Part shown: positions 1 to 64,000 of the stretch, in pieces
Layout of the letters: every line of letters begins with the position of its first letter
Numbering within the stretch: the first letter of the stretch is position 1
DNA from: Planomicrobium sp. YIM 101495
GTDB lineage: Bacteria; Bacillota; Bacilli; Bacillales_A; Planococcaceae
Assembly: GCF_009707665.1 (NCBI RefSeq)
Contig: NZ_WLZW01000001.1
Span: 1,488,001 to 1,552,000, forward strand
Reading direction: 5' to 3'
Length of the DNA stretch: 64,000 nt
The notes under the pieces: model-generated
The model's database searches: none
The model's input: the letters and a program-made list of their open reading frames with translations, nothing else
Told to the model about the DNA's origin: nothing
Translations under genes and position numbers: made by a program

Positions 1-886
<886 letters not shown>

Positions 887-898
887 CTAATTGAATGT

Positions 899-1429
899 TT
901 ATCCGATCAATTGACGCTGCAGACGTTCGAGCTTCGAACTGACAGAGCTGTCAAAGATGCGGTTGCCGATTTGAAGACGCAATCCTCCGATAAGGGACGG
1001 ATCGATGATGTTTTCAATTCGCAAAGATTGTTTACCGATTTTTTTCGCAAAAGCTGTCGAGATGGATGCTGTCTCTTCTTCCGTCAAAAGACGGATCGAG
1101 TAAACTTTCGCATCTTCGATTCCTTTTGCATCATTCGAGCGTTTGATGAACTCATCCGCGATGCTGCCGACTTCTTTCAGGCGTTTACGCTCCCCTACCA
1201 GCTGCAGTGTATTCAAAAGATACGGCTGCGCGCCACCGAATAGCTCGGTAACCAGGTTCTTCGTACGTTCCTGTGTCAGTTTTGGCGATGCAAGCAATTT
1301 GTGCAGTTCCGGGTTGTCCTGGAACACTTGCTTGATCTCACGAAGGTCCTGCTCCACTTGTTCTGTTACGCCATGCTTTTGGGAAACTTCGAACAATGCT
1401 AGTGCATAACGTTCTGCAGCTTGACTCAT
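899..1429 (-). CDS. atpH: ATP synthase F1 subunit delta
   Basis: Peripheral-stalk subunit that ties the alpha3beta3 head of F1 to the b-subunit dimer. At 176 residues it has normal family length; it begins MSQAAERYALALFE, the usual N-terminal helix, and has the conserved C-terminal region with GGLRLQIGNRIFDSSV. Its start overlaps the end of atpF by 4 bp (ATGA type), suggesting coupled translation, and atpA follows 27 bp later. Confidence 0.97.
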   Translation of the reverse strand: MSQAAERYALALFEVSQKHGVTEQVEQDLREIKQVFQDNPELHKLLASPKLTQERTKNLVTELFGGAQPYLLNTLQLVGERKRLKEVGSIADEFIKRSNDAKGIEDAKVYSIRLLTEEETASISTAFAKKIGKQSLRIENIIDPSLIGGLRLQIGNRIFDSSVSSKLERLQRQLIG

Positions 1430-1947
1430 TGCAATTCGCCTGCCTTCGCAATCGTTTCATTAATCAATTGGCGGTTTTCCTCTTCTGAAATCTCTTTGTC
1501 CAAGACTTTAGAAGCGGCAAGAAGTGACAATGCCACAACTTCGTCGCGTACTGCAGCGATCGCTTTTTCACGTTCGTTTGCAATTTCTTGAACAGCTGCG
1601 TCTTTCATGCGTCCAGCTTCAGCACGAGCCGTCGTGATAATGTCCTCACGCGAAACTTCGCCTTGCTTTTTCGCATTTTCGACGATCTGCTGTGCTTGCG
1701 TACTTGCATCTTTCAAGATAGCACGCTGTTCTTCCAAAAGTTTATGTGATTCTTGGCGGCTGTTTTCAGCTGCTTCGATCTCGCTAGCGATCAATTCCTC
1801 ACGCTGCTGCATAACTCCCATCAATGGGCCCCATGCGAATTTCTTCAAGAGCAACATAAGTAGTGAGAAGATCACTAATGTGACAATGATGTCACCGATA
1901 TTCAAAAACTCCCCGGCCGCGCCGAGTACGAGGTGATCAAAAAACAC
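1426..1947 (-). CDS. atpF: ATP synthase F0 subunit b
   Basis: Membrane-anchored stator of ATP synthase. The 173-residue protein has one hydrophobic segment near residues 15-35 followed by a long charged, Ala/Glu/Lys-rich helix typical of the b-subunit coiled coil. It overlaps atpH by 4 bp. Unusually, about 377 bp separate it from the upstream atpE gene, filled largely by a tandem repeat (2119-2323), whereas atpE and atpF are normally a few tens of bases apart. The start is preceded by a GGGAGTGAAACA sequence, so translation can start independently of atpE. Confidence 0.97.
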   Translation of the reverse strand: MFFDHLVLGAAGEFLNIGDIIVTLVIFSLLMLLLKKFAWGPLMGVMQQREELIASEIEAAENSRQESHKLLEEQRAILKDASTQAQQIVENAKKQGEVSREDIITTARAEAGRMKDAAVQEIANEREKAIAAVRDEVVALSLLAASKVLDKEISEEENRQLINETIAKAGELQ

Positions 1948-2118
1948 GATTGTTTCACTCCCTTCAAGAGCATAAAATAAAATTTCTTCTATTTATATAT
2001 GATTCTTCTGCAAGATGTTTTTCGAAGGTAAAATGTGCCTTACAAACATAAATGGCGAAAAACATGCCGAAGCACTCTCGCCATTTAGCTTCTTACTATG
2101 GGTGGAAGATGCACCAGC

Positions 2119-2323
2119 CAGCCCGGCTGTGCGGCACAATTCGCCGCTTCGCCGGTCCGTCTTATGCCTGTCGGAGCTGAACGGGCGCTTCCGCTTTTCG
2201 TTGTCCAGACTCCAGCGCCCAACTCCTCGGGTCATAAGTCAGCCCGGCTGTGCGGCACAATTCGCCGCTTCGCCGGTCCGTCTTATGCCTGTCGGAGCTG
2301 AACGGGCGCTTCCGCTTTTCGTT
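2119..2323. repeat. tandem duplicated hairpin element between atpE and atpF
   Basis: Two identical 84-bp copies (2119-2202 and 2240-2323) separated by 37 bp, i.e. a 121-bp repeat period; the second copy stops 1 bp from the atpE stop codon. The segment 2215-2309 can fold into one long imperfect hairpin: GCGCCC (2215-2220) with GGGCGC (2304-2309), AACTCC with GGAGCT by one wobble pair, and CATAAG (2233-2238) with CTTATG (2282-2287), with a GC-rich tip. I recall closely similar elements scattered in intergenic regions of Bacillales. Because it lies inside the atp operon it must be transcribed with it. No ORF in it looks real. Confidence 0.9.
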
Positions 2324-2324
2324 A

Positions 2325-2564
<240 letters not shown>

Positions 2565-2608
2565 TCAGGATGATTGTTTTTTTATGCGCCCATTACAGGC
2601 AATTTATC

Positions 2609-3337
<729 letters not shown>

Positions 3338-3345
3338 TCACGTTC

Positions 3346-3717
3346 TTATTGGTGTTTCAGATGATAGACGATGCGCTCTACAAGAAGTAGAACATACGGT
3401 ATCATCAACCCGATTACTGCGCTGACCAGGTGAATATGTTCTGCGAAGATTATTGCCAACGCAGCGACGGCAGCACCTGATGCAAACCGTAATGCCGTTC
3501 CAAGCGAACGAACTTTCGAGCCTTCTGTCACCGCCCGGTCGAATTTCTCCATCCGGCGAACCAAAATCCACATATTATACAGTCCGAACAAAGTGCCGAT
3601 CGTCAAACCCGCGAATACTGACTGATATGGGGTGAAACCCCAGCCAAGCACAAATGCGGCAAGGAGAAAATAAATCACTCTTTTTTGTTTGGTATAGATC
3701 TGCCTAAGTCCATCCAT
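3346..3717 (-). CDS. atpI: ATP synthase subunit I (AtpI)
   Basis: Small membrane protein that begins many atp operons and is thought to help c-ring assembly or Mg2+ handling. From the ATG at 3717 it has 123 residues (MDGLRQIYTKQKRV) and four hydrophobic segments. I prefer this start to an in-frame ATG at 3783 because AGGAGA with suitable spacing lies directly before it, overlapping the stop codon of atpZ; the longer version would overlap atpZ by about 60 bp. Confidence 0.85.
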   Translation of the reverse strand: MDGLRQIYTKQKRVIYFLLAAFVLGWGFTPYQSVFAGLTIGTLFGLYNMWILVRRMEKFDRAVTEGSKVRSLGTALRFASGAAVAALAIIFAEHIHLVSAVIGLMIPYVLLLVERIVYHLKHQ

Positions 3718-3721
3718 ATAT

Positions 3722-3943
3722 TTAAACGTCTCCTGATTCGAATTTTCGGACGGTTTGAAGCATCGCCCAGACACCGACAGCAAGGCCGACGAATAGACAG
3801 ATGATCAGAAATAGTGGGGCGGTCCCGATTTCATCATCGAGCCACATTCCTGTGAATACCCCGATAAGCACGGACCCGACAAGTTGTGAGAGGATGGCTG
3901 AATAAATCGCCATCGCTTGTAAGGGACTTTTTGATGGGCGCAT
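3722..3943 (-). CDS. atpZ: AtpZ/AtpI family protein
   Basis: A 73-residue protein with two transmembrane helices separated by a short acidic loop (MWLDDEIGTAP), characteristic of the AtpZ/AtpI-gene-1 family found at the head of atp operons. A strong GAGGGGG ribosome-binding site precedes the ATG. It is the first gene of the operon here and its stop codon falls within the ribosome-binding region of atpI, implying tight coupling. The family is linked to c-ring assembly and divalent-cation transport; the specific role here is inferred from family and position. Confidence 0.85.
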   Translation of the reverse strand: MRPSKSPLQAMAIYSAILSQLVGSVLIGVFTGMWLDDEIGTAPLFLIICLFVGLAVGVWAMLQTVRKFESGDV

Positions 3944-4251
3944 GATAACCCCCTCGAAATCCGTTTTGAATTGACAATGGACCTCTTAAAGAAGTATTGT
4001 CGCATCAGGCTTTTAGAACAACATCTAATATGTACAAAAGCCTTTCATGCGTACCCTTGAATAGCATACAATAGGGTCAAAATCATGTCAATTGGTAGAA
4101 GTGAAAAACATCACAAGCGATTCTTCCCCGACAAATTGTGGACAAATTTCAACACAAATTCGGAAAAAGTTTTTTCACCTGCTATTTTCTCATTCCCCCA
4201 CTCCCCTATCGCACCTCAAACGTCCGTTGTCTTATTCACATTCTGAAAAGC
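3944..4251. other. intergenic region upstream of the atp operon
   Basis: No gene is supported here. It should hold the atp operon promoter, but I could not identify a convincing -35/-10 pair on the minus strand (a TTGACC near 4079-4084 lacks a good partner). An inverted repeat AGGCTTTT...AAAAGCCT occurs at 4007-4043 without a T-run, so it is not a classical terminator. No clear terminator for the upstream mnaA gene was seen. Confidence 0.5.
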
Positions 4252-5376
4252 TTACTTAGCTTGCGCCTCGAAGTAACTGTGAAGCGCTTCAACGATCCGG
4301 CCGGAAGCTTTTCCGTCGCCGTATGGGTTGGATGCTTTCGACATCGCTTCATATGCCTCTTCGTTCGTCAACAATTCTTTCGCCAGCCCGTAAATCGTTT
4401 CTTCATCCGTCCCCGCAAGTTTCAATGTCCCTGCTTCGATTCCTTCCGGACGTTCTGTCGTATCGCGAAGCACAAGAACCGGCTTGCCGAGTGATGGCGC
4501 CTCTTCTTGAATACCGCCCGAGTCCGTCAAGATGATGAATGCGCGTGCTGCGAAGTTGTGGAAATCAAGCACTTCAAGCGGTTCGATCAAGTGAATGCGT
4601 GGATCGTTGCCAAGCACTTCCGCTGCCAATTCACGAACGACTGGATTCATATGCACTGGGTAGACCACTTGCACGTCTTCATGTTCTTCCGTCAAGCGCT
4701 TGATTGCGCGGAACATGTTGCGCATCGGCTCGCCGAGATTCTCACGGCGGTGTGCTGTCAGAAGAATCATACGGTCCGTCCCGATCTTGTCAAGAATCGG
4801 ATGGTCGTATGTTTCACGCACTGTCGTTTTGAGTGCATCGATCGCTGTGTTGCCGGTGATGTAGATCGTACTTTCGTCTTTGTTTTCATCCAACAAGTTT
4901 TGAGCCGATTTTTCGGTCGGTGAGAAATGAAGGTCTGCCATGACGCCTGTCAACTGACGGTTCATCTCTTCCGGATACGGCGAATATTTATTGAATGTGC
5001 GCAGACCTGCTTCTACGTGCCCGATTGCGATCTGGTTATAGAAAGCAGCCAAGCTTGCAGCGAATGTTGTCGAAGTGTCACCGTGTACCAACACGATATC
5101 CGGCTTCGCTTCTTTCATCACTTCATCCAAGCCTTGCAGAGCACGTGTCGTCACATCGCTTAATGTCTGACGATCTTTCATGATATTCAAATCGAAGTCC
5201 GGGCTGATCTTGAACGTTTCAAGCACTTGATCCAGCATTTCACGGTGCTGTGCTGTTACGGTGACAAGCGGCTCGATCGTTTCTGGATGTTTCTTCAGTT
5301 CCAGCACGAGCGGTGCCATCTTGATCGCTTCAGGACGTGTACCGAAAATCGTCATGACTTTCATTTTCTTTGCCAA
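4252..5376 (-). CDS. mnaA: UDP-N-acetylglucosamine 2-epimerase (non-hydrolysing)
   Basis: Interconverts UDP-GlcNAc and UDP-ManNAc in the cytoplasm, supplying the linkage unit of wall teichoic acid. The 374-residue protein is full length: the N-terminal motif TIFGTRPEAIKMAPL, the central GHVEAGLRT and TAHRREN motifs, and the C-terminal nucleotide-binding motif TDSGGIQEEAPSLGKPV are all present. The best start is TTG at 5376 with GGAG nine bases upstream; an ATG four codons later has no well-spaced site. It lies between upp and the atp operon, as in staphylococci and other Planococcaceae as far as I recall. Also called wecB. Confidence 0.95.
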   Translation of the reverse strand: MAKKMKVMTIFGTRPEAIKMAPLVLELKKHPETIEPLVTVTAQHREMLDQVLETFKISPDFDLNIMKDRQTLSDVTTRALQGLDEVMKEAKPDIVLVHGDTSTTFAASLAAFYNQIAIGHVEAGLRTFNKYSPYPEEMNRQLTGVMADLHFSPTEKSAQNLLDENKDESTIYITGNTAIDALKTTVRETYDHPILDKIGTDRMILLTAHRRENLGEPMRNMFRAIKRLTEEHEDVQVVYPVHMNPVVRELAAEVLGNDPRIHLIEPLEVLDFHNFAARAFIILTDSGGIQEEAPSLGKPVLVLRDTTERPEGIEAGTLKLAGTDEETIYGLAKELLTNEEAYEAMSKASNPYGDGKASGRIVEALHSYFEAQAK

Positions 5377-5457
5377 CTTGATCTACTCCGTTTCATTTTC
5401 TATTTCGCGTGCGGGCACCCGAATTGTTTTATCTTTATAAGTTGGAATAACAGCTCC

Positions 5458-5586
5458 GACACTCCGCAAAAAGGCTCCGCGTCTAGTGGGCTCGCCTCGA
5501 ACTAAATCGTTCCCGCTTCCCGGGTCCGATTGGATTTCGAGACTTCGCTAAGTCCACTAGAGTCTCCGCCGTTTTTGCTCCGTATC
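5458..5586. repeat. family P palindromic element, copy P1
   Basis: A 129-bp intergenic element with terminal inverted repeats: the left end GACACTCCGCAAAAA faces the right end TTTTTGCTCCGTATC. It is a close relative, in inverse orientation, of copy P4 (17500-17627): most of the core aligns base for base, including the ACTAAATCGT and GGATTTCGA stretches. It occupies much of the gap between upp and mnaA. No ORF; no transposase. Confidence 0.85.
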
Positions 5587-5656
5587 TTCACGCTATTGTT
5601 GGTGAACAGTGTTACTCACTAACAACCTTCTTCCCCATCTTATACAGAATAAAGTT

Positions 5657-6286
5657 TTACTTCGTGCCGAACAACCGGTCGCCTGCATCCCCTAGTCCTG
5701 GGACGATGTATCCTTTTTCGTTCAGTTTTTCGTCCAAAGCCGCAATGTAGATATCGACATCCGGGTGCGCTTGTTGCAATGCTTCCACGCCTTCCGGAGC
5801 TGCGATGATACACATGAAGCGGATTTTCACTGCGCCACGTTTTTTCAACGAGTTGACTGCTTCAACAGCAGATCCGCCCGTTGCAAGCATCGGATCGACG
5901 ACGATGAATTCCCGCTCCTGGACGTCAGACGGCAACTTCAAGTAGTACTCGACCGGCTGCAATGTTTCGGGATCGCGGTACAACCCGATGTGTCCTACTT
6001 TCGCAGCTGGAATCAACTTCAGGATGCCGTCGACCATGCCGACGCCTGCACGCAAAATCGGTACGACGCCCAGTTTTTTGCCCGCCAGTACTTTCGATGT
6101 CGCTTTCTGTACCGGTGTTTCCACTTCGATATCAGTCAATGGCAAGTCGCGTGTGATTTCAAAAGCCATCAACGTTGCGACTTCGTCCACCAATTCTCGG
6201 AACTCTTTCGTACCTGTTTGCTTGTCTCGGATGTAAGTCAATTTATGCTGAATCAATGGATGATCAAAGACATACACTTTTCCCAT
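5657..6286 (-). CDS. upp: Uracil phosphoribosyltransferase
   Basis: Salvages uracil to UMP using PRPP. The 209-residue protein matches the B. subtilis enzyme along its whole length and has the PRPP-binding motif [14 protein letters not shown] and the C-terminal uracil-binding region [12 protein letters not shown]. The ATG at 6286 is chosen over one two codons upstream because AAGGAG is 8 bases from it but only 2 from the other. A TATACT sequence upstream may be a -10 box but the -35 is poor. It is monocistronic or read with mnaA; no terminator is obvious after it. Confidence 0.97.
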
Positions 6287-6410
6287 AGTCATCTCTCCTT
6301 TTAGACATTATTATCCCATCAAGTATAACAGAAATTTGCCTCTTGAAGGGAGCGCGAAAAGCATTGGCGCAATTCTGAAATATCGTTGAAATCGGTTTTT
6401 CCCCACAAAA

Positions 6411-6448
6411 AAACTGAGACAGAAAGCAACAAGCGCTTTTTGTCTCAG
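6411..6448 (-). terminator. intrinsic terminator of the EAL-domain gene
   Basis: On the minus strand CTGAGAC pairs with GTCTCAG (6442-6448 with 6414-6420), extended by AAAAGC/GCTTT pairing inside, followed by a run of seven Ts. The gene's TGA stop (6445-6447) lies within the upstream arm of the stem. Confidence 0.9.
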
Positions 6449-8634
6449 CTGAGTGGAAGCAAGTTGGCTTCTGCAGACGGCATCGGCTTGTAGAACAGGA
6501 AGCCTTGTCCGACCCTGCAGCCCAGCGCTTCAAGGACTTTCCGCTGTTCTTCCGTCTCGATTCCTTCCGCCACTGCATCCATATTCAAGTTTTCCGCCAA
6601 CTGGATGATCGTCCGGACAATCGCTAGTGAACCCGCATCTTCGAGTTGGGTGATGAACGAACGGTCGATCTTGATTTCTGTGACCGGCAGCTTCTGCAAA
6701 TAGCTGAGCGACGAATAGCCGGTCCCGAAATCATCGACAGAGCTTGTGAAGCCGTATGAATTCAGCTGGGTGAAAATGTTACGGGCTTTCTCGATATCGA
6801 CGAAGCCGATCCGCTCTGTGATCTCCAACCGGATCCATTTCGGCTCGATGCCGAAGCTCATCGTCGCGTTGATCAAATTCGGTACAAATGTCGGATGGAA
6901 GAAGTGGTCTGCCGAAATGTTGACGGCGACTTGCCGCAACTCCATTCCTTCATCTTGCCGCTTCTTCAGCCATTCGAGTACGAGACGCAACACGCTTTGC
7001 TCCAGCACACGAATCTTGCCGTTCTTCTCCGCCAGTGGAATGAAGGTGTTCGGCGGTACGTAACCGAGTTCCGGCGAGTACCAACGGGCCAGCGCTTCGA
7101 ACGAGAGGATCTTACCAGTCTTCAAGTCGACTTTCGGTTGAAGGTGGATACTGATCTCTTCATTCCGGATGGCGAGCGTCAATTTATTGGCGATCCGCAA
7201 GTCGCGCATCATGTTTTCATCGTATTCCGATTCGTAATAGCAGAACACCTCGCCCGCTGTCGACTTCGCATTCGATAACGCGCTGTCGGCATGACGGACG
7301 ATTTCTTCTGAATCGCTCTGATGCGGTGTGATCAGCGCGACGCCTCCTTTCAAGGAAAGGAATAGCTCCATATCGGCGAGCTGGATCGGCTCGTTGAAGC
7401 GTCGTGCCAAATCGTCCAAGTAACGCGGCACTTTGTCGAGCGCAGTGATTCCCACGATGCCAATCGTCGAATCGGAGAACCGTGCAAAGAAAGCATCTTT
7501 CATCAACTTCGCTTCTTCAATCCTTTTCGCAATTTCCGTAATCAACAAATCACCGACGCGGTGACCATATTGATCGACGACTTGTGCAAACTCATCGACC
7601 GTCAGGAAAATGACGACGCCTTCCCGCTGCTTGTCCAAATGATCCTGCAATTCCGTAATGAAGAAGTTGCGGTTCGGCAGACCGGTTTCCCGGTCGTTAT
7701 AAGCGAGGACCAACCGTTCTTGCAGCTGCTTGTAATAGTCGACCGTCAAGGACAGCATCGGCGAGATCTTCTGGATGAATTCCACTTCATCTTCCGTCGG
7801 GACGGTCGGGACGTTGAAGTAGACCGCGAACGTCCCGATCACTTCATTCTCCTTATCGAAAATCGGCACCGACCAACTCGATGCAAGATCAAAGTCCTTG
7901 ACTACCTTCGCAGTGCGCGGCGACGCCCATAGCGGATCGGTCTTCATATCTTCGACGATGATCGGCTTCTTCAAGATAGCGGATGCGCCGCAACTTCCTT
8001 CGTCCTGACTAACAGGGCCCCCGTCGATCTGCCGCCAAAATTCCGCTCCGAACGCTCGACCCGATGCTTTCCGGAATTTCCCTTCTTTATCGATGAAAAG
8101 TACGGTACATTTCGCATCGCTCGGTAAGAAGGATTCCACCACGGAACAAATAGCATCGAGCAAGATGCTGATCATATGGCCTTTATGAATATCCACATAA
8201 ATATCACTTTGCAGCTTGACCAACGCTTCCGCACGCTTCCGGTCGGTGATGTCCCGCTGCAGCAAAAGGACGAACCGTTTCTCTCCAGTATCTTCCTTCA
8301 TCCACTGGATGGTGATTTCATTCCAGAACGGGCGGCCTTCCTTGTGGTAATTGAGGATCTCAAAAACCCCCGGCTCCCGCTTCGCCATGCATGCACGGAT
8401 CGCTGTCGCGACTTTTTGGTCGGTGCGTTCCCCGTGCATGAAGCGGCCATTCTTCCCAATCACTTCTTCCAGCGAATACCCGCTCATCCGGTAAAATGCC
8501 TCATTCGCGTAAACGATCGGCATGTCATCCCTTGCCGTGTCCAGAATGAGGAAACCAATCTGGAGTTCTACTCCAAGACCTCGAAGCCGTTCCCCAATTA
8601 TTCTATTTTCTTCCATCAGGTCATAATCCGGCAT
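6445..8634 (-). CDS. PAS-GAF-GGDEF-EAL protein, likely c-di-GMP phosphodiesterase
   Basis: A 729-residue cytoplasmic signalling protein: PAS about 15-125, GAF about 140-290, GGDEF-like about 315-465 and EAL about 475-725. The EAL domain keeps its catalytic signatures: FEALARW, NISADHF, RLEITER, DDFGTGYSSL, KIDRSFI and AEGIETEEQ. The GGDEF active-site loop is degenerate, reading FSDST where GGDEF is expected, so it cannot be a normal diguanylate cyclase; such domains often bind GTP and tune the partner EAL. No membrane segment is seen. The ATG at 8634 has GAGGG seven bases upstream; ATGs at 8640 and 8667 are worse placed. It stands alone, between terminators at 8666-8705 and 6411-6448. The input sensed by PAS/GAF is unknown. 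Confidence 0.9.
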   Translation of the reverse strand: MPDYDLMEENRIIGERLRGLGVELQIGFLILDTARDDMPIVYANEAFYRMSGYSLEEVIGKNGRFMHGERTDQKVATAIRACMAKREPGVFEILNYHKEGRPFWNEITIQWMKEDTGEKRFVLLLQRDITDRKRAEALVKLQSDIYVDIHKGHMISILLDAICSVVESFLPSDAKCTVLFIDKEGKFRKASGRAFGAEFWRQIDGGPVSQDEGSCGASAILKKPIIVEDMKTDPLWASPRTAKVVKDFDLASSWSVPIFDKENEVIGTFAVYFNVPTVPTEDEVEFIQKISPMLSLTVDYYKQLQERLVLAYNDRETGLPNRNFFITELQDHLDKQREGVVIFLTVDEFAQVVDQYGHRVGDLLITEIAKRIEEAKLMKDAFFARFSDSTIGIVGITALDKVPRYLDDLARRFNEPIQLADMELFLSLKGGVALITPHQSDSEEIVRHADSALSNAKSTAGEVFCYYESEYDENMMRDLRIANKLTLAIRNEEISIHLQPKVDLKTGKILSFEALARWYSPELGYVPPNTFIPLAEKNGKIRVLEQSVLRLVLEWLKKRQDEGMELRQVAVNISADHFFHPTFVPNLINATMSFGIEPKWIRLEITERIGFVDIEKARNIFTQLNSYGFTSSVDDFGTGYSSLSYLQKLPVTEIKIDRSFITQLEDAGSLAIVRTIIQLAENLNMDAVAEGIETEEQRKVLEALGCRVGQGFLFYKPMPSAEANLLPLS

Positions 8635-8665
8635 TTCCATTCCCTCATTTCTTGTCCACGGAATC

Positions 8666-8705
8666 AAAAATACAGCTGCCGGGACATTCCGTTCAACGGC
8701 AGCTG
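8666..8705 (-). terminator. intrinsic terminator of glyA
   Basis: On the minus strand CAGCTGCCG (8697-8705) pairs perfectly with CGGCAGCTG (8673-8681) around a 15-base loop, followed by TATTTTT. It separates glyA from the phosphodiesterase gene. Confidence 0.85.
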
Positions 8706-8712
8706 CAACCTT

Positions 8713-9948
8713 TTACTTGTACAATGGCAATTTCGCCGTCAATGCAGCGACACGTTCTGTCGCTTCTTTTTTCACTGCTTCGTCTTCCGGATTCTTCAAA
8801 ATGGAAGCGATGATCGAAGCTGTCTCTTTCATGCTTTCTTCCGTAAAGCCGCGTGATGTGACTGCTGGTGTACCAAGACGCAGGCCAGAAGTGACGAACG
8901 GGCTTTCCGGATCGAATGGAATCGTATTTTTGTTCGTCGTAATCCCGACTTCATCCAGCAAGTGCTCCGCAACTTTCCCCGTCAAGTTCAAAGAACGCAG
9001 ATCTAGTAGCATCAAGTGGTTGTCCGTCCCTCCGGATACAACATCGACGCCTTCTGCCATCAATGTATCCGCAAGAACTTTCGCATTCTTGACTACTTGT
9101 TCAGTATACGTTTTGAATTCAGGCTGTTGTGCTTCACCGAATGCAACCGCTTTGGCGGCGATGACGTGCATCAGTGGACCACCTTGGATGCCTGGGAAAA
9201 TCGTCTTGTCGATCTTCTTCGCGAATTCTTCCGTGCACAAGATCAAGCCGCCACGTGGGCCGCGCAATGTCTTATGCGTCGTCGAAGTGACGAAGTGTGC
9301 GTGTGGCACTGGATTCGGGTGAAGTCCTGTCGCAACAAGTCCTGCAATGTGTGCCATATCCACCATGAAGTACGCACCAATCTCATCAGCGATTTCGCGG
9401 AACTTCGCGAAGTCGAGCGTACGGGAATACGCGCTTGCCCCTGCAACGATCATTTTCGGCTTATGCTCAAGTGCCGCTTCGCGGACCAAATCATAGTCGA
9501 CGAGTTGTGTTTTTTCATCTACACCATATTCTACGAAATTATATTGTTTGCCGGAGAAGTTCACTTTACTGCCGTGCGTCAAGTGCCCGCCGTGGTTCAA
9601 GTTCATCCCCAGCACAGTATCTCCCTGTTCAAGGACTGTCGTGTAAACGGCCATATTCGCTTGAGAGCCCGAATGCGGCTGGACGTTCGCATGGTCCGCT
9701 CCGAAGATCTCTTTCAGACGATCGCGCGCAATATTTTCTACTACATCCACAAATTCGCATCCGCCGTAATAGCGTTTGCCTGGATACCCTTCAGCATATT
9801 TGTTCGTCAACACAGAGCCTTGAGCTTCCATAACTGCCGGTGATACGAAGTTCTCTGAAGCAATCAGTTCAATATTGCTTTCCTGGCGTTGCTTCTCGGC
9901 TTCCATCGCTTTAAATACCGCTTGATCTTGTACTTCAATCAGTGTCAT
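8713..9948 (-). CDS. glyA: Serine hydroxymethyltransferase
   Basis: PLP enzyme that converts serine and tetrahydrofolate to glycine and 5,10-methylene-THF, the main one-carbon source. The 411-residue length is normal. Signatures: substrate/PLP region with [11 protein letters not shown] near the N-terminus, the PLP lysine in [12 protein letters not shown], and [17 protein letters not shown] stands 7-8 bases before the ATG, inside the end of ywlG, which it overlaps by 14 bp. A terminator follows at 8666-8705. Context ywlG-glyA-upp is conserved in Bacillales, here interrupted by the phosphodiesterase gene. Confidence 0.98.
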
Positions 9949-10519
9949 CTGTGAATCCCTCCTGTAGTTGAATAGCTACACGATCATATGCTGCGCGGAC
10001 ACCGCCGATCAGTTTCGGTCGGGTCGTGGCGGCTGAGACGATCGCATCTCCTACTAGTGTAACAGAAGTTCGGAGCGGAACGGCTACTCTTTTTAAATGC
10101 ATGCCGATCATCGTCTGACCGATATCGATTCCAGCGTGGGCGGACACTTCTTCGACGACTGTCGGGTCTTTCAGGCGGGTGTATGCACAAGCACTCATCG
10201 ATCCGCCGGCTTTCGGTACCGGAATGACGGATACTTCCTCAAGTCCGTACCGTTCCGCCGCTTCCCGCTCGAGTGTCAGTGCCCTGTTGATATGTTCACA
10301 GCCTTGGAAAACAAGATAAAGACCATGACGCTCTGCGAACCGTTCAAGCGGTCCGTACAGCGACTCCGCGATATCCAGTCCGCCTGCCGTACCGATCCGC
10401 TTGCCTGCAACTTCTGAAGTGGAACAGCCGACAACAAACAGTTGGCCTTCCTTGAATATGATTTGCTGTTCGAGTTGTTCCAGCATTTCTTCAAGCTGTG
10501 ACTGCCATAATTGCTGCAT
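9935..10519 (-). CDS. ywlG: YwlG, TIGR01440/DUF436 family protein
   Basis: A 194-residue protein of the DUF436 family that almost always sits next to glyA or rpiB in Firmicutes; its biochemical function is not established. Visible features are a Cys-containing [16 protein letters not shown] motif near residue 30 and a [11 protein letters not shown] motif near the middle, both typical of the family. It is 12 bp after rpiB and overlaps glyA by 14 bp, so the three are probably cotranscribed. Confidence 0.9.
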
Positions 10520-10531
10520 GCTGCTCCCTCC

Positions 10532-10969
10532 TCAGTTTTCCAGGTCGGAAATTTTTTGGATGCGCGTTTCGTGGCGTCCGCCTTCGAATTCCTCCGTCAG
10601 CCAAGTACGCGCGATTTCTGTCGCAAGTCCTGGTCCGATGACACGTTCGCCCATCGCGAGGACGTTCGAGTTGTTGTGGCCGCGCGTCGCTTTTGCACTG
10701 AACAGATCGTGGACAAGCGCACAGCGGATGCCCTTCACTTTGTTCGCTGCGATCGACATGCCGATTCCCGTTCCGCAGATCAGGATTCCGCGGTCATACT
10801 CGCCTGCTGCGACGCCTTGCGCAACCGGGCTTGCGTAATCCGGATAGTCGACGGAATCATCCGTCTGTGGCCCGAAGTCTTTGTATTCGATGCCCATCTC
10901 GTCAAGGAGACGAACGATTTCTTTTCTCAAGTTATTGCCACCATGGTCTGAAGATATTGCGATTTTCAT
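10532..10969 (-). CDS. rpiB: Ribose-5-phosphate isomerase B
   Basis: Interconverts ribose 5-phosphate and ribulose 5-phosphate in the pentose phosphate pathway. 145 residues of the LacAB/RpiB family with the SSDHGG N-terminus, the active-site cysteine loop ICGTGIGMSIAANK and RGHNNSNVLAMG. In B. subtilis the corresponding gene is ywlF. It heads the rpiB-ywlG-glyA cluster. A terminator separates it from ywlE upstream, so it needs its own promoter, not clearly visible. Confidence 0.95.
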   Translation of the reverse strand: MKIAISSDHGGNNLRKEIVRLLDEMGIEYKDFGPQTDDSVDYPDYASPVAQGVAAGEYDRGILICGTGIGMSIAANKVKGIRCALVHDLFSAKATRGHNNSNVLAMGERVIGPGLATEIARTWLTEEFEGGRHETRIQKISDLEN

Positions 10970-11019
10970 TAAAAACCCTCATTTCTCTAAAATTCTTATG
11001 ACTCCATTTTACCACTTGC

Positions 11020-11061
11020 GATACAAAAAGACATGCAACCGCCATCGGATTGCATGTCTTT
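11020..11061 (-). terminator. intrinsic terminator of ywlE
   Basis: AAAGACATGCAA and TTGCATGTCTTT form a 12-bp perfect stem around an 11-base loop (11027-11061); on the minus strand it continues with a TTTTT run. It ends the tsaC-ywlE transcript before rpiB. Confidence 0.9.
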
Positions 11062-11082
11062 ACGTATATTTTCTTATGGACT

Positions 11083-11508
11083 TTACAACTTGTCGATTAC
11101 TTTCGCGATCAGCTCGTCCAATTCTCTATACGTCTGTTGGTATGTGGGTAAGTCGCCGCCATAAGGGTCTTGGACGTCTCCGTCTTCCTCTTCCGCAAAC
11201 TCCTTCAGCGTGAAAATCTTCTCAGCAGCTTCCGGATAGTCGACCACGAGCCGCTCTTTATGCGCGTCCGTCATCGTCAGCACAAGGCTCGACCAGCTGA
11301 TGAAGTCGTCTTCAAGTGGTCTCGAAGTATGCTCGCTCGAAATCCCTTCAGACGTCAGGACGGCTGCTGCGTGTTCCGACATCGGAGCTTCCCCCGCAAA
11401 AATACCTGTCGATTGCACTTCAACGCCGGGAATGTTTTTAGCTTTCAAAATCGCCTCTGCCATCGGACTTCTACATGTGTTGCCCGTACATACAAAAAGA
11501 ATCTTCAT
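11083..11508 (-). CDS. ywlE: Protein arginine phosphatase (low-molecular-weight PTP fold)
   Basis: Belongs to the LMW protein-tyrosine phosphatase fold. The 141-residue protein starts MKILFVCTGNTCRSPMAE: the P-loop cysteine is residue 7 and residue 11 is threonine, the feature that in B. subtilis YwlE confers specificity for phosphoarginine over phosphotyrosine. The general-acid aspartate lies in the C-terminal motif VQDPYGGD. In Bacillus YwlE opposes McsB-driven arginine phosphorylation in protein quality control. It follows tsaC by 12 bp. Confidence 0.92.
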   Translation of the reverse strand: MKILFVCTGNTCRSPMAEAILKAKNIPGVEVQSTGIFAGEAPMSEHAAAVLTSEGISSEHTSRPLEDDFISWSSLVLTMTDAHKERLVVDYPEAAEKIFTLKEFAEEEDGDVQDPYGGDLPTYQQTYRELDELIAKVIDKL

Positions 11509-11520
11509 CGATTTCCCTCC

Positions 11521-12519
11521 TCAACTAAACCATTTGTGGTCGGCCGCTTTTTCCAGCCGGTTCATCAATGCCGCTTCTCCCGAAGGAACTGCCGCAAGAA
11601 TCAAGTCTACCTCCGTATCATCACACTGACGGAGCGAACGGTAAAGGGTTTCTGCCGATAATGGGAACGAATAGTCCGCTTCCGTCACTTCGCGGTCGCT
11701 GAGAAGTGCGACTTCTTTCCCTTGTGAGTGGATATAAGCGATCGCCTTATCGATCAGCGCCGGATTGTTCTCAATCATATAAACCGGAGCGTCCGGTGCG
11801 TAATGCATGTACTTCATTCCCGGTGATTTCGGTGCACCGGAGCCTGCTTCCGCTGGCAGATGGACTGTTCCGAGCACCGCTTCCAGCTGCTCCTTCGTCA
11901 CGTTGCCCGGACGAAGAATGACCGGGACATCGGTCGTCAAATCAAGCACCGTCGATTCCAAGCCGATTTCCGTCGCTCCGCCGTCTAAGATCAATCGGAT
12001 TCTTTCATCCATGTCCCGATAAACGTGTTCTGCAAGTGTCGGACTTGGCTTTCCGCTCGTATTGGCACTTGGCGCAGCAAGCGGGAATCCACAGCGCTTC
12101 AACAAGTTCAGTGCAACAGGATGGTTCGGTACGCGGACGCCGACTGTCTCCAACCCTGCTGTTACAGATGGTGCAAATGCGCCAGGGACCGCGTCGAGTA
12201 CGAGTGTCAGGGCACCCGGCCAGAACTTATCCATGCACAGCAAGGCTTTCGATGAAACATTCTGGACATACTTGAGCGCCGATTCCTTCGAATCGACGTG
12301 GACGATCAGCGGATTATCCGACGGACGGCCTTTCGCTTCGAAGATTTTGGCGACGGCTTCACTGTTCGAAGCATCGGCTCCGAGCCCGTAAACCGTCTCG
12401 GTCGGAAAGGCGACAACTTCGCCATTCCGCAACAAATCCACAGCCTGTGCATAAGTTTCTTCTTTATTCACATTTCTATCCACAAAAATAATACCTGTTT
12501 CCAATTCGAAAAACCTCAT
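11521..12519 (-). CDS. tsaC: L-threonylcarbamoyladenylate synthase (Sua5/YwlC type)
   Basis: Makes threonylcarbamoyl-AMP from threonine, bicarbonate and ATP for the t6A37 modification of ANN-reading tRNAs. The 332-residue Sua5-type protein has the YrdC/TsaC domain in the first two thirds (AFPTETVYGLGADA, KGRPSDNPLIVH, APSANTSGKPSPT) and the C-terminal Sua5 domain linked by SPGMKYMHYAPDAP. The start at 12519 lacks a strong ribosome-binding site; an internal alternative is possible. In B. subtilis the same gene, ywlC, lies next to a DnaA-box cluster, and the same arrangement appears here. Confidence 0.92.
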   Translation of the reverse strand: MRFFELETGIIFVDRNVNKEETYAQAVDLLRNGEVVAFPTETVYGLGADASNSEAVAKIFEAKGRPSDNPLIVHVDSKESALKYVQNVSSKALLCMDKFWPGALTLVLDAVPGAFAPSVTAGLETVGVRVPNHPVALNLLKRCGFPLAAPSANTSGKPSPTLAEHVYRDMDERIRLILDGGATEIGLESTVLDLTTDVPVILRPGNVTKEQLEAVLGTVHLPAEAGSGAPKSPGMKYMHYAPDAPVYMIENNPALIDKAIAYIHSQGKEVALLSDREVTEADYSFPLSAETLYRSLRQCDDTEVDLILAAVPSGEAALMNRLEKAADHKWFS

Positions 12520-12581
12520 TTCTTTGGATTTTCAGTCAATTATCCACAGTTTGTGGATGACCTTATCTGTTTTGTGAGTAA
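12434..12581. promoter_or_regulatory. DnaA-box cluster at ywlC/tsaC
   Basis: One perfect DnaA box TTATCCACA (12540-12548) faces an 8/9 box in the opposite sense (TGTGGATGA, 12552-12560), 3 bp apart. Further near-matches in 148 bp: AAATCCACA (12434-12442), TTATTCACA (12464-12472), CTATCCACA (12476-12484) and reversed TGTGAGTAA (12573-12581). B. subtilis has a DnaA-binding cluster at ywlC that, with others near the origin, titrates DnaA; conservation of position supports the same role. DnaA binding is inferred. Confidence 0.7.
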
Positions 12582-12592
12582 ATTGTGCAAAA

Positions 12593-13447
12593 TTACTGCA
12601 AAATGCAAAAAACCATTCGGTTCCGCTTGTTGATATCTTGTCTGATAAAAACGCGATCGTCCGGAAAAGCGTTCTTCAATAAGTTCTCCACAGCTTCTCC
12701 CTGCAAATGACCAATTTCCAGACCGATGAGCCCAGGTCTGTTCATAACTTCCGGCAATCCCTCCGCCAACCGTTCATATAGCGCAAGCCCTTCCCGTTCT
12801 GCGAACAACGCCATATGTGGTTCGTGATCACGGACGGTATCTGCCAGTTCCGGCGATTCGTGCAGCCCGATGTAAGGCGGATTGGACAATACCATATCCC
12901 ATTTCTCGTCCTTGATCGGCGTGAGCAAGTCCCCTTGACGGAATTTAATCGCTGCTCCAAGACGTTTTGCATTGGTCTCCGCTGTCATAAGCGCGCGTTC
13001 CGATAAATCGGTCGCCGTGACTTGTGCATCCGGCCATTCGCATTTCATCGAGACGGCGATCGCGCCGCTCCCGGTTCCGATATCGACAATCGCTGGATCC
13101 TTCTTCAATAGTGCCTTGCCCATCAACAATGCCTGCTCCACCAGTTCTTCCGTTTCAGGACGTGGAATGAGGACATCGGGATTGATGGTGAATGTGCGTC
13201 CGTAAAACTCTTCCTGGCCAGTCAAATGCTGGACCGGGACACCTTTTGCAAGCTGCTCGACATTTTCTTCGAACTGTTGCAGCTGCTCCGGACTGAGTGG
13301 GGCACGCATCGATGCGAGAAGACTTGCGTGCGACAGTCCAAGCTGTGCCTGCAGAAGCATCCGCGCAGTCGCTTCTTCTCGTCCATTCTCCGCTAAAAAA
13401 GAAGAAGCCCCGCGCAGGGCCTCAAATATTTTTTTGCTGTCAGCCAT
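12593..13447 (-). CDS. prmC: Peptide chain release factor N5-glutamine methyltransferase
   Basis: Methylates the glutamine of the GGQ motif in release factors 1 and 2, using SAM. The 284-residue protein has the SAM-binding motif [14 protein letters not shown] and the hallmark NPPY tetrapeptide (LSNPPYIG) that binds the glutamine side chain. The start overlaps the end of prfA, its substrate gene, by 8 bp, the conserved prfA-prmC pair. In B. subtilis spoIIR follows this pair; here only 73 bp separate prmC from tsaC and no spoIIR is present. Confidence 0.95.
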
Positions 13448-14513
13448 TATTGAGCTGCTCCATCCGTTCCGATTGTTCTTCCACGATCAACGCTTCGACA
13501 ACTTCTCCCATTTTCCCTTGGAGAATCTGGTCGAGCTTCTGAATCGTCAAACCGATGCGGTGGTCGGTGACGCGGTTTTGGGGGAAGTTGTACGTACGGA
13601 TCCGTTCAGAACGGTCGCCCGTGCCGACAGCAGATTTGCGGACTGCATCGTATTCTGCACGTGCTTCTTGCTGGAATTTATCATAAACGCGGGCACGTAA
13701 TACTTTCATCGCGCTTTCCTTGTTCTTGATCTGTGATTTTTCATCCTGACATGTAACGACTGTATTCGTCGGCAAGTGCGTCAGTCGGACTGCGGACATC
13801 GTCGTGTTGACCGATTGCCCTCCAGCACCTGAAGACGCGTACGTATCGACACGGATTTCGTGGTCATAGATCTCGACTTCGACTTCTTCCGCCTCCGCCA
13901 AACAAGCGACCGTCGCTGTCGACGTATGGATGCGTCCGCCCGATTCCGTTTCCGGTACGCGCTGCACGCGATGTGCGCCGTTCTCGTACTTCAGTTTGGA
14001 ATAGGCGCCTTTACCGGTAATCATGAAGACAATTTCTTTGAAGCCACCAAGCTCGGTCGGTGAGGAATCCATAATCTTCACTTTCCAGCCATTGGACTCG
14101 GCGAAACGGCTGTACATCCGGAATAGGTCTCCAGCGAATAGTGCCGCTTCGTCTCCTCCAGCTGCCCCGCGCACTTCCATGATGACGTTCTTGTCGTCGT
14201 TCGGGTCTTTCGGAATGAGCAAGATGTGCAGATGCTCTTCGATTGCAGCGAGCGCATTTTCAAGTTCTGCCACTTCCTCTTTGACCATCTCGCGCATATC
14301 GGCATCCAATTTGTCATCGAACATCAGTTTTGCGTCAGCGAGTTGTGAGTTGACGTCCTTGTATTCACGGTAGGCATCCACCGTTTCCTGGATGTCGGAT
14401 TGTTCTTTGGAGTATTCGCGGAGCTTGTTCGAATCTTGGACGATTTCGGGATCGCTCAGGAGTTCGTTCAGCCGCTCGTAGCGGTCTTCCACCGCCTGTA
14501 ATCGATCGAACAT
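13440..14513 (-). CDS. prfA: Peptide chain release factor 1
   Basis: Recognises UAA and UAG and triggers peptide release. The 357-residue protein has the PxT codon-recognition tripeptide (VPETES), the GGQ catalytic motif ([11 protein letters not shown]) and the usual C-terminal domain. The ATG at 14513 ([12 protein letters not shown]) is chosen over an in-frame ATG at 14594 because GAGGTGA precedes it and it matches the family start; the longer form would run into the P2 repeat. Cotranscribed with prmC. Confidence 0.97.
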
Positions 14514-14557
14514 TTGGTTCACCTCTATTTTGTTTGTTATGGATTGATGTTTTGCCA

Positions 14558-14684
14558 GATATTCCGCAAAACATTTCCGTACCGCGGTGCTCATGCCGAA
14601 CTAACCCGCCCTCACTGCCTGAGGCCGGGTGGATTTCGTCAAATCGCTCATTACCACAGGCACTCGAATGTTTTGCTCCATATC
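14558..14684. repeat. family P palindromic element, copy P2
   Basis: A 127-bp element between tdk and prfA with ends GATATTCCGCAAAACATT and AATGTTTTGCTCCATATC, which are inverted repeats of each other and match the ends of P1, P3 and P4. The core differs from P1/P4 but shares a GGATTTCG...TCGCT...CCAC pattern. It lies just upstream of the prfA ribosome-binding site. Confidence 0.8.
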
Positions 14685-14764
14685 TTCATTTGCATCAAAA
14701 ATAGTCGGCAGTATTTAGATTGATTCTCTCGAGGAGTGATTCACCTAAGTATGATCTTTCAGTT

Positions 14765-15364
14765 TTAGATTTGTTCTGTCACGGTGGCGCCTGCTGGTAC
14801 TTCGTGGTGGTGGCGGCAGCGTGGTTCGTATGCTTCCGATGCACCGACGAGGATGGTCGGGTCTTCTTCGCCAGCCGGCTTGCCGTCGATGAGACGTTGC
14901 GTGCGACTTGCCGGTGATCCACAGACGGTGCAGACGGCCTGCAGTTTCGTGATTTGTTCAGCGATGGATAAGAGATCCGGCATTGGACCGAATGGACGGC
15001 CACGGAAGTCTTGGTCAAGTCCTGCGACGATGACACGGAATCCGTGATTCGCTAATTTCTGGACATTGTCGATGATGGCGCCGTCGAAAAATTGTGCTTC
15101 GTCGATCGCGATGACATCGAAATCGTCATTGATGAATTCCCATAGTTGGTCGGAATGACCGATCGGTAAGGCAATGACTGTGGTGCCATTATGTGAGACG
15201 ACCGCTTCTTTACTGTAGCGATCATCGATTTTCGGTTTGAATACGGCAATTTTCTGTTTGGCGAATTGTGAGCGGCGGACGCGACGGATCAATTCTTCGG
15301 ACTTGCCGGAGAACATACTGCCACAGATGACTTCCACCCATCCGGTTTGTTTCATTACGTACAT
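14765..15364 (-). CDS. tdk: Thymidine kinase
   Basis: Phosphorylates thymidine to dTMP (nucleoside salvage). The 199-residue type-II enzyme has the P-loop [10 protein letters not shown], the Walker-B-like motif IDEAQFFD, the lasso region [17 protein letters not shown] and zinc-binding cysteines (CTVC and the C of PRCRHHHE). The ATG at 15364 (MYVMKQTGW) has AAAGGGG at good spacing and matches B. subtilis; an ATG at 15382 does not. It lies between rpmE and prfA as in B. subtilis. Confidence 0.96.
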
Positions 15365-15517
15365 GGTCGAGACCCCTTTCAAACACTTTCTACTATGTTA
15401 TCATACCCAAAAACCGGAGACATTACTTCCTTCAAGAAAAAAAGGATTCGTTGCAACTTCGATAGTGCGAAGCGCGTTTCCTCCATCCGATTTCTCAAAA
15501 AAAGCATGATTCAGGCA

Positions 15518-15554
15518 ATAAAAAACCTGCCTTGGCGTTTGTGCGCAAGGCAGG
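15518..15554 (-). terminator. intrinsic terminator of rpmE
   Basis: On the minus strand CCTGCCTTGCG and CGCCAAGGCAGG (15526-15554) form a stem with a short loop, followed by TTTTTTATT. Confidence 0.9.
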
Positions 15555-15567
15555 CATAAAAGTCTGC

Positions 15568-15783
15568 TTATTCGTTGATTTCTTCTTTGAGGCCATATTT
15601 CTTGTTGAAACGGTCTACGCGGCCATCTGCTGAAGCGAACTTCTGACGTCCTGTGTAGAATGGGTGGCACTCTGAGCAAAGCTCAACGCTGATGTTTTCT
15701 TTTACAGAACCTGTTTCGAAAGTGTTCCCGCATGAGCAAGTAACTGTCGCAACTTTGTATTCTGGGTGAATTCCTGTTTTCAT
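15568..15783 (-). CDS. rpmE: 50S ribosomal protein L31 (zinc-binding form)
   Basis: 71-residue bacterial L31 starting [11 protein letters not shown]. It is the C-plus type: the zinc-binding cysteines occur in TCSCGNTF and [10 protein letters not shown]. In Bacillus the zinc-free paralogue replaces this form during zinc limitation; that paralogue is not in the window. AGGAGGA-type ribosome-binding site. It lies between rho and tdk and is followed by a strong terminator. The leader holds a hairpin described separately. Confidence 0.97.
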
Positions 15784-15839
15784 GTTATTTTCTCCTCCCG
15801 CCCTGAACCATCTGGAACAGAGTTATATAATCTATTTTG

Positions 15840-15882
15840 TCTATTGCCTTACATGGCGTCTGGTGGCCATATATGCAATAGA
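15840..15882 (-). promoter_or_regulatory. rpmE leader hairpin, candidate L31 autoregulatory leader
   Basis: In the 153-bp gap between rho and rpmE, TCTATTGC and GCAATAGA (15840-15847 and 15875-15882) form an 8-bp perfect stem enclosing an ATGGC/GCCAT inner stem. Firmicutes rpmE genes are known to carry a structured leader that binds L31 (L31-Firmicutes motif). Whether this hairpin is that motif cannot be decided by eye. Confidence 0.4.
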
Positions 15883-15936
15883 TCTTAGTAATCTCACTCA
15901 ACTATCATAACAAAAATCATAGGGCATTTCAAGCAT

Positions 15937-17220
15937 TTAGATCATCTTTTTGTTGCTGCGGTGTGCCTGCATTTCAGCGTTCAACTTCTCAAAAAACTCT
16001 TCGTTCGATTTGCTCTGCTTGATTTTCTTCAAGAAGCGCTCGCCGAAGTCATGGGAATCTGAGAACGTCTTACGCAACATCCACAATTTCTCCAGCTGAT
16101 CCGGAGAGACGAGCAATTCTTCTTTCCGCGTGCCCGAGCGGCGGATATCAAGCGCCGGGAAGATCCGGCGTTCTGCCAGGCTGCGGTCGAGGTGAAGCTC
16201 CATGTTCCCGGTCCCTTTGAACTCTTCGTAAATGACTTCGTCCATCCGTGAGCCCGTATCGACAAGTGCAGTCGCAAGAATCGTCAAGCTTCCACCTTCC
16301 TCGATGTTACGCGCTGCCCCGAAGAACCGTTTCGGTCTGTGGAAAGCCGCCGGGTCGATCCCGCCGGACAATGTACGGCCGCTTGGCGGAATGACCAAGT
16401 TGTACGCCCGTGCCAGACGCGTGATCGAGTCCATCAAAATAACGACGTCCCGCTTATGTTCGACGAGACGCATGGCGCGCTCGAGTACTAGCTCCGCTAC
16501 TTTCACGTGGTTCTCCGGCACTTCGTCGAACGTAGAAGAAACAACGTCCGCGTTCACTGAGCGCTCGATATCAGTCACTTCTTCCGGACGTTCGTCGATC
16601 AAAAGCACAATCAATTCCGCTTCCGGGTGGTTCGTCGTGATCGAGTTCGCAATTTCCTTCAACAGCATCGTCTTCCCTGCTTTCGGCGGAGCGACGATCA
16701 TGCCTCGCTGGCCGAAGCCGACTGGCGCAACCAAATCCATGATGCGTGCTGACAACTGATCTGGTCCGTTCTCAAGGCGGATGTGGCGATCGGGATACAA
16801 TGGCGTGAGTGCCGGGAAATGCACTCGCTCTTTTGCCACTTCCGGGTCTTCGCCGTTCACTGCGTCCACTTGCAGCAAGCCGAAGTAACGCTCGTTCTCT
16901 TTCGGTGGACGTACTTTCCCGGAAACTTTATCACCGTTTCTCAAGTCGAAGCGGCGGATTTGTGACGCGGAAATATAGATGTCCTGTGAGCTCGGCGAGT
17001 AGTTGATCGGACGCAAGAAGCCGAAGCCTTCCGACTGGATGATTTCAAGGACGCCTTCCATGAAGAAGAAGCCTTCCTGTTCTGCGCGTGTTTTCAAGAT
17101 CGCGAAGATCAGTTCTTTTTTCGACAGTTTGCTGTAATTGGCCAGCTTGTATTCCTTGGCCAGGTTGTATAGGTCTTTCAGCGTCATGTTTTCAAGTGCT
17201 GAAATTGTGATTGTTGTCAT
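15937..17220 (-). CDS. rho: Transcription termination factor Rho
   Basis: RNA-dependent ATPase that releases RNA polymerase at Rho-dependent terminators. The 427-residue protein has the N-terminal Rho_N region ([24 protein letters not shown] in part), the RNA-binding cold-shock-like domain ([14 protein letters not shown]), Walker [12 protein letters not shown] and Walker [10 protein letters not shown]. The order rho-rpmE-tdk is conserved with B. subtilis. The upstream gap to glpX is 542 bp and contains two family P elements. Confidence 0.98.
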
Positions 17221-17294
17221 TCGTTGGACACCACTCTTATCTTATTATTTGGGAAAAATTTTGTTGGGTGGGATTGTGATGATAAGGTATTTGA

Positions 17295-17395
17295 GATACT
17301 CCGTAAAAAAAGCTTCGTTACAGCGTCCCGGTGCTCCTGCATCGCTCACTGCTTCGCTTAGTCCCGCATGTAACTTCGCTTTTTTACTCCATATC
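17295..17395. repeat. family P palindromic element, copy P3
   Basis: A shorter, 101-bp member. Ends GATACTCCGTAAAAAAAGC and GCTTTTTTACTCCATATC are inverted repeats; the palindrome continues inward as CGTTAC/GTAAC. The core is unlike P1/P4. The homology with P1 continues past the right end, with a shared TTGTTGGTGA (5596-5605 and 17408-17417). Confidence 0.8.
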
Positions 17396-17499
17396 TCTAC
17401 TTCGTTGTTGGTGATCCATACTATTAAGTACCACCATCCTACTCAGAAAAGCGACGGAAGACAACACTAACTACCATTATTCACATTCAATAGTCATAA

Positions 17500-17627
17500 G
17501 ATATGGAGTAAAATGGCGAAGACTCTAGTGGCTTTAGCGAAGTGTCGAAATCCAATCGGACCAGGGAAGCGGGGACGATTTAGTTCGGCGCGAGCCCGCT
17601 AGACGCGGAGCCATTTTACGGAGTATC
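17500..17627. repeat. family P palindromic element, copy P4
   Basis: A 128-bp element in inverse orientation to P1 and highly similar to it over the full length. Terminal inverted repeats are GATATGGAGTAAAATGGC and GCCATTTTACGGAGTATC, extended by imperfect pairing of the CTAGTGG and CCCGCTAG regions. It lies 104 bp from P3 in the rho-glpX gap. Confidence 0.85.
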
Positions 17628-17724
17628 TGTCTGTACTATTCAATCCATACCACTCCAACTTATCTTCAAAGTATTTTCACGGGGATCATTTCTTGCATGA
17701 TATTGGAAAGATCGGGTAAGAAGG

Positions 17725-17748
17725 AGCCCGACAAAGTTGCCGGACTCG
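17725..17748 (-). terminator. probable terminator of glpX
   Basis: On the minus strand GAGTCCGGC pairs with GTCGGGCTC (9 bp including two G-T wobbles) around a 6-base loop, followed by a T-rich CTTCTT tail. The weak T-tract lowers confidence. Confidence 0.6.
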
Positions 17749-17762
17749 TTATAGAGAAGAGA

Positions 17763-18728
17763 TTATTCGTTCATGACCAGGTTCGGCTTTTTCTGGAGAC
17801 TGTGACGCCCTTCGATAAAGCGGACTGTGCCGGATTTCGCACGCATAACCAAAGAATGGCTTTCTGCAAATGCGCCTTTCAGTTGGACACCGCGTAGCAA
17901 TTCGCCGTCTGTCACGCCCGTTGCAGCGAAGATTGCGTCGTCTCCTTTGACGAGGTCGTCCATTTTCAAGACTTTGTCGACGTCGATGCCCATGTCAAGG
18001 CAGCGTTTTCGTTCTTCGTCGTTTTGTGGAACGAGTCTGCCTTGGATTTCGCCTCCGAGGCATTTCAAACCGACTGCAGCGATGACGCCTTCTGGTGCGC
18101 CGCCTCTGCCGAAGAGGATGTCGACGCCAGTTTCGTCGAATGCTGTGTTGATCGCTCCGGCAACGTCGCCGTCTGTGATCAGCTTGATGCGTGCGCCTGC
18201 TTCGCGGATTTGGCGAATGATGTCGTGGTGACGCTCGCGGTCCAGCAATGTCGCAACGACGTCTTCAATGTTTTTGTTTTTCGCTTTTGCGACAGCGCGT
18301 AAGTTGTCGATGACCGGTGCGTCGATGTCGATTTTACCGACAGATTCCGGCCCGACCGCGATTTTGTCCATGAACATATCCGGTGCGTGCAGCAAGTTGC
18401 CACGGTCAGCAATCGCCAGGACCGCCAGTGCATTCCAGCCGCCCGCAGCGACGATGTTCGTGCCTTCGAGCGGGTCGACTGCGACGTCCACTTCCGGACC
18501 GATACCTGTTCCGAGCTCCTCCCCGATGTATAACATCGGTGCTTCGTCCAGCTCGCCTTCACCGATCACGACGACACCTCGCATTGGAATCGTGTCAAAT
18601 ACCGTTCTCATTGCAGTTGTTGCTGCATCATCGGCTTCATTCTTCAGTCCGCGGCCCATCCATTTGGATGAAGCGATCGCAGCAGCCTCTGTAATCCGCA
18701 CCAATTCCATTGATAAACTTCGTTCCAT
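17763..18728 (-). CDS. glpX: Fructose-1,6-bisphosphatase, class II
   Basis: Gluconeogenic phosphatase of the Li+-sensitive family. The 321-residue protein has the metal-binding motifs GEGELDEAP and DPLEGTN and the GRGGAPEGV loop. The ATG at 18728 ([16 protein letters not shown]) has AGGAGG 9 bases upstream and matches B. subtilis GlpX; an in-frame ATG at 18752 has no such site. Neighbours murA2 and rho match the B. subtilis ywjI locus. A promoter is proposed at 18819-18847. Confidence 0.96.
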
Positions 18729-18818
18729 GATCCAGTTCCTCCTGCTCGTCATTCGTTTCTACAAACTTTATTGTAGCACAACTGAATCGCTAACTTTTCT
18801 ACTAAAATAAACCCTCTT

Positions 18819-18847
18819 ATTATACAAAGCAGCTTCGACTTCCGCAA
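18819..18847 (-). promoter_or_regulatory. sigma-A-type promoter upstream of glpX
   Basis: On the minus strand TTGCGG (18842-18847), 17-bp spacer, TATAAT (18819-18824). The -10 is perfect; the -35 matches consensus in three positions. It lies about 90 bp upstream of the glpX start. Confidence 0.6.
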
Positions 18848-18918
18848 GCCAGCACTGAGCCGACCTGCAGAAATTTCCGCTGCCTTAAGGTTCTTCTATA
18901 AATCTATTGTTATTCTTT

Positions 18919-20217
18919 TTACTTTGCGTTGTTGTCTGCCGCTTCTTGGATGCTCGCGACGGGATCAATCGTCTCTCTGCGGATGTCCGCGCCGAGTCCG
19001 TTCAATTTATCGATCAACTGGGAGTAACCTCGTTCGATGTGATAAATTTCACGTACTTCCGTTTCGCCTTCCGCAAGCAGTCCAGCGATGACAAGTGCAG
19101 CGCCGGCACGCAAGTCAGAAGCAACGACAGTCGCTGCTGTGAGCGGTGTCGGTCCTGTTACGATTGCTGCACGTCCTTCGACACGGCCACTCGCGTTCAT
19201 GCGGCGGAGTTCGTCGATGTGCTTGAATCGTGCAGAATAAATCGTGTCCGTGATCATTGACGAGCCTTTCGCCTGTGTCATAAGCACAGAGAATGGTTGC
19301 TGCAGATCGGTCGGGAAACCTGGGTAAACCAAGGTTTTCACATCAATTGCCGTCAAGTTTTCGGCGCGTGGAATGTAGATTGATTCCTCGCCTTCCTCAA
19401 CTTTGACGCCCATTTCGCGGAGTTTCGCTGTTAAAGCTTCCATGTGGAAAGGAATGACGTTATCGACTGTGACACCATCGCCGATAGCAGCTGCCATGAT
19501 CATGAATGTCCCCGCTTCGATGCGGTCCGGAATGATAGTATGCTTCGTCCCGCTAAGTTCCTCTACACCGTCGATACGGATAACATTCGTACCCGCACCT
19601 TTAATTTTCGCACCCATGTTCGTAAGCAACGTTGCGACATCGATGATTTCCGGCTCTTTCGCCGCGTTCTCGATGACAGTCTGTCCTTTTGCAAGAACCG
19701 CTGCAAGCATGATGTTAATCGTAGCCCCGACACTGACGACATCCAAATAAATCTTCGCGCCGCGCAGTTCATCGGCACGCAAATAAATCGCGCCGTGTTC
19801 GTTCGTCACTTTCGCACCAAGTGCTTCGAATCCTTTGATGTGCTGGTCGATCGGACGTGGCCCTAGGAAACAGCCCCCCGGCAAGCCGATTGCTGCATGC
19901 TTAAAACGGCCGAGCATCGCCCCCATCATATAGTAGGACGCGCGCAGCTTTTTCACGTTGCCGTTCGGCAGTGGCATGTCTGTCATGTTCGTCGGGTCGA
20001 TGTGCATCGTCCCGTCTTCGATCGACACTGTGCCACCGATTTCTTCCAAAATGCTCTTCAGTGTATTGACGTCAGAAATGTTCGGCAGGCCTTCGATTGC
20101 CACTGGTGAATTCGCCAAGATGGATGCCGGGATCAGTGCAACTGCACTGTTCTTCGCACCGTTTACCTTGATTGTACCGGAGAGTCGTTTGCCGCCTTTA
20201 ATTTTGTATACGTCCAT
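18919..20217 (-). CDS. murA: UDP-N-acetylglucosamine 1-carboxyvinyltransferase (MurA2/MurZ)
   Basis: First committed step of peptidoglycan synthesis, transferring enolpyruvate from PEP to UDP-GlcNAc; target of fosfomycin. The 432-residue protein has the substrate lysine in VNGAKNSA and the active-site cysteine in [13 protein letters not shown]. Firmicutes usually have two copies; the position next to fsa marks this as the second paralogue (murAB/murZ). The ATG at 20217 has AAGGAG 8 bases upstream and lies 17 bp from the end of fsa; an in-frame ATG at 20268 would overlap fsa. Confidence 0.95.
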
Positions 20218-20233
20218 AGCGTTTACTCCTTTT

Positions 20234-20887
20234 TCAGCCTTCAACCGAGCGTTTTTCCCAGTCAGCAAGGAAGGCTTCGATTCCTTTGTCAGTCAGCGGG
20301 TGCTTGAACATTTGCTCCATTACTTTCATCGGCATTGTCCCGATGTGTGCGCCCGCAAGTGCAGAATCCGTTACGTGTTGCGGGTGACGGATCGATGCTG
20401 CAATGATTTCCGTTTCGATTCCATGGATGTCGAAGATTGCTGAAATCGATGCGATCAATTCAATTCCGTTGTGGCCAATGTCATCAAGACGACCAAGGAA
20501 TGGAGATACGTAAGATGCGCCTGCACGTGCTGCAAGAAGCGCCTGGTTCGCACTGAAGATCAATGTGACGTTGACTTTCTTGCCTTCGCTCGCCAAAACC
20601 GAACAAGCTTTCAAGCCGTCCGGTGTCATCGGCAATTTCACCGTGATGTTCGGTGCAAGTGCTGCCAATTCGCGTCCTTCTTTGATCATGCCTTCTGCAT
20701 CCAGTGCGATAACTTCTCCACTGATGGATCCGTCAACAAGCGCCGCGATTTCTTTCAGGCGGTCGTGGAACGAGACGTTCTTTTCTTTAGCTACGAGTGA
20801 TGGGTTCGTTGTCACTCCTGATAGGATGCCCCATGCGTGTGCTTCTTTAATTTCTTCGAAGTTCGCTGTATCGATGAAAAATTTCAT
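20234..20887 (-). CDS. fsa: Fructose-6-phosphate aldolase / transaldolase-like protein
   Basis: 217-residue TalC/Fsa-type class I aldolase (B. subtilis YwjH). It has the start [13 protein letters not shown], the [13 protein letters not shown] motif and the Schiff-base lysine in NITVKLPMT. Members are either transaldolase or fructose-6-phosphate aldolase; the sequence alone does not decide. In B. subtilis fbaA lies between spo0F and this gene; here there is no fbaA in the 138-bp gap. Confidence 0.9.
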
Positions 20888-21025
20888 TTTCTATTTTCCT
20901 CCTAGGTTAAAAAGAAGTGTTGGCAGACGGTTTGTTATCCGCAGCCAGCTCTTTCAATATCTCGTTGAGAATTTCCTTTACATCATATCAAAATCTGTCC
21001 TTCCCCGCCACTTTCGCAGTTAAGG

Positions 21026-21379
21026 TCACAAAAGACCCTTGACTGCTTCGAGTAATTCGAAGGCATCGAACGGCTTGATGAAATAGAGCGAAGCGCCATT
21101 CGCCATGGCTTCTTCGATGAGAGCGGGCTCGCCGAATGCGGTCATCATGATGACTGCGGCTTTCTGATCATTGGCTTTCAATTGCTTGAGGATCCCGATG
21201 CCGTCCATTCCGGGAATTTTCATATCCAATAATATGACATCGGGATTCGCGGCCGCGGCTTTGTCCAGCGCTTCGGGGCCGTTCGCTGCAAGGACTGTTT
21301 CCATACCTTCTGCCGAGAACAGTTCCTGCAAAAGAAGGCGGATGCTTTTGCGGTCGTCGACGATTAAAATGGTTTTCAT
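21026..21379 (-). CDS. spo0F: Spo0F-type single-domain response regulator
   Basis: 117-residue receiver domain without an output domain. In B. subtilis Spo0F passes phosphate from sensor kinases to Spo0B in the sporulation phosphorelay. The phosphorylation residues are all present: acidic pair D8/D9, phospho-acceptor D52 (LLDMKIPGMDG), T80 and K102 (IKPFDAFE). AGGAGG precedes the ATG. Position next to fsa and pyrG-rpoE is that of spo0F. No spo0B lies in the window, so sporulation function is not established. Confidence 0.88.
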   Translation of the reverse strand: MKTILIVDDRKSIRLLLQELFSAEGMETVLAANGPEALDKAAAANPDVILLDMKIPGMDGIGILKQLKANDQKAAVIMMTAFGEPALIEEAMANGASLYFIKPFDAFELLEAVKGLL

Positions 21380-21447
21380 GTAAAACGCCTCCTGTCTCCA
21401 CTGTAGACGGTGGATGGGTTTAAGCCAAGTAAAATGAAAGGGAGTGA

Positions 21448-21701
21448 GGGTGTCGCATGGGGAAAACGCTTGTGGCTTAAGGACATGGTTCCCGGGTGTT
21501 TCTTAAGTATCCACTGCGTCGCTTCGAACAGGGCTCCCGGAAGAAGCCAAGCTGAGGAACGCTCGTCTTCTTCCTCCGCCCAGTCCAAACCATCTCCTCC
21601 GCTTTGGGTGTGGGTTAATTGTTGGAGAATAATCACCAGTGTTTCATTCTAACGATATTGTTGAGGTAAATATTCGGGCGGCTGACTGCGTAGACCGCTG
21701 G
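21448..21701 (+). repeat. family R structured repeat, copy R1 (chimeric)
   Basis: A 254-bp composite. The first 47 bp match the start of R2 (GGGGAAAACGCTTGTGG to TTCCCGGG), then the sequence switches to the R3 type, which it matches almost perfectly from 21517 to 21707. It looks like recombination between two family members. It ends in the family's 3' hairpin GCGG-CTGACTGCGTAGA-CCGC. Confidence 0.8.
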
Positions 21702-21733
21702 AGTTCTTAGTTGGCGTGTTGAAGAGTGAACTC

Positions 21734-21937
21734 GGGTGCCGCATGGGGAAAACGCTTGTGGCTTAAGGACATGGTTCCCGGGATAAGCTGAGCTAAGAAC
21801 CGCTCATCTTATCCCTCCACCATGTCCAGGCCAGCCACTTCGCTGGGTGTAGGTGAAGTGGAAGTGAGTTGTCGTCGGTGTTTCTTTCTAATTTCAATGT
21901 TTCATAGTTGCTTGGCGGCTGACTGCGTAGGCCGCTG
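21734..21937 (+). repeat. family R structured repeat, copy R2
   Basis: A 204-bp copy with clear nested stems on the plus strand: GTGGCT (21758) with AGCCAC (21833), GGACATGG (21767) with CCATGTCC (21820), GGATAAG (21781) with CTTATCC (21808), GAGC (21790) with GCTC (21802). It ends with GCGGC-CTGACTGCGTAG-type hairpin GCGGC...GCCGC. Confidence 0.85.
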
Positions 21938-21991
21938 AGTTCTAATTTGGTGAGTGAAAGTGAGTAAAGGGCGTCTCATAGTATTTCGCTT

Positions 21992-22176
21992 CGTCGCTTC
22001 GGACAGGGCTCCCGGAAGAAGCCAAGCTGAGGAACGCTCGTCTTCTTCCTCCGCCCAGTCCAAACTATCTCCTACGCATTGAGTGTGGGTTAATTGTTGG
22101 AGAATAATCACCAGTGTTTCATTCTAACGATATTGTTGAGGTAAATATTCGGGCGGCTGACTGCGTAGACCGCTGG
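21992..22176 (+). repeat. family R structured repeat, copy R3 (lacks 5' part)
   Basis: A 185-bp copy nearly identical to the 3' part of R1. Its stem uses different bases from R2 in the same places: GGAC-A-GGG with CCC-A-GTCC, and GAAGAAG with CTTCTTC instead of GGATAAG with CTTATCC. Ends with the GCGG...CCGC hairpin. Confidence 0.85.
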
Positions 22177-22414
22177 AGTTCTAATTTCAGGTGTAGAAAA
22201 GTGAGTGGGAGAGATTCATTTTTGTCGAGTTACTACTTGAGCTGCGTGAGTTACTACTTGGCGTCAAATCGAGCATGAAAACTGAACTCAACTCCTACTA
22301 TACGATGCCTTCTGATCGAAAGCGACGATGGCTGATACGCCTAGATTACCCAGATTCCCAACATTCTATCCCTCTACCGTTATAGAAGAAGCTGAGCCGC
22401 AATGGAAGAGTGAG

Positions 22415-22495
22415 CACGTTGGAGGGGTAAAGCTAAGACGAGACCCCGCAGGTTGCGCAGCAGCCGAGGTGGCTCGGCTCAGCGCCTCTAACGTG
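22415..22495. repeat. GC-rich hairpin element downstream of pyrG
   Basis: CACGTTGGAGG (22415-22425) pairs with CCTCTAACGTG (22485-22495) over 11 bp with one G-T wobble; the interior contains GACCCCGCAGG and GGCTCGGCTC segments. It resembles short intergenic elements I recall from other Bacillales with the GAGACCCCGCAGG motif. Not coding. Confidence 0.6.
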
Positions 22496-22547
22496 GGAAA
22501 CTCTGAAATGGAGGTCGGCCGGACTCTGATTTAGTCAATCCCCTAAT

Positions 22548-22587
22548 CAAAAAACCGTCCCCTACCATTTCTGGTGTGAGGGCGGTT
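22548..22587 (-). terminator. intrinsic terminator of pyrG
   Basis: On the minus strand ACCGCCCT and AGGGGACGGT pair with a two-base bulge (22554-22586), followed by TTTTTT. It is 7-8 bases after the pyrG stop. Confidence 0.8.
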
Positions 22588-22594
22588 CGGTTGG

Positions 22595-24908
<2,314 letters not shown>

Positions 24909-24971
24909 ATTGTGCACATCCCTTCTACAGTCATTAACTCTATCCATTATATACAAAGTCCATGCGCTCCG

Positions 24972-25133
24972 CTAGCGCGAGTTCTTTTTTCTGCTCCGTA
25001 TTTGTGTCCAACCGAAATAAAATAGGTAAAAAGACAAAATCAAGAAAGGCACGGCGCCGAATGCTTGGTTGTACAGGAAAACCGTCAGGATGATGCAAAG
25101 AATGATGATGATGTAATGGGCTGATTTCGGCAT
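24972..25133 (-). CDS. small two-helix membrane protein (53 aa), unknown function
   Basis: A short reading frame on the minus strand: MPKSAHYIIIILCIIL at the N-terminus, a short loop with YNQAFGAVP, a second hydrophobic stretch (FLILSFYLFYF) and a basic tail (RSRKKNSR). AAGGA is 8 bases before the ATG. The topology of two transmembrane helices with a positive C-terminus is what is seen; I recognise no family. It lies 63 bp upstream of rpoE. A longer overlapping frame at 24940-25266 has histidine-rich, low-plausibility sequence and no good start. Confidence 0.6.
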   Translation of the reverse strand: MPKSAHYIIIILCIILTVFLYNQAFGAVPFLILSFYLFYFGWTQIRSRKKNSR

Positions 25134-25228
25134 TCTGCACATCCTTCGTCTTTGTAGTCACTATTAGTTTATTATACCGGACAGTCACCGTTAAATCGAC
25201 CGGCTCCTGACCCTGATCAGCGAATAAG

Positions 25229-25267
25229 CAAAAAAATGATGGAGGAAACAGCTTCCCCTCCATCATT
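25229..25267 (-). terminator. intrinsic terminator of the icmF operon
   Basis: AATGATGGAGG (25235-25245) and CCTCCATCATT (25257-25267) form an 11-bp perfect stem; on the minus strand it is followed by a TTTTTTT run. It lies about 50 bp after the icmF stop. Confidence 0.92.
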
Positions 25268-25316
25268 TTCCGCTCCGCACCGAGCCTACCCTTTTAAGAG
25301 CACAGCTTGATCCGTC

Positions 25317-28300
25317 TTACATATTGCGGCGATACTGCCCGCCCACTTCGTAAAGTGCTTGTGTGATTTGGCCAAGACTCGCCACTTTCACTGTTTCCAT
25401 CAATTCCGCGAAAATATTGCCGCCTGTTTTTGCAACTTCTTTCAGGCGTGTAAGTGCTTCGTCCGAATCATGGCGCTCCTGGAATGCGCGGAGATTGCGG
25501 ATTTGTGTTTCTTTCTCTTCTTTCGTTGCACGCGCGATTTCCATCGCGTTGATGTCGTCATCCGACTGCGGATTCGGGTTCAAGTATGTGTTGACCCCGA
25601 TGATCGGCAATTCGCCGGTATGCTTCTTCATCTCGTAGAACATCGACTCTTCTTGGATCTTGCCGCGCTGGTATTGCGTTTCCATCGCACCAAGTACGCC
25701 GCCACGGTCGTTGATTGCATCGAATTCCTTCAATACAGCCTGCTCGACCAGTTCTGTCAGCTCTTCGATGATGAATGCGCCCTGCAGCGGGTTTTCGTTC
25801 TTCGAAAGTCCGTGCTCTTTCGTGATGATCATCTGGATCGCCATCGCACGGCGGACGGATTCTTCCGTCGGTGTCGTGATCGCTTCGTCGTATGCGTTCG
25901 TGTGCAGCGAGTTCGTGTTGTCCTGCAACGCCATCAATGCTTGCAGCGTTGTCCGGATGTCATTGAAGTCGATTTCCTGTGCATGCAGGCTGCGGCCTGA
26001 TGTCTGGATATGGTACTTCAGCTTTTGGCTGCGTTCGTTCGCGCCGTATTTATCGCGCATGACAATCGCCCAGATGCGGCGCGCCACTCGACCGATGACC
26101 GTGTATTCCGGATCGAGACCATTCGAGAAGAAGAACGACAAGTTCGGAGCGAAGTCATCGATGTTCATGCCACGGCTCAAGTAGTATTCCACGTAGGTGA
26201 AACCGTTCGCGAGCGTGAACGCCAATTGTGAAATCGGGTTTGAACCAGCTTCCGCGATGTGATAGCCGGAAATGGAGACCGAATAGTAGTTTCGTACTTT
26301 TTGGTCGATGAAGTACTGCTGGATATCGCCCATCATGCGCAGCGCGAATTCCGTCGAGAAGATACAGGTGTTTTGTCCTTGGTCTTCTTTCAGGATGTCC
26401 GCTTGCACAGTACCACGGACGACTTGCAGCGTCGCTTCACGGACTTCCGTGAATTCTTCCATCGTTAATGTGCGGCCCAGCTCTTCTTCTTTGACTTTGA
26501 CTTGCTGATCGACAGCCGTGTTCATGAACATCGCAAGGATGATCGGAGCCGGTCCGTTGATCGTCATCGAAACGGATGTCGATGGTGCACATAGATCGAA
26601 GCCGTCATACAGCTTCTTCATGTCTTCCAGTGTACAGATCGACACACCGGACTCGCCGACTTTCCCGTAAATGTCCGGGCGCTCGTCCGGGTCTTCCCCG
26701 TAAAGCGTCACCGAGTCGAATGCAGTGGACAGACGTTTCGCATCATCGTCTTTCGACAAGTAGTGGAAACGGCGGTTCGTGCGCTCAGGAGTTCCTTCAC
26801 CCGCAAACTGGCGCTTCGGATCTTCTCCAGTCCGTTTGAACGGGAAGACGCCTGCTGTGTAAGGGAAAGAACCTGGTACGTTCTCTGCGAAAACCCAGCG
26901 AAGGATTTCGCCGTAGTCTTCGAATTTCGGCAATGCAACACGTGGAATTTTCAGTCCTGACAAGCTTTCCGTACGTAGCACTGTACGAATTTCCTTGTCG
27001 CGGATTTTCGTCACAAGCTCATCGCCAGAGTACGACTCCTGCAATGCTTTCCAGTTGCCAAGAATGCGCTTGGATTCTGCTGTCAGCTCTTCACGGACCA
27101 CTTCCGCAAGAGATTCAAGCGACTGGATCAATGCGTCTTCCGGAGAAGTTTCCTTAACTGCAGCCAGTGCCCCTTCCAATTGGAACAGGCGGCGCGCAAA
27201 CTTCACTTGCTCAGCGGATTTCGCATGGTAGCCACGGATCATTTCCGCGATTTCGCGCAAGTAGAAACGGCGGTCGTTCGGAATGATCATGTTTTCTTTT
27301 TGTGTTTTCGCAAATTGCTCATAGTCCGTAGACCAGTCCGTGTCGCACTTTTCGTTGACTGTAGAAACGAGCGCTGCGAATAGTGAGTTCGTTCCTTTGT
27401 CGTTGAACTGGCTGGCAATCGTGCCGTACACCGGCATGACGTCCAAGTCTTTGTCCCATAGCAAGTGACTGCGCTGATACTGCTTCTGCACTTGGCGAAG
27501 CGCATCTTCTGAGCCTTTTCGTTCGAATTTATTAATGACAATCAAGTCAGCGAAGTCGATCATATCGATTTTCTCAAGCTGTGATGGTGCACCGAATTCA
27601 CTCGTCATCACGTACATCGAAACGTCCGAGAACTTCGTGATAGCCGCGTCCCCTTGGCCGATCCCGCTCGTCTCGACGATGATCAAGTCATAGCCTGCAG
27701 CTTTGACGACATCAAGGACATCGCTAAGCGCTGCCGAAACTTCCGAGTGCGAACCACGTGTCGCCAAGCTCCGCATGAAGACTCGTTTGTTGAAGATCGC
27801 GTTCATCCGGATCCGGTCGCCAAGCAGTGCTCCACCCGTCTTCTGTTTCGTCGGGTCGATGGACAGGATCGCAATGTTCTTGTCCGGCAGCTCCGATAGG
27901 AAACGACGGATCAATTCGTCCGTCAATGAACTCTTACCAGCTCCACCCGTACCTGTAATCCCGAGTACCGGCGTGTTTTTCGAACGTGCACGTACTGTTT
28001 GGAGCAACTGCGCTGTATCGACATCGCGTGTGTGCGCTTCTTCAGCCGTCGTGATCAAGTTCGCAAGAATTTCCGGACGGTCGACTGATAGTTCGTCGAT
28101 CTCCACGTCTTTGGAAGCCGTCGAGAAGTCACTCTCCTCCACGATTTCTTGGATCATTCCTTCCAGGCCTTTCTGGCGACCGTCTTCTGGTGAGAAGAGG
28201 CCCGTGATGCCGTACTCGTGCAATTCCTTGATTTCACGTGGCAAGATCACCCCGCCGCCACCGCCGAAAATCTTGATGTGCGGTGCGCCGCGTTCCTGCA

Positions 28301-28568
28301 AGAGATCGTACATGTACTTGAAGTATTCCACGTGACCGCCTTGGTATGAGGAGATCGCAATTCCTTGCACATCTTCCTGGATCGCAGCGTTGACCACTTC
28401 TTCCACCGAACGGTTATGTCCGAGGTGAATCACTTCTACGCCTTTTGACTGCAAAATGCGGCGCATGATGTTGATGGATGCGTCGTGTCCGTCGAACAAG
28501 CTTGATGCGGTTACGAAACGGACGTGGTTTGTCGGTTTATAAACTTGAGTTTCTTTCGCTACTGCCAT
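25317..28568 (-). CDS. icmF: Fused isobutyryl-CoA mutase IcmF (with G-protein chaperone domain)
   Basis: Adenosylcobalamin-dependent mutase interconverting isobutyryl-CoA and n-butyryl-CoA, in some members also pivalyl/isovaleryl-CoA. 1083 residues: B12-binding domain (about 15-150, with the cobalt-ligand motif DGHDASINI), central MeaB-like G-protein domain (about 190-420, Walker [11 protein letters not shown]) that guards cofactor loading, then the substrate-binding TIM-barrel domain (about 540-1083, [15 protein letters not shown]). This order is diagnostic of IcmF as opposed to methylmalonyl-CoA mutase. Last gene of the acyl-CoA operon, 3 bp after the tetR gene. It needs AdoCbl, made by the neighbouring salvage operon. 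Confidence 0.96.
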
Positions 28569-28571
28569 TTA

Positions 28572-29216
28572 TTATTCAACCTCCTGTTTAAACTGTGATT
28601 TCCCTGCCATCCCCTGCAAAAGAAATTTTGTTTGTAGCTCGATATATTCTCCGATCGTGAAATCGCGCAATGCCCATCTGCGGAACGCCCACATTTGCCC
28701 TTGGACGAACAAGTGATGGGACATCAGCTCGACTTCCCTCTCTGTCATGGTGAGATCTCCGTTGACAACACATTCTTTCAAGAGTCGGGAGAAAATCGCC
28801 ATCATTTCGAGCTCTTTCGTCAATACGTAACGAAGTGCATCTTTCGGCAATGATTTGGATTCCTGGTACATGACGACAAATTCATCCTGCATTTCGTCGA
28901 CCAGCATGAAATAATGACCAACCGCCGTCGCCAACACTGAAAGCGAACCGCTCTCACTGTCCAGCCGGTTCAGACGGGCATGCACTTCGTCGTAGATCGA
29001 GTCACAGACCAGATAGAGCACATCCTCTTTCGTCCGGATGTATTCATACAATGTCCCGATCGAAAAACCGGCTGCTTTCGCGATTTCGCGTGTAGTCGTA
29101 CGGTGAAACCCTTTTTCCTTGAACAGCATGACCGCGCCGCGGATCATTTGAGCACGGCGCTTCTCGATCAAGCTTTCATCTTTGACGGAGGATTGTATTT
29201 CACGTTTCCGAGTCAT
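28572..29216 (-). CDS. TetR/AcrR family transcriptional regulator
   Basis: 214-residue one-component regulator. N-terminal helix-turn-helix about residues 25-70 ([20 protein letters not shown], then [20 protein letters not shown]), followed by a helical ligand-binding domain. Embedded between an acyl-CoA dehydrogenase gene and icmF, so it probably senses an acyl-CoA and controls this operon; the operator-like palindrome at 36133-36150 in the operon promoter is a candidate site. It is not clearly FadR itself, so the operator could belong to another TetR protein. Confidence 0.88.
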
Positions 29217-29231
29217 CGGCTTCCCCTCCGT

Positions 29232-30371
29232 TTACTTTGTAACCATCCGGGAAATGACGAGACGCTGGATTTCCTGCGTGCCTTCATAGATTTGCGTGAT
29301 TTTCGCATCGCGCATGTAACGTTCCACCGGATAGTCTTTCGTGTAGCCGTAACCGCCGAATACTTGAACCGCTTCGACTGTCACTTTCATTGCTGTGTCG
29401 CCGGCCATCAATTTCGCCATTGCGGACTCTTTGCTGTAAGACAATTTGTTCGTTTCAAGCCATGCTGCTTGGTACGTCAATAGACGTGAAGCTTCGATCT
29501 GTGTCGCCATGTCCGCCAACTTGAACGATACGCCTTGGTTCGCAGCGATCGGCTTACCGAATTGCTCACGCTCTTTCGCGTAGCCTACTGCAGCGTCCAT
29601 TGCGCCTTGTGCGATTCCGACAGCTTGTGCTGCGATGCCGTTACGGCCGCCGTCAAGTGTCTGCATTGCAATCTTGAACCCTTGTCCTAGCTCGCCAAGC
29701 ATGTTTTCTTTTGGTACGCGGCAGTTATCGAAGATGATTTCTGTTGTCGGGCTTGAGCGGATGCCGAGTTTTTTCTCTTTCTTCCCGACCGAGAAGCCTT
29801 CGAAGTCTTTCTCGACGATGAACGCTGTCGTTCCTTTATGCTTCGATTCCGGATCTGTTACTGCGAAAACGACATATGTGTCTGCGATGCCGCCGTTCGT
29901 GATGAAGATCTTCGAACCGTTCAATACGTAGTGATCGCCGTCTTCTTTCGCTGTTGTCTTCATCGAGCCAGCGTCAGAACCTGCTGCGGGCTCAGTCAAG
30001 CCGTAAGCACCGATTTTCTTGCCTTCCGCCATCGGACGAAGGTACTTCTTCTTCTGCTCTTCTGTTCCGAAAGTGTATACAGGCCAACCTGCAAGTGAAG
30101 TGTGGGCAGATAGGACAACGCCGACAGATGCATCAACGCGTGACAATTCTTCTACTGCGATACAGTATGCCAAGTAGTCTGAACCGATGCCGCCGTACTC
30201 TTCCGGCCAAGGGATTCCTGTTAGGCCAAGCTCAGCCATCTTGTCGAAAATTGCCATGTCGAATGTTTCGTTTTCGTCACGCTCTTCAGCTGTTGGGGCT
30301 ACTTCTTTCGTCGCGAAGTCTCGCACCATTTTACGGATCATTTCATGTTCTTCAGATAGTTGAAAGTTCAT
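29232..30371 (-). CDS. Acyl-CoA dehydrogenase
   Basis: FAD enzyme for the first step of beta-oxidation or short/branched-chain acyl-CoA oxidation; electrons go to ETF. 379 residues with the three-domain ACAD pattern: N-terminal helices ([15 protein letters not shown]), middle beta domain ([16 protein letters not shown]) and C-terminal helices with the catalytic glutamate in IYEGTQEIQ. Resembles B. subtilis MmgC/AcdA. 15 bp after the other dehydrogenase gene. Chain-length preference cannot be read from sequence. Confidence 0.92.
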
Positions 30372-30386
30372 TGTTCATTCCTCCGA

Positions 30387-31523
30387 TTATTTAAGTAGTT
30401 GTTTGCTGATAACGATTCGTTGAATTTCACTCGTGCCTTCGTAGATTTCCGTCACTTTCGCGTCACGGAACAGGCGCTCGACCGGATAGTCTTTCGTGTA
30501 GCCGTAACCGCCATATACTTGGACCGCTTCGATCGAAATATCTGTCGCTGCTTTGGAAGCGAACAGCTTCGCCATCGATGCTTCTTTGTTACAGTCTTTG
30601 CCGTTCGCGTAAAGATCCGCTGCGCGGTAAACAAGCAATTTCGCTGCTTCGACTTGCGTCGCCATATCTGCGAGCTTGAAGCCGATGCCTTGCTGCTGTG
30701 CGATCGGTTTGCCGAACTGCTCACGCTCTTTCGCGTAAGCGACTGCGTATTCGTATGCCGCTTCCGCAATGCCGAGTGCTTGCGCTGCGATGCCGATACG
30801 TCCTGTGTTCAAGTTCGCCATGGCGATCGAGAACCCTTTGTTTTCTTCGCCGAGCATGTTTTCCGCCGGCACTTTCATATTATCGAACGTCAGTTGCACC
30901 GTGCGTGAGCCGTGTAGCCCCATCTTCTTCTCGTCTTTCCCGATTACAAGGCCCGGGTAGTCTTTCTCGACGATGAATGCTGAGATGCCACGTGATCCCG
31001 CTTCCGGCTTCGTCGATGCGAAGACGATGTACGTGTCCGCTTCTCCGCCGTTCGTGATGAATACTTTCGAGCCGTTCAAGACGTAGTGGTCGCCGTCGCG
31101 GACCGCCTTCGTCTTCAAGCTACCTGCATCCGAGCCTGCTGCCGGTTCTGTCAGACAGAACGCGCCGAGGTACTCGCCGCTCGCAAGCTTCGGTACATAC
31201 TTCTGGATCTGCTGTTCGTTGCCGAAGTTCAAGATCGGGTTCGTCCCGACTGAAGTGTGCACCGACAAAATGACGCCGACTACTGCACTCGCCTTCGACA
31301 ATTCATGAATCGCCGTGATGTATGAAGTGAAATCCATTCCGGAACCGCCGTGCTCTTCAGGGACTGTGATGCCCATCAAGCCGAGTTCGCCCATCTTCTT
31401 CAAAATGTCAGTCGGGAAAATCCCTTCTTCCATCTTCTCGACAAATGGTGTGATTTCTTCCCGCGCAAAGTCGCGCACCATATTCCGCATCATCTGCTGT
31501 TCTTCTGTCCATCGTAATTCCAT
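30387..31523 (-). CDS. Acyl-CoA dehydrogenase (second paralogue)
   Basis: 378-residue ACAD family protein with [16 protein letters not shown] in the middle domain and the catalytic glutamate in IYEGTSEIQ. It is clearly paralogous to its neighbour (29232-30371) but diverged throughout, so the two probably handle different acyl-CoAs. Lies 16 bp after the 3-hydroxybutyryl-CoA dehydrogenase gene. AAGGAGGA precedes the ATG. Confidence 0.92.
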   Translation of the reverse strand: MELRWTEEQQMMRNMVRDFAREEITPFVEKMEEGIFPTDILKKMGELGLMGITVPEEHGGSGMDFTSYITAIHELSKASAVVGVILSVHTSVGTNPILNFGNEQQIQKYVPKLASGEYLGAFCLTEPAAGSDAGSLKTKAVRDGDHYVLNGSKVFITNGGEADTYIVFASTKPEAGSRGISAFIVEKDYPGLVIGKDEKKMGLHGSRTVQLTFDNMKVPAENMLGEENKGFSIAMANLNTGRIGIAAQALGIAEAAYEYAVAYAKEREQFGKPIAQQQGIGFKLADMATQVEAAKLLVYRAADLYANGKDCNKEASMAKLFASKAATDISIEAVQVYGGYGYTKDYPVERLFRDAKVTEIYEGTSEIQRIVISKQLLK

Positions 31524-31539
31524 AATTGTCCTCCTTGTT

Positions 31540-32397
31540 TCAGCTATATTCGTAGAAGCCTCGTCCAGTTTTCTTGCCTAGCCATCCTGCTTTCACGTAT
31601 TGGCGTAGTAACGGGCTCGGACGGTATTTGCTGTCGCCGAATCCTTCATGGAGCACTTCCATGATGTATAGGCACGTGTCCAGTCCGATGAAGTCCGCAA
31701 GCTGAAGCGGTCCCATTGGGTGGTTCATACCGAGTTTCATAATATCGTCGATCGCTTCTTTCGTCGCAACCCCTTCTTGCAAAGTGAAGATCGCTTCGTT
31801 GATCATTGGCATCAAGACGCGGTTCGCAACGAATCCTGGGAAATCGTTTACTTCAACCGGTACTTTCGAAAGCTTCTTCGTCATTTCTTCGATCTGCTCG
31901 TATACTTCGTCGGAAGTTGCCAGTCCGCGAATGATTTCGACAAGCTTCATAACCGGTACCGGGTTCATGAAGTGCATCCCGATGACTTGTTCCGGACGGT
32001 TCGTCGCTGCTGCGATTTCCGTGATCGGTAGTGAAGATGTGTTCGAAGCAAGAATCGTATGCTTCGGCGTCACTTCGTCCAATGTTTTGAAAATGCTTTG
32101 TTTGATTTCCATATTTTCGACAGCTGCTTCGATGACAAGGTCCACGTCGCTCGCGTCTTTCAAGTCAAGTGAAGAAGTGATGCGGCCAAGAACTGCTGTT
32201 TTCTCTTCTTCAGTCATACGGCCTTTCTCAACGTTCCGGCTAAGGTTCTTCGTGATGACGCCGATGCCGCGGTCGTAAGCTTCTTGTTTCATATCGTTCA
32301 ATTTCACCGTATAGCCTGCTTGCGCACAAACTTGTGCGATGCCTGAGCCCATTTGGCCGGCACCGATCACCATTATGGTTTGAATCGTCATATTCAT
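31540..32397 (-). CDS. 3-hydroxybutyryl-CoA dehydrogenase
   Basis: NAD(P)-dependent oxidation of 3-hydroxyacyl-CoA (third beta-oxidation step) or the reverse. 285 residues: Rossmann motif [13 protein letters not shown], the catalytic region [14 protein letters not shown] and a C-terminal dimerisation domain with [19 protein letters not shown]. Similar to B. subtilis MmgB. Its start overlaps the thiolase stop by 4 bp, so the two are translationally coupled. Confidence 0.93.
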
Positions 32398-33587
32398 TTT
32401 TCCTCCTTTGGCACTTCGATCATGATGGCATCCCCTTGGCCTCCGCCTGAGCAGATGGCTGCGATGCCGATGCCCCCGCCGCGGCGTTTCAATTCGTATG
32501 CGAGTGTCAGAATGATACGCGAGCCGCTCGCCCCGATCGGATGGCCAAGTGCGACCGATCCGCCGTTGACGTTGACTTTGTCTTGATCAAGCGATGCGAT
32601 TTGAGCTGATGCAAGTGCGACTGCCGCAAACGCTTCGTTGATCTCGAACAAGTCGATTTCATCCAATGACTTGTTTGTTTTCTTCAATAGTTCATTGATG
32701 ACGATGCCCGGTGTTTCCGGGAAACGATGTGGTTCGATCGCGATTTCCGTATGACCAAGGATGGTTGCAAGCGGTTGCTTGCCTTCCTTCGCCGCACGTT
32801 CATCGCTCATCAAGACCAGCGCTGCTGCTCCGTCATTGATGCCCGGTGCGTTCCCAGCTGTGATCGTGCCGTCTTTGCCGAAAGCTGGCTTCAGTTTCGC
32901 CAGTGATTCGATTGTCGAGTTCGCACGGACCGATTCGTCAGTGTCGACTTTTACCGGATCCCCTTTGCGCTGTGGAATCTCGATTGCGACGATCTCTTCT
33001 GCAAAACGGTCTTTCGCTTCCGTCGCCAGTTTATGCGAGCGAACTGACCACTCGTCTTGCGCTTCACGCGTCAGATTGAAATCTTCGGCTGTGGAATTTC
33101 CGTACGTGCCCATGTGGACTTTGTCGGGATGGAATGAGCAGGACAAGCCGTCGTGGACCATGCCGTCGATGACAGTTGCATCGCCCATGCGAAGCCCCCA
33201 CCGTGCTTTCGGCAAATAGTACGGTGCATTCGACATGGATTCCATGCCGCCCGCTACGATGACTTCCTCGTCGCCGAGGCGGATGATCTGGTCCGCAAGT
33301 GTGACACTGCGTAGACCGGATGCGCATACTTTGTTGATCGTTTCGGATTTCACGTTGTACGGGATGCCCGCTTTATAAGCAGCTTGGCGTGATGGAATCT
33401 GGCCTTGGCCTGCTTGCAGGACGTTCCCCATGATGACTTCCTGCACTTGTCCAGGTTCTACTCCGGCACGATTAAGTGCTTCTTTGATCGCTTGTGCTCC
33501 AAGGTCGCTTGCTGAAAGTGTACTGAGCGCGCCTCCGAATTTTCCGAATGCGGTTCTTGCTCCGTCCAGAATGACTGTTTTAGGCAT
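32394..33587 (-). CDS. Acetyl-CoA C-acetyltransferase (thiolase)
   Basis: 397-residue biosynthetic-type thiolase. Catalytic residues: nucleophile Cys in [12 protein letters not shown], His in [11 protein letters not shown] and second Cys in [11 protein letters not shown]. Condenses or cleaves acetoacetyl-CoA; in this operon it acts with the dehydrogenases in short-chain acyl-CoA turnover. Similar to B. subtilis MmgA. A cre-like site lies 20 bp upstream, and the 298-bp gap before it suggests it may also have its own promoter. Confidence 0.94.
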
Positions 33588-33607
33588 AGCATTTCTCCTC
33601 CTTGTTT

Positions 33608-33621
33608 TGAAAACGTTTGCA
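33608..33621. promoter_or_regulatory. CcpA-binding (cre) site candidate upstream of thiolase gene
   Basis: TGAAAACGTTTGCA matches the cre consensus TGWAARCGYTWWCW at 13 of 14 positions. It ends 21 bp before the thiolase ATG, a location expected for catabolite repression of fatty-acid oxidation genes. Confidence 0.6.
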
Positions 33622-33662
33622 CATGACGCTAAAAAATATAAATATTGGGCGGATTCCTGAGA

Positions 33663-33725
33663 ATCGCTGATAAACGGTGAAAAATCGCCGAAAAACTCCA
33701 GAAAACCGCTGATAAATCAAGATCG
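33663..33725. repeat. three-unit array with 21-bp period (array 1)
   Basis: ATCGCTGATAAA at 33663, ATCGCCGAAAAA at 33684 and ACCGCTGATAAA at 33705: exactly 21 bp apart, with the first 12 bases of each unit conserved and the rest variable. Located between the thiolase gene and the Fe-S oxidoreductase gene. Function unknown. Confidence 0.75.
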
Positions 33726-33753
33726 AGGATCCGCTTCGCTAGCTTCGTCGCAA

Positions 33754-33786
33754 ACGCATCGGCCGAACTCCCTTCGGCTAATGCGT
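33754..33786. other. perfect-ended hairpin
   Basis: ACGCAT (33754-33759) with ATGCGT (33781-33786), and GGCCGAA with TTCGGC inside, loop CTCCC. No T-run on either strand, so it is not a standard terminator; it could be a protein site, or an mRNA-stabilising or processing hairpin. Confidence 0.6.
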
Positions 33787-33817
33787 TGACTGAACGCTCG
33801 CTCGGCGACTGGGCAAG

Positions 33818-33850
33818 AGAAAAGGGAGCATGCACTCCCTTTCCCTTTTT
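33818..33850. terminator. terminator-like hairpin downstream of the Fe-S oxidoreductase gene
   Basis: AAAGGGAG and CTCCCTTT (33821-33842) form a stem; on the minus strand it is followed by TTTTCTCTT, on the plus strand by CCCTTTTTTT. It may reduce read-through from the Fe-S oxidoreductase gene into the thiolase gene, implying that the thiolase gene has its own promoter or that termination is partial. Confidence 0.7.
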
Positions 33851-33885
33851 TTCTATCATATCTGAATTTTCCGGCCCTTGCAATG

Positions 33886-36036
33886 TTATTGAACAGGCTG
33901 TAATTCTTTTTCTTGCATTGGAGCAGCTGATCCGTAGATCGACATTTCCAGAAGTTCGGCAACGTCGTACGTTCCGACTGTCTCGTCGACTTCTTTCGCT
34001 TTCGTCCCATCCGAAAGCATCGTCAAGCAGTACGGGCACCCGGACGAGATGATCGTCGGGCTTACTTCGAGTGCTTGCTCAGTACGGGCAACGTTGACAC
34101 GGTGGCCAGCGTCTTCTTCCATCCACATCATCCCGCCGCCTGCGCCACAGCACATGCCGTCCTGGCGGTTACGGACCATCTCGACCAGCTCGACGCCTTC
34201 GATCGCTTTCAGGATTTCACGCGGTGCATCGTATACGTCGTTGTAACGACCGAGGTAACACGAGTCATGGAACGTAATTTTTTCGTGTACCGGGAATTGT
34301 GGTTTTAAGCGGCCGTCCTGGACGAGCTCGAATAGCATTTCCGTATGGTGGTAAACTTCGGCTTCGAATCCGAAGTCCGGATATTCGTTTTTAAAGATGT
34401 TGTAAGCGTGCGGGTCAATTGTAACGATTTTCTTGACGTCCGCTTTTTCAAACTCGCTGATGTTCGCTGTCGCCAACTCCTGGAACAGGAACTCATTTCC
34501 GAGACGACGCGGTGTATCACCAGAGTTTTTCTCTTTGTTTCCGAGAATCGCGAATTTCACTCCCGCTTCGTTCATCAGGCGGGCAAAGCTCATCGCGATC
34601 TTTTGCGAACGGCTGTCGAATGCACCCATCGAACCGACCCAGAAGAGGAATTCGAATTCTTCACCGGCTTTTTTCATTTCTTTCACTGTCGGGATGTGAA
34701 CGTCCGGGTTCGCATCTCTCCAGTTTTCTTTCTCTTTGCGGTTCAGCCCCCAAGGGTTCCCCTGCTTCTCGATGTTTGTCATCGCGCGCTGTGCGTCTTT
34801 GTCCATTTTTCCTTCCGTCATGACAAGGTAACGGCGTAGGTCGATGATTTTATCAACGTGCTCGTTCATAACCGGACATTGGTCTTCACAGTTACGGCAA
34901 GTTGTACATGCCCAGATTTCTTCTTCTGTGATGATGTCGCCGATCAAGCTCGGGCTGTAGATGTCTTCAATGATTGCACCTTCAGCGCCAGCTGCCATCG
35001 CCAGTTGGTTCCCTTGCGTGTTGCCGAAAGCCATTGCTGGAACCCATGGCTTCTTCTGTGTCATGACGGCACCAGTGTTCGTCAAGTTGTCACGAAGCTT
35101 CGTGATCAAGTCCATCGGAGACAGCATCTTACCTGTTCCGGTTGCCGGACACATATTCGTGCATCGCCCACACTCTACACATGCGTAGAAGTCGAGCATT
35201 TGCGTTTGCTTGAAATCAGTGATTTTCCCTACACCAAATGTCGGCATCGCGTCCGGATCGTCTTCATCCGCATCTTCCAATGCTTCAAAATCGATCGGCT
35301 GCAAGCGGCCAACGTGGTCCGTACGGTGGAACCAAGTGTTCACCGGACCGAACAGCAAGTGCGCGTGCTTCGATTGCGGCACGTAAACCAGGAACGTCAA
35401 GAGGATCAATAAGTGAATCCACCACATGACGTAGAAGATCGATGCTGCAGCTACTTCAGGCAGCCATTGGAATGCCATCGCGATAACAGATGCGACCGGT
35501 TCACTCCAAGTTCCTTCGTGACCGTGCCAGATCAACGCCATTCCGTTACCTGCAAGCACTGTCACCATCAAGCCACCGATGAAAATCAAGACGAGACCGG
35601 ACTTGAATCCGCGCTTCAGACGGACAAGCTTCTCGACGTAACGGCGGTAGAACGCCCAAACAACCGCTACAAGAATCGTCAATGTAACAATTTCCTGGAA
35701 GAACGTGAATGCCGGGTAGAGCGGGCCAAGCGGCAAATGCGCTTCCGGCGAAAGCCCTTTGATGATGAAGTCCAAGGCACTCAGCTGCACCAACAGGAAT
35801 CCGTAGAAGAACATGACGTGGATCGTTCCACTCTTCTTATCCTTCATCAATTTCTTCTGGCCGAATACGTTGACCATGACTTTTCTGATTCGTTCGTTGA
35901 AGTTATCTTCAACTTCCACTTTCTGCCCAAGCTTTATGTAATCGTATCTGCTCTTTAAAAGGTAAATGAACAAATAGACCCCATATACTACTACAGCCAG
36001 GAACAGAATCCAATTCGCAATGAGCAATGGCTCCAT
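33886..36036 (-). CDS. Membrane (Fe-S) oxidoreductase, FadF-like, heterodisulfide-reductase related
   Basis: 716 residues. N-terminal half: about six transmembrane helices of the nitrate-reductase-gamma type (heme b binding likely). Middle: two ferredoxin-type 4Fe-4S clusters, CVECGRCTNMCPATG and CTTCRNCEDQCPV. C-terminus: CCG-domain cysteines including DSCYLGRYND and CCGAGGGMMW. The domain order matches B. subtilis YwjF (FadF), which is associated with acyl-CoA dehydrogenases and probably carries electrons from ETF to the quinone pool. It is the first gene of the operon; its promoter (36123-36151) overlaps a FadR-like operator. Confidence 0.9.
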   Translation of the reverse strand: MEPLLIANWILFLAVVVYGVYLFIYLLKSRYDYIKLGQKVEVEDNFNERIRKVMVNVFGQKKLMKDKKSGTIHVMFFYGFLLVQLSALDFIIKGLSPEAHLPLGPLYPAFTFFQEIVTLTILVAVVWAFYRRYVEKLVRLKRGFKSGLVLIFIGGLMVTVLAGNGMALIWHGHEGTWSEPVASVIAMAFQWLPEVAAASIFYVMWWIHLLILLTFLVYVPQSKHAHLLFGPVNTWFHRTDHVGRLQPIDFEALEDADEDDPDAMPTFGVGKITDFKQTQMLDFYACVECGRCTNMCPATGTGKMLSPMDLITKLRDNLTNTGAVMTQKKPWVPAMAFGNTQGNQLAMAAGAEGAIIEDIYSPSLIGDIITEEEIWACTTCRNCEDQCPVMNEHVDKIIDLRRYLVMTEGKMDKDAQRAMTNIEKQGNPWGLNRKEKENWRDANPDVHIPTVKEMKKAGEEFEFLFWVGSMGAFDSRSQKIAMSFARLMNEAGVKFAILGNKEKNSGDTPRRLGNEFLFQELATANISEFEKADVKKIVTIDPHAYNIFKNEYPDFGFEAEVYHHTEMLFELVQDGRLKPQFPVHEKITFHDSCYLGRYNDVYDAPREILKAIEGVELVEMVRNRQDGMCCGAGGGMMWMEEDAGHRVNVARTEQALEVSPTIISSGCPYCLTMLSDGTKAKEVDETVGTYDVAELLEMSIYGSAAPMQEKELQPVQ

Positions 36037-36122
36037 CGTGCAGTCCCCCTTGTGAATATATTCTAATAATTCCTTATGACAAAGTGTACGGAATATTTCT
36101 CCGCTTGTCGATGCTAATTTCT

Positions 36123-36151
36123 ATCATAATAATGAATGAGCATTCAGTCAA
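36123..36151 (-). promoter_or_regulatory. promoter with overlapping FadR-like operator
   Basis: Minus strand: TTGACT (36146-36151), 17-bp spacer, TATGAT (36123-36128). The plus-strand sequence TGAATGAGCATTCAGTCA at 36133-36150 matches the B. subtilis FadR consensus (TGAATGAMTANTCATTCA) at 14 or 15 of 18 positions and fills the spacer and -35, so bound repressor would block polymerase directly. Confidence 0.75.
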
Positions 36152-36269
36152 CAAGGAATTTGAAAAGGCTTTCTATTTTTTGAAAATAGATTCTTCTCCA
36201 GTTTAGCACACACTAACCAACGCTCCATAAGAAATTTTTCCCAATCGCAAAACTGGAATCCTTCCTCGC

Positions 36270-36305
36270 AAAAAAGCCCGGCAGCCTAATCGACGGCTGC
36301 CGGGC
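36270..36305 (-). terminator. terminator of the B12 operon
   Basis: On the minus strand GCCCGGCAGCC pairs perfectly with GGCTGCCGGGC (11 bp, 36276-36305) around GTCGATTA, followed by TTTTTT. It closes the B12 operon 7 bp after the last stop. Confidence 0.95.
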
Positions 36306-36311
36306 TCTTCC

Positions 36312-36992
36312 CTATGATTCAAACTGGAGTGCAACGAATTCAGCACCGAAATGCTGCATCGCCGCTCCAACTTTCTCAACCGCAACACCAATTAAAACAG
36401 ATGTACCCGGTCCACCAGATGTGGACGAGTCGATACGTTCAATCGATGTAGGCTTCTTCCCAATCATGCGCTCCGCTTCCGACGCGACGCCTTGCGAACC
36501 GACCGGCCAAACGCGTTCAGCAAGACCGCCTTCAATCGCTTCTTGAATCACCTTCAAGTCCGCCACTCGGTCCTTCTCGAGAAGGACACGTTGTCCGACG
36601 AGCGGGACGCCATAAAGGAACCAATGCAGTCCTTCCGTTGTCACCGCGCGCTTCCTTTTCCCAAGCAACGTAACGGAAACTGCGGATTGCATCGTCTCCA
36701 TATTTGTTTCGGAGCTGCCGGAAATCGGCGGGCACGGAATTCCTGCTTGGCTGAATAATTGTTCGATCCCTTCGACGTAACGATGCCAATGAGCATCACC
36801 ACTGAAGTTTTGAAGAAGTACGGCTTCCGGCTCACTGCCTGCCGCCCATTGTTCGAGCAGGGCGACGCGGGCTGCGAAGTTAGCCGTCACCTCGTCCGGT
36901 GCTGCAACAACATCTGCAGGCTTCTCCCCGATGGCCGCAGAATTGTCCGTCGTGATGATCCAATCGCCGAGTGCCAAAGCGTTGCGCGTCAT
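36312..36992 (-). CDS. cblS: Probable alpha-ribazole kinase CblS (AIR-synthase-related)
   Basis: 226 residues with a PurM/AIR-synthase-like N-terminus (GDWIITTDNSAAIGEK). Firmicutes lacking the DMB-activating enzyme CobT use CblT to import alpha-ribazole and CblS to phosphorylate it; the two genes are usually adjacent, as here (4-bp overlap). The product alpha-ribazole phosphate is joined by CobS to AdoCbi-GDP. Identification rests on family resemblance and on being paired with cblT at the end of a B12 operon. Confidence 0.75.
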   Translation of the reverse strand: MTRNALALGDWIITTDNSAAIGEKPADVVAAPDEVTANFAARVALLEQWAAGSEPEAVLLQNFSGDAHWHRYVEGIEQLFSQAGIPCPPISGSSETNMETMQSAVSVTLLGKRKRAVTTEGLHWFLYGVPLVGQRVLLEKDRVADLKVIQEAIEGGLAERVWPVGSQGVASEAERMIGKKPTSIERIDSSTSGGPGTSVLIGVAVEKVGAAMQHFGAEFVALQFES

Positions 36993-37462
36993 TGGGTTGC
37001 CATCCTCGCTTTCAGGACGAACGGCATGACAAGTGCCGCCACGACAGCATTAATCATTGCCGCAAGGAGAAGTCCAGGCACTGCTGCGTAGAAAAATGCC
37101 GGTGACAGGATGAAGTAAAACGGAATCGCTGCGATGATGCCGTTGCCGATAATGAAGACTGGCCAGATCAAGAACTTCGCCCCTTTTTGGTGCATCAAGG
37201 CGAAAATGAAGATGATGGCCGCCATCTCGATTCCGATCACCGCATGCATTGGTCCGAGTGGGAATCCACCCGACAGCGCTGACAATAAATGACCAAGGCC
37301 GCCGACCGCTGCAGCGAGCGCAGGAGATAGGATGAATGCGGCGACGAGCGCCGGCATCGCATCCATTGCGATCGAAGCAGGACCGAGCGGAATTTTCACC
37401 ATGCCACCAACAGCCGAAAGTGCGATGAACAAAGCCGTCAGCGTCAATGTGCGCGTATTCAT
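36989..37462 (-). CDS. cblT: ECF transporter S component, probable alpha-ribazole importer CblT
   Basis: 157 residues with about five or six hydrophobic segments, the pattern of ECF substrate-binding (S) subunits (MNTRTLTLTALFIALSAVGG at the N-terminus, motif GGFPLGPMHAVIG). It overlaps pduO and cblS by 4 bp each. The general ECF energising module (ecfA/A'/T) must come from elsewhere. The name CblT follows from the pairing with CblS; another cobalamin-precursor substrate is possible. Confidence 0.75.
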   Translation of the reverse strand: MNTRTLTLTALFIALSAVGGMVKIPLGPASIAMDAMPALVAAFILSPALAAAVGGLGHLLSALSGGFPLGPMHAVIGIEMAAIIFIFALMHQKGAKFLIWPVFIIGNGIIAAIPFYFILSPAFFYAAVPGLLLAAMINAVVAALVMPFVLKARMATQ

Positions 37463-38055
37463 TCCTTCTTATCCTTGCCGCGTCCGCCATTTTTGAAGAC
37501 GACTTCGCCGCGGATATACTCCGTATCCGGGATACCGCTCCGTGAGTTCACGACGCGTGACGCTGCGAATAAATAATCCGACAGGCGGTTCAAGTATTGA
37601 CGCACGACCGGTGGATAATCACCGCCCGCTTTCGCGAGTGTTACCGTCTGACGCTCTGCACGGCGCGCGATAGTGCGGGCAATATGCAACGTTGCTGCAG
37701 CCGGTGAACCTCCTGGCAAAATGAAACGTTCAAGCGGCGCTGGTTCTTGCACCAACACGTCGATGCGCTCCTCGAGCACTTCGACCGCTTGTTCCGTCAA
37801 TTTGTAGTTCGGTTCTTTCCTCACGTCCGACAAGTCGCCGCCGCAGTCGAACAATTCGTTTTGAATCGCCGTCAAGTCTTCGCGTAAGTCTTTGAAAAGC
37901 TCGGGATCCAATTCCGTGATTGCTTTGCCGATGAACGAATTCAGCTCATCCGTCGTGCCGTATGCTTCTACGCGTGGGTCGTCCTTATCCGTTCGCGCAC
38001 CGATCAAGCTGGTCTTTCCGCCATCCCCTGTTTTCGTGTAAAGTTTCATGTCCAT
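37459..38055 (-). CDS. pduO: ATP:cob(I)alamin adenosyltransferase, PduO type
   Basis: Transfers the 5'-deoxyadenosyl group from ATP to cob(I)alamin, making the cofactor for IcmF. 198 residues with the signature N-terminus KLYTKTGDGGKTSLIGA, EAYGTTDELNS, and the C-terminal NRLSDYLFAASR motif. Overlaps the CobU-like gene by 10 bp and cblT by 4 bp. Confidence 0.95.
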   Translation of the reverse strand: MDMKLYTKTGDGGKTSLIGARTDKDDPRVEAYGTTDELNSFIGKAITELDPELFKDLREDLTAIQNELFDCGGDLSDVRKEPNYKLTEQAVEVLEERIDVLVQEPAPLERFILPGGSPAAATLHIARTIARRAERQTVTLAKAGGDYPPVVRQYLNRLSDYLFAASRVVNSRSGIPDTEYIRGEVVFKNGGRGKDKKE

Positions 38056-38447
38056 CCGTCCCCTTTCAAATTTTCAGGCAGGCCGTACCAAATCCTTGTA
38101 ATGCTCTGTGCTTCTTTGAACAACAATTGATAAATCCGTCCCGTGGCATCGCGCCATTGCCGGTCCAATGGGTCGAGTGGAACGATGCCCCGGCTGATGT
38201 CCGTCAAGATCCATATATGTATGTTTACTTGCTGCTTATCGAGCGCGCCTTGCACTTGTTTCACGATGTGCGCTTCTGACGCGCCTTGTTCCAGCTGGCC
38301 GTAAATCCACTCCTCCAAACCAGTGGTCACTGTTGTGTGATTCGATGCTTCCGGCAAAATCTCCTCGTACCAGTCGACTTGGCCAGTCAGTCGGTCTTGG
38401 ACGAATTGCCGTTTGCCGTTAAATGCACCTCCGAAAACGATATGCAT
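38046..38447 (-). CDS. short CobU-like P-loop protein
   Basis: 133 residues, much shorter than the standard CobU at 39748-40296. It keeps a P-loop (FGGAFNGKRQ) and a C-terminal segment DISRGIVPLDPLDRQWRDATG that parallels the CobU motif NEVG-GIVP-RRFRD-GR, but much of the GMP-transfer region is missing. It may be a kinase-only relative, a regulatory paralogue or a decaying copy. The ATG at 38447 has AGGAGGG upstream and lies 61 bp inside cobC in another frame. A longer frame to 38591 would lie wholly inside cobC and is rejected. Confidence 0.75.
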   Translation of the reverse strand: MHIVFGGAFNGKRQFVQDRLTGQVDWYEEILPEASNHTTVTTGLEEWIYGQLEQGASEAHIVKQVQGALDKQQVNIHIWILTDISRGIVPLDPLDRQWRDATGRIYQLLFKEAQSITRIWYGLPENLKGDGWT

Positions 38448-38983
38448 GGCTGTCCCTCCTCGAATGCATGCCGGCTCGTCCACGTGAGACGGTACCGGTA
38501 GCCGTGGCGCACGATTTGTTGTGCGAATTCTTCTTTCAAAGCCTTGGCGATCAAGTAGCGGATCGGTCCGCCGTGCGCGACGACGATGCAAGAAGAAGTG
38601 TCCGGCAATTTTAAAACAGCGCGGTCGACCCGCTCCGCCATCTCCGTCAAGCTTTCGCCGCCAGGAGGACGGTGAAGCTCCGGGTCATCAATCCACTGCC
38701 GGTAATGCAGATCCGCCTTCAGCTGGTCGTACGTCTTCAGCTCCCAGTCACCGAAATGGCATTCCCGGAAATCCGGGTCCGCGGTGTATTCGGCATTCGG
38801 GAACAAAACCGCTGCAGTTTCCCGGCAGCGTACTAAGTCGCTTCCCCACACACGGGTGGCCTTCTCATCCTGAGCGCCAATGAATGGGAGGACCGATTCG
38901 TCCGTCCAGCCGAGATAGCGCTTCTCGCGGTTACTCTCGGTCGGTGCGTGGCGAATCAGATCAAGAGTAAAAGAACGATCCAT
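38387..38983 (-). CDS. cobC: Histidine phosphatase, probable alpha-ribazole phosphatase CobC
   Basis: 198-residue phosphoglycerate-mutase-like enzyme. The catalytic motif is LIRHAPTESN (RHA in place of the commoner RHG), with the second histidine in VVAHGGPIRYL. In B12 loop assembly CobC removes the phosphate from alpha-ribazole phosphate or from cobalamin phosphate. The assignment within this broad superfamily rests on its place between cobS and pduO. Overlaps cobS by 28 bp and the next gene by 61 bp. Confidence 0.85.
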   Translation of the reverse strand: MDRSFTLDLIRHAPTESNREKRYLGWTDESVLPFIGAQDEKATRVWGSDLVRCRETAAVLFPNAEYTADPDFRECHFGDWELKTYDQLKADLHYRQWIDDPELHRPPGGESLTEMAERVDRAVLKLPDTSSCIVVAHGGPIRYLIAKALKEEFAQQIVRHGYRYRLTWTSRHAFEEGQPCISFSEVHLTANGNSSKTD

Positions 38984-39726
38984 AGCACCAATTCAGCTCC
39001 TTCCACACCCGCTCCGAACAAATCGCCGGTCATCCCGCCAAAATGCTTCTTGCACCAGCTGCCGTAAAGAAAAGCGAACAGTGCCATCGCTGCAAATACG
39101 GCGATGGCGAGCAGCCATTGTGTCGTCAGCACGAGAATGATTGCACCAATGATCGTATAAACGACCGTTGCAGCCACTAGCTTCCCCCGGTTCGCATGCT
39201 GCTGGAAATAAGCCGCAAGTCCGGTCGTCTTGGCGCTTTTCACCGAAGCGAAAAGAATCAGTAAGACGATCCGCGCTGCGAACGGAATCGCGATGACGGC
39301 CGCGAGCGGAACAGCTTCCACGATTTCTGCCACTAGGATGATTTTCCCGACGACAAAGAACAACAGGACCATGACGCCGAATGCACCGATGCGCGGATCT
39401 TCCATGATCGCAAACCGTTTTTCCCGGTCACGGTAAGAGAAGAACGCATCACCCGCATCCGCCAGGCCGTCGAGGTGAAGACCGCCCGTCAGGACAACCG
39501 CCCCTAAGACAATGACAAATGCCGTTAGCAGTGAGCTGATGTCAGTGAACTCCTTCATTCCGAACAGCGCGAGCGCAACGATGCCACCGAGCCCTATGCC
39601 CACTGCTGGCAGCGCCATATACATCGCGGTAATATCGGAGCGCTCCATCCGGACTTCACGCCGAATGGGCAGCACCGTAAAAAACTGGAGCGCCAGCAAC
39701 ATGCCGTTTTTCAGTGAGGCGAGCAT
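38956..39726 (-). CDS. cobS: Adenosylcobinamide-GDP ribazoletransferase (cobalamin synthase)
   Basis: Membrane enzyme joining AdoCbi-GDP to alpha-ribazole (phosphate). 256 residues with at least six hydrophobic segments and the metal-binding motif TGGLHLDGLADAGDAFFSYRD. A second conserved region, GMTGDLFGAGVEGAE, is near the C-terminus. Lies 21 bp after cobU. Confidence 0.95.
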   Translation of the reverse strand: MLASLKNGMLLALQFFTVLPIRREVRMERSDITAMYMALPAVGIGLGGIVALALFGMKEFTDISSLLTAFVIVLGAVVLTGGLHLDGLADAGDAFFSYRDREKRFAIMEDPRIGAFGVMVLLFFVVGKIILVAEIVEAVPLAAVIAIPFAARIVLLILFASVKSAKTTGLAAYFQQHANRGKLVAATVVYTIIGAIILVLTTQWLLAIAVFAAMALFAFLYGSWCKKHFGGMTGDLFGAGVEGAELVLWIVLLLLI

Positions 39727-39747
39727 TTGCCCCGCCTCCTCCCTCTA

Positions 39748-40296
39748 TCATTTCCTGTGAAACGCCAGTCCGCTTTCCATTTCAATCGCTTGCACCGCTT
39801 CACTCGCGAGCCAAATGTGAATGCGGCCGAGCCATCTTTGGTAGGACGGATCCTTGATTGGCTCATCCAGTACTTCGTTCGAGACGATGACGAACAGCGA
39901 GGCGCGAACGCGGATGCGAGCGATGGTCATTTGCAACTCCTGCCACTTCCGTTCCATGCAACCTTCCGTTTCCACGCACGGCGTCCCGTGCTCCCAGCCT
40001 GCGTACAATTCGTTCGCAAGCCACGTCGTCACGCAGTCCCATAAAACGGCTGCGCCTTCTGGAATATCTTCGACCACTCTTTCAAACTTCACCTGCGCTT
40101 CGATTGTCGTCCAACCGTCAAACTGGCGGTCACGCCGGTGCTTGTGTATGCGTTCGTCCATTTCAGCGTCGCCTTTTTGGCCGCTCGCAAGGTATAAGCG
40201 CTCACTGCTGCCGTGTTCCCGGATCAGTTTCTCAGCATAAGCACTTTTCCCGCTTCGGACGCCGCCGCTGATGAAGATCAATTCGCTTCCAGCCAT
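39748..40296 (-). CDS. cobU: Adenosylcobinamide kinase / guanylyltransferase
   Basis: Phosphorylates AdoCbi and then transfers GMP to it. 182 residues starting MAGSELIFISGGVRSGKSAY, with the P-loop GGVRSGKS, the guanylylation region IHKHRRDR and the C-terminal VSNEV motif. The ATG at 40296 overlaps the cobD gene by 19 bp; the reading frame stays open to 40359 but the added part lies inside cobD and does not resemble the family. Confidence 0.93.
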   Translation of the reverse strand: MAGSELIFISGGVRSGKSAYAEKLIREHGSSERLYLASGQKGDAEMDERIHKHRRDRQFDGWTTIEAQVKFERVVEDIPEGAAVLWDCVTTWLANELYAGWEHGTPCVETEGCMERKWQELQMTIARIRVRASLFVIVSNEVLDEPIKDPSYQRWLGRIHIWLASEAVQAIEMESGLAFHRK

Positions 40297-41357
40297 GCAT
40301 TGATCGCTCCCCTCAGTTCCGCCATCCCTTCCGGTGTTTTCATGCCGACGCGGAACCACTCCCCGTCCATGCCCGCGAAGTTCCGCGTATGGCGAAGGAC
40401 GATGCCCGTCTGAAGCATGTCCGTGAAGAACTTCTCAGCGTCACAGTCTCCCGGCAAACGGAAAACAAGGAAGTTGACGGCTGAGTCTGTGACGATGCAG
40501 CCGTGGCTACGGAGAAATGCGGTCATTTCTTCCCGTTCCACTTTCGCACTGCGCTGTACTTCTTGACGGTACGCTTCTTCCTTGAAGCAATTCGTCCCGA
40601 TTTCGGCAGCTAACGCATTGACGTTCCAATGGGCCGCTGCGGCAGTCAGTTCGTCGAGGAGCTTCGGTTCGGCCAGTACATAGCCGAGACGTAGACCTGC
40701 GATGGCGTACATTTTCGTCATCGAACGGACGAGGATGACGTGCAGGAAGTCCGGTAAGTGCGGAGAAAACGAAAATTCCTCCCCGGCAAAATCGATGAAC
40801 GCCTCATCGATGACCAACTCACAGTCGGCTCCCCCGCAAGCTTTTGCAAGTGTCGTCATTTCTTCCACCGTCAACAGTCGGCCAGTCGGATTGTGCGGAT
40901 TGCAGATGTAGAGCGCGCTGCAGCCTTGTAAAGCCGCGCACACTTCCACTACATCCAGCTTCCAATCGGTGTCGGCCATCAATTGCACCGCCCGGATTTC
41001 CACACCTTCTGCTTCTAACGTCTTCCGATATTCCGAAAATGCCGGTTCGATCAACAAGACGCGCTTGTTCCGGTAACGTCTCGCAAGCCATGTAAAGATT
41101 TCCGCAGCACCATTCCCTGCCGCCGCCCATTCCTTCGAAAAGCCGTGATAGCTGGCAGCGGCGCTCCGAAACGGTTCCGCTTCTGCATCTGGGTAGCGAT
41201 TGATTAAATCTTTCAACGCATCCCATCCACTGTCGACGAACGACGGCGGACCGAGCGGATGAACGTTCTCACTGAAGTCGATGATGCGCTTCGGCACTGC
41301 CATCCCGAGCCGCTCGTAAAGCCGGTTCGGGTTGGCGCCGTGGTCAGGCAAGTTCAA
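40278..41357 (-). CDS. cobD: Threonine-phosphate decarboxylase-like aminotransferase (CobD, Salmonella naming)
   Basis: PLP enzyme making (R)-1-amino-2-propanol phosphate, the linker between corrin ring and nucleotide loop. 359 residues of the class I aminotransferase fold, close to histidinol-phosphate aminotransferase. Visible motifs: IDFSENVHPLGPP, NPHNPTGRLL, DEAFIDFAGEE and the PLP lysine in RSMTKMYAIAGLRLGY. Overlaps cbiB by 14 bp and cobU by 19 bp; this context selects CobD over HisC. Confidence 0.9.
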   Translation of the reverse strand: MNLPDHGANPNRLYERLGMAVPKRIIDFSENVHPLGPPSFVDSGWDALKDLINRYPDAEAEPFRSAAASYHGFSKEWAAAGNGAAEIFTWLARRYRNKRVLLIEPAFSEYRKTLEAEGVEIRAVQLMADTDWKLDVVEVCAALQGCSALYICNPHNPTGRLLTVEEMTTLAKACGGADCELVIDEAFIDFAGEEFSFSPHLPDFLHVILVRSMTKMYAIAGLRLGYVLAEPKLLDELTAAAAHWNVNALAAEIGTNCFKEEAYRQEVQRSAKVEREEMTAFLRSHGCIVTDSAVNFLVFRLPGDCDAEKFFTDMLQTGIVLRHTRNFAGMDGEWFRVGMKTPEGMAELRGAINAWLEAN

Positions 41358-42297
41358 TGCAGATTCCCCCTATCACAAGTAAAATGAAAAATCCGAGCGC
41401 TGCGATGTTCAAATGGCGGACCGATTCTTTAATGTGACGGGCTTCAAGCGCGTGGAGCGGTTCGCCCATCCGCGCCCGTTCTGAAGTGGTGCCGCCGTAT
41501 GAATTGACGCCGCCAAGTTGCACGCCAAGCTGGACAGCAGTCGCCGCTTCCAGCCAGCCACTGTTCGGGCTCGGATGCTTGCGTGCATCACGGAGCCAGA
41601 TGTAGAGCCGCTCTTTGAAAGGTCGGCTCGTGCTGTTTTTCGTCAGCAACAAAATCAGCAATCCCGTCATCCGGCTCGGGATGAAATTCAGGACGTCATC
41701 GAAACGGGCGGAGGCAAAGCCGAAACGTTCGAAACGTTCATTTTTGTACCCCACCATCGAATCGCACGTATTGACCGTCTTGTAAAGCCACAGCCCCGGC
41801 GCTCCGAGCAGAAACGCCCAGAACAGCGGAGCCGTCACGCCGTCGCCCGTATTCTCGGAAACGGTCTCGACCGTGCCGCGGACGATTTCGCTTTCGCTGA
41901 GATGTTCGGTATCACGCCCGACGATCCACGACAGCTTATTGCGTGCTTCCGGCAAATCGCCTGCAAGGAGCGGGCGGTGCACAAGAAGTCCAGCGTCTGC
42001 CAAGCTCTTCTGTGCCAGTCCGGATGCGATGAGCAGTGCTTCCACGATTAGTCCGATGCTCCAGTGAACGGCATAAGCTGCAGTGACGATTGCATAAACG
42101 ATGGCAAACACGAGCACCACAGCAACTGCCACCATCGCAAATCCATTTCGGCATGCATGTGGGGGGTGGTTCCACTTTTTCGTCAGTCCGCTAATCAGTT
42201 TCCCGATGAAACGGACCGGATGCGGCCAGTTCGGCGGGTCCCCGATGATGCGGTCGAGCAACATGCCAAGCGCGATCGCCGCGAGATGGATCACCAT
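41344..42297 (-). CDS. cbiB: Adenosylcobinamide-phosphate synthase CbiB
   Basis: Membrane enzyme attaching aminopropanol (phosphate) to adenosylcobyric acid. 317 residues with four or more hydrophobic segments; conserved N-terminal LLDRIIGDPPNWPHPVRFIG and central SENTGDGVTAPLFW. Overlaps the btuD-cbiZ fusion by 7 bp. It uses cobyric acid, exactly the product of the CbiZ domain upstream. Confidence 0.95.
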   Translation of the reverse strand: MVIHLAAIALGMLLDRIIGDPPNWPHPVRFIGKLISGLTKKWNHPPHACRNGFAMVAVAVVLVFAIVYAIVTAAYAVHWSIGLIVEALLIASGLAQKSLADAGLLVHRPLLAGDLPEARNKLSWIVGRDTEHLSESEIVRGTVETVSENTGDGVTAPLFWAFLLGAPGLWLYKTVNTCDSMVGYKNERFERFGFASARFDDVLNFIPSRMTGLLILLLTKNSTSRPFKERLYIWLRDARKHPSPNSGWLEAATAVQLGVQLGGVNSYGGTTSERARMGEPLHALEARHIKESVRHLNIAALGFFILLVIGGICIELA

Positions 42298-43754
42298 TCA
42301 GCTTTCGCCTTTCGGCTGCGCCGTATCGCTTCCACCGTGCATGCAAATACGCCGGAGCCGACCAATTTTCCGAGGTCTGTGATCGGTCCGCCGTAAGGTA
42401 GTTCTTCACCTTGCTGTGTAGCCGCGACGAGACAGCTGTCAGTCGAAGTCCCCGTTGCAAGTGTCCCAGTCAGCGGATCACGGACATCTTCCTCGAAAAG
42501 CGCTTTCGTTTTCGCTTCGGTTGCTGTGATCATCGTCTGGATGAACGCTTCGTCGGTCAGGCAACCATTGACGAGCACCCACGTGTTTATGGTGCCGACA
42601 TATCCCGGACGAGTCATCGCCTGCGAGACGTCGACCGCATTTCCGACACCTGCTGTCACCATGACGATGATGCTGCCGAACGCGCCTTCGAATTCTTTCA
42701 CTACAGCATCTTCTGTATGGACTGCAGTCATCATGGCAACCGTGTTCGTCGTTTTGTAGCCGTGCTCACTGATGAACGTTTCCATTTCTTTCACACTGTC
42801 TTCGATGTTGTAATCGTAGCGGACGTGCCGGTTCATGAATGTACTGAACCAACCGGACCCTGCATTGACGACAGCGGAGGAAACCGTTTTCAACGGTACC
42901 GGACTTTCGTACAAAACGTAATCACTTGAAATCCGCATGTCCTCTGCGCTGATCCAAGCAGACGCAGCATTCCGTTTCACACCTGGCAATAGTGTAATCT
43001 GCGGCTTCGGCAATTCCGGATGCGGATGGTTGCTGACGCGCGTTCGGTAAACTTGCTCGATGGTCCCTTCTTTCACCACTTCATGGGGCTCCCCGATGCG
43101 GGCGATTTCCCCGTCTTCGAGCAGCAGCAATTCGTCGCAATACATGGCAGCCAAGTTGATGTCGTGGAAAATCGAGACGACCGTCAGCTCTTTTTCGATG
43201 GCCTGCTTTTTGATCGTATCGAGCAATTCCTTTTGGTGATTGATGTCGAGATGGTTCGTCGGTTCGTCAAGCAACAGAATCGGTGCGTCTTGGGCAAGTG
43301 CCTGCGCGACGAAGACCCGTTGCTGTTCGCCGCCCGACAATTGGTCGATGAACGTGTCTTTATAGGCAGTGATGTCCATCAGTTCCATGGCTGTGGTGAC
43401 GGTTTGTTCATCTTCTTTCGACCACGATGAAAACCATCCCCTTTGGTGAGGGTAGCGGCCGAGCGCCACAGTTTCCTTGACTGTATGCGAAAAAGCGTGC
43501 GCATGAAGCTGCGGCAAGACGGCCATTTCACGCGCAATCTCTTTTGCCGAATAAGCGGAAATCAGTTGGCCACCGACTTTCACTTTTCCATTTTCGAACG
43601 GCAATGCACCACTGATCAACTTCATCAATGTTGATTTGCCGCTGCCATTCGGGCCGAGTATGCCGAGCATGCGCCCTTTTTCTACACGGAATGAGACATT
43701 CTTAACGATGGGTTCATCGCCATAGCCGCCTGATACATCTATGATTTCCAGCAT
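42291..43754 (-). CDS. Fused cobalamin ABC transporter ATPase (BtuD) and cobinamide amidohydrolase (CbiZ)
   Basis: 487 residues with two parts. Residues about 1-255: ABC ATPase with Walker A LGPNGSGKST, signature LSGGEQQRV, Walker B ILLLDEPTNHLD and H-loop SIFHD. Residues about 285-487: CbiZ, with NAGSGWFSTFMNRHV, MTAVHTEDAVV and the C-terminal TGTSTDSCLVA. CbiZ removes the aminopropanol side of incoming corrinoids to give cobyric acid, so import and remodelling are in one polypeptide. The ATG at 43754 (MLEIIDVSGGYG) starts 1 bp from the btuC stop; a 41-codon upstream extension lies inside btuC and is not ABC-like. Confidence 0.93.
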   Translation of the reverse strand: MLEIIDVSGGYGDEPIVKNVSFRVEKGRMLGILGPNGSGKSTLMKLISGALPFENGKVKVGGQLISAYSAKEIAREMAVLPQLHAHAFSHTVKETVALGRYPHQRGWFSSWSKEDEQTVTTAMELMDITAYKDTFIDQLSGGEQQRVFVAQALAQDAPILLLDEPTNHLDINHQKELLDTIKKQAIEKELTVVSIFHDINLAAMYCDELLLLEDGEIARIGEPHEVVKEGTIEQVYRTRVSNHPHPELPKPQITLLPGVKRNAASAWISAEDMRISSDYVLYESPVPLKTVSSAVVNAGSGWFSTFMNRHVRYDYNIEDSVKEMETFISEHGYKTTNTVAMMTAVHTEDAVVKEFEGAFGSIIVMVTAGVGNAVDVSQAMTRPGYVGTINTWVLVNGCLTDEAFIQTMITATEAKTKALFEEDVRDPLTGTLATGTSTDSCLVAATQQGEELPYGGPITDLGKLVGSGVFACTVEAIRRSRKAKAEW

Positions 43755-43755
43755 G

Positions 43756-44748
43756 TCATGACCTCCTCTGGCGCTGGCGGAAGAAAATCCAGGCGAATAC
43801 CGGCGCACCGATGAAGGCGGTGATGACGCCGATCGGCAATTCAGCCGGTGAAATGATGGTCCGCGACACAAGGTCACAGACGATCAATAGGGATGCCCCG
43901 TTCAAAAATGATAGCGGCAGCACATGGCGGTGATCCGCTCCCCATAAGAGCCGCGTCATATGTGGCACGACGAGACCAACGAAGCCGATCGTTCCGGAAA
44001 CAGCGACGGCTGCACCAGTCAAAATTGAACCAGCGACCAGCACGAGCATTTTCCATTTGCGAACGTCGACACCGAGGTGCTGTGCGCGTTCTTCGCCGAA
44101 CAGCATGGCATTCAGTTCGCGGCGGCATAGCCACAGTACGAATGAGCCGATCAAGATGAATGGTGCTGCCATCTGGACGTACGGCCACCCTCTCATCGAG
44201 ACGCTGCCGAGCAACCAGCCGATGATTTGGCGCAGCTCCTCGCCTGTCAATGCGATCATCAGGGAAATGACCGAGCCGAGAAACGAGCTGAAGATGATCC
44301 CTGTTAAAATGACCGTTTCCATTTTCATCGAACGGTCGACAAGTCGTGCGAACGTGATGACACCGAGCATTGTCAGCAATGCGAAAACCATTGAGATGAC
44401 CGGCAAGGTATACATGCCGAGGAACGGGATCGAGATACCGAAAAACAGCGTCATAACCGCTCCGACCGATGCACCGGAAGACACGCCAAGTGTATAGGGA
44501 TCCGCCAGCGGGTTTTTCAGCAAGCCTTGGAACGCAGCACCGGCAATGGCAAGCGCCGCTCCGATCAGACCCGCGAGGACGACACGGGGCATCCGGATGT
44601 TCCATAAAATAGTGGCCGCCGTTTTGTCATACTCCGGGTTCCACAACACGCGCGGGGAAATGGCTGCTGTCCCGACTGTCACGCCGAGCACAATCACGCC
44701 CCCAAGTATGAGCAAGGAGACGAGATAGGCGGCAACGGTTTTACTCAC
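43756..44748 (-). CDS. btuC: Cobalamin ABC transporter permease
   Basis: 330-residue FecCD/BtuC-type permease with about ten hydrophobic segments. Conserved motifs: IRMPRVVLAGLIGAALAIAG near residue 55, GVSSGASVGA, and the coupling region IGFVGLVVPHMTRLLWG. Overlaps btuF by 8 bp. The family also serves siderophores; the riboswitch and operon context indicate a corrinoid. Confidence 0.93.
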   Translation of the reverse strand: MSKTVAAYLVSLLILGGVIVLGVTVGTAAISPRVLWNPEYDKTAATILWNIRMPRVVLAGLIGAALAIAGAAFQGLLKNPLADPYTLGVSSGASVGAVMTLFFGISIPFLGMYTLPVISMVFALLTMLGVITFARLVDRSMKMETVILTGIIFSSFLGSVISLMIALTGEELRQIIGWLLGSVSMRGWPYVQMAAPFILIGSFVLWLCRRELNAMLFGEERAQHLGVDVRKWKMLVLVAGSILTGAAVAVSGTIGFVGLVVPHMTRLLWGADHRHVLPLSFLNGASLLIVCDLVSRTIISPAELPIGVITAFIGAPVFAWIFFRQRQRRS

Positions 44749-45727
44749 TGAAGAGCTCCGGGTAGATAGCTTGTGCGATTTCCAGCAAGCCTTCTGTCAA
44801 ACGTGGTCCTGGACGTGTCGTTCTGTCCGAATCCACTGCGTAAACGGCGTCGTCCTTCACAGCCTGTACATCAGCGAACCCGCCGCGCGTCTTGATCAAT
44901 TCAATCGCGTCCGGTACGTAAGCCGCTTCCGTCGTCAAAATTACATCCGGATCTTTCGCAACGATCGCTTCCGGATCTAAGCTGATCCATCCTTCTTGAT
45001 CGCCTGCCAAGTTTTCTGCACCAAGAAGGTTCAAGATTTCATCGATGAACGTGCCGCTTCCTGTCGTATAAATTTCAGGCGTGCTGCCGACTTCGACATA
45101 GACAAGCTTCGGCTCTCCCACTCCTGCAACCAGTTCTTCCACTTCTGCGACTTCCGCTCGCATCTCTTCGATGACTGCGTCTGCCTCTTCTGTAGCGCCC
45201 GCCACTTGACCGATGACCGAAATCGTTTCGTACGTCTCTTCGAAGTTGTTCGCTTCATCGACGATGTAAACCGTCAGACCTGCATCGCGGAGCTGCTGGT
45301 AGCCTTCCCCGCCTAAGCCAAGGCCACCTTCATGCCCTAACACTAAGTCCGGCTGCAAGCTGATGATTTTCTCCACGTTGAATTCCTGACCACCGATTTT
45401 TTCAATATCAGCGACTTCCGGTGGATAATTATCGAAATCAGAGACGCCGACTACTTTGTCATCCAGCTCCAGCTCGAACAGGATTTCCGTATTCGATGGT
45501 ACCATCGAGACGATAACGGTCGGCTCTTCTTCGATGACCACTTCTTCAGCTGCTGCATCGGTCAACGTCAGCGGGTAGACGGAATCCTCCGCTTGTTGCG
45601 TTTGTGCTGAATCGGACGTTCCGCTTTCTTCAACTGGCGTCGCTTCCTCCATGCAACCTGCAAGAAAGAGCAGTGAAAGCCCCATCGCCCAACCGAATTT
45701 CTTTGTTTTCCCCCAAGTATGTCTCAT
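44741..45727 (-). CDS. btuF: Cobalamin ABC transporter substrate-binding lipoprotein
   Basis: 328 residues. Signal peptide with lipobox LFLAGC (cysteine about residue 25), an acidic linker, then the type III periplasmic-binding fold (VSMVPSNTEILFELELDDKV, ISLQPDLVLGHEGG). It captures corrinoids outside the membrane and delivers them to BtuC. The ATG at 45727 follows GGGAGAG; in-frame ATGs up to 45802 overlap the riboswitch terminator and are rejected. Confidence 0.93.
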   Translation of the reverse strand: MRHTWGKTKKFGWAMGLSLLFLAGCMEEATPVEESGTSDSAQTQQAEDSVYPLTLTDAAAEEVVIEEEPTVIVSMVPSNTEILFELELDDKVVGVSDFDNYPPEVADIEKIGGQEFNVEKIISLQPDLVLGHEGGLGLGGEGYQQLRDAGLTVYIVDEANNFEETYETISVIGQVAGATEEADAVIEEMRAEVAEVEELVAGVGEPKLVYVEVGSTPEIYTTGSGTFIDEILNLLGAENLAGDQEGWISLDPEAIVAKDPDVILTTEAAYVPDAIELIKTRGGFADVQAVKDDAVYAVDSDRTTRPGPRLTEGLLEIAQAIYPELFSE

Positions 45728-45784
45728 GTTGTTCTCTCCCATTCCTGATAGTCTTACTGCTGCACAGCTGTTTTTTTCCATGCT

Positions 45785-45812
45785 AAAAAACCTCCGCATC
45801 ACTGCGGAGGTT
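45785..45812 (-). terminator. riboswitch-controlled terminator of the B12 operon leader
   Basis: AACCTCCGCA and TGCGGAGGTT (45789-45812) form a 10-bp perfect hairpin with a GTGA loop on the minus strand, followed by TTTTTT. It lies between the aptamer and the btuF start, so B12 binding probably promotes termination here. Confidence 0.9.
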
Positions 45813-45878
45813 CAGAAAGGTCGTCCTGAAAAAGACGTGCACTTTCCGCTTGTCCTCGCAAGCATCGGGCTGTTTCTT

Positions 45879-46037
45879 CACAAAGGCAGGTCTCCTGGCT
45901 CGTGGTCATCGCTCGCTGCTCCTTCCCGGAAATTTCCAGTGGTGCTGCAGTTCGCTCTCACTTACAGTGGCGGGACCGCGCCGTAATTGCACCGGCTTCC
46001 CTTTTAACTCATGTGGTGACACATGAAGACCTTTGTG
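45879..46037 (-). promoter_or_regulatory. cobalamin riboswitch aptamer
   Basis: Minus-strand RNA of about 159 nt. Closing stem P1 pairs CACAAAGG with CCTTTGTG (ends at 46037 and 45879). Conserved elements in order: AAGGGAAGCCGGTG, the B12 box GCGGTCCCGCCACTGT, and near the 3' end GAGCCAGGAGACCTGCC, all diagnostic. It controls the 12-gene operon btuF to cblS by transcription termination at 45785-45812. Confidence 0.96.
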
Positions 46038-46102
46038 TGATATGGAATTTTACTGAAAACGGACGAACGTCCATTTCCGCTCCAAGTCGTGTTCTGCTGT
46101 TC

Positions 46103-46108
46103 ATTATA
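46103..46108 (-). promoter_or_regulatory. -10 box of the B12 operon promoter
   Basis: Perfect TATAAT on the minus strand about 65 bp upstream of the riboswitch aptamer; the best -35 is a weak GAGACT 16 bp upstream. The promoter lies in the short gap after argS. Confidence 0.55.
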
Positions 46109-46130
46109 CCGTTTATTCCTGAAAAGTCTC

Positions 46131-47792
46131 TCACATTTTTTCCGGAGCAGATACACCGACGACGCGCAGTGCGTTCGCAAGTGTCGTTTTCACTGCTGTG
46201 ATCAATGCAAGACGAGCGCCTGTCATTTCCTGTTCTGATGCGTCCAATACTTTGTGCGCGTTGTAGAAGCTGTGGAAATGTGAAGCCAATTCATGGATAT
46301 ATGTCGGGATGCGGTGTGGTGCGCGCAATCTCGCTGCGTCGCTGATCACTTTCGGGAAGTCCCCGATCCGCTTCAAGACATCAATTTCTTTTTCAGAAGT
46401 CAGCAAGTCCAAGTGTTCCACGGATGCTGCCAGGCCTTGCTCTTCTGCTTGGCGAAGAATCGAACTGATCCGCGCATGTGCATACTGCGCATAGTAAACC
46501 GGGTTTTCATTGGATTCCGAAACGGCAAGATCCAAGTCGAAGTCCATGTGTGAATCACCCGAACGCATCGCGAAGAAGTAACGCACTGCATCGAGTCCAA
46601 CCAAGTCTACGAGCTCACGCATCGTGACTGCTTTTCCTGTCCGTTTGCTCATCTTCATTTTCTCGCCGTCTTTGTAAAGCTGTACCATCTGCGTGACGTT
46701 GACTTCGAGCGTGTCACGATCGTAGCCAAGTGCTTCGATCGCCGCTTTCATCCGCGGAATGTAGCCGTGGTGATCTGCTCCCCAAATGTTGATCAGCTTA
46801 TCGAAGCCGCGCTGCAATTTGTCTTCGTGGTATGCAATGTCCGGCGTCAAGTACGTGTAGGTGCCGTCATTCTTGATCAAGACACGGTCCTTGTCGTCGC
46901 CGAATGTTGTCGATCGGAACCAAGTCGCGCCTTCTTCTTCGTAGACGTGGCCATTCGCTCTCAGCTTATCGAGCGCTTTGTCGATCTTGCCGTTTTCGTA
47001 AAGGGATGTTTCCGAATACCAGACATCGAATTCGACGCGGAAATCTGCTAGGTCTTGCTGCAACTTCGCCAGTTCCACTTTCAAGCCATGCTTACGGAAC
47101 GCATCGAAGCGCTCTTCCTTGGAAAGCTTCGTGAACGAATCGCCGTGCTCTGCAACAAGTGCAGCCGCGATGTCTTTGATGTCCTGTCCGAAATAACCGT
47201 CTTCCGGCATGCTGTCTTCATGGCCGAGTGCTTCCATGTAACGGCCTTCGATCGAGTACGCTAAGTTGTTGATTTGGTTTCCTGCATCGTTGATGTAATA
47301 CTCTCTCGATACGTCATAGCCTGCAATGTCCAAGACGTTGCATAGCGAATCGCCTACGGATGCACCGCGTGCGTGTCCGAGATGCAAGTCGCCTGTCGGG
47401 TTCGCTGAAACGAACTCGACTTGAACGCGCTCGTTGTTGCCTGAGTTCGTACGTCCGTATTCTGCTTGTTGTTCAAGAACTGTTTTGACAACTGCTTGCA
47501 AGTAATCTTTTTTGATTGTGATGTTGATAAAGCCCGGACCTGCAATTTCGACTTTCTCGATGTTCGCTGCTTGCGTATCCAAGTTCGCAATGATTTCTTC
47601 CGCGATGGCACGTGGCGCTTTTTTCGCGATGCGCGTCAGTTGCATGGCGACGTTCGTCGCGTAGTCTCCATTCGCTTTGTCTTTCGGAGCTTCCAATTGG
47701 ACTTCCATTTTTTCTTCGGTCATGCCTGCTTTTACCACGGCATCCGCCAGGACGTTTTTGATTGCTTGTTGCACTTGTTCTACTGCGTTCAT
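46131..47792 (-). CDS. argS: Arginyl-tRNA synthetase
   Basis: Charges tRNA-Arg. 553 residues: N-terminal Add1 domain, class I catalytic domain with the HIGH-equivalent [11 protein letters not shown] and the KMSKS-equivalent KMSKRTG, and the C-terminal DALR anticodon-binding domain with [13 protein letters not shown]. Overlaps ywiB by 4 bp, the same gene pair as in B. subtilis. Confidence 0.97.
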
Positions 47793-48196
47793 GCTGATCC
47801 CTCCGTAAACTGAATTTCCATTTCGTATTCGCCGATATAATCCGCACCGATCACCAAGTCGTAGCGCACATGCAGTCGTGTGTTGCTGACGTGGAGTTCG
47901 TGCGTCTTCGTCGTCAGCATGAAACTGTGCTCGTTGGTGTAGTTTCCTGTTTGTTCTTTATTCAAGATGAAGGGCAAGCGCATTTGTAAGCCACCGCTCC
48001 TGACGATGACCACTTCCTGTTCGCGGAACTTGACCATTGTCCGGATGTCGAGGCCGTCTTGGCTTTCCGCGTAGCGTAAATAACGTCGGCCGTTCTTTTC
48101 CGTCAATGTCCCTCTCGCCTGAAATTCGGTTTTTTGCTCTTGTTCACCCGGCTGGCGGATGATTGTCGTCAACCGTACATGCACTTGCTTTTCCAT
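47789..48196 (-). CDS. ywiB: YwiB, DUF1934 beta-barrel protein
   Basis: 135-residue protein of the DUF1934 (YwiB) family, a small lipocalin-like beta-barrel of unknown function usually found directly upstream of argS in Bacillales. Visible: [18 protein letters not shown] and a run of alternating hydrophobic strands such as [28 protein letters not shown] precedes the ATG. A sigma-A promoter lies at 48228-48257. Confidence 0.88.
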
Positions 48197-48227
48197 CCAT
48201 TCCGCCCCCTGTCGTAATAACTTATCT

Positions 48228-48257
48228 ATTATAGCCCGAGCTGGAGGCTTTTTTCAA
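48228..48257 (-). promoter_or_regulatory. promoter of ywiB-argS
   Basis: Minus strand: TTGAAA (48252-48257), 18-bp spacer, TATAAT (48228-48233), about 30 bp before the ywiB start. Confidence 0.75.
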
Positions 48258-48294
48258 TGTCGAGTGTTTGAAAAGGTGATGGTTTGGGAACGGA

Positions 48295-48500
48295 GGGTGT
48301 CGCTTAGAAAAACGCTCGGGGCTTAAGGACATGGCTCCCGTAATAAGCCGAGCTGGGAATCGCTCGTCTTATCACTCCGCCATGTCCGGGCCAGCCCCTT
48401 CGCTGGGGTGTGGGTGAAGTAGTAGTTTCACGGCAGTTAGTGTTTCGTTTAAATGTTAGTGTTTCATAGTTGTTGGGCGGCTGACTGCGTAGGCCGCTGG
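48295..48500 (+). repeat. family R structured repeat, copy R4
   Basis: A 206-bp complete copy. Stems: GGGGCT with AGCCCC, GGACATGG with CCATGTCC, ATAAG with CTTAT and GAGC with GCTC; then a 3' hairpin GCGGC...GCCGC. The outer stem differs from R2 (GTGGCT/AGCCAC) by a paired change. Confidence 0.9.
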
Positions 48501-48531
48501 ATTTTGAGTTTAGGAAGTAAAAAGTAAGGTC

Positions 48532-48737
48532 GGGTGTCGCTTAGAAAAACGCTCGGGGCTTAAGGACATGGCTCCCGTAATAAGCCGAGCTGAGGAACGC
48601 TCGTCTCATCACTCCGCCATGTCCGGGCCAGCCCCTTCGCTGGGGTGTGGGTGAAGTAGTAGTTTCACGGCAGTTAGTGTTTCGTTTTAATGTTAGTGTT
48701 TCATAGTTGTTGGGCGGCTGACTGCGTAGGCCGCTGG
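48532..48737 (+). repeat. family R structured repeat, copy R5
   Basis: A 206-bp copy 31 bp after R4 and in the same orientation, differing from it at about five positions, mainly in the apical loop and one stem base (CTCAT for CTTAT). A recent tandem duplication. Confidence 0.9.
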
Positions 48738-48813
48738 GGAATTTAGAAAGAGATTAAGCATGGCAAAATAAGCGAAATTTTTCCCTCTATTTGTACCGCA
48801 TAGTATTCAGAAA

Positions 48814-48862
48814 GAGGTGGCCCTGAACGTCGATACACGACGTTCAGGGCCACCTCTTTTCT
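48814..48862. terminator. very long perfect-stem terminator of hmoB
   Basis: GAGGTGGCCCTGAACGTCG (48814-48832) and its exact complement (48838-48856) form a 19-bp stem with a 5-base loop. T-rich tails exist on both sides (CTCTTTCT on the minus strand, TTTTCTT on the plus). Confidence 0.85.
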
Positions 48863-48871
48863 TGCACGTGC

Positions 48872-49387
48872 TTACCGTTTGTAAGTTGTGACGAAGGATG
48901 GGCGTGGAAAGATATTCGGGCGGCTGTCGATGCCTTCCGGTGTTCTCCGTTTCCCATGTGCCTTGCTGTAGGCTTGCGATTCCTGCCAGTTTTTGAATGC
49001 TTCTTCGTTGTCCCAGATGGTGAGAATGACGTATGTGTCGGTTTCCAACGGGCGCAACACACGGATGGCTGCGAAGCCTGGCTCTTGTTCGACCATGCCG
49101 GCGCGGTTCTGGAACCGCTGCTCGAACGTTTCGCGCCCTTCTTCAGAGACCGGAATGTTGTTAAAGACCGCATAGAACCCGTTGTTGATGTCGCCGACCG
49201 CGTTCAGAATATGATACGCTTCTGCACCCGGAAGTGCCGGTCCGCTTTCCGCTTCGTAAAGTACAACCGCTTCATCTTTATCGTTCGTCAAATACGCAAG
49301 CCGTGCAGTAGGCTGGCTTGCGAGAAGTGCCATTGCCCCGTCACGTGTTCCTGACCATTTGTACAATTCCATTGCTTTCCTCTCCAA
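48872..49387 (-). CDS. hmoB: Heme-degrading monooxygenase-like protein HmoB
   Basis: 171-residue protein with a C-terminal antibiotic-biosynthesis-monooxygenase (ABM) ferredoxin-like domain (about 65-160: FYAVFNNIPVSEEGRETFEQ, then TYVILTIWDNEEAFKNWQES). Family members HmoA/HmoB degrade heme to release iron. The N-terminal 60 residues are the HmoB-type extension. Lies 10 bp after speB and may be cotranscribed. Confidence 0.82.
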   Translation of the reverse strand: MERKAMELYKWSGTRDGAMALLASQPTARLAYLTNDKDEAVVLYEAESGPALPGAEAYHILNAVGDINNGFYAVFNNIPVSEEGRETFEQRFQNRAGMVEQEPGFAAIRVLRPLETDTYVILTIWDNEEAFKNWQESQAYSKAHGKRRTPEGIDSRPNIFPRPSFVTTYKR

Positions 49388-49397
49388 TCTCTGCCGC

Positions 49398-50270
49398 TTA
49401 TTTCACCCAGCCCAGAATCATTTCCCGGATTAATTTGCTTGCTGTGTTGGCCGTCTGATCGGAATGATCATAGACCGGCGCCACTTCGACGAGGTCGAAA
49501 CCGGCAACGTTGACACCTGATGAAGCGATGGCGTGAATCGCCTCGAGCAATTCGCGTGACGTGATTCCGCCTGCATCGACTGTGCCCGTGCCCGGTGCGT
49601 GCGCCGGATCGAGTACGTCAATATCGATTGTAACGTAGACCGGACGTCCCGCGAGTGTCGACAGGATTTCTTTCAGCGGCTTGAGCACTTCGAATTTCGA
49701 GATGTGCATGCCGTTCGCTTTTGCCCAGTCGAACTCTTCTTTCATGCCGGAACGGATGCCGAACGAGTAGACGTTGTGCGGTCCGATGTATTCCGCGATT
49801 TTGCGGATCGGCGTGGAGTGGGAGTATTCTTCCCCTTCGTAATGCTCGCGGAGATCCGTGTGCGCATCGAAATGGATGATGGCGAGATCTTCGTGGTGAT
49901 CCGCGACCGCTTTCATGACCGGCAGTGAGACGAGGTGTTCGCCGCCCATGCCGACCGGTATCTTGCCGTCCGCCAGTACTTTGCGGACGAATGTCGCGAT
50001 TTCGAGCAAGCTCTTTTCCGGATTGCCGAATGGCAGTGGGATGTCGCCGGCGTCGAAAAACTTCACGTCGTCGAGCTCGCGGTCGAGATACGGGCTGTAT
50101 TCTTCCAGACCGATCGACACTTCGCGGATTTTGTTCGGGCCGAAGCGTGAGCCTGGACGGTAACTGACGGTCCAGTCCATCGGCATGCCGTAAAGGACCG
50201 CTTTGGATTCTTCATAGTTCGGATGGCTTTTGATGAACACTTTGCCTGAATAAGTTTCGTCGAATCGCAT
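49398..50270 (-). CDS. speB: Agmatinase
   Basis: Hydrolyses agmatine to putrescine and urea in polyamine synthesis. The 290-residue ureohydrolase has the Mn-binding motifs GGEHL, IIHFDAHTDLR and TIDIDVLDPAHAPGTG. The ATG at 50270 (MRFDETYSGKVF) matches B. subtilis and has GGGGG at 7 bases; an ATG at 50276 that overlaps the speE stop is equally possible. The open frame upstream to 50528 lies inside speE and is not real. Confidence 0.96.
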   Translation of the reverse strand: MRFDETYSGKVFIKSHPNYEESKAVLYGMPMDWTVSYRPGSRFGPNKIREVSIGLEEYSPYLDRELDDVKFFDAGDIPLPFGNPEKSLLEIATFVRKVLADGKIPVGMGGEHLVSLPVMKAVADHHEDLAIIHFDAHTDLREHYEGEEYSHSTPIRKIAEYIGPHNVYSFGIRSGMKEEFDWAKANGMHISKFEVLKPLKEILSTLAGRPVYVTIDIDVLDPAHAPGTGTVDAGGITSRELLEAIHAIASSGVNVAGFDLVEVAPVYDHSDQTANTASKLIREMILGWVK

Positions 50271-50272
50271 CT

Positions 50273-51106
50273 TCATTCCCCCGCCAGGTCTTTGACGAAT
50301 TTCGGCAGGACGAATGCCGCGTGATGCAATTCTTTCGTGTAGTATTTCGTGTCGATGTCGTGGAAACGTTCTTCCGTCACCGCGAGCGGGTCGTATTTTT
50401 TCGAACCGATCGTGAACGCCCATAGGCCGCTCGGATAGGTCGGGATGTTCGCCAAGTACAATTTCGTAATCGGGAAGATTTCTTTGACGTCCTGTTGCAC
50501 TTGTTGGATCAAGTCCGCTTTGAACCACGGGTTGTCCGATTGTGCGACGAAGATGCCGTCTTCTTTCAATGCACGCGAAATGCCTGCGTAGAAGCCTTTC
50601 GTGAACAGGTTCACGGCCGGCCCGACCGGTTCCGTCGAGTCGACCATGATGACGTCGTAGCGGTTTTCGGATTCAGCGATGTGCATGAAGCCGTCTCCGA
50701 CAATGACTTCCACGCGCGCGTCTTCCAGGCCGGATGCGATCGTCGGCAAGAATTTCTTCGAGTACTCGATCACTTTGCCGTCGATATCGACGAGCGTCGC
50801 TTGTTTCACTGACGGGTGCTTGAGCACTTCACGGATGACGCCGCCGTCACCACCGCCAACTACAAGCACGTGTTCCGGGTTCGGATGCGTGAAGAGCGGC
50901 ACATGCGCCACCATCTCGTGATAGACGAATTCGTCCTTTTCCGAAGTCATGACCATGCCGTCCAAGAACAGCATGTTGCCCCATTCTTCCGTTTCTGCCA
51001 TCTCCAAGTATTGGAACTCCGTCTGTTCTTCGTGAAGTGTTTTCTTTATTTTCATTGTAATGCCGAATGCGTCGGTCTGTTTTTCTGTATACCAATGTCC
51101 TGCCAT
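50273..51106 (-). CDS. speE: Spermidine synthase
   Basis: Transfers aminopropyl from decarboxylated SAM to putrescine, the next step after SpeB. 277 residues: [19 protein letters not shown], the Rossmann motif [16 protein letters not shown] and the catalytic aspartate in [10 protein letters not shown]. Adjacent to speB as in B. subtilis. A promoter lies at 51150-51177. Confidence 0.97.
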
Positions 51107-51149
51107 GCGTCCATACCCCTTTTCATTAAAAAATAAAATACCCTAGAAA

Positions 51150-51177
51150 AGTATAAGTCTTTTTGTGGAAAGCGCAA
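51150..51177 (-). promoter_or_regulatory. promoter of speE-speB
   Basis: Minus strand: TTGCGC (51172-51177), 16-bp spacer, TATACT (51150-51155), about 45 bp before the speE ATG. Confidence 0.7.
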
Positions 51178-51225
51178 TAGTTTCCATCGGTACTTTTTTT
51201 ACCCTAAATCCATTCAGTTACACGC

Positions 51226-51277
51226 AAAAAAAGGTTTTCTGCAGAGGGAAATTGTTCCCTGCACAGAAAACCTTTTT
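51226..51277. terminator. strong bidirectional-looking terminator
   Basis: AAAGGTTTTCTGC...AGGGA and TCCCT...CAGAAAACCTTT pair over about 18 bp with small mismatches; runs of A and T flank both sides, ending in TTTTTTT on the minus strand. It ends transcription from the ywhD side. Confidence 0.85.
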
Positions 51278-51471
51278 ATAATCCCGAATATGCGAAGGAA
51301 GAAACATGAGCCATTGGGCTTGGGTTTGTCGCAGTGGATCATGTCACTTGCCCGCAATTCAGGTGTCCTAGCTTATATTTGTAAGCTATATCTCTAGTTT
51401 ACTGCCTTTCATCCCGAACTTCAATATCGGAATGGCCTATTCTCCAACCGACACAGTTTCGTCATACATAG
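51278..51471. other. intergenic region between ywhD and speE, possible structured RNA
   Basis: No ORF. On the minus strand there is a TAGCTTA/TAAGCTA hairpin (about 51369-51388), ACATGA/TCATGT pairing (51306-51346 region) and internal GGGC/GCCC pairing, followed directly by the strong terminator. B. subtilis carries pbpG in this place; no remnant of it is visible. Confidence 0.4.
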
Positions 51472-51993
51472 TCAATCTTCCATCAGGAGGTCTTGACGAA
51501 GCTGCGGAAGACTGCGCTGCCACATTTCCTCGTTGTGCGTTTTCAAGTACTCGCCGAGGACACGCTTGGACTCGTCGTCCATCTGGCTGACGATGATGTT
51601 GCGCTTCATGGACTTGTCCATCAAGTTGACATGGTCTGCCAGCACTTTGTAGCCGCGACGCTTTTCTTTATTGACGACCATTTCACAAGCTGTGACGCCG
51701 GCGTAGTAAGGCCCTTGCGGATTGAAGTCGATCGTCACCCAGATCAGCCAGTACGCTTTCCCACCTTCCGAGTCCTCCCGGTTGGTTGTGAATTTCACCC
51801 GTTTCTCGACTTCGCTTCGTGCGTGCATCGCGCCGATGTCCAGGAAGGCCATCTTTTCCTCGACGTCGACGAAGACAGGCGAAACGTTTTCCAGCGACAG
51901 CGAGCCGACACCATATCCTTTATGGCCGTCGATCGGGTCGTCTTTTATAATCGTAAATCCTAATTTCTGTTTCGGTTTCTCTTCATTTGCCAT
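51472..51993 (-). CDS. ywhD: YwhD family protein
   Basis: 173-residue conserved Bacillales protein of unknown function (YwhD family): KQKLGFTIIKDDPIDGHKGY near the N-terminus and a WVTIDFNPQGPYYAGVTACE motif in the middle. I take the ATG at 51993 because GGAGG is about 10 bases upstream, while the ATG at 52002 is one base from it. Position beside speE-speB and ywgA matches B. subtilis. Divergent from the tautomerase gene. Confidence 0.88.
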   Translation of the reverse strand: MANEEKPKQKLGFTIIKDDPIDGHKGYGVGSLSLENVSPVFVDVEEKMAFLDIGAMHARSEVEKRVKFTTNREDSEGGKAYWLIWVTIDFNPQGPYYAGVTACEMVVNKEKRRGYKVLADHVNLMDKSMKRNIIVSQMDDESKRVLGEYLKTHNEEMWQRSLPQLRQDLLMED

Positions 51994-52055
51994 TCTGCTC
52001 ATTCCTCCGTTCTGCTATGATTGACTTAATCTTTAGAAAAGGAGCTGTTTTTATT

Positions 52056-52241
52056 ATGCCATACGTAACCGTCAAAATGCTCGAAGGACGTACAGAAGAT
52101 CAAAAACGCGCACTTGTCGAAAAAGTGACAGAAGCCGTTTCTGAAACGACCGGCGCACCGGTCGAAAATGTCGTCGTCTTCATCGAAGACATGAAAAAAA
52201 GCGACTACGGCGTCAAAGGCAAGTTGTTCTCGGATCAGTGA
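52056..52241 (+). CDS. 4-oxalocrotonate tautomerase-like protein (YwhB type)
   Basis: 61-residue tautomerase of the 4-OT family. The catalytic amino-terminal proline is residue 2 (MPYVTVKMLEGRT), exposed after removal of Met. Conserved arginine R12/K region and the C-terminal EDMKKSDYGVKG segment are present. AAAAGGAG lies 12 bases before the ATG. B. subtilis YwhB isomerises 2-hydroxymuconate in vitro; the physiological substrate is unknown. It ends in a good terminator. Confidence 0.92.
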   Translation: MPYVTVKMLEGRTEDQKRALVEKVTEAVSETTGAPVENVVVFIEDMKKSDYGVKGKLFSDQ

Positions 52242-52252
52242 AGCATTGCACG

Positions 52253-52290
52253 AAAAGACGGTTCTCCTCCAATGGGAACCGTCTTTTTTG
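52253..52290 (+). terminator. intrinsic terminator of the tautomerase gene
   Basis: AAGACGGTTC (52255-52264) and GAACCGTCTT (52276-52285) form a 10-bp perfect stem followed by TTTTTT on the plus strand. Downstream of ywgA on the other strand, it may serve both. Confidence 0.93.
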
Positions 52291-52307
52291 ATTGGCTGCC
52301 TCTCGGC

Positions 52308-52811
52308 TCATTGAAGTCGCGCATCACGGAGTTGTCCGATAAAGTCGAATGCTTCACTTATTTCCGCTTCCGTGAAGTTCAATTTCCCTTTCACGATATG
52401 CACTTTCTCCACTTGTTCTTCCCGTGGCAATTGTTCGAAATACAGAAGTGTTGCCGTCAGTTCCAGGAAGCGGCTCGACCGGCTATTCAGCTCTGCCACT
52501 TGCGCCGGATCGAATCCTTGCTGGCCGAGCGCCGCACGGAACTCGAGCCCTTCGGCCGTCACCGCATATTTATATTGCATGTATGAACCTTTGTCTTCCT
52601 TCGCTTCCGTCATGAAGCCCATGTCGCACAATTCCTCGATGCGGGCCGTCAGCTCTTCGGAATAAGGTCCATAAATATGGAATTCGTATTTTTCCTGGAA
52701 CGGTTCGCCCAGTTTCTTCAATATGTAAACCATCTTCTGCAACTTCTTGCGGCCTGTGACCCCTTCTGCTGCTGCGATGAAATCCACAATCTTCGCATGC
52801 TCCTGAAGCAA
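52308..52811 (-). CDS. ywgA: YwgA family protein
   Basis: 167-residue protein similar to B. subtilis YwgA: EHAKIVDFIAAAEGVTGRKK with a winged-helix-like N-terminal part, then KYEFHIYGPYSEELTARIEE. The fold resembles the SocA/GepA type of antitoxin-like domains (inference from YGPYS motif). Directly downstream of ywfO (0-bp gap), so cotranscribed with it. Function unknown. Confidence 0.85.
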   Translation of the reverse strand: MLQEHAKIVDFIAAAEGVTGRKKLQKMVYILKKLGEPFQEKYEFHIYGPYSEELTARIEELCDMGFMTEAKEDKGSYMQYKYAVTAEGLEFRAALGQQGFDPAQVAELNSRSSRFLELTATLLYFEQLPREEQVEKVHIVKGKLNFTEAEISEAFDFIGQLRDARLQ

Positions 52812-54116
52812 TTAAACCCCTCCTTCTCTCAACATTTCTATAATTTGCTGCTTGATGGCTTTTTTCTTCCCGTCGATTAAAAGTTCGGCAGGGAAATACA
52901 ATTTGTAATCGGTCCGGCGTTTGCCTGAAATCGCATCGACGATCTGGGACTGTCTCGACAGTTCCTTGATTTCACCTGATGGCATGAGTAAATGGATCGG
53001 CAGACGCTCTTCCTCTTCGCCCGGCCGGTAAAAATCATACGGCAGATCCGATGTCGAATCGTCGATCAAATAATAGTCCGGGTCAATACCTGCTTTGCGG
53101 AATAGGTCCGCGAGATCTCCGAGCTTCCGGTAATCACGGCCCGGATCGAAATCGATGTATTGGAACAGGCGGCGATTGACGAACCGGTCACTCAAATCGG
53201 ACAGGACCGGGTCGCGTTCCGTCGTCCACAGCTGGAAGTATGTCATAAGGACTCCTTCATCGAGCGCCAAATAGTCACGCAACGTAAAAGTTCGGTCGAA
53301 AAAGCGCGTAAAATGGGTCGGTGGTTGTGCGAATTCATAGCCGGTATCGCTCAATTCCTTCGCACGCTGGAGAATTTTCCGCAAAATGACTTCAGCACTT
53401 CTCGCCACCGGGTGGAAATACACTTGCCAGTACATTTGGTAACGGCTCATGATATAGTCTTCCACCGCATGCATCCCACTCGACTTGATGACGACTTGGT
53501 CGCCGAGCGGACGCATGACGCGCAAAATCCGCTCCATGTCGAAATGGCCGTAAGAGACACCTGTATAGTAAGCATCCCGCTGCAAATAATCCATCCGGTC
53601 CGCGTCGATCTGGCTCGAAATGAGGCTGACCACTTGCTTGTTCGGATACGATTTCGCGATGACATCCGCCACTTTTTGGGGGAAGTCCGGTGCGACTTTC
53701 GTGAGGATGCCGTTCACTTCGGTGTCCCCCATCAAAATCTGGCGCGTGAAGTCCTCGTGATCCACGTCGAACACCTTTTCGAAGGAATGCGAGAATGGAC
53801 CGTGGCCAAGGTCATGAAGAAGCGCAGCACAAAGGACGACGAGCCGCTCGCTTTCATCCCATTCCGGCCGGCCGTGGAAAATATCATCCGAAATGCGCCG
53901 GATGATTTCGTAGACGCCGAGCGAGTGGTTGAAGCGGCTATGCTCCGCACCATGGAACACTAAATAGGAAGTGCCCAGTTGCTTGATGCGCCGAAGCCGC
54001 TGGAATTCGCGTGAATTCACGAGATCCCAGATCACTTGGTCGCGTACGTGGATATAGCGGTGAACCGGATCTTTGAACACCTTTTCTTCCACTAATTTCT
54101 GTAAACCGTATTCCAT
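52812..54116 (-). CDS. ywfO: HD-domain dNTP triphosphohydrolase-like protein (YwfO)
   Basis: 434 residues. HD phosphohydrolase domain with metal ligands in HSRFNHSLGVYEI, CAALLHDLGHGPFSHS and the later IDADRMDYLQRDAYYTG motif; C-terminal extension of about 200 residues. Relatives are dGTPase/dNTPases regulated by dGTP. Probably a dNTP triphosphohydrolase; substrate not proven by sequence. Confidence 0.9.
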   Translation of the reverse strand: MEYGLQKLVEEKVFKDPVHRYIHVRDQVIWDLVNSREFQRLRRIKQLGTSYLVFHGAEHSRFNHSLGVYEIIRRISDDIFHGRPEWDESERLVVLCAALLHDLGHGPFSHSFEKVFDVDHEDFTRQILMGDTEVNGILTKVAPDFPQKVADVIAKSYPNKQVVSLISSQIDADRMDYLQRDAYYTGVSYGHFDMERILRVMRPLGDQVVIKSSGMHAVEDYIMSRYQMYWQVYFHPVARSAEVILRKILQRAKELSDTGYEFAQPPTHFTRFFDRTFTLRDYLALDEGVLMTYFQLWTTERDPVLSDLSDRFVNRRLFQYIDFDPGRDYRKLGDLADLFRKAGIDPDYYLIDDSTSDLPYDFYRPGEEEERLPIHLLMPSGEIKELSRQSQIVDAISGKRRTDYKLYFPAELLIDGKKKAIKQQIIEMLREGGV

Positions 54117-54187
54117 GGCTACACCTCCAAATTCTTGTCATTTCCGTATCGGGTACCCGTCATTTTACACGAGGGGTGCAGTCCTTT

Positions 54188-55006
54188 TCAATGCCCCGAA
54201 GGCAGCATTTTCGCGTTGCGCTCCACGACCCGTTTTAAATAAAATTCATACAATTCCGTTTCGTCATGCTTTAACCCGATTGGTTGCGGCGAGCCGAATA
54301 GTTCGTGCAGCTCTAGCACCGTCTCCTCCACCGTGATCGTGCGTCCGAGCAATTCCGACAGCGATGCCATCACTTCGGGCCGGATCAGTGGATAGGTGAA
54401 TTTCGTTTCTTCCCCTTGAATCCCCGTTTCGTAAAAGCGGCGGATCAATTCCCCCCGCTCAGCGCCGGAGCCTTCAATGCACAAGTACACTTGCACGGCG
54501 ATTCCTTTACGGATCCGTCGTTGTGAAATGCCTGCGAATTTCTGCCCGCCGATGCTCAAGTCGTAAGAGCCTGGGCAGTAGGAACCGACAATTTCGTAAG
54601 CTTCGATGGCACCTTCCGGGAACAATTCCCGGACAAGGTCGACCATCATTTCATAACCTGCCGGGATATCGATCGGATGCTCGCGTTCAGACAGCACCAT
54701 CGAGATGTTCAAGACGCCCGGATCGAGCACAACAGCAAGGCCGCCGGAGTTCCGGACAATCGGGTCATACCCTTCCGCTTTCAGAAGCTCGACCGCTTCC
54801 GCCACATGCGGCAGCCGGTGATCCTGGATGCCGAGCACGACGGTTTGGTCGTGGACCCACGTACGGATCGTCGCCGGGCTATCCCCTTTGCCGACTTGTT
54901 CACACAGCAGATCGTCCGCGGCGAACGACTCTAGCGCCGAGCGGGACAAACCGCTCACGGACCCGTCCCAAAAGCGCCATTCATTTATTCCGGATTTTGA
55001 CGGCAT
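54188..55006 (-). CDS. lipL: Octanoyl-[GcvH]:protein N-octanoyltransferase
   Basis: Amidotransferase that moves octanoyl groups from GcvH to E2 subunits in the Bacillus lipoate pathway. 272 residues of the BPL/LPL fold. The putative acyl-thioester cysteine is in GSYCPGSYDLSI, and the lysine-containing IGGQKFAGISQRR motif is present. The ATG at 55006 (MPSKSGINEW) has AGAGGGG upstream; an in-frame ATG at 55099 lacks one. B. subtilis equivalent: ywfL. Confidence 0.9.
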   Translation of the reverse strand: MPSKSGINEWRFWDGSVSGLSRSALESFAADDLLCEQVGKGDSPATIRTWVHDQTVVLGIQDHRLPHVAEAVELLKAEGYDPIVRNSGGLAVVLDPGVLNISMVLSEREHPIDIPAGYEMMVDLVRELFPEGAIEAYEIVGSYCPGSYDLSIGGQKFAGISQRRIRKGIAVQVYLCIEGSGAERGELIRRFYETGIQGEETKFTYPLIRPEVMASLSELLGRTITVEETVLELHELFGSPQPIGLKHDETELYEFYLKRVVERNAKMLPSGH

Positions 55007-55179
55007 TCGATTCCCCTCTTTCGTTCGTTTCGCTTCCTTCAGTCTACCCGAAACCAGCCCGCCTGAAAAGATGCCGTGCTCATGGCGAATTGGTGACAAG
55101 TACCGCTTCCACAGGAAGTTCGCGCGTCCTTATGCTAAACTGGGGGTGAGAAAGTTAACCATTAAAGGAGTGTTTATAA

Positions 55180-55929
55180 ATGAACGAAGCAGCAATTACG
55201 TTGGATGGTTGGTACGTATTACATGATTTCCGCTCGATGGACTGGGTTTCCTGGAAAATGCTGACGGACGAAGAACGCCAATTCGCAATCGACGAGTATC
55301 AGACATTCATGAATAAAGTGAACGAAGCTGACGAAAACAAGACAGGTGCACACGCACTTTACTCGATTGTCGGACAAAAAGCAGACTTGATGCTCATGCT
55401 TCTTCGAGAAACGATGGACGAACTGAACGAGCTTGAAACGGAATACAACAAATTGACATTGATCGCTTACACAGTGCCAACGTATTCTTACGTTTCTGTC
55501 GTCGAGCTTTCCAACTACCTGGCTGGGGAATCGAATGAAGATCCTTACCAAAACCCGCACGTTCGTGCACGCCTATACCCTGAGCTTCAGCGCTCGCAGT
55601 ACATCTGCTTCTACCCGATGGACAAACGCCGCGACGGTGACGACAACTGGTATATGCTGCCGATGGACGAGCGCAAAGATTTGATGCGTTCACACGGCTT
55701 GATCGGCCGCAGCTACGCCGGCAAAGTGAAACAGATTATTTCCGGTTCAGTTGGTTTCGACGATTACGAGTGGGGTGTGACATTGTTCTCTGATGACGTC
55801 CTCCAGTTCAAGAAACTGATCTACGAAATGCGTTTTGACGAAGTCAGCGCACGCTATGCGGAGTTCGGTTCGTTCTACGTCGGGACACGTCTTGACGCCG
55901 AGCGCACAGCGAAATTCTTGGAAGTTTAA
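55180..55929 (+). CDS. hemQ: Coproheme decarboxylase HemQ
   Basis: Last step of the Gram-positive coproporphyrin-dependent heme pathway (coproheme to heme b). 249 residues of the chlorite-dismutase-like family; the catalytic tyrosine lies in [14 protein letters not shown] and the proximal histidine in [16 protein letters not shown] precedes the ATG. A possible promoter is TCCACA (55108-55113), 17 bp, TATGCT (55131-55136). Single gene ended by the terminator at 55943. Confidence 0.95.
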
Positions 55930-55942
55930 TCATGATGTTGTG

Positions 55943-55967
55943 AAAAGCCGCCCGCGGGCGGCTTTTT
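55943..55967 (+). terminator. intrinsic terminator of hemQ
   Basis: GCCGCCCGCGGGCGGC (55947-55962), a nearly loop-less GC palindrome, followed by TTTTT. Confidence 0.88.
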
Positions 55968-56099
55968 ATCGTTTTTGAAGGGATTTTGGAAGTGTTTTGG
56001 ATAGAAGTGGCTGAAATTTTGGTGCTTTCTTTCCTTTTCGGGACGAAAAAGGCGTCTGTTCCGGCACTTTTATGCCGGTGACTTCCAGTTATTTGGACA

Positions 56100-56162
56100 T
56101 ACTGTCCGATTTGAAGGGAATACTGTCCGATTCATCCAACTTACTGTCCGGAACCTTATTTA
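56100..56162. repeat. three-unit array with 21-bp period (array 2)
   Basis: TACTGTCCG begins at 56100, 56121 and 56142, exactly 21 bp apart; the first two units share TACTGTCCGATT, the third reads TACTGTCCGGAA. A GGACA just before the array is the inverse of TGTCC. Lies between the converging ends of hemQ and ywdK. Function unknown. Confidence 0.75.
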
Positions 56163-56221
56163 CCCAAAACCGCGACCGCAGCCACAACAAAACCTCCAAA
56201 CCCCATCAATAAAAACCTCAT

Positions 56222-56250
56222 CAAAAAAACGCCCCGCTCCCGCGAGACGT
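56222..56250 (-). terminator. intrinsic terminator of ywdK
   Basis: On the minus strand ACGTCTCGC pairs with GCGGGGCGT (9 bp with G-T wobbles) around a GGGA tetraloop, followed by TTTTTTT. Confidence 0.8.
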
Positions 56251-56266
56251 CCTTTCCCACTATTTC

Positions 56267-56644
56267 TTACAACGCTTTCATCGCCGCAACGACGACCATG
56301 ATCCACGCTGCGATGAACGCCACGCCGCCGATCGGTGTGATGGCGCCGAGTACGCCGATGCCAGTCAGGCTCAACACATACAAGCTGCCGGAGAAAATGA
56401 CGATGCCAGCAATCATCAAGTAGCCTGCCCAGCTAAGCTGCGTGAGCGGGCCGAGCAGTGATGAGCTCATGAGAATCGCGATGACGATCAAGCCGACCGA
56501 GTGGAACATTTGGTACTGGACGGCTGTTTGCCACGTGTCCAAATATTTGTCTTCGATGCGGCCTTCCAACAAGTGTGCACCGAATGCGCCGAACGCCACG
56601 GATAGCATGGAGCTGATGGCTCCGACGATTAAGAATAATTTCAT
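56267..56644 (-). CDS. ywdK: YwdK, DUF423 family membrane protein
   Basis: 125-residue protein with four hydrophobic segments. Family motif FGAFGAHLLEGR near residue 25 and YQMFHSVGLI. Function unknown; DUF423 proteins are common in Firmicutes and Proteobacteria. The ATG at 56644 has AGAGGAGA at good spacing; an upstream ATG at 56662 overlaps that site. B. subtilis has ywdK-ywdI-ung in the same region. Confidence 0.9.
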   Translation of the reverse strand: MKLFLIVGAISSMLSVAFGAFGAHLLEGRIEDKYLDTWQTAVQYQMFHSVGLIVIAILMSSSLLGPLTQLSWAGYLMIAGIVIFSGSLYVLSLTGIGVLGAITPIGGVAFIAAWIMVVVAAMKAL

Positions 56645-56662
56645 GGTTTCTCCTCTTTCCAA

Positions 56663-56917
56663 TCAGAATTCGAAGATCGAGTCTTTGTTTGCGTCGTCTT
56701 CTTCGAGTTTATTCAATGATGTGACAGGTGCGGGCGCTGGTGCCGAGAGTGGCAATGTGCGCGGCGCGGATGCAACCGTCCCGGAATCATCCAGTACAAG
56801 TTCGCATAACGCCCGGATCGCTGCGATCGATTCGCGCTGTTTGGCGGGATCCGCCGTTTTCGCCTGGGATAGGTGTTTTTCGATTTGCTGCATCACATGG
56901 GCTGTTTCAATCGCCAT
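56663..56917 (-). CDS. ywdI: YwdI family protein
   Basis: 84-residue protein. N-terminal half predicted helical with conserved IEKHLSQAKTADPAKQRESI and IRALCELVLD; C-terminal half is Ala/Pro rich and ends in an acidic tail. Resembles B. subtilis YwdI, unknown function. The ATG at 56917 follows AAGGGGG; the ATG at 56950 does not have such a site. Confidence 0.8.
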   Translation of the reverse strand: MAIETAHVMQQIEKHLSQAKTADPAKQRESIAAIRALCELVLDDSGTVASAPRTLPLSAPAPAPVTSLNKLEEDDANKDSIFEF

Positions 56918-56973
56918 GTCGCATCCCCCTTTTCTGTTGACCGCATCCATTTTAACACGTCCGATCCGTTCCG

Positions 56974-57648
56974 TCAGTCCAAGCAGAAATCGATCGGCGC
57001 TTCCCCGCGTGCTTTCAAGGCGTCGTTGATTTGCGAGAATGGGCGACTGCCGAAGAAGCCTCGGCTCGCGCTAAGCGGACTCGGATGTACCGATTCGATG
57101 ATGGTGTGCCGCGTCGTGTCGATCAATGCTTTCTTCTGCTGCGCCGGTCTGCCCCATAGGACAAAAATGACCGGTTCTTGCCGCTCCGAAAGCTTGCGGA
57201 TCGCAGCATCGGTGAACTGCTCCCAACCGTGTCCTTTATGAGAATGAGCAGCGCCTTGCCGTACGGTGAGCACTGTGTTGAGCAAAAGAACGCCTTGCTC
57301 CGCCCATTTCGTCAAGCTGCCGTCTACTGGTTTCGCGCAACCGATATCGGTATCCAGTTCTTTGAAAATATTTCGCAGACTCGGTGGGTGCTTGACGCCC
57401 GGTTGGACGGAAAAGCTGAGTCCGTGCGCCTGCCCTTCGCCGTGGTACGGATCCTGGCCGAGAATGACGACCTTGACGTTACGGTAAGGCGTCTCTTCAA
57501 ACGCCGACCACATCAATTCTTTCGGCGGGAATATCACTTGTTCTGCATACTCTTTTTTCAAAAAGGCACGGAGCTCCTTATAATACGGTTTCTCGAACTC
57601 TTCCCCGAGCACGTCCTGCCAATCATTCCGAAAAATTTGTTTCGTCAT
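56974..57648 (-). CDS. ung: Uracil-DNA glycosylase, family 1
   Basis: Removes uracil from DNA, starting base-excision repair. 224 residues: water-activating motif [18 protein letters not shown], the [10 protein letters not shown] motif and [13 protein letters not shown] with the DNA-minor-groove loop. The ATG at 57648 (MTKQIF) has GAGGAG 8 bases upstream; the ATG at 57657 is too close to it. Confidence 0.97.
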
Positions 57649-57660
57649 GCCATCCACTCC

Positions 57661-58380
57661 TCAATCTTCGAATTCGACTGTCACATCGTAATTCACCAGC
57701 TGGAACATTTCTTCGACGGAGCGACTCGCATTCGTTTCGGCGAGATCCAGTACGCCTTGCCCTGTCGTTTCCTCCAACATCAACGTTTGTGCTTCTTCAG
57801 CCAGTTCATAGGCTTCCGAGATGTCCGCGCCTTGACGGAACAACCCTTCATAAGAATATACTTCTACTTGGTCCATGAAAATCTCCGGGCCTCCGACAAA
57901 ATCCGCACGCGGCAACGTCAATGTCGCCGTCTGCGCTTCTTCATCGATGTCGATATCGTCCTCCGTCAATTCCGAGAAGTCCACGCCCGCTCTCACTACT
58001 CCTGGAATGACGACGAGCAGTTGCCGCCTCGTCCCAGGCAGGTCGAGCCCGATTTCCTTGCCGAACAGCGAGTTATCTTCCCGTTCAATAATGACTTTCG
58101 AGTACGCTTCCGCCGTCACGAGCTGGTTCATATCTTGTAGCCGTTCCAAAAACGCACCCTTGCTTTCAGTCGCCGTGCTTCCTTGCAGCATCCAAAACGT
58201 CCCGAGCGGCAGCGCCACAAGCAGGAGCAACAAGACCGCAATCACCACGAGGAAAGAGTTGCGCCACACCGACGACATCACTTTCATCGTTTTCCAAAAG
58301 CCGGACTCCTTCGTCTCTTCTTTCCCCTTCACTTCTTTCAACAAGCGTTCGATTTCATCCAATTTCGGATCGCGGCCCAT
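57661..58380 (-). CDS. single-pass membrane protein, DUF4230-like, unknown function
   Basis: 239 residues: a cytosolic N-terminus with a charged helix (KLDEIERLLKEVKGKEETKE), one transmembrane segment about residues 45-65, and an extracellular domain of about 165 residues with LVTAEAYSKVIIEREDNS. The pattern fits DUF4230 proteins of unknown function. The ATG at 58380 (MGRDPKLDE) has GAGGG 6 bases upstream; earlier in-frame ATGs do not. It directly precedes ung (12 bp from its ATG). Confidence 0.78.
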   Translation of the reverse strand: MGRDPKLDEIERLLKEVKGKEETKESGFWKTMKVMSSVWRNSFLVVIAVLLLLLVALPLGTFWMLQGSTATESKGAFLERLQDMNQLVTAEAYSKVIIEREDNSLFGKEIGLDLPGTRRQLLVVIPGVVRAGVDFSELTEDDIDIDEEAQTATLTLPRADFVGGPEIFMDQVEVYSYEGLFRQGADISEAYELAEEAQTLMLEETTGQGVLDLAETNASRSVEEMFQLVNYDVTVEFED

Positions 58381-58493
58381 CCCCATCCCTCTTCCCTTTG
58401 CCAGCAGGCAGTTTCCTGCCGCCCGCTGATTCTTTGAATTCATTTTAGCATGATTGCAGTTGGTTGGCTTCTAAGAGCGGTGAGCACTATCCA

Positions 58494-58521
58494 TTGTAAA
58501 TACGCAGTAGTTTGTTAAAAT
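58494..58521 (+). promoter_or_regulatory. promoter of pdxK
   Basis: TTGTAA (58494-58499), 16-bp spacer, TAAAAT (58516-58521), 39 bp before the pdxK ATG. Confidence 0.65.
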
Positions 58522-58560
58522 AAAACCAAGAACGAATTTACCCAAAAAGGAGACCACACC

Positions 58561-59391
58561 ATGAGTTTGAAAAAGACGTTAACGATCGCAGGCTCTGACA
58601 CATCAGGCGGCGCTGGTATCCAGGCTGACTTGAAGACTTTTCAGGAACACGGCACGTACGGCATGAACGCCTTGACGGTCATCGTCACGATGAATCCGGA
58701 CGGCTGGAGCCACGGCATCCACCCGATCCCGGTTGAAACTTTGCACTCCCAGCTTGAGACCGCTTTCTCCACAGGCGTCGATGCGCTGAAAACCGGCATG
58801 CTGCCGACGGTCGAAATCATCGAAATGGCCGGCAAAGCGATTGCGGATTCCGGCTTGAAAGATGTCGTCATCGACCCGGTCATGGCATGTAAAGGCGAAG
58901 ACGAAGTACTGTTCCCCGAAAATGTCGAGGCAATGATCAAGCACTTGTTGCCGAACGCAAAAGTGGTGACGCCGAACTTGGTCGAAGCAGGACAGCTTTC
59001 GGGCATGGGCACGTTGCAGACGGTCGAAGATCTACAGGCAGCAGCTGAAAAGATTCATGCGCACGGTGCGCAATTCGTCGTCATCAAAGGCGGCAAGCAA
59101 TTGAAGCATGAGAAAGCGGCAGACTTGTTGTTCGACGGTGAGAAGCATTACTTGCTGACTGCCGAAAAGACGGAAACATCTTATAACCACGGCGCAGGCT
59201 GTACATTTGCCGCGGCGATCACAGCAAATATCGCAAACGGCCAGTCCGTGAAAGACGCGGTACTCAATGCGAAGATTTTCGTCTCCGCAGCAATCGAGCA
59301 CGGCTGGAAACTGAATGAATACGTCGGGCCGGTCATGCACGGCGCAGCGAACAAGTTTCCGAAACCTGCTGTCGACGTCGTCGAGCTATAA
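58561..59391 (+). CDS. pdxK: Pyridoxine/hydroxymethylpyrimidine kinase (PdxK/ThiD2 type)
   Basis: Ribokinase-family enzyme phosphorylating B6 vitamers; B. subtilis PdxK is a ThiD-like protein also able to use hydroxymethylpyrimidine. 276 residues: TIAGSDTSGGAGIQADLKTF, the VIDPVMACKG motif and the anion-hole GAGCTFAAAI with the cysteine typical of the PdxK-type enzymes. AAAGGAG precedes the ATG. Monocistronic with its own promoter and terminator. Confidence 0.92.
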   Translation: MSLKKTLTIAGSDTSGGAGIQADLKTFQEHGTYGMNALTVIVTMNPDGWSHGIHPIPVETLHSQLETAFSTGVDALKTGMLPTVEIIEMAGKAIADSGLKDVVIDPVMACKGEDEVLFPENVEAMIKHLLPNAKVVTPNLVEAGQLSGMGTLQTVEDLQAAAEKIHAHGAQFVVIKGGKQLKHEKAADLLFDGEKHYLLTAEKTETSYNHGAGCTFAAAITANIANGQSVKDAVLNAKIFVSAAIEHGWKLNEYVGPVMHGAANKFPKPAVDVVEL

Positions 59392-59403
59392 GCAATTCCC
59401 GTT

Positions 59404-59431
59404 AAAAGGTCTCGATCCGGGGCCTTTTTTT
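59404..59431 (+). terminator. intrinsic terminator of pdxK
   Basis: GGTCTC (59408-59413) and GGGGCC (59419-59424) pair with two G-T wobbles, preceded by AAAA and followed by TTTTTTT. Confidence 0.75.
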
Positions 59432-59518
59432 CGTCACGGGAAGTGCCGGGACAGAAACCTCGCACTGCACTCCGATTTTCCTTATACTGAATGAACACGA
59501 TCTCTGAGGAGGAACAGC

Positions 59519-59869
59519 ATGGAACTTGTCGATGTCAACAAATTACAGGCACAGCTTGATGCCTTTGCAAACAAAGATCTCTATCTTCATCTCGAAACGA
59601 CGAACGGCTCGTACGCCAGCCATTTCAATGAAGGCTTCTTCAACGCCGGAGCATTCATCCGCAACGTTGTCATTCACTATGAACTCGGGAAAGTCGTCGG
59701 CGAAAGTCCGCACCGCGTCGGCTTGAAGCTGCCGCACGGCTGGGTTTATGCACAAGGCATCACCCACTTCGAAGTCGATGCGCAAGGACGTCTGCTGCTT
59801 GCCGGCCACGACGGCTCCGGCAAACTCGCAGTCGCTCTCCAATTGAGCGCAACACCATTCGCCTACTAA
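59519..59869 (+). CDS. yojF: YojF family protein (DUF1806)
   Basis: 116-residue protein of the YojF family, always paired with bshB2 (yojG) in Bacillus. Visible motifs: DLYLHLETTNGSYASH and GLKLPHGWVYAQGITHFE. The beta-rich protein may assist the BshB2 deacetylase, but its role is not established. AGGAGGA precedes the ATG; 17 bp separate it from bshB2. Confidence 0.9.
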   Translation: MELVDVNKLQAQLDAFANKDLYLHLETTNGSYASHFNEGFFNAGAFIRNVVIHYELGKVVGESPHRVGLKLPHGWVYAQGITHFEVDAQGRLLLAGHDGSGKLAVALQLSATPFAY

Positions 59870-59886
59870 GAAAGGAGGAACCTCTG

Positions 59887-60570
59887 ATGACCATTCCAAA
59901 AGAACGCCACGTACTCGTGGTTTTTCCACATCCGGACGATGAAGCTTTCGGGGTATCCGGTACGATGTCGATGCATATCGAGCAAGGAACACCTGTTACA
60001 TACGCTTGTCTGACGCTCGGTGAGATGGGCCGGAACCTCGGGAATCCACCTTTTGCAACGCGCGAATCCCTGCCGGAGATCCGCCGCGCTGAACTCCTTG
60101 CCTCGGCAGAAGCGATCGGCGTCACGGACCTCCGCATGATGGGGCTCCGCGACAAGACGGTTGAATTCGAAGACGATGAAAAAATGACGAAAATGATGGA
60201 AGATTTGATCGCTGAGACCAATCCGTCACTTGTCATCACATTTTATCCGGAATATGCGGTGCACCCGGACCACGAAGCGACAGCTCGCGCAGTCGTCCGT
60301 GCAGTCGGACGCATGGAAAATCGCCCGAAACTGCACTGTGTGGCATTTGCCAACAACACGCTGGAAATGCTCGGGGAGCCGGATATCATCCACAACATTG
60401 TCACCGTCCGCGACAAAAAAATCGCGTCGATGCGTGCACATATTTCTCAAACAGCATGGATGCTTCAGGAAATGGAGCACAAGTTGGAGCAAGGCGAGCC
60501 GGAAGCTGAGAATTGGCTGACGCTCGAACGCTTCTACTCCTATCGCTGGGGTAATGAGTTTTCTTCATAA
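59887..60570 (+). CDS. bshB2: Bacillithiol biosynthesis deacetylase BshB2
   Basis: PIG-L/LmbE-family Zn-dependent deacetylase releasing acetate from GlcNAc-malate in bacillithiol synthesis, or acting on bacillithiol S-conjugates. 227 residues with the zinc motif FPHPDDEAFG and the second ligand in VHPDHEAT. Paired with yojF and followed by a strong terminator. Confidence 0.93.
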   Translation: MTIPKERHVLVVFPHPDDEAFGVSGTMSMHIEQGTPVTYACLTLGEMGRNLGNPPFATRESLPEIRRAELLASAEAIGVTDLRMMGLRDKTVEFEDDEKMTKMMEDLIAETNPSLVITFYPEYAVHPDHEATARAVVRAVGRMENRPKLHCVAFANNTLEMLGEPDIIHNIVTVRDKKIASMRAHISQTAWMLQEMEHKLEQGEPEAENWLTLERFYSYRWGNEFSS

Positions 60571-60576
60571 TCGCTG

Positions 60577-60613
60577 AAAAAGCACTTCTTTCTCAAAAAA
60601 GAAGTGCTTTTTT
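60577..60613 (+). terminator. intrinsic terminator of yojF-bshB2
   Basis: AAAAAGCACTTCTTT and AAAGAAGTGCTTTTTT form a 14-bp stem with a short loop, ending in TTTTTT. Confidence 0.93.
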
Positions 60614-60727
60614 CTTACTTTTCGGATAATATAAACATTACGTATTGGGTATTTATATACAGCGCACTCATGTATAATAAGTTCAAAATGCGTTTATTTA
60701 TGCATTCTTAGAAATGAGGGAATCTTG

Positions 60728-62089
60728 ATGAAAAAGCACTCACCAGCCACTTGGCTCTTATTCTTAATTCCATCTTTACTCGGGATCATTCTGTTCCTAG
60801 TGCCGATTCCAGTCACGAACGATGAAGGGACCACTGAATGGATGGTCACTATCGCCGTCTTGGCGAACTGGATGGCTGCGAAGATCGAAGGGGTCGTTCC
60901 GTGGATCATGACGGGAATCTTGATCGTCGCTGCGGTCGGTTCCTTCTTCTTCATCGCGAAGAAAGAAACGAACGATGATTCGTTCGTGGAAAGATTATTC
61001 AACGTCAATCTGTTCTGGACGATCATCCGGATCCTCGGTGCAGTATTCGCCGTCATGGTCATGTTCCAAATCGGACCAGAAGCGGTATGGAGTGACGTCA
61101 CAGGCGGCATGCTTCTTGCAGGCGATGGCTTGCTATCATTCCTGTTCACGATCTTCCTGTTCGCAGGTCTTCTATTGCCGCTCCTGATGAACTTCGGCTT
61201 GCTCGAGTTTTTCGGATCGATCATGGTGAAGATCATGCGTCCGCTTTTCCGCCTGCCGGGCCGCTCGTCCATCGATGCACTCGCTTCATGGGTCGGTGAC
61301 GGAACGATCGGTGTCCTCTTGACGAACAAGCAATACATCGACAATAAATATACAGCGCGGGAAGCGGCTGTCATCGGCACCACTTTCTCAGTCGTTTCGA
61401 TTACGTTTTCCATTGTTGTCATTCAAGAAATCGGTTTAGGAAGTTACTTCCTTCCGTATTACGGAACGGTCATTTTGACAGGCGTGATCCTTGCGCTGAT
61501 CATGCCGCGCATTTATCCGCTTGCTCAGAAAAAAACGGATTACATCGATGGCTCACCGGAAGAGTCCCAGACGGAAGAAGTTCCTGAAGGCTATACAGTC
61601 GCGAGCATTGGGCTTGAAAAAGCGCTTGAAAAAGCAGACAATAACCGCTCTGTTTCGTTCTTCTTCAAAGACGGTTTCAAGAACGTACTCGACATGTGGA
61701 TCGGTGTTGCACCGGTCGTCATGGCATTCGGTACAGTCGCATTGATTCTTGCAGAGTTCACGTCCGTGTTCACGGTACTCGGAACACCATTCGTCCCTTA
61801 CCTGGAATTGCTCGGCCTCCCGGAAGCGGCAGAAGCTGCACAGCTCATGGTTGTCGGCTTCGCGGATATGTTCCTGCCGGCGATCTTAGGAGCCGGACTT
61901 GAATCCGAAATGACGCGTTTTGTCGTCGCGACGGTCTCTGTCGTGCAATTGATCTACATGTCCGAAGTCGGCGGACTCTTGCTCGGATCGAAAATTCCGG
62001 TAAACTTCTTCGACTTGGTCGTCATCTTCCTATTGCGTACAGTCATCGCACTGCCGATCGTTGCAGGCATTGCACACTTATTATTCTAA
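60728..62089 (+). CDS. YjiH family nucleoside-recognition membrane protein
   Basis: 453 residues with about ten or eleven hydrophobic segments, including Gate-domain (nucleoside recognition) signatures such as GRSSIDALASWVGDGTIGVLLTN. The family (YjiH) is thought to transport small solutes; substrate unknown. The ATG at 60728 has GAGGG at 7-8 bases. A perfect TATAAT (60673-60678) lies upstream, without a strong -35. Ends in a bidirectional terminator shared with the converging tdh gene. Confidence 0.85.
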   Translation: MKKHSPATWLLFLIPSLLGIILFLVPIPVTNDEGTTEWMVTIAVLANWMAAKIEGVVPWIMTGILIVAAVGSFFFIAKKETNDDSFVERLFNVNLFWTIIRILGAVFAVMVMFQIGPEAVWSDVTGGMLLAGDGLLSFLFTIFLFAGLLLPLLMNFGLLEFFGSIMVKIMRPLFRLPGRSSIDALASWVGDGTIGVLLTNKQYIDNKYTAREAAVIGTTFSVVSITFSIVVIQEIGLGSYFLPYYGTVILTGVILALIMPRIYPLAQKKTDYIDGSPEESQTEEVPEGYTVASIGLEKALEKADNNRSVSFFFKDGFKNVLDMWIGVAPVVMAFGTVALILAEFTSVFTVLGTPFVPYLELLGLPEAAEAAQLMVVGFADMFLPAILGAGLESEMTRFVVATVSVVQLIYMSEVGGLLLGSKIPVNFFDLVVIFLLRTVIALPIVAGIAHLLF

Positions 62090-62096
62090 TGTTCTC

Positions 62097-62137
62097 CAAA
62101 AAAGCGCCATCCCCGACTTTTCGGGGATGGCGCTTTT
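62097..62137. terminator. bidirectional terminator between yjiH and tdh
   Basis: AAAAGCGCCATCCCCGA and TCGGGGATGGCGCTTTT form a 17-bp perfect stem around a 4-base loop, with A/T runs on each side, serving both converging genes. Confidence 0.95.
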
Positions 62138-62138
62138 C

Positions 62139-63083
62139 TTATGCGTTCTGTAGTTTGTTCTTCAGTTTCTCGAGCATGTCTGCTGTCATCGCATCGAGAT
62201 CGTAAGCAGTCTTGAAGCCCCACTCGTCCCGCGCAGCGGTCACATCGATGTTATCCGGCCAACTGTCCGCGATGCCTTGGCGGACAGGGTCCACCGCGTA
62301 ATCCAGCTGGAAGTCCGGCAAGTGCTTGCGGATCGAAGCAGCGATCTGTTCCGGATCGAAGCTCATCGCTGTGACGTTGAAGGCGTTGCGGTGGATCAGC
62401 TGATCGGCATCCGTCTCCATCAAGTCGATGATCGCCTGCAGCGCATCTGGCATATACATCATGTCCATGTAAGTGCCTGCCGCAATATACGAAGTGTAGC
62501 TATTCTGTTCGATCGCCTGATAATAAATATCCACTGCGTAATCCGTCGTTCCCCCGCCTGGAGGCGTGACGTTCGAGATCAGTCCTGGGAAACGGACGCC
62601 GCGCGTATCGACGCCGAAGCGCTCGAAATAATAATCGCAAAGCAGTTCCCCTGCCACTTTATTGACGCCGTACATCGTCGTCGGTCGTTGCAACGTGTCT
62701 TGCGGCGTATTGTTCTTCGGTGTCGAAGGACCGAACGCACCGATCGAGCTCGGTGTGAAGAACTGAAGGCCAAGTTCACGTGACGTCTCAAGCGCGTTCA
62801 CGAGTCCACCCATATTCAAGTTCCAAGCAAGTAGCGGCTTTTCTTCCGCTGTCGCTGATAATAACGCCGCCATATGCATGAGCGTATCCGCTCCGAAGTC
62901 TTTTGCCAAGTCGTGCATTTTTTGAGCATCTGTCACATCCAGTACCGCGGATGGGCCAGTGCTTCCTGATGCCGGTCGGATATCTGTAGCAAGAACATTG
63001 TCTGCTCCATAGATTTCACGTAATTTTGTTGTAAGTTCTGAGCCGATTTGCCCAAGCGCTCCTGTAATCATGATCCGTTTCAT
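62139..63083 (-). CDS. L-threonine 3-dehydrogenase-like SDR (NAD-dependent epimerase family)
   Basis: 314-residue extended short-chain dehydrogenase. N-terminal NAD motif [12 protein letters not shown], active-site YGVNK (YxxxK) and the [16 protein letters not shown] segment typical of the SDR-type threonine dehydrogenase that yields 2-amino-3-ketobutyrate. No kbl gene (glycine C-acetyltransferase) is adjacent, so the assignment is by sequence pattern only. The ATG at 63083 is preferred to the one at 63092, which touches AGGAGG. Promoter at 63173-63201. Confidence 0.82.
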
Positions 63084-63172
63084 GTGTGACATTCCTCCTG
63101 TTTACAACTGTCCTTCTGAAAAGAACAATCTGATCATCATAAACCCTTTCAATAAAAGGTTTCGGTTAACCC

Positions 63173-63201
63173 ATTATAAAACGTTCTCTCTGTAAATACA
63201 A
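63173..63201 (-). promoter_or_regulatory. promoter of the threonine-dehydrogenase-like gene
   Basis: Minus strand: TTGTAT (63196-63201), 17-bp spacer, TATAAT (63173-63178), 90 bp before the ATG. On the plus strand a TATAAT at 63236-63241 may serve the divergent gene at 63264. Confidence 0.75.
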
Positions 63202-63263
63202 TATTTTTATTGATGCCGCCAACCTTGGATGTTGTTATAATTAAAAGAAAAAAGAGGTGCACC

Positions 63264-63905
63264 ATGCATTTGCTCCGTCTCGTCATCATTTTCTTGTTTG
63301 CTATTCTCATGTCGTCCATCCTTATTGCGACCGGCATGCCACGCTTGATGGTGTTCTTCATCGTCATCACATTCTATGTGCTTGCCGGAGTGGCACCGCC
63401 GATCTACATCACTTACTTCTCCAAATCGCTCAAGCGGATCGACCGGTTCGTCAAGAGCAACCGACGCAAACCGCTATTCGGCTATCCTTATCAGATCGCG
63501 TATGGCAGTGACGAACAAATCCAGCAAGCACTCCAAAGAATCCTTGCCCGCCATCGTCAGCCGGAATTGCAGCAGACATACAAGGCGCTTCTTGCGATCA
63601 CGCAGGACCAGCCTGGAGTCGCCCTCCAATATGCCGAACAAATCCAGCGGGAGTCGCTGCGCACATATTACTTGGCACATGCAGCAGTCAATTCAGGTGA
63701 CTACGATTACGCCACGGAACTGATGGAGCAGCTGAAGGAACCGTGGATGCGGTCCGCGATCCGTGCACTCATTGCATTCGAAACGAACGATCCGCAGTTC
63801 GACCGGCTCGCTGAAGACAGCATCGCCGCAGCACGTGGCGTCCAGAAATATACACTCTTTCATGCATTCCGTCGCTTGAAAAAATCCGGATCAAAACAAA
63901 CCTAA
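63264..63905 (+). CDS. membrane protein with TPR-like cytosolic domain, unknown function
   Basis: 213 residues: two hydrophobic helices (about residues 1-25 and 28-50), then a basic linker (SKSLKRIDRFVKSNRRK) and about 130 residues of amphipathic helices with repeating Ala/Leu spacing (YKALLAITQDQPGVALQYAE), which looks like tetratricopeptide-type repeats. No family is recognised. AGAGGTG precedes the ATG at 63264; an ATG at 63210 lacks a site. Ends in a strong terminator. Confidence 0.8.
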   Translation: MHLLRLVIIFLFAILMSSILIATGMPRLMVFFIVITFYVLAGVAPPIYITYFSKSLKRIDRFVKSNRRKPLFGYPYQIAYGSDEQIQQALQRILARHRQPELQQTYKALLAITQDQPGVALQYAEQIQRESLRTYYLAHAAVNSGDYDYATELMEQLKEPWMRSAIRALIAFETNDPQFDRLAEDSIAAARGVQKYTLFHAFRRLKKSGSKQT

Positions 63906-63907
63906 AT

Positions 63908-63957
63908 AACCACCAGCCCCCTGCTTATGAAAAGCAGGGGGCTGGTGGTTCGTTTTT
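63908..63957. terminator. bidirectional terminator at the right edge
   Basis: AACCACCAGCCCCCTGCTT and AAGCAGGGGGCTGGTGGTT form a 19-bp perfect stem (63908-63926 with 63932-63950), followed by CGTTTTT on the plus strand. Serves two converging genes. Confidence 0.93.
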
Positions 63958-64000
63958 ATGCCTGGATGCTCCAATCGAATTCATCCATCAAACGGTCGTG
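63956..64000 (-). CDS. 3' end of an unidentified gene (truncated by window edge)
   Basis: The minus strand reads an open frame from the window edge to a TAA at 63956-63958 and would encode a C-terminus HDRLMDEFDWSIQA. The position, directly before a shared terminator, fits the end of a real gene. Only 14 residues are visible, too few to identify it. Confidence 0.55.
   Translation of the reverse strand, partial: HDRLMDEFDWSIQA

Follow-up and report, generated by a model that had tools for sequence, protein, structure and literature searches.

The locus and its repeats

The window, i.e. the whole stretch of DNA that was analysed, comprises 64,000 nucleotides of Planomicrobium sp. YIM 101495 (contig NZ_WLZW01000001.1, forward-strand positions 1,488,001 to 1,552,000) and contains two arrays of a repeat, family R, formed by the copies R1−R3 and R4−R5, respectively (table 1). 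The neighbours of the two arrays encode CTP synthase, a DUF1934 protein, an ABM-domain protein and a receiver-only response regulator, which we infer from its position and likeness to be Spo0F. No transposase or other linked ORF was found among the four flanking genes scanned, in agreement with the original prediction.

All five copies were found where they had been placed, including the arms quoted for the outer stem (GTGGCT/AGCCAC in R2, GGGGCT/AGCCCC in R4 and R5) and for the inner stem (GGATAAG/CTTATCC in R2, GAAGAAG/CTTCTTC in R1 and R3). The description as five copies of a unit of about 205 bp holds only in part: the unit is present, but R1 is a longer mosaic, the hairpin occurs 58 times or more in the genome, and the unit is a module of a larger element, as detailed below. 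The first 49 bp of R1 (21448−21496) match the beginning of R2 at 98% identity, and the remainder, with 91% identity, is R3-like, with the R3-like part lacking its first bases. By eye, the outermost stem is restricted to the R2/R4/R5 subtype and is missing from R1 and R3, so that its presumed compensation, although the arms are as quoted, is a comparison between subtypes.

The composite element that begins with the R1−R3 array extends on to position ~22545, where it adjoins, by eye, the pyrG terminator. This terminator and a promoter before spo0F were also read by eye, with a program scan flagging neither; promoter-like sites in the R1−R3 region numbered 1 against 0.7 expected from shuffles, with no internal enrichment. 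The R4/R5 array sits between a terminator-like hairpin and the promoter-like site of the DUF1934 gene and, in contrast to most R loci, no tail block was found there. The terminator-like hairpin may also serve the minus-strand gene that lies beyond it, although its T run is short on that side. Within the tail block of the first array, a short direct repeat (GAGTTACTACTTG, two copies at a spacing of 21 bp) was observed at 22227−22260.

Table 1. Features of the two R arrays and of their immediate context (positions of the window).
Feature	Position	Strand	Remarks
R1	21448..21700	+	mosaic copy, 253 bp
R2	21734..21940	+	outer stem present (subtype A)
R3	21969..22178	+	without outer stem (subtype B)
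R4	48295..48500	+	subtype A; R5 follows at a period of 237
R5	48532..48737	+	98% identical to R4
R1 hairpin domain	21511..21593	-	99.2 bits, 21-pair model
R2 hairpin domain	21752..21834	-	94.4 bits (covariance model)
R3 hairpin domain	21986..22068	-	104.6 bits (covariance model)
R4 hairpin domain	48312..48394	-	91.3 bits (covariance model)
R5 hairpin domain	48549..48631	-	91.7 bits (covariance model)
Small 3' hairpin of R1, GGCGGCTGACTGCGTAGACCGCTG	21677..21700	+	near-invariant
Tail block of the composite element	22179..22545	+	shared by ~29 other fetched loci; approximate edges
Large palindrome at the end of the tail, AGCTGAGCCG...GGTCGGCCGG	22389..22522		by eye, approximate edges
Promoter-like site TTGAAA-18-TATAAT	48228..48257	-	strong; before the DUF1934 gene, just past the left edge of R4; context
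Terminator-like hairpin	48813..48857	+	20 pairs; beyond R5; flagged on + only; context

Copies and composite layout in the genome

In the YIM 101495 genome, R5 as a blastn query has 67 matches, and a covariance model identified at least 58 hairpin matches at E ≤ 0.01, five of which are the window copies; the latter figure is a lower bound, since 150 of the 1513 first-look candidates were scored. At the 38 R loci that were fetched, which are intergenic as judged from crude ORF calls, R units are found single or in tandem, with one to three units per locus and pairs or triples often spaced by ~237 bp. When R was masked and the flanks were compared, a second block was found after R in the same orientation at 30 of the 38 loci, in partial form at two and missing at six (hand count). 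This tail block is roughly 300−750 bp long and has a large palindrome at its end. R units are, therefore, the left part, and one module, of a longer element of composite build, whose other block is palindromic as well. As expected of a BOX-like repeat, many intergenic copies are dispersed in the genome (58 matches, 38 loci), and the number of tandem modules varies within a larger element.

Near-identical copies are present at different sites. Loci L012 and L017 have module and tail in common over 466 bp at 97.4% identity, and other unrelated sites share long stretches at 93−97% identity. The mean identity among 50 aligned copies, chosen by length among the 65 listed, is 68% with flanking bases included, and for only 9 of 32 array copies is the nearest relative found inside the same array. 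The small 3' hairpin, which recurs at 21914−21937 and 22152−22175, gave no match when used as a query against genome_contigs, a collection from which YIM 101495 or very near genomes may be missing; from this result the module looks private to the YIM 101495 lineage.

Distribution and form in relatives

R5 finds a blastn match in 22 of the 46 genomes of the genus, YIM 101495 included, and among the matches listed outside the YIM 101495 genome the alignments span the hairpin domain only. The exact core pattern was found in 45 stretches of a one-genome-per-species collection, all 45 in Planococcus or Planomicrobium records, and was not present in viral_contigs; among plasmids, nothing matched the R1−R3 array with its tail. 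With a covariance model built from the relatives' hairpins, and at most 33 candidates scored per genome, the hairpin was found in 31 of 151 genomes of the family, belonging to 5 of its 19 genera. The repeat is family-wide, and a count of five copies falls short of its extent.

The elements of the relatives differ in form. Their tandem spacings are 140−156, 216 (e.g. G043) and 241 bp, and they combine the hairpin with a second large hairpin and with inverted ends, TATATAAGTTGAAC, in a MITE-like arrangement. In the 16 elements with such ends, two of which seem to represent a single site present in two species, C precedes TA at 12 of the left and 9 of the right ends (hand count). This feature recalls the CTAG target of IS630, reportedly described by Tenzen and Ohtsubo in 1991 (cited in PMC2170065). 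None of the fetched R loci carries the relatives' inverted ends, and the end pattern, with up to one mismatch, has three matches in the YIM 101495 genome, one of which (L222) is by eye a relative-type element. The same genome harbours other large hairpin elements (L220 and L221, at G000:C1:427795 and 827811) that have the same start, TATATAAGTTGAACTAA, and a different interior, a combination that suggests a superfamily with common ends.

Covariation and folding of the hairpin

Two alignments were used to examine the pairing of the main hairpin. That of the relatives (A1) derives from 60 regions hand-picked among the blastn matches listed, which yielded 68 hairpins; 61 of the 68 were retained by requiring the exact motif AAGCCGAG, which 64 of the 68 carry and which makes several inner pairs invariant, and by merging identical cores, with chimeric 5' arms kept. 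The second (A2) contains 48 of the 50 aligned YIM 101495 copies, two with an incomplete hairpin being omitted. For the consensus fold, the tree-based test and the event counts with their transition rates, the relatives' set was used without three odd hairpins (L172_752, L172_516 and L157_992) and with identical sequences merged, so that 63 were kept.

Pairing is maintained in 96.0% of the cells of the 61 relatives' hairpins and in 97.8% of those of the 48 YIM 101495 hairpins. Both sides of a pair were changed in 53 cells among the relatives, versus 12.0 in shuffled alignments, and in 90 cells among the YIM 101495 copies, versus 31.6; none of 500 shuffles reached the observed value in either set. 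Since shuffles ignore relatedness, a tree-based null was also run in the manner of R-scape. In the resulting all-pairs test the column pair that ranks first belongs, in either set, to the stem (E = 0.0067 for the relatives and E = 0.02 for YIM 101495), and only one stem pair per alignment passes 0.05, the other stem pairs ranking near the top with non-stem pairs interspersed there too. Covariation beyond relatedness, as expected of a structured RNA, was thus found under the tree-based null. The original proposal that the paired changes point to selection on pairing is borne out in both alignments, and it survived the inclusion of more copies in this R-scape-like form, with one pair per alignment being individually significant.

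The hairpin folding of the five window copies on the minus strand is not due to chance, with z-scores from −3.1 to −6.3 for R1 to R5. Other views give a mixed picture, the z-scores of the plus strand ranging from −0.8 to −8.3. The hairpin energies are −39.0, −43.7, −41.0, −40.0 and −40.1 kcal/mol for the minus strand of R1 to R5, respectively, and −22.7, −42.9, −30.4, −36.0 and −31.9 kcal/mol for the plus strand, so that the minus-strand hairpin is the more stable one in all five copies. It also has the more extreme z-score in four of the five, the exception being R2 (−6.3 versus −8.3 for the plus strand). When whole copies are considered, R5 has a z-score of −0.17 on the plus strand, not improving on shuffles, and of −3.45 on the minus strand, and R2 one of −4.30 on the plus strand. 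A result against the minus strand is that, for whole R units, the plus strand has a slightly better consensus fold (−96.0 versus −91.3 for the minus strand), while that of the relatives' hairpins shows the opposite (plus, −57.6; minus, −63.0). The minus strand of the hairpin features conserved purine internal loops, GGA and GGGA, and a conserved A.G mismatch.

Strand asymmetry of the wobble changes

When a G-C pair decays, the outcome may be G.U, in which pairing persists, or A.C, in which it is lost, and the same holds for an A-U pair. Read on the minus strand, the G.U and A.C cells of the YIM 101495 copies are in the ratio 48:4; in the relatives the ratio is 64:10, or 26:10 without the column pair 12-59, where most rows have G.U. 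Counted as events on the tree, G.U and A.C changes are 33.6 versus 5.0 in YIM 101495 and 20 versus 5.6 in the relatives.

Mutation bias was considered as a cause of the asymmetry and rejected. The summed transition rates of the unpaired columns predict a ratio of approximately 1:1; in these columns purine transitions are ~1.45 times the pyrimidine ones in YIM 101495, and in the relatives G>A occurs at double the frequency of C>T. By taking into account the parent pair of each event and the transition rates of the unpaired columns, 20.3 G.U events out of 38.3 would be expected in YIM 101495, where 33.3 are observed (p = 2e-5), and 14.7 out of 25.4 in the relatives, where 19.8 are observed (p = 0.026). 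The bias-weighted control thus leaves an excess that is strong in the YIM 101495 copies and moderate in the relatives, although it weakens the case a little.

The asymmetry is found whichever way R is oriented to the neighbouring genes, with G.U:A.C ratios of 14:2 for copies oriented with them, 26:1 against them and 9:2 in mixed contexts (groups set by hand). The small 3' hairpin points away from the minus strand: plus-strand G.T versus A.C is 36:6, a ratio that becomes 2:6 without the outermost pair, which is a plus-strand G.T in most copies. As to genomic orientation, R is antisense to both genes, i.e. its minus strand is in the gene sense, at 19 of 25 codirectional sites of YIM 101495 (two-sided binomial by hand, about 0.015), with the opposite arrangement at 6 and with 13 of the 38 loci not codirectional or unclear, as tallied by hand on crude ORF calls. 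In the relatives, a set of sites that partly overlaps that of YIM 101495, no clear preference emerged, with 38 '--', 30 '++', 18 convergent and 13 divergent arrangements and 14 in which one gene was not called.

From the direction of the wobble changes we conclude that the main hairpin probably folds as a single minus strand. The proposal of a fold in RNA or single-stranded DNA is upheld as far as selection on pairing is concerned, but the strand with the best-kept pairing is apparently the complement of the one first reported. These data provide evidence, new for a repeat of this type, of selection on the fold of one strand, which is strong in YIM 101495 and supported in relatives.

Mobility

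No candidate transposase for R emerged from the searches made. The YIM 101495 genome gave no match to Y1_Tnp (PF01797), so that it shows no Y1 (HUH) transposase as required for REP/RAYT or IS200/IS605 elements, nor to TnpB-type proteins, reverse transcriptase or DDE_3, the last being present in 1 of the 12 genomes searched. Among the matches to the relatives' ends in 12 genomes, with up to one mismatch, no inward pair was found 0.6−3 kb apart, and thus no autonomous partner with the same ends, of the kind that IS630-type MITEs would be expected to have. Terminal inverted repeats, also expected for these, are present in the relatives and absent from the R arrays; the MITE argument is, therefore, borrowed from the relatives. 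For R, a target duplication could not be made out.

A search for the corresponding site in other genomes based on pyrG matched all 46 genomes, and 30 loci, YIM 101495 included, were fetched and read by eye; one based on spo0F, at a cut that was too strict, matched 3 of 46. In one genome (G012, locus L184), 165 bp separate the pyrG stop from the start of the spo0F-like gene, with no element between them. In three relatives (L175−L177), an apparent coding sequence was observed by eye right after the pyrG terminator, at the position of the R array of YIM 101495.

Some element sites are common to more than one species, a fact that counts against free mobility. Within eight orthologous element pairs, three elements are more conserved than the flanking windows and five are not, a pattern at odds both with a plain parasite and with uniform constraint. 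In L103/L110 and L083/L102, two pairs from Planomicrobium okeanokoites and Planococcus sp. MER TA 32b, the identity of the elements is 97.9−99.2%, versus 85.0−92.5% for the flanking windows, and in one of these pairs the nearest 100 bp outside the element are nearly identical too. Either strong constraint or local exchange may be invoked.

Interpretation

Family R is real, so far unnamed, and of the kind of the modular interspersed palindromic repeats. The reading that we prefer, at a probability of about 0.52 and thus only just better than even, is that R is a module, repeatable in tandem, of a BOX/RUP-like interspersed repeat of Planococcaceae that is non-autonomous, modular and rich in palindromes, and that the hairpin of R is selected as the minus strand. 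Copies would spread from one intergenic site to another, either through transposition in trans or through ectopic recombination, and modules would multiply in tandem through recombination. The hairpin module would be kept by selection as the fold of one single strand, minus relative to R, most probably in the form of RNA made by read-through or transcription of the element; RNA is likelier than single-stranded DNA since no HUH enzyme was found in the YIM 101495 genome. Its stem, stable and with purine internal loops, might help transcripts to be protected or processed. A bolder version, possible but on balance doubtful, is that of a Planococcaceae-wide structured RNA domain of the minus strand, which is amplified in tandem arrays carried by a mobile non-coding element. 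If so, an RNA domain would be copied repeatedly beside genes, where it may be a common processing, stabilizing or protein-sequestering site, and a parasite-like repeat would have become, or would carry, a functional RNA.

A functional RNA family of the minus strand (a non-coding RNA or a cis element), with the tandem copies as RNA domains and dispersal as a secondary aspect, would account for the one-strand covariation and G.U asymmetry of the two alignments, for the conserved GGA/GGGA loops and A.G mismatch, for two orthologous elements being 98−99% conserved across species and for the prevalence of the minus strand in the gene sense at the codirectional sites of YIM 101495. However, this alternative seems rather unlikely in view of the lack of a promoter sign inside the R1−R3 region, the position of R4−R5 upstream of the promoter-like site of the next gene and the lack of a clear orientation preference in the relatives; the high copy number and mosaic structure also look mobile.

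Template-switch (quasipalindrome) correction during replication would change the two arms together, and could by itself keep the arms matching with no structural selection involved. It does not predict, however, that one-sided changes favour minus-strand G.U rather than A.C, as they do strongly in YIM 101495, more weakly in the relatives and in every gene-orientation group, and this explanation is improbable. About as improbable is a signal in double-stranded DNA, namely a cruciform, or a palindrome bound by a protein, that serves nucleoid structure, gyrase or gene insulation. The intergenic place, the palindromes in both modules and the occurrence between genes in every relative orientation are what it would lead one to expect, but a cruciform involves both strands, so that neither is expected to favour G.U, against the weighted excess in YIM 101495 and the 48:4 and 26:10 cells. 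A single-stranded DNA hairpin recognized by an HUH transposase (IS200/IS605, REP/RAYT), with the asymmetry reflecting the folding of one DNA strand, is very improbable: the strand-specific hairpin with conserved unpaired positions and the 16 relatives' elements without a visible long target duplication would suit it, but the YIM 101495 genome has neither a Y1_Tnp nor a TnpB-type match, and the relatives' ends resemble terminal inverted repeats, which HUH elements are not known to have. Integron attC sites were also considered as a candidate and set aside.

Under the preferred reading of a BOX/RUP-like module selected through its minus strand, R is a tractable case for the old question of whether the hairpins of interspersed repeats matter as DNA or as RNA. 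Part of the answer comes, from sequence alone, from the direction of the wobble changes, and the same test is applicable to BOX, RUP, ERIC or bcr repeats. With R, a repeat family so far without a name also enters the annotation of a bacterial family.

Relation to known repeat families

The comparison with BOX is one of layout rather than of sequence, and by this analogy R would be an element that works like BOX. BOX is not known to have its own transposase, and boxB is far shorter than the R module of ~205−237 bp. BOX elements of Streptococcus pneumoniae are, from the part of the source available, dispersed small repeats with strong predicted RNA structure, and about 61−63% of pneumococcal repeat insertions are on the leading strand (PMC3049150). 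Dispersion, small size and structure are thus common to both; R differs, as far as that part of the text goes, in the length of its module and in that compensatory changes and strand asymmetry were measured for it, the word 'compensatory' occurring 0 times there (PMC3049150).

The likeness to RUP and IS630-type MITEs consists of the relatives' inverted ends, with TA often after C, RUP being linked to IS630. R arrays are unlike them in having no such ends, in the lack of a DDE_3 match in YIM 101495 and in having more internal structure. R itself does not qualify as an IS630-type MITE.

Bacillus subtilis contains 190-bp dispersed intergenic repeats, which by description are similar to R in size and intergenic location and come from a related order. 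Also likened by description, and not by sequence, is bcr1 of the Bacillus cereus group, a dispersed structured repeat of 147−167 bp in Bacillales (PMC2267715, source seen in part), to which a title cited there ascribes mobile element characteristics; it differs from R in being called, in the cited title, specific to the B. cereus group.

No account of family R was found in the mainly openly accessible literature on repeats of Planococcus, Planococcaceae or Sporosarcina. The view that R belongs to no known named family agrees with Rfam 15, which gave no match above its curated threshold on R in the window or in five relatives' loci, and none on an R unit in a permissive scan of four YIM 101495 loci. 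Elsewhere in the window, the Rfam scan identified a cobalamin riboswitch at 45868−46049 on the minus strand (113.6 bits) and, just over threshold, an L31-Firmicutes ribosomal protein leader at 15792−15822, also on the minus strand.
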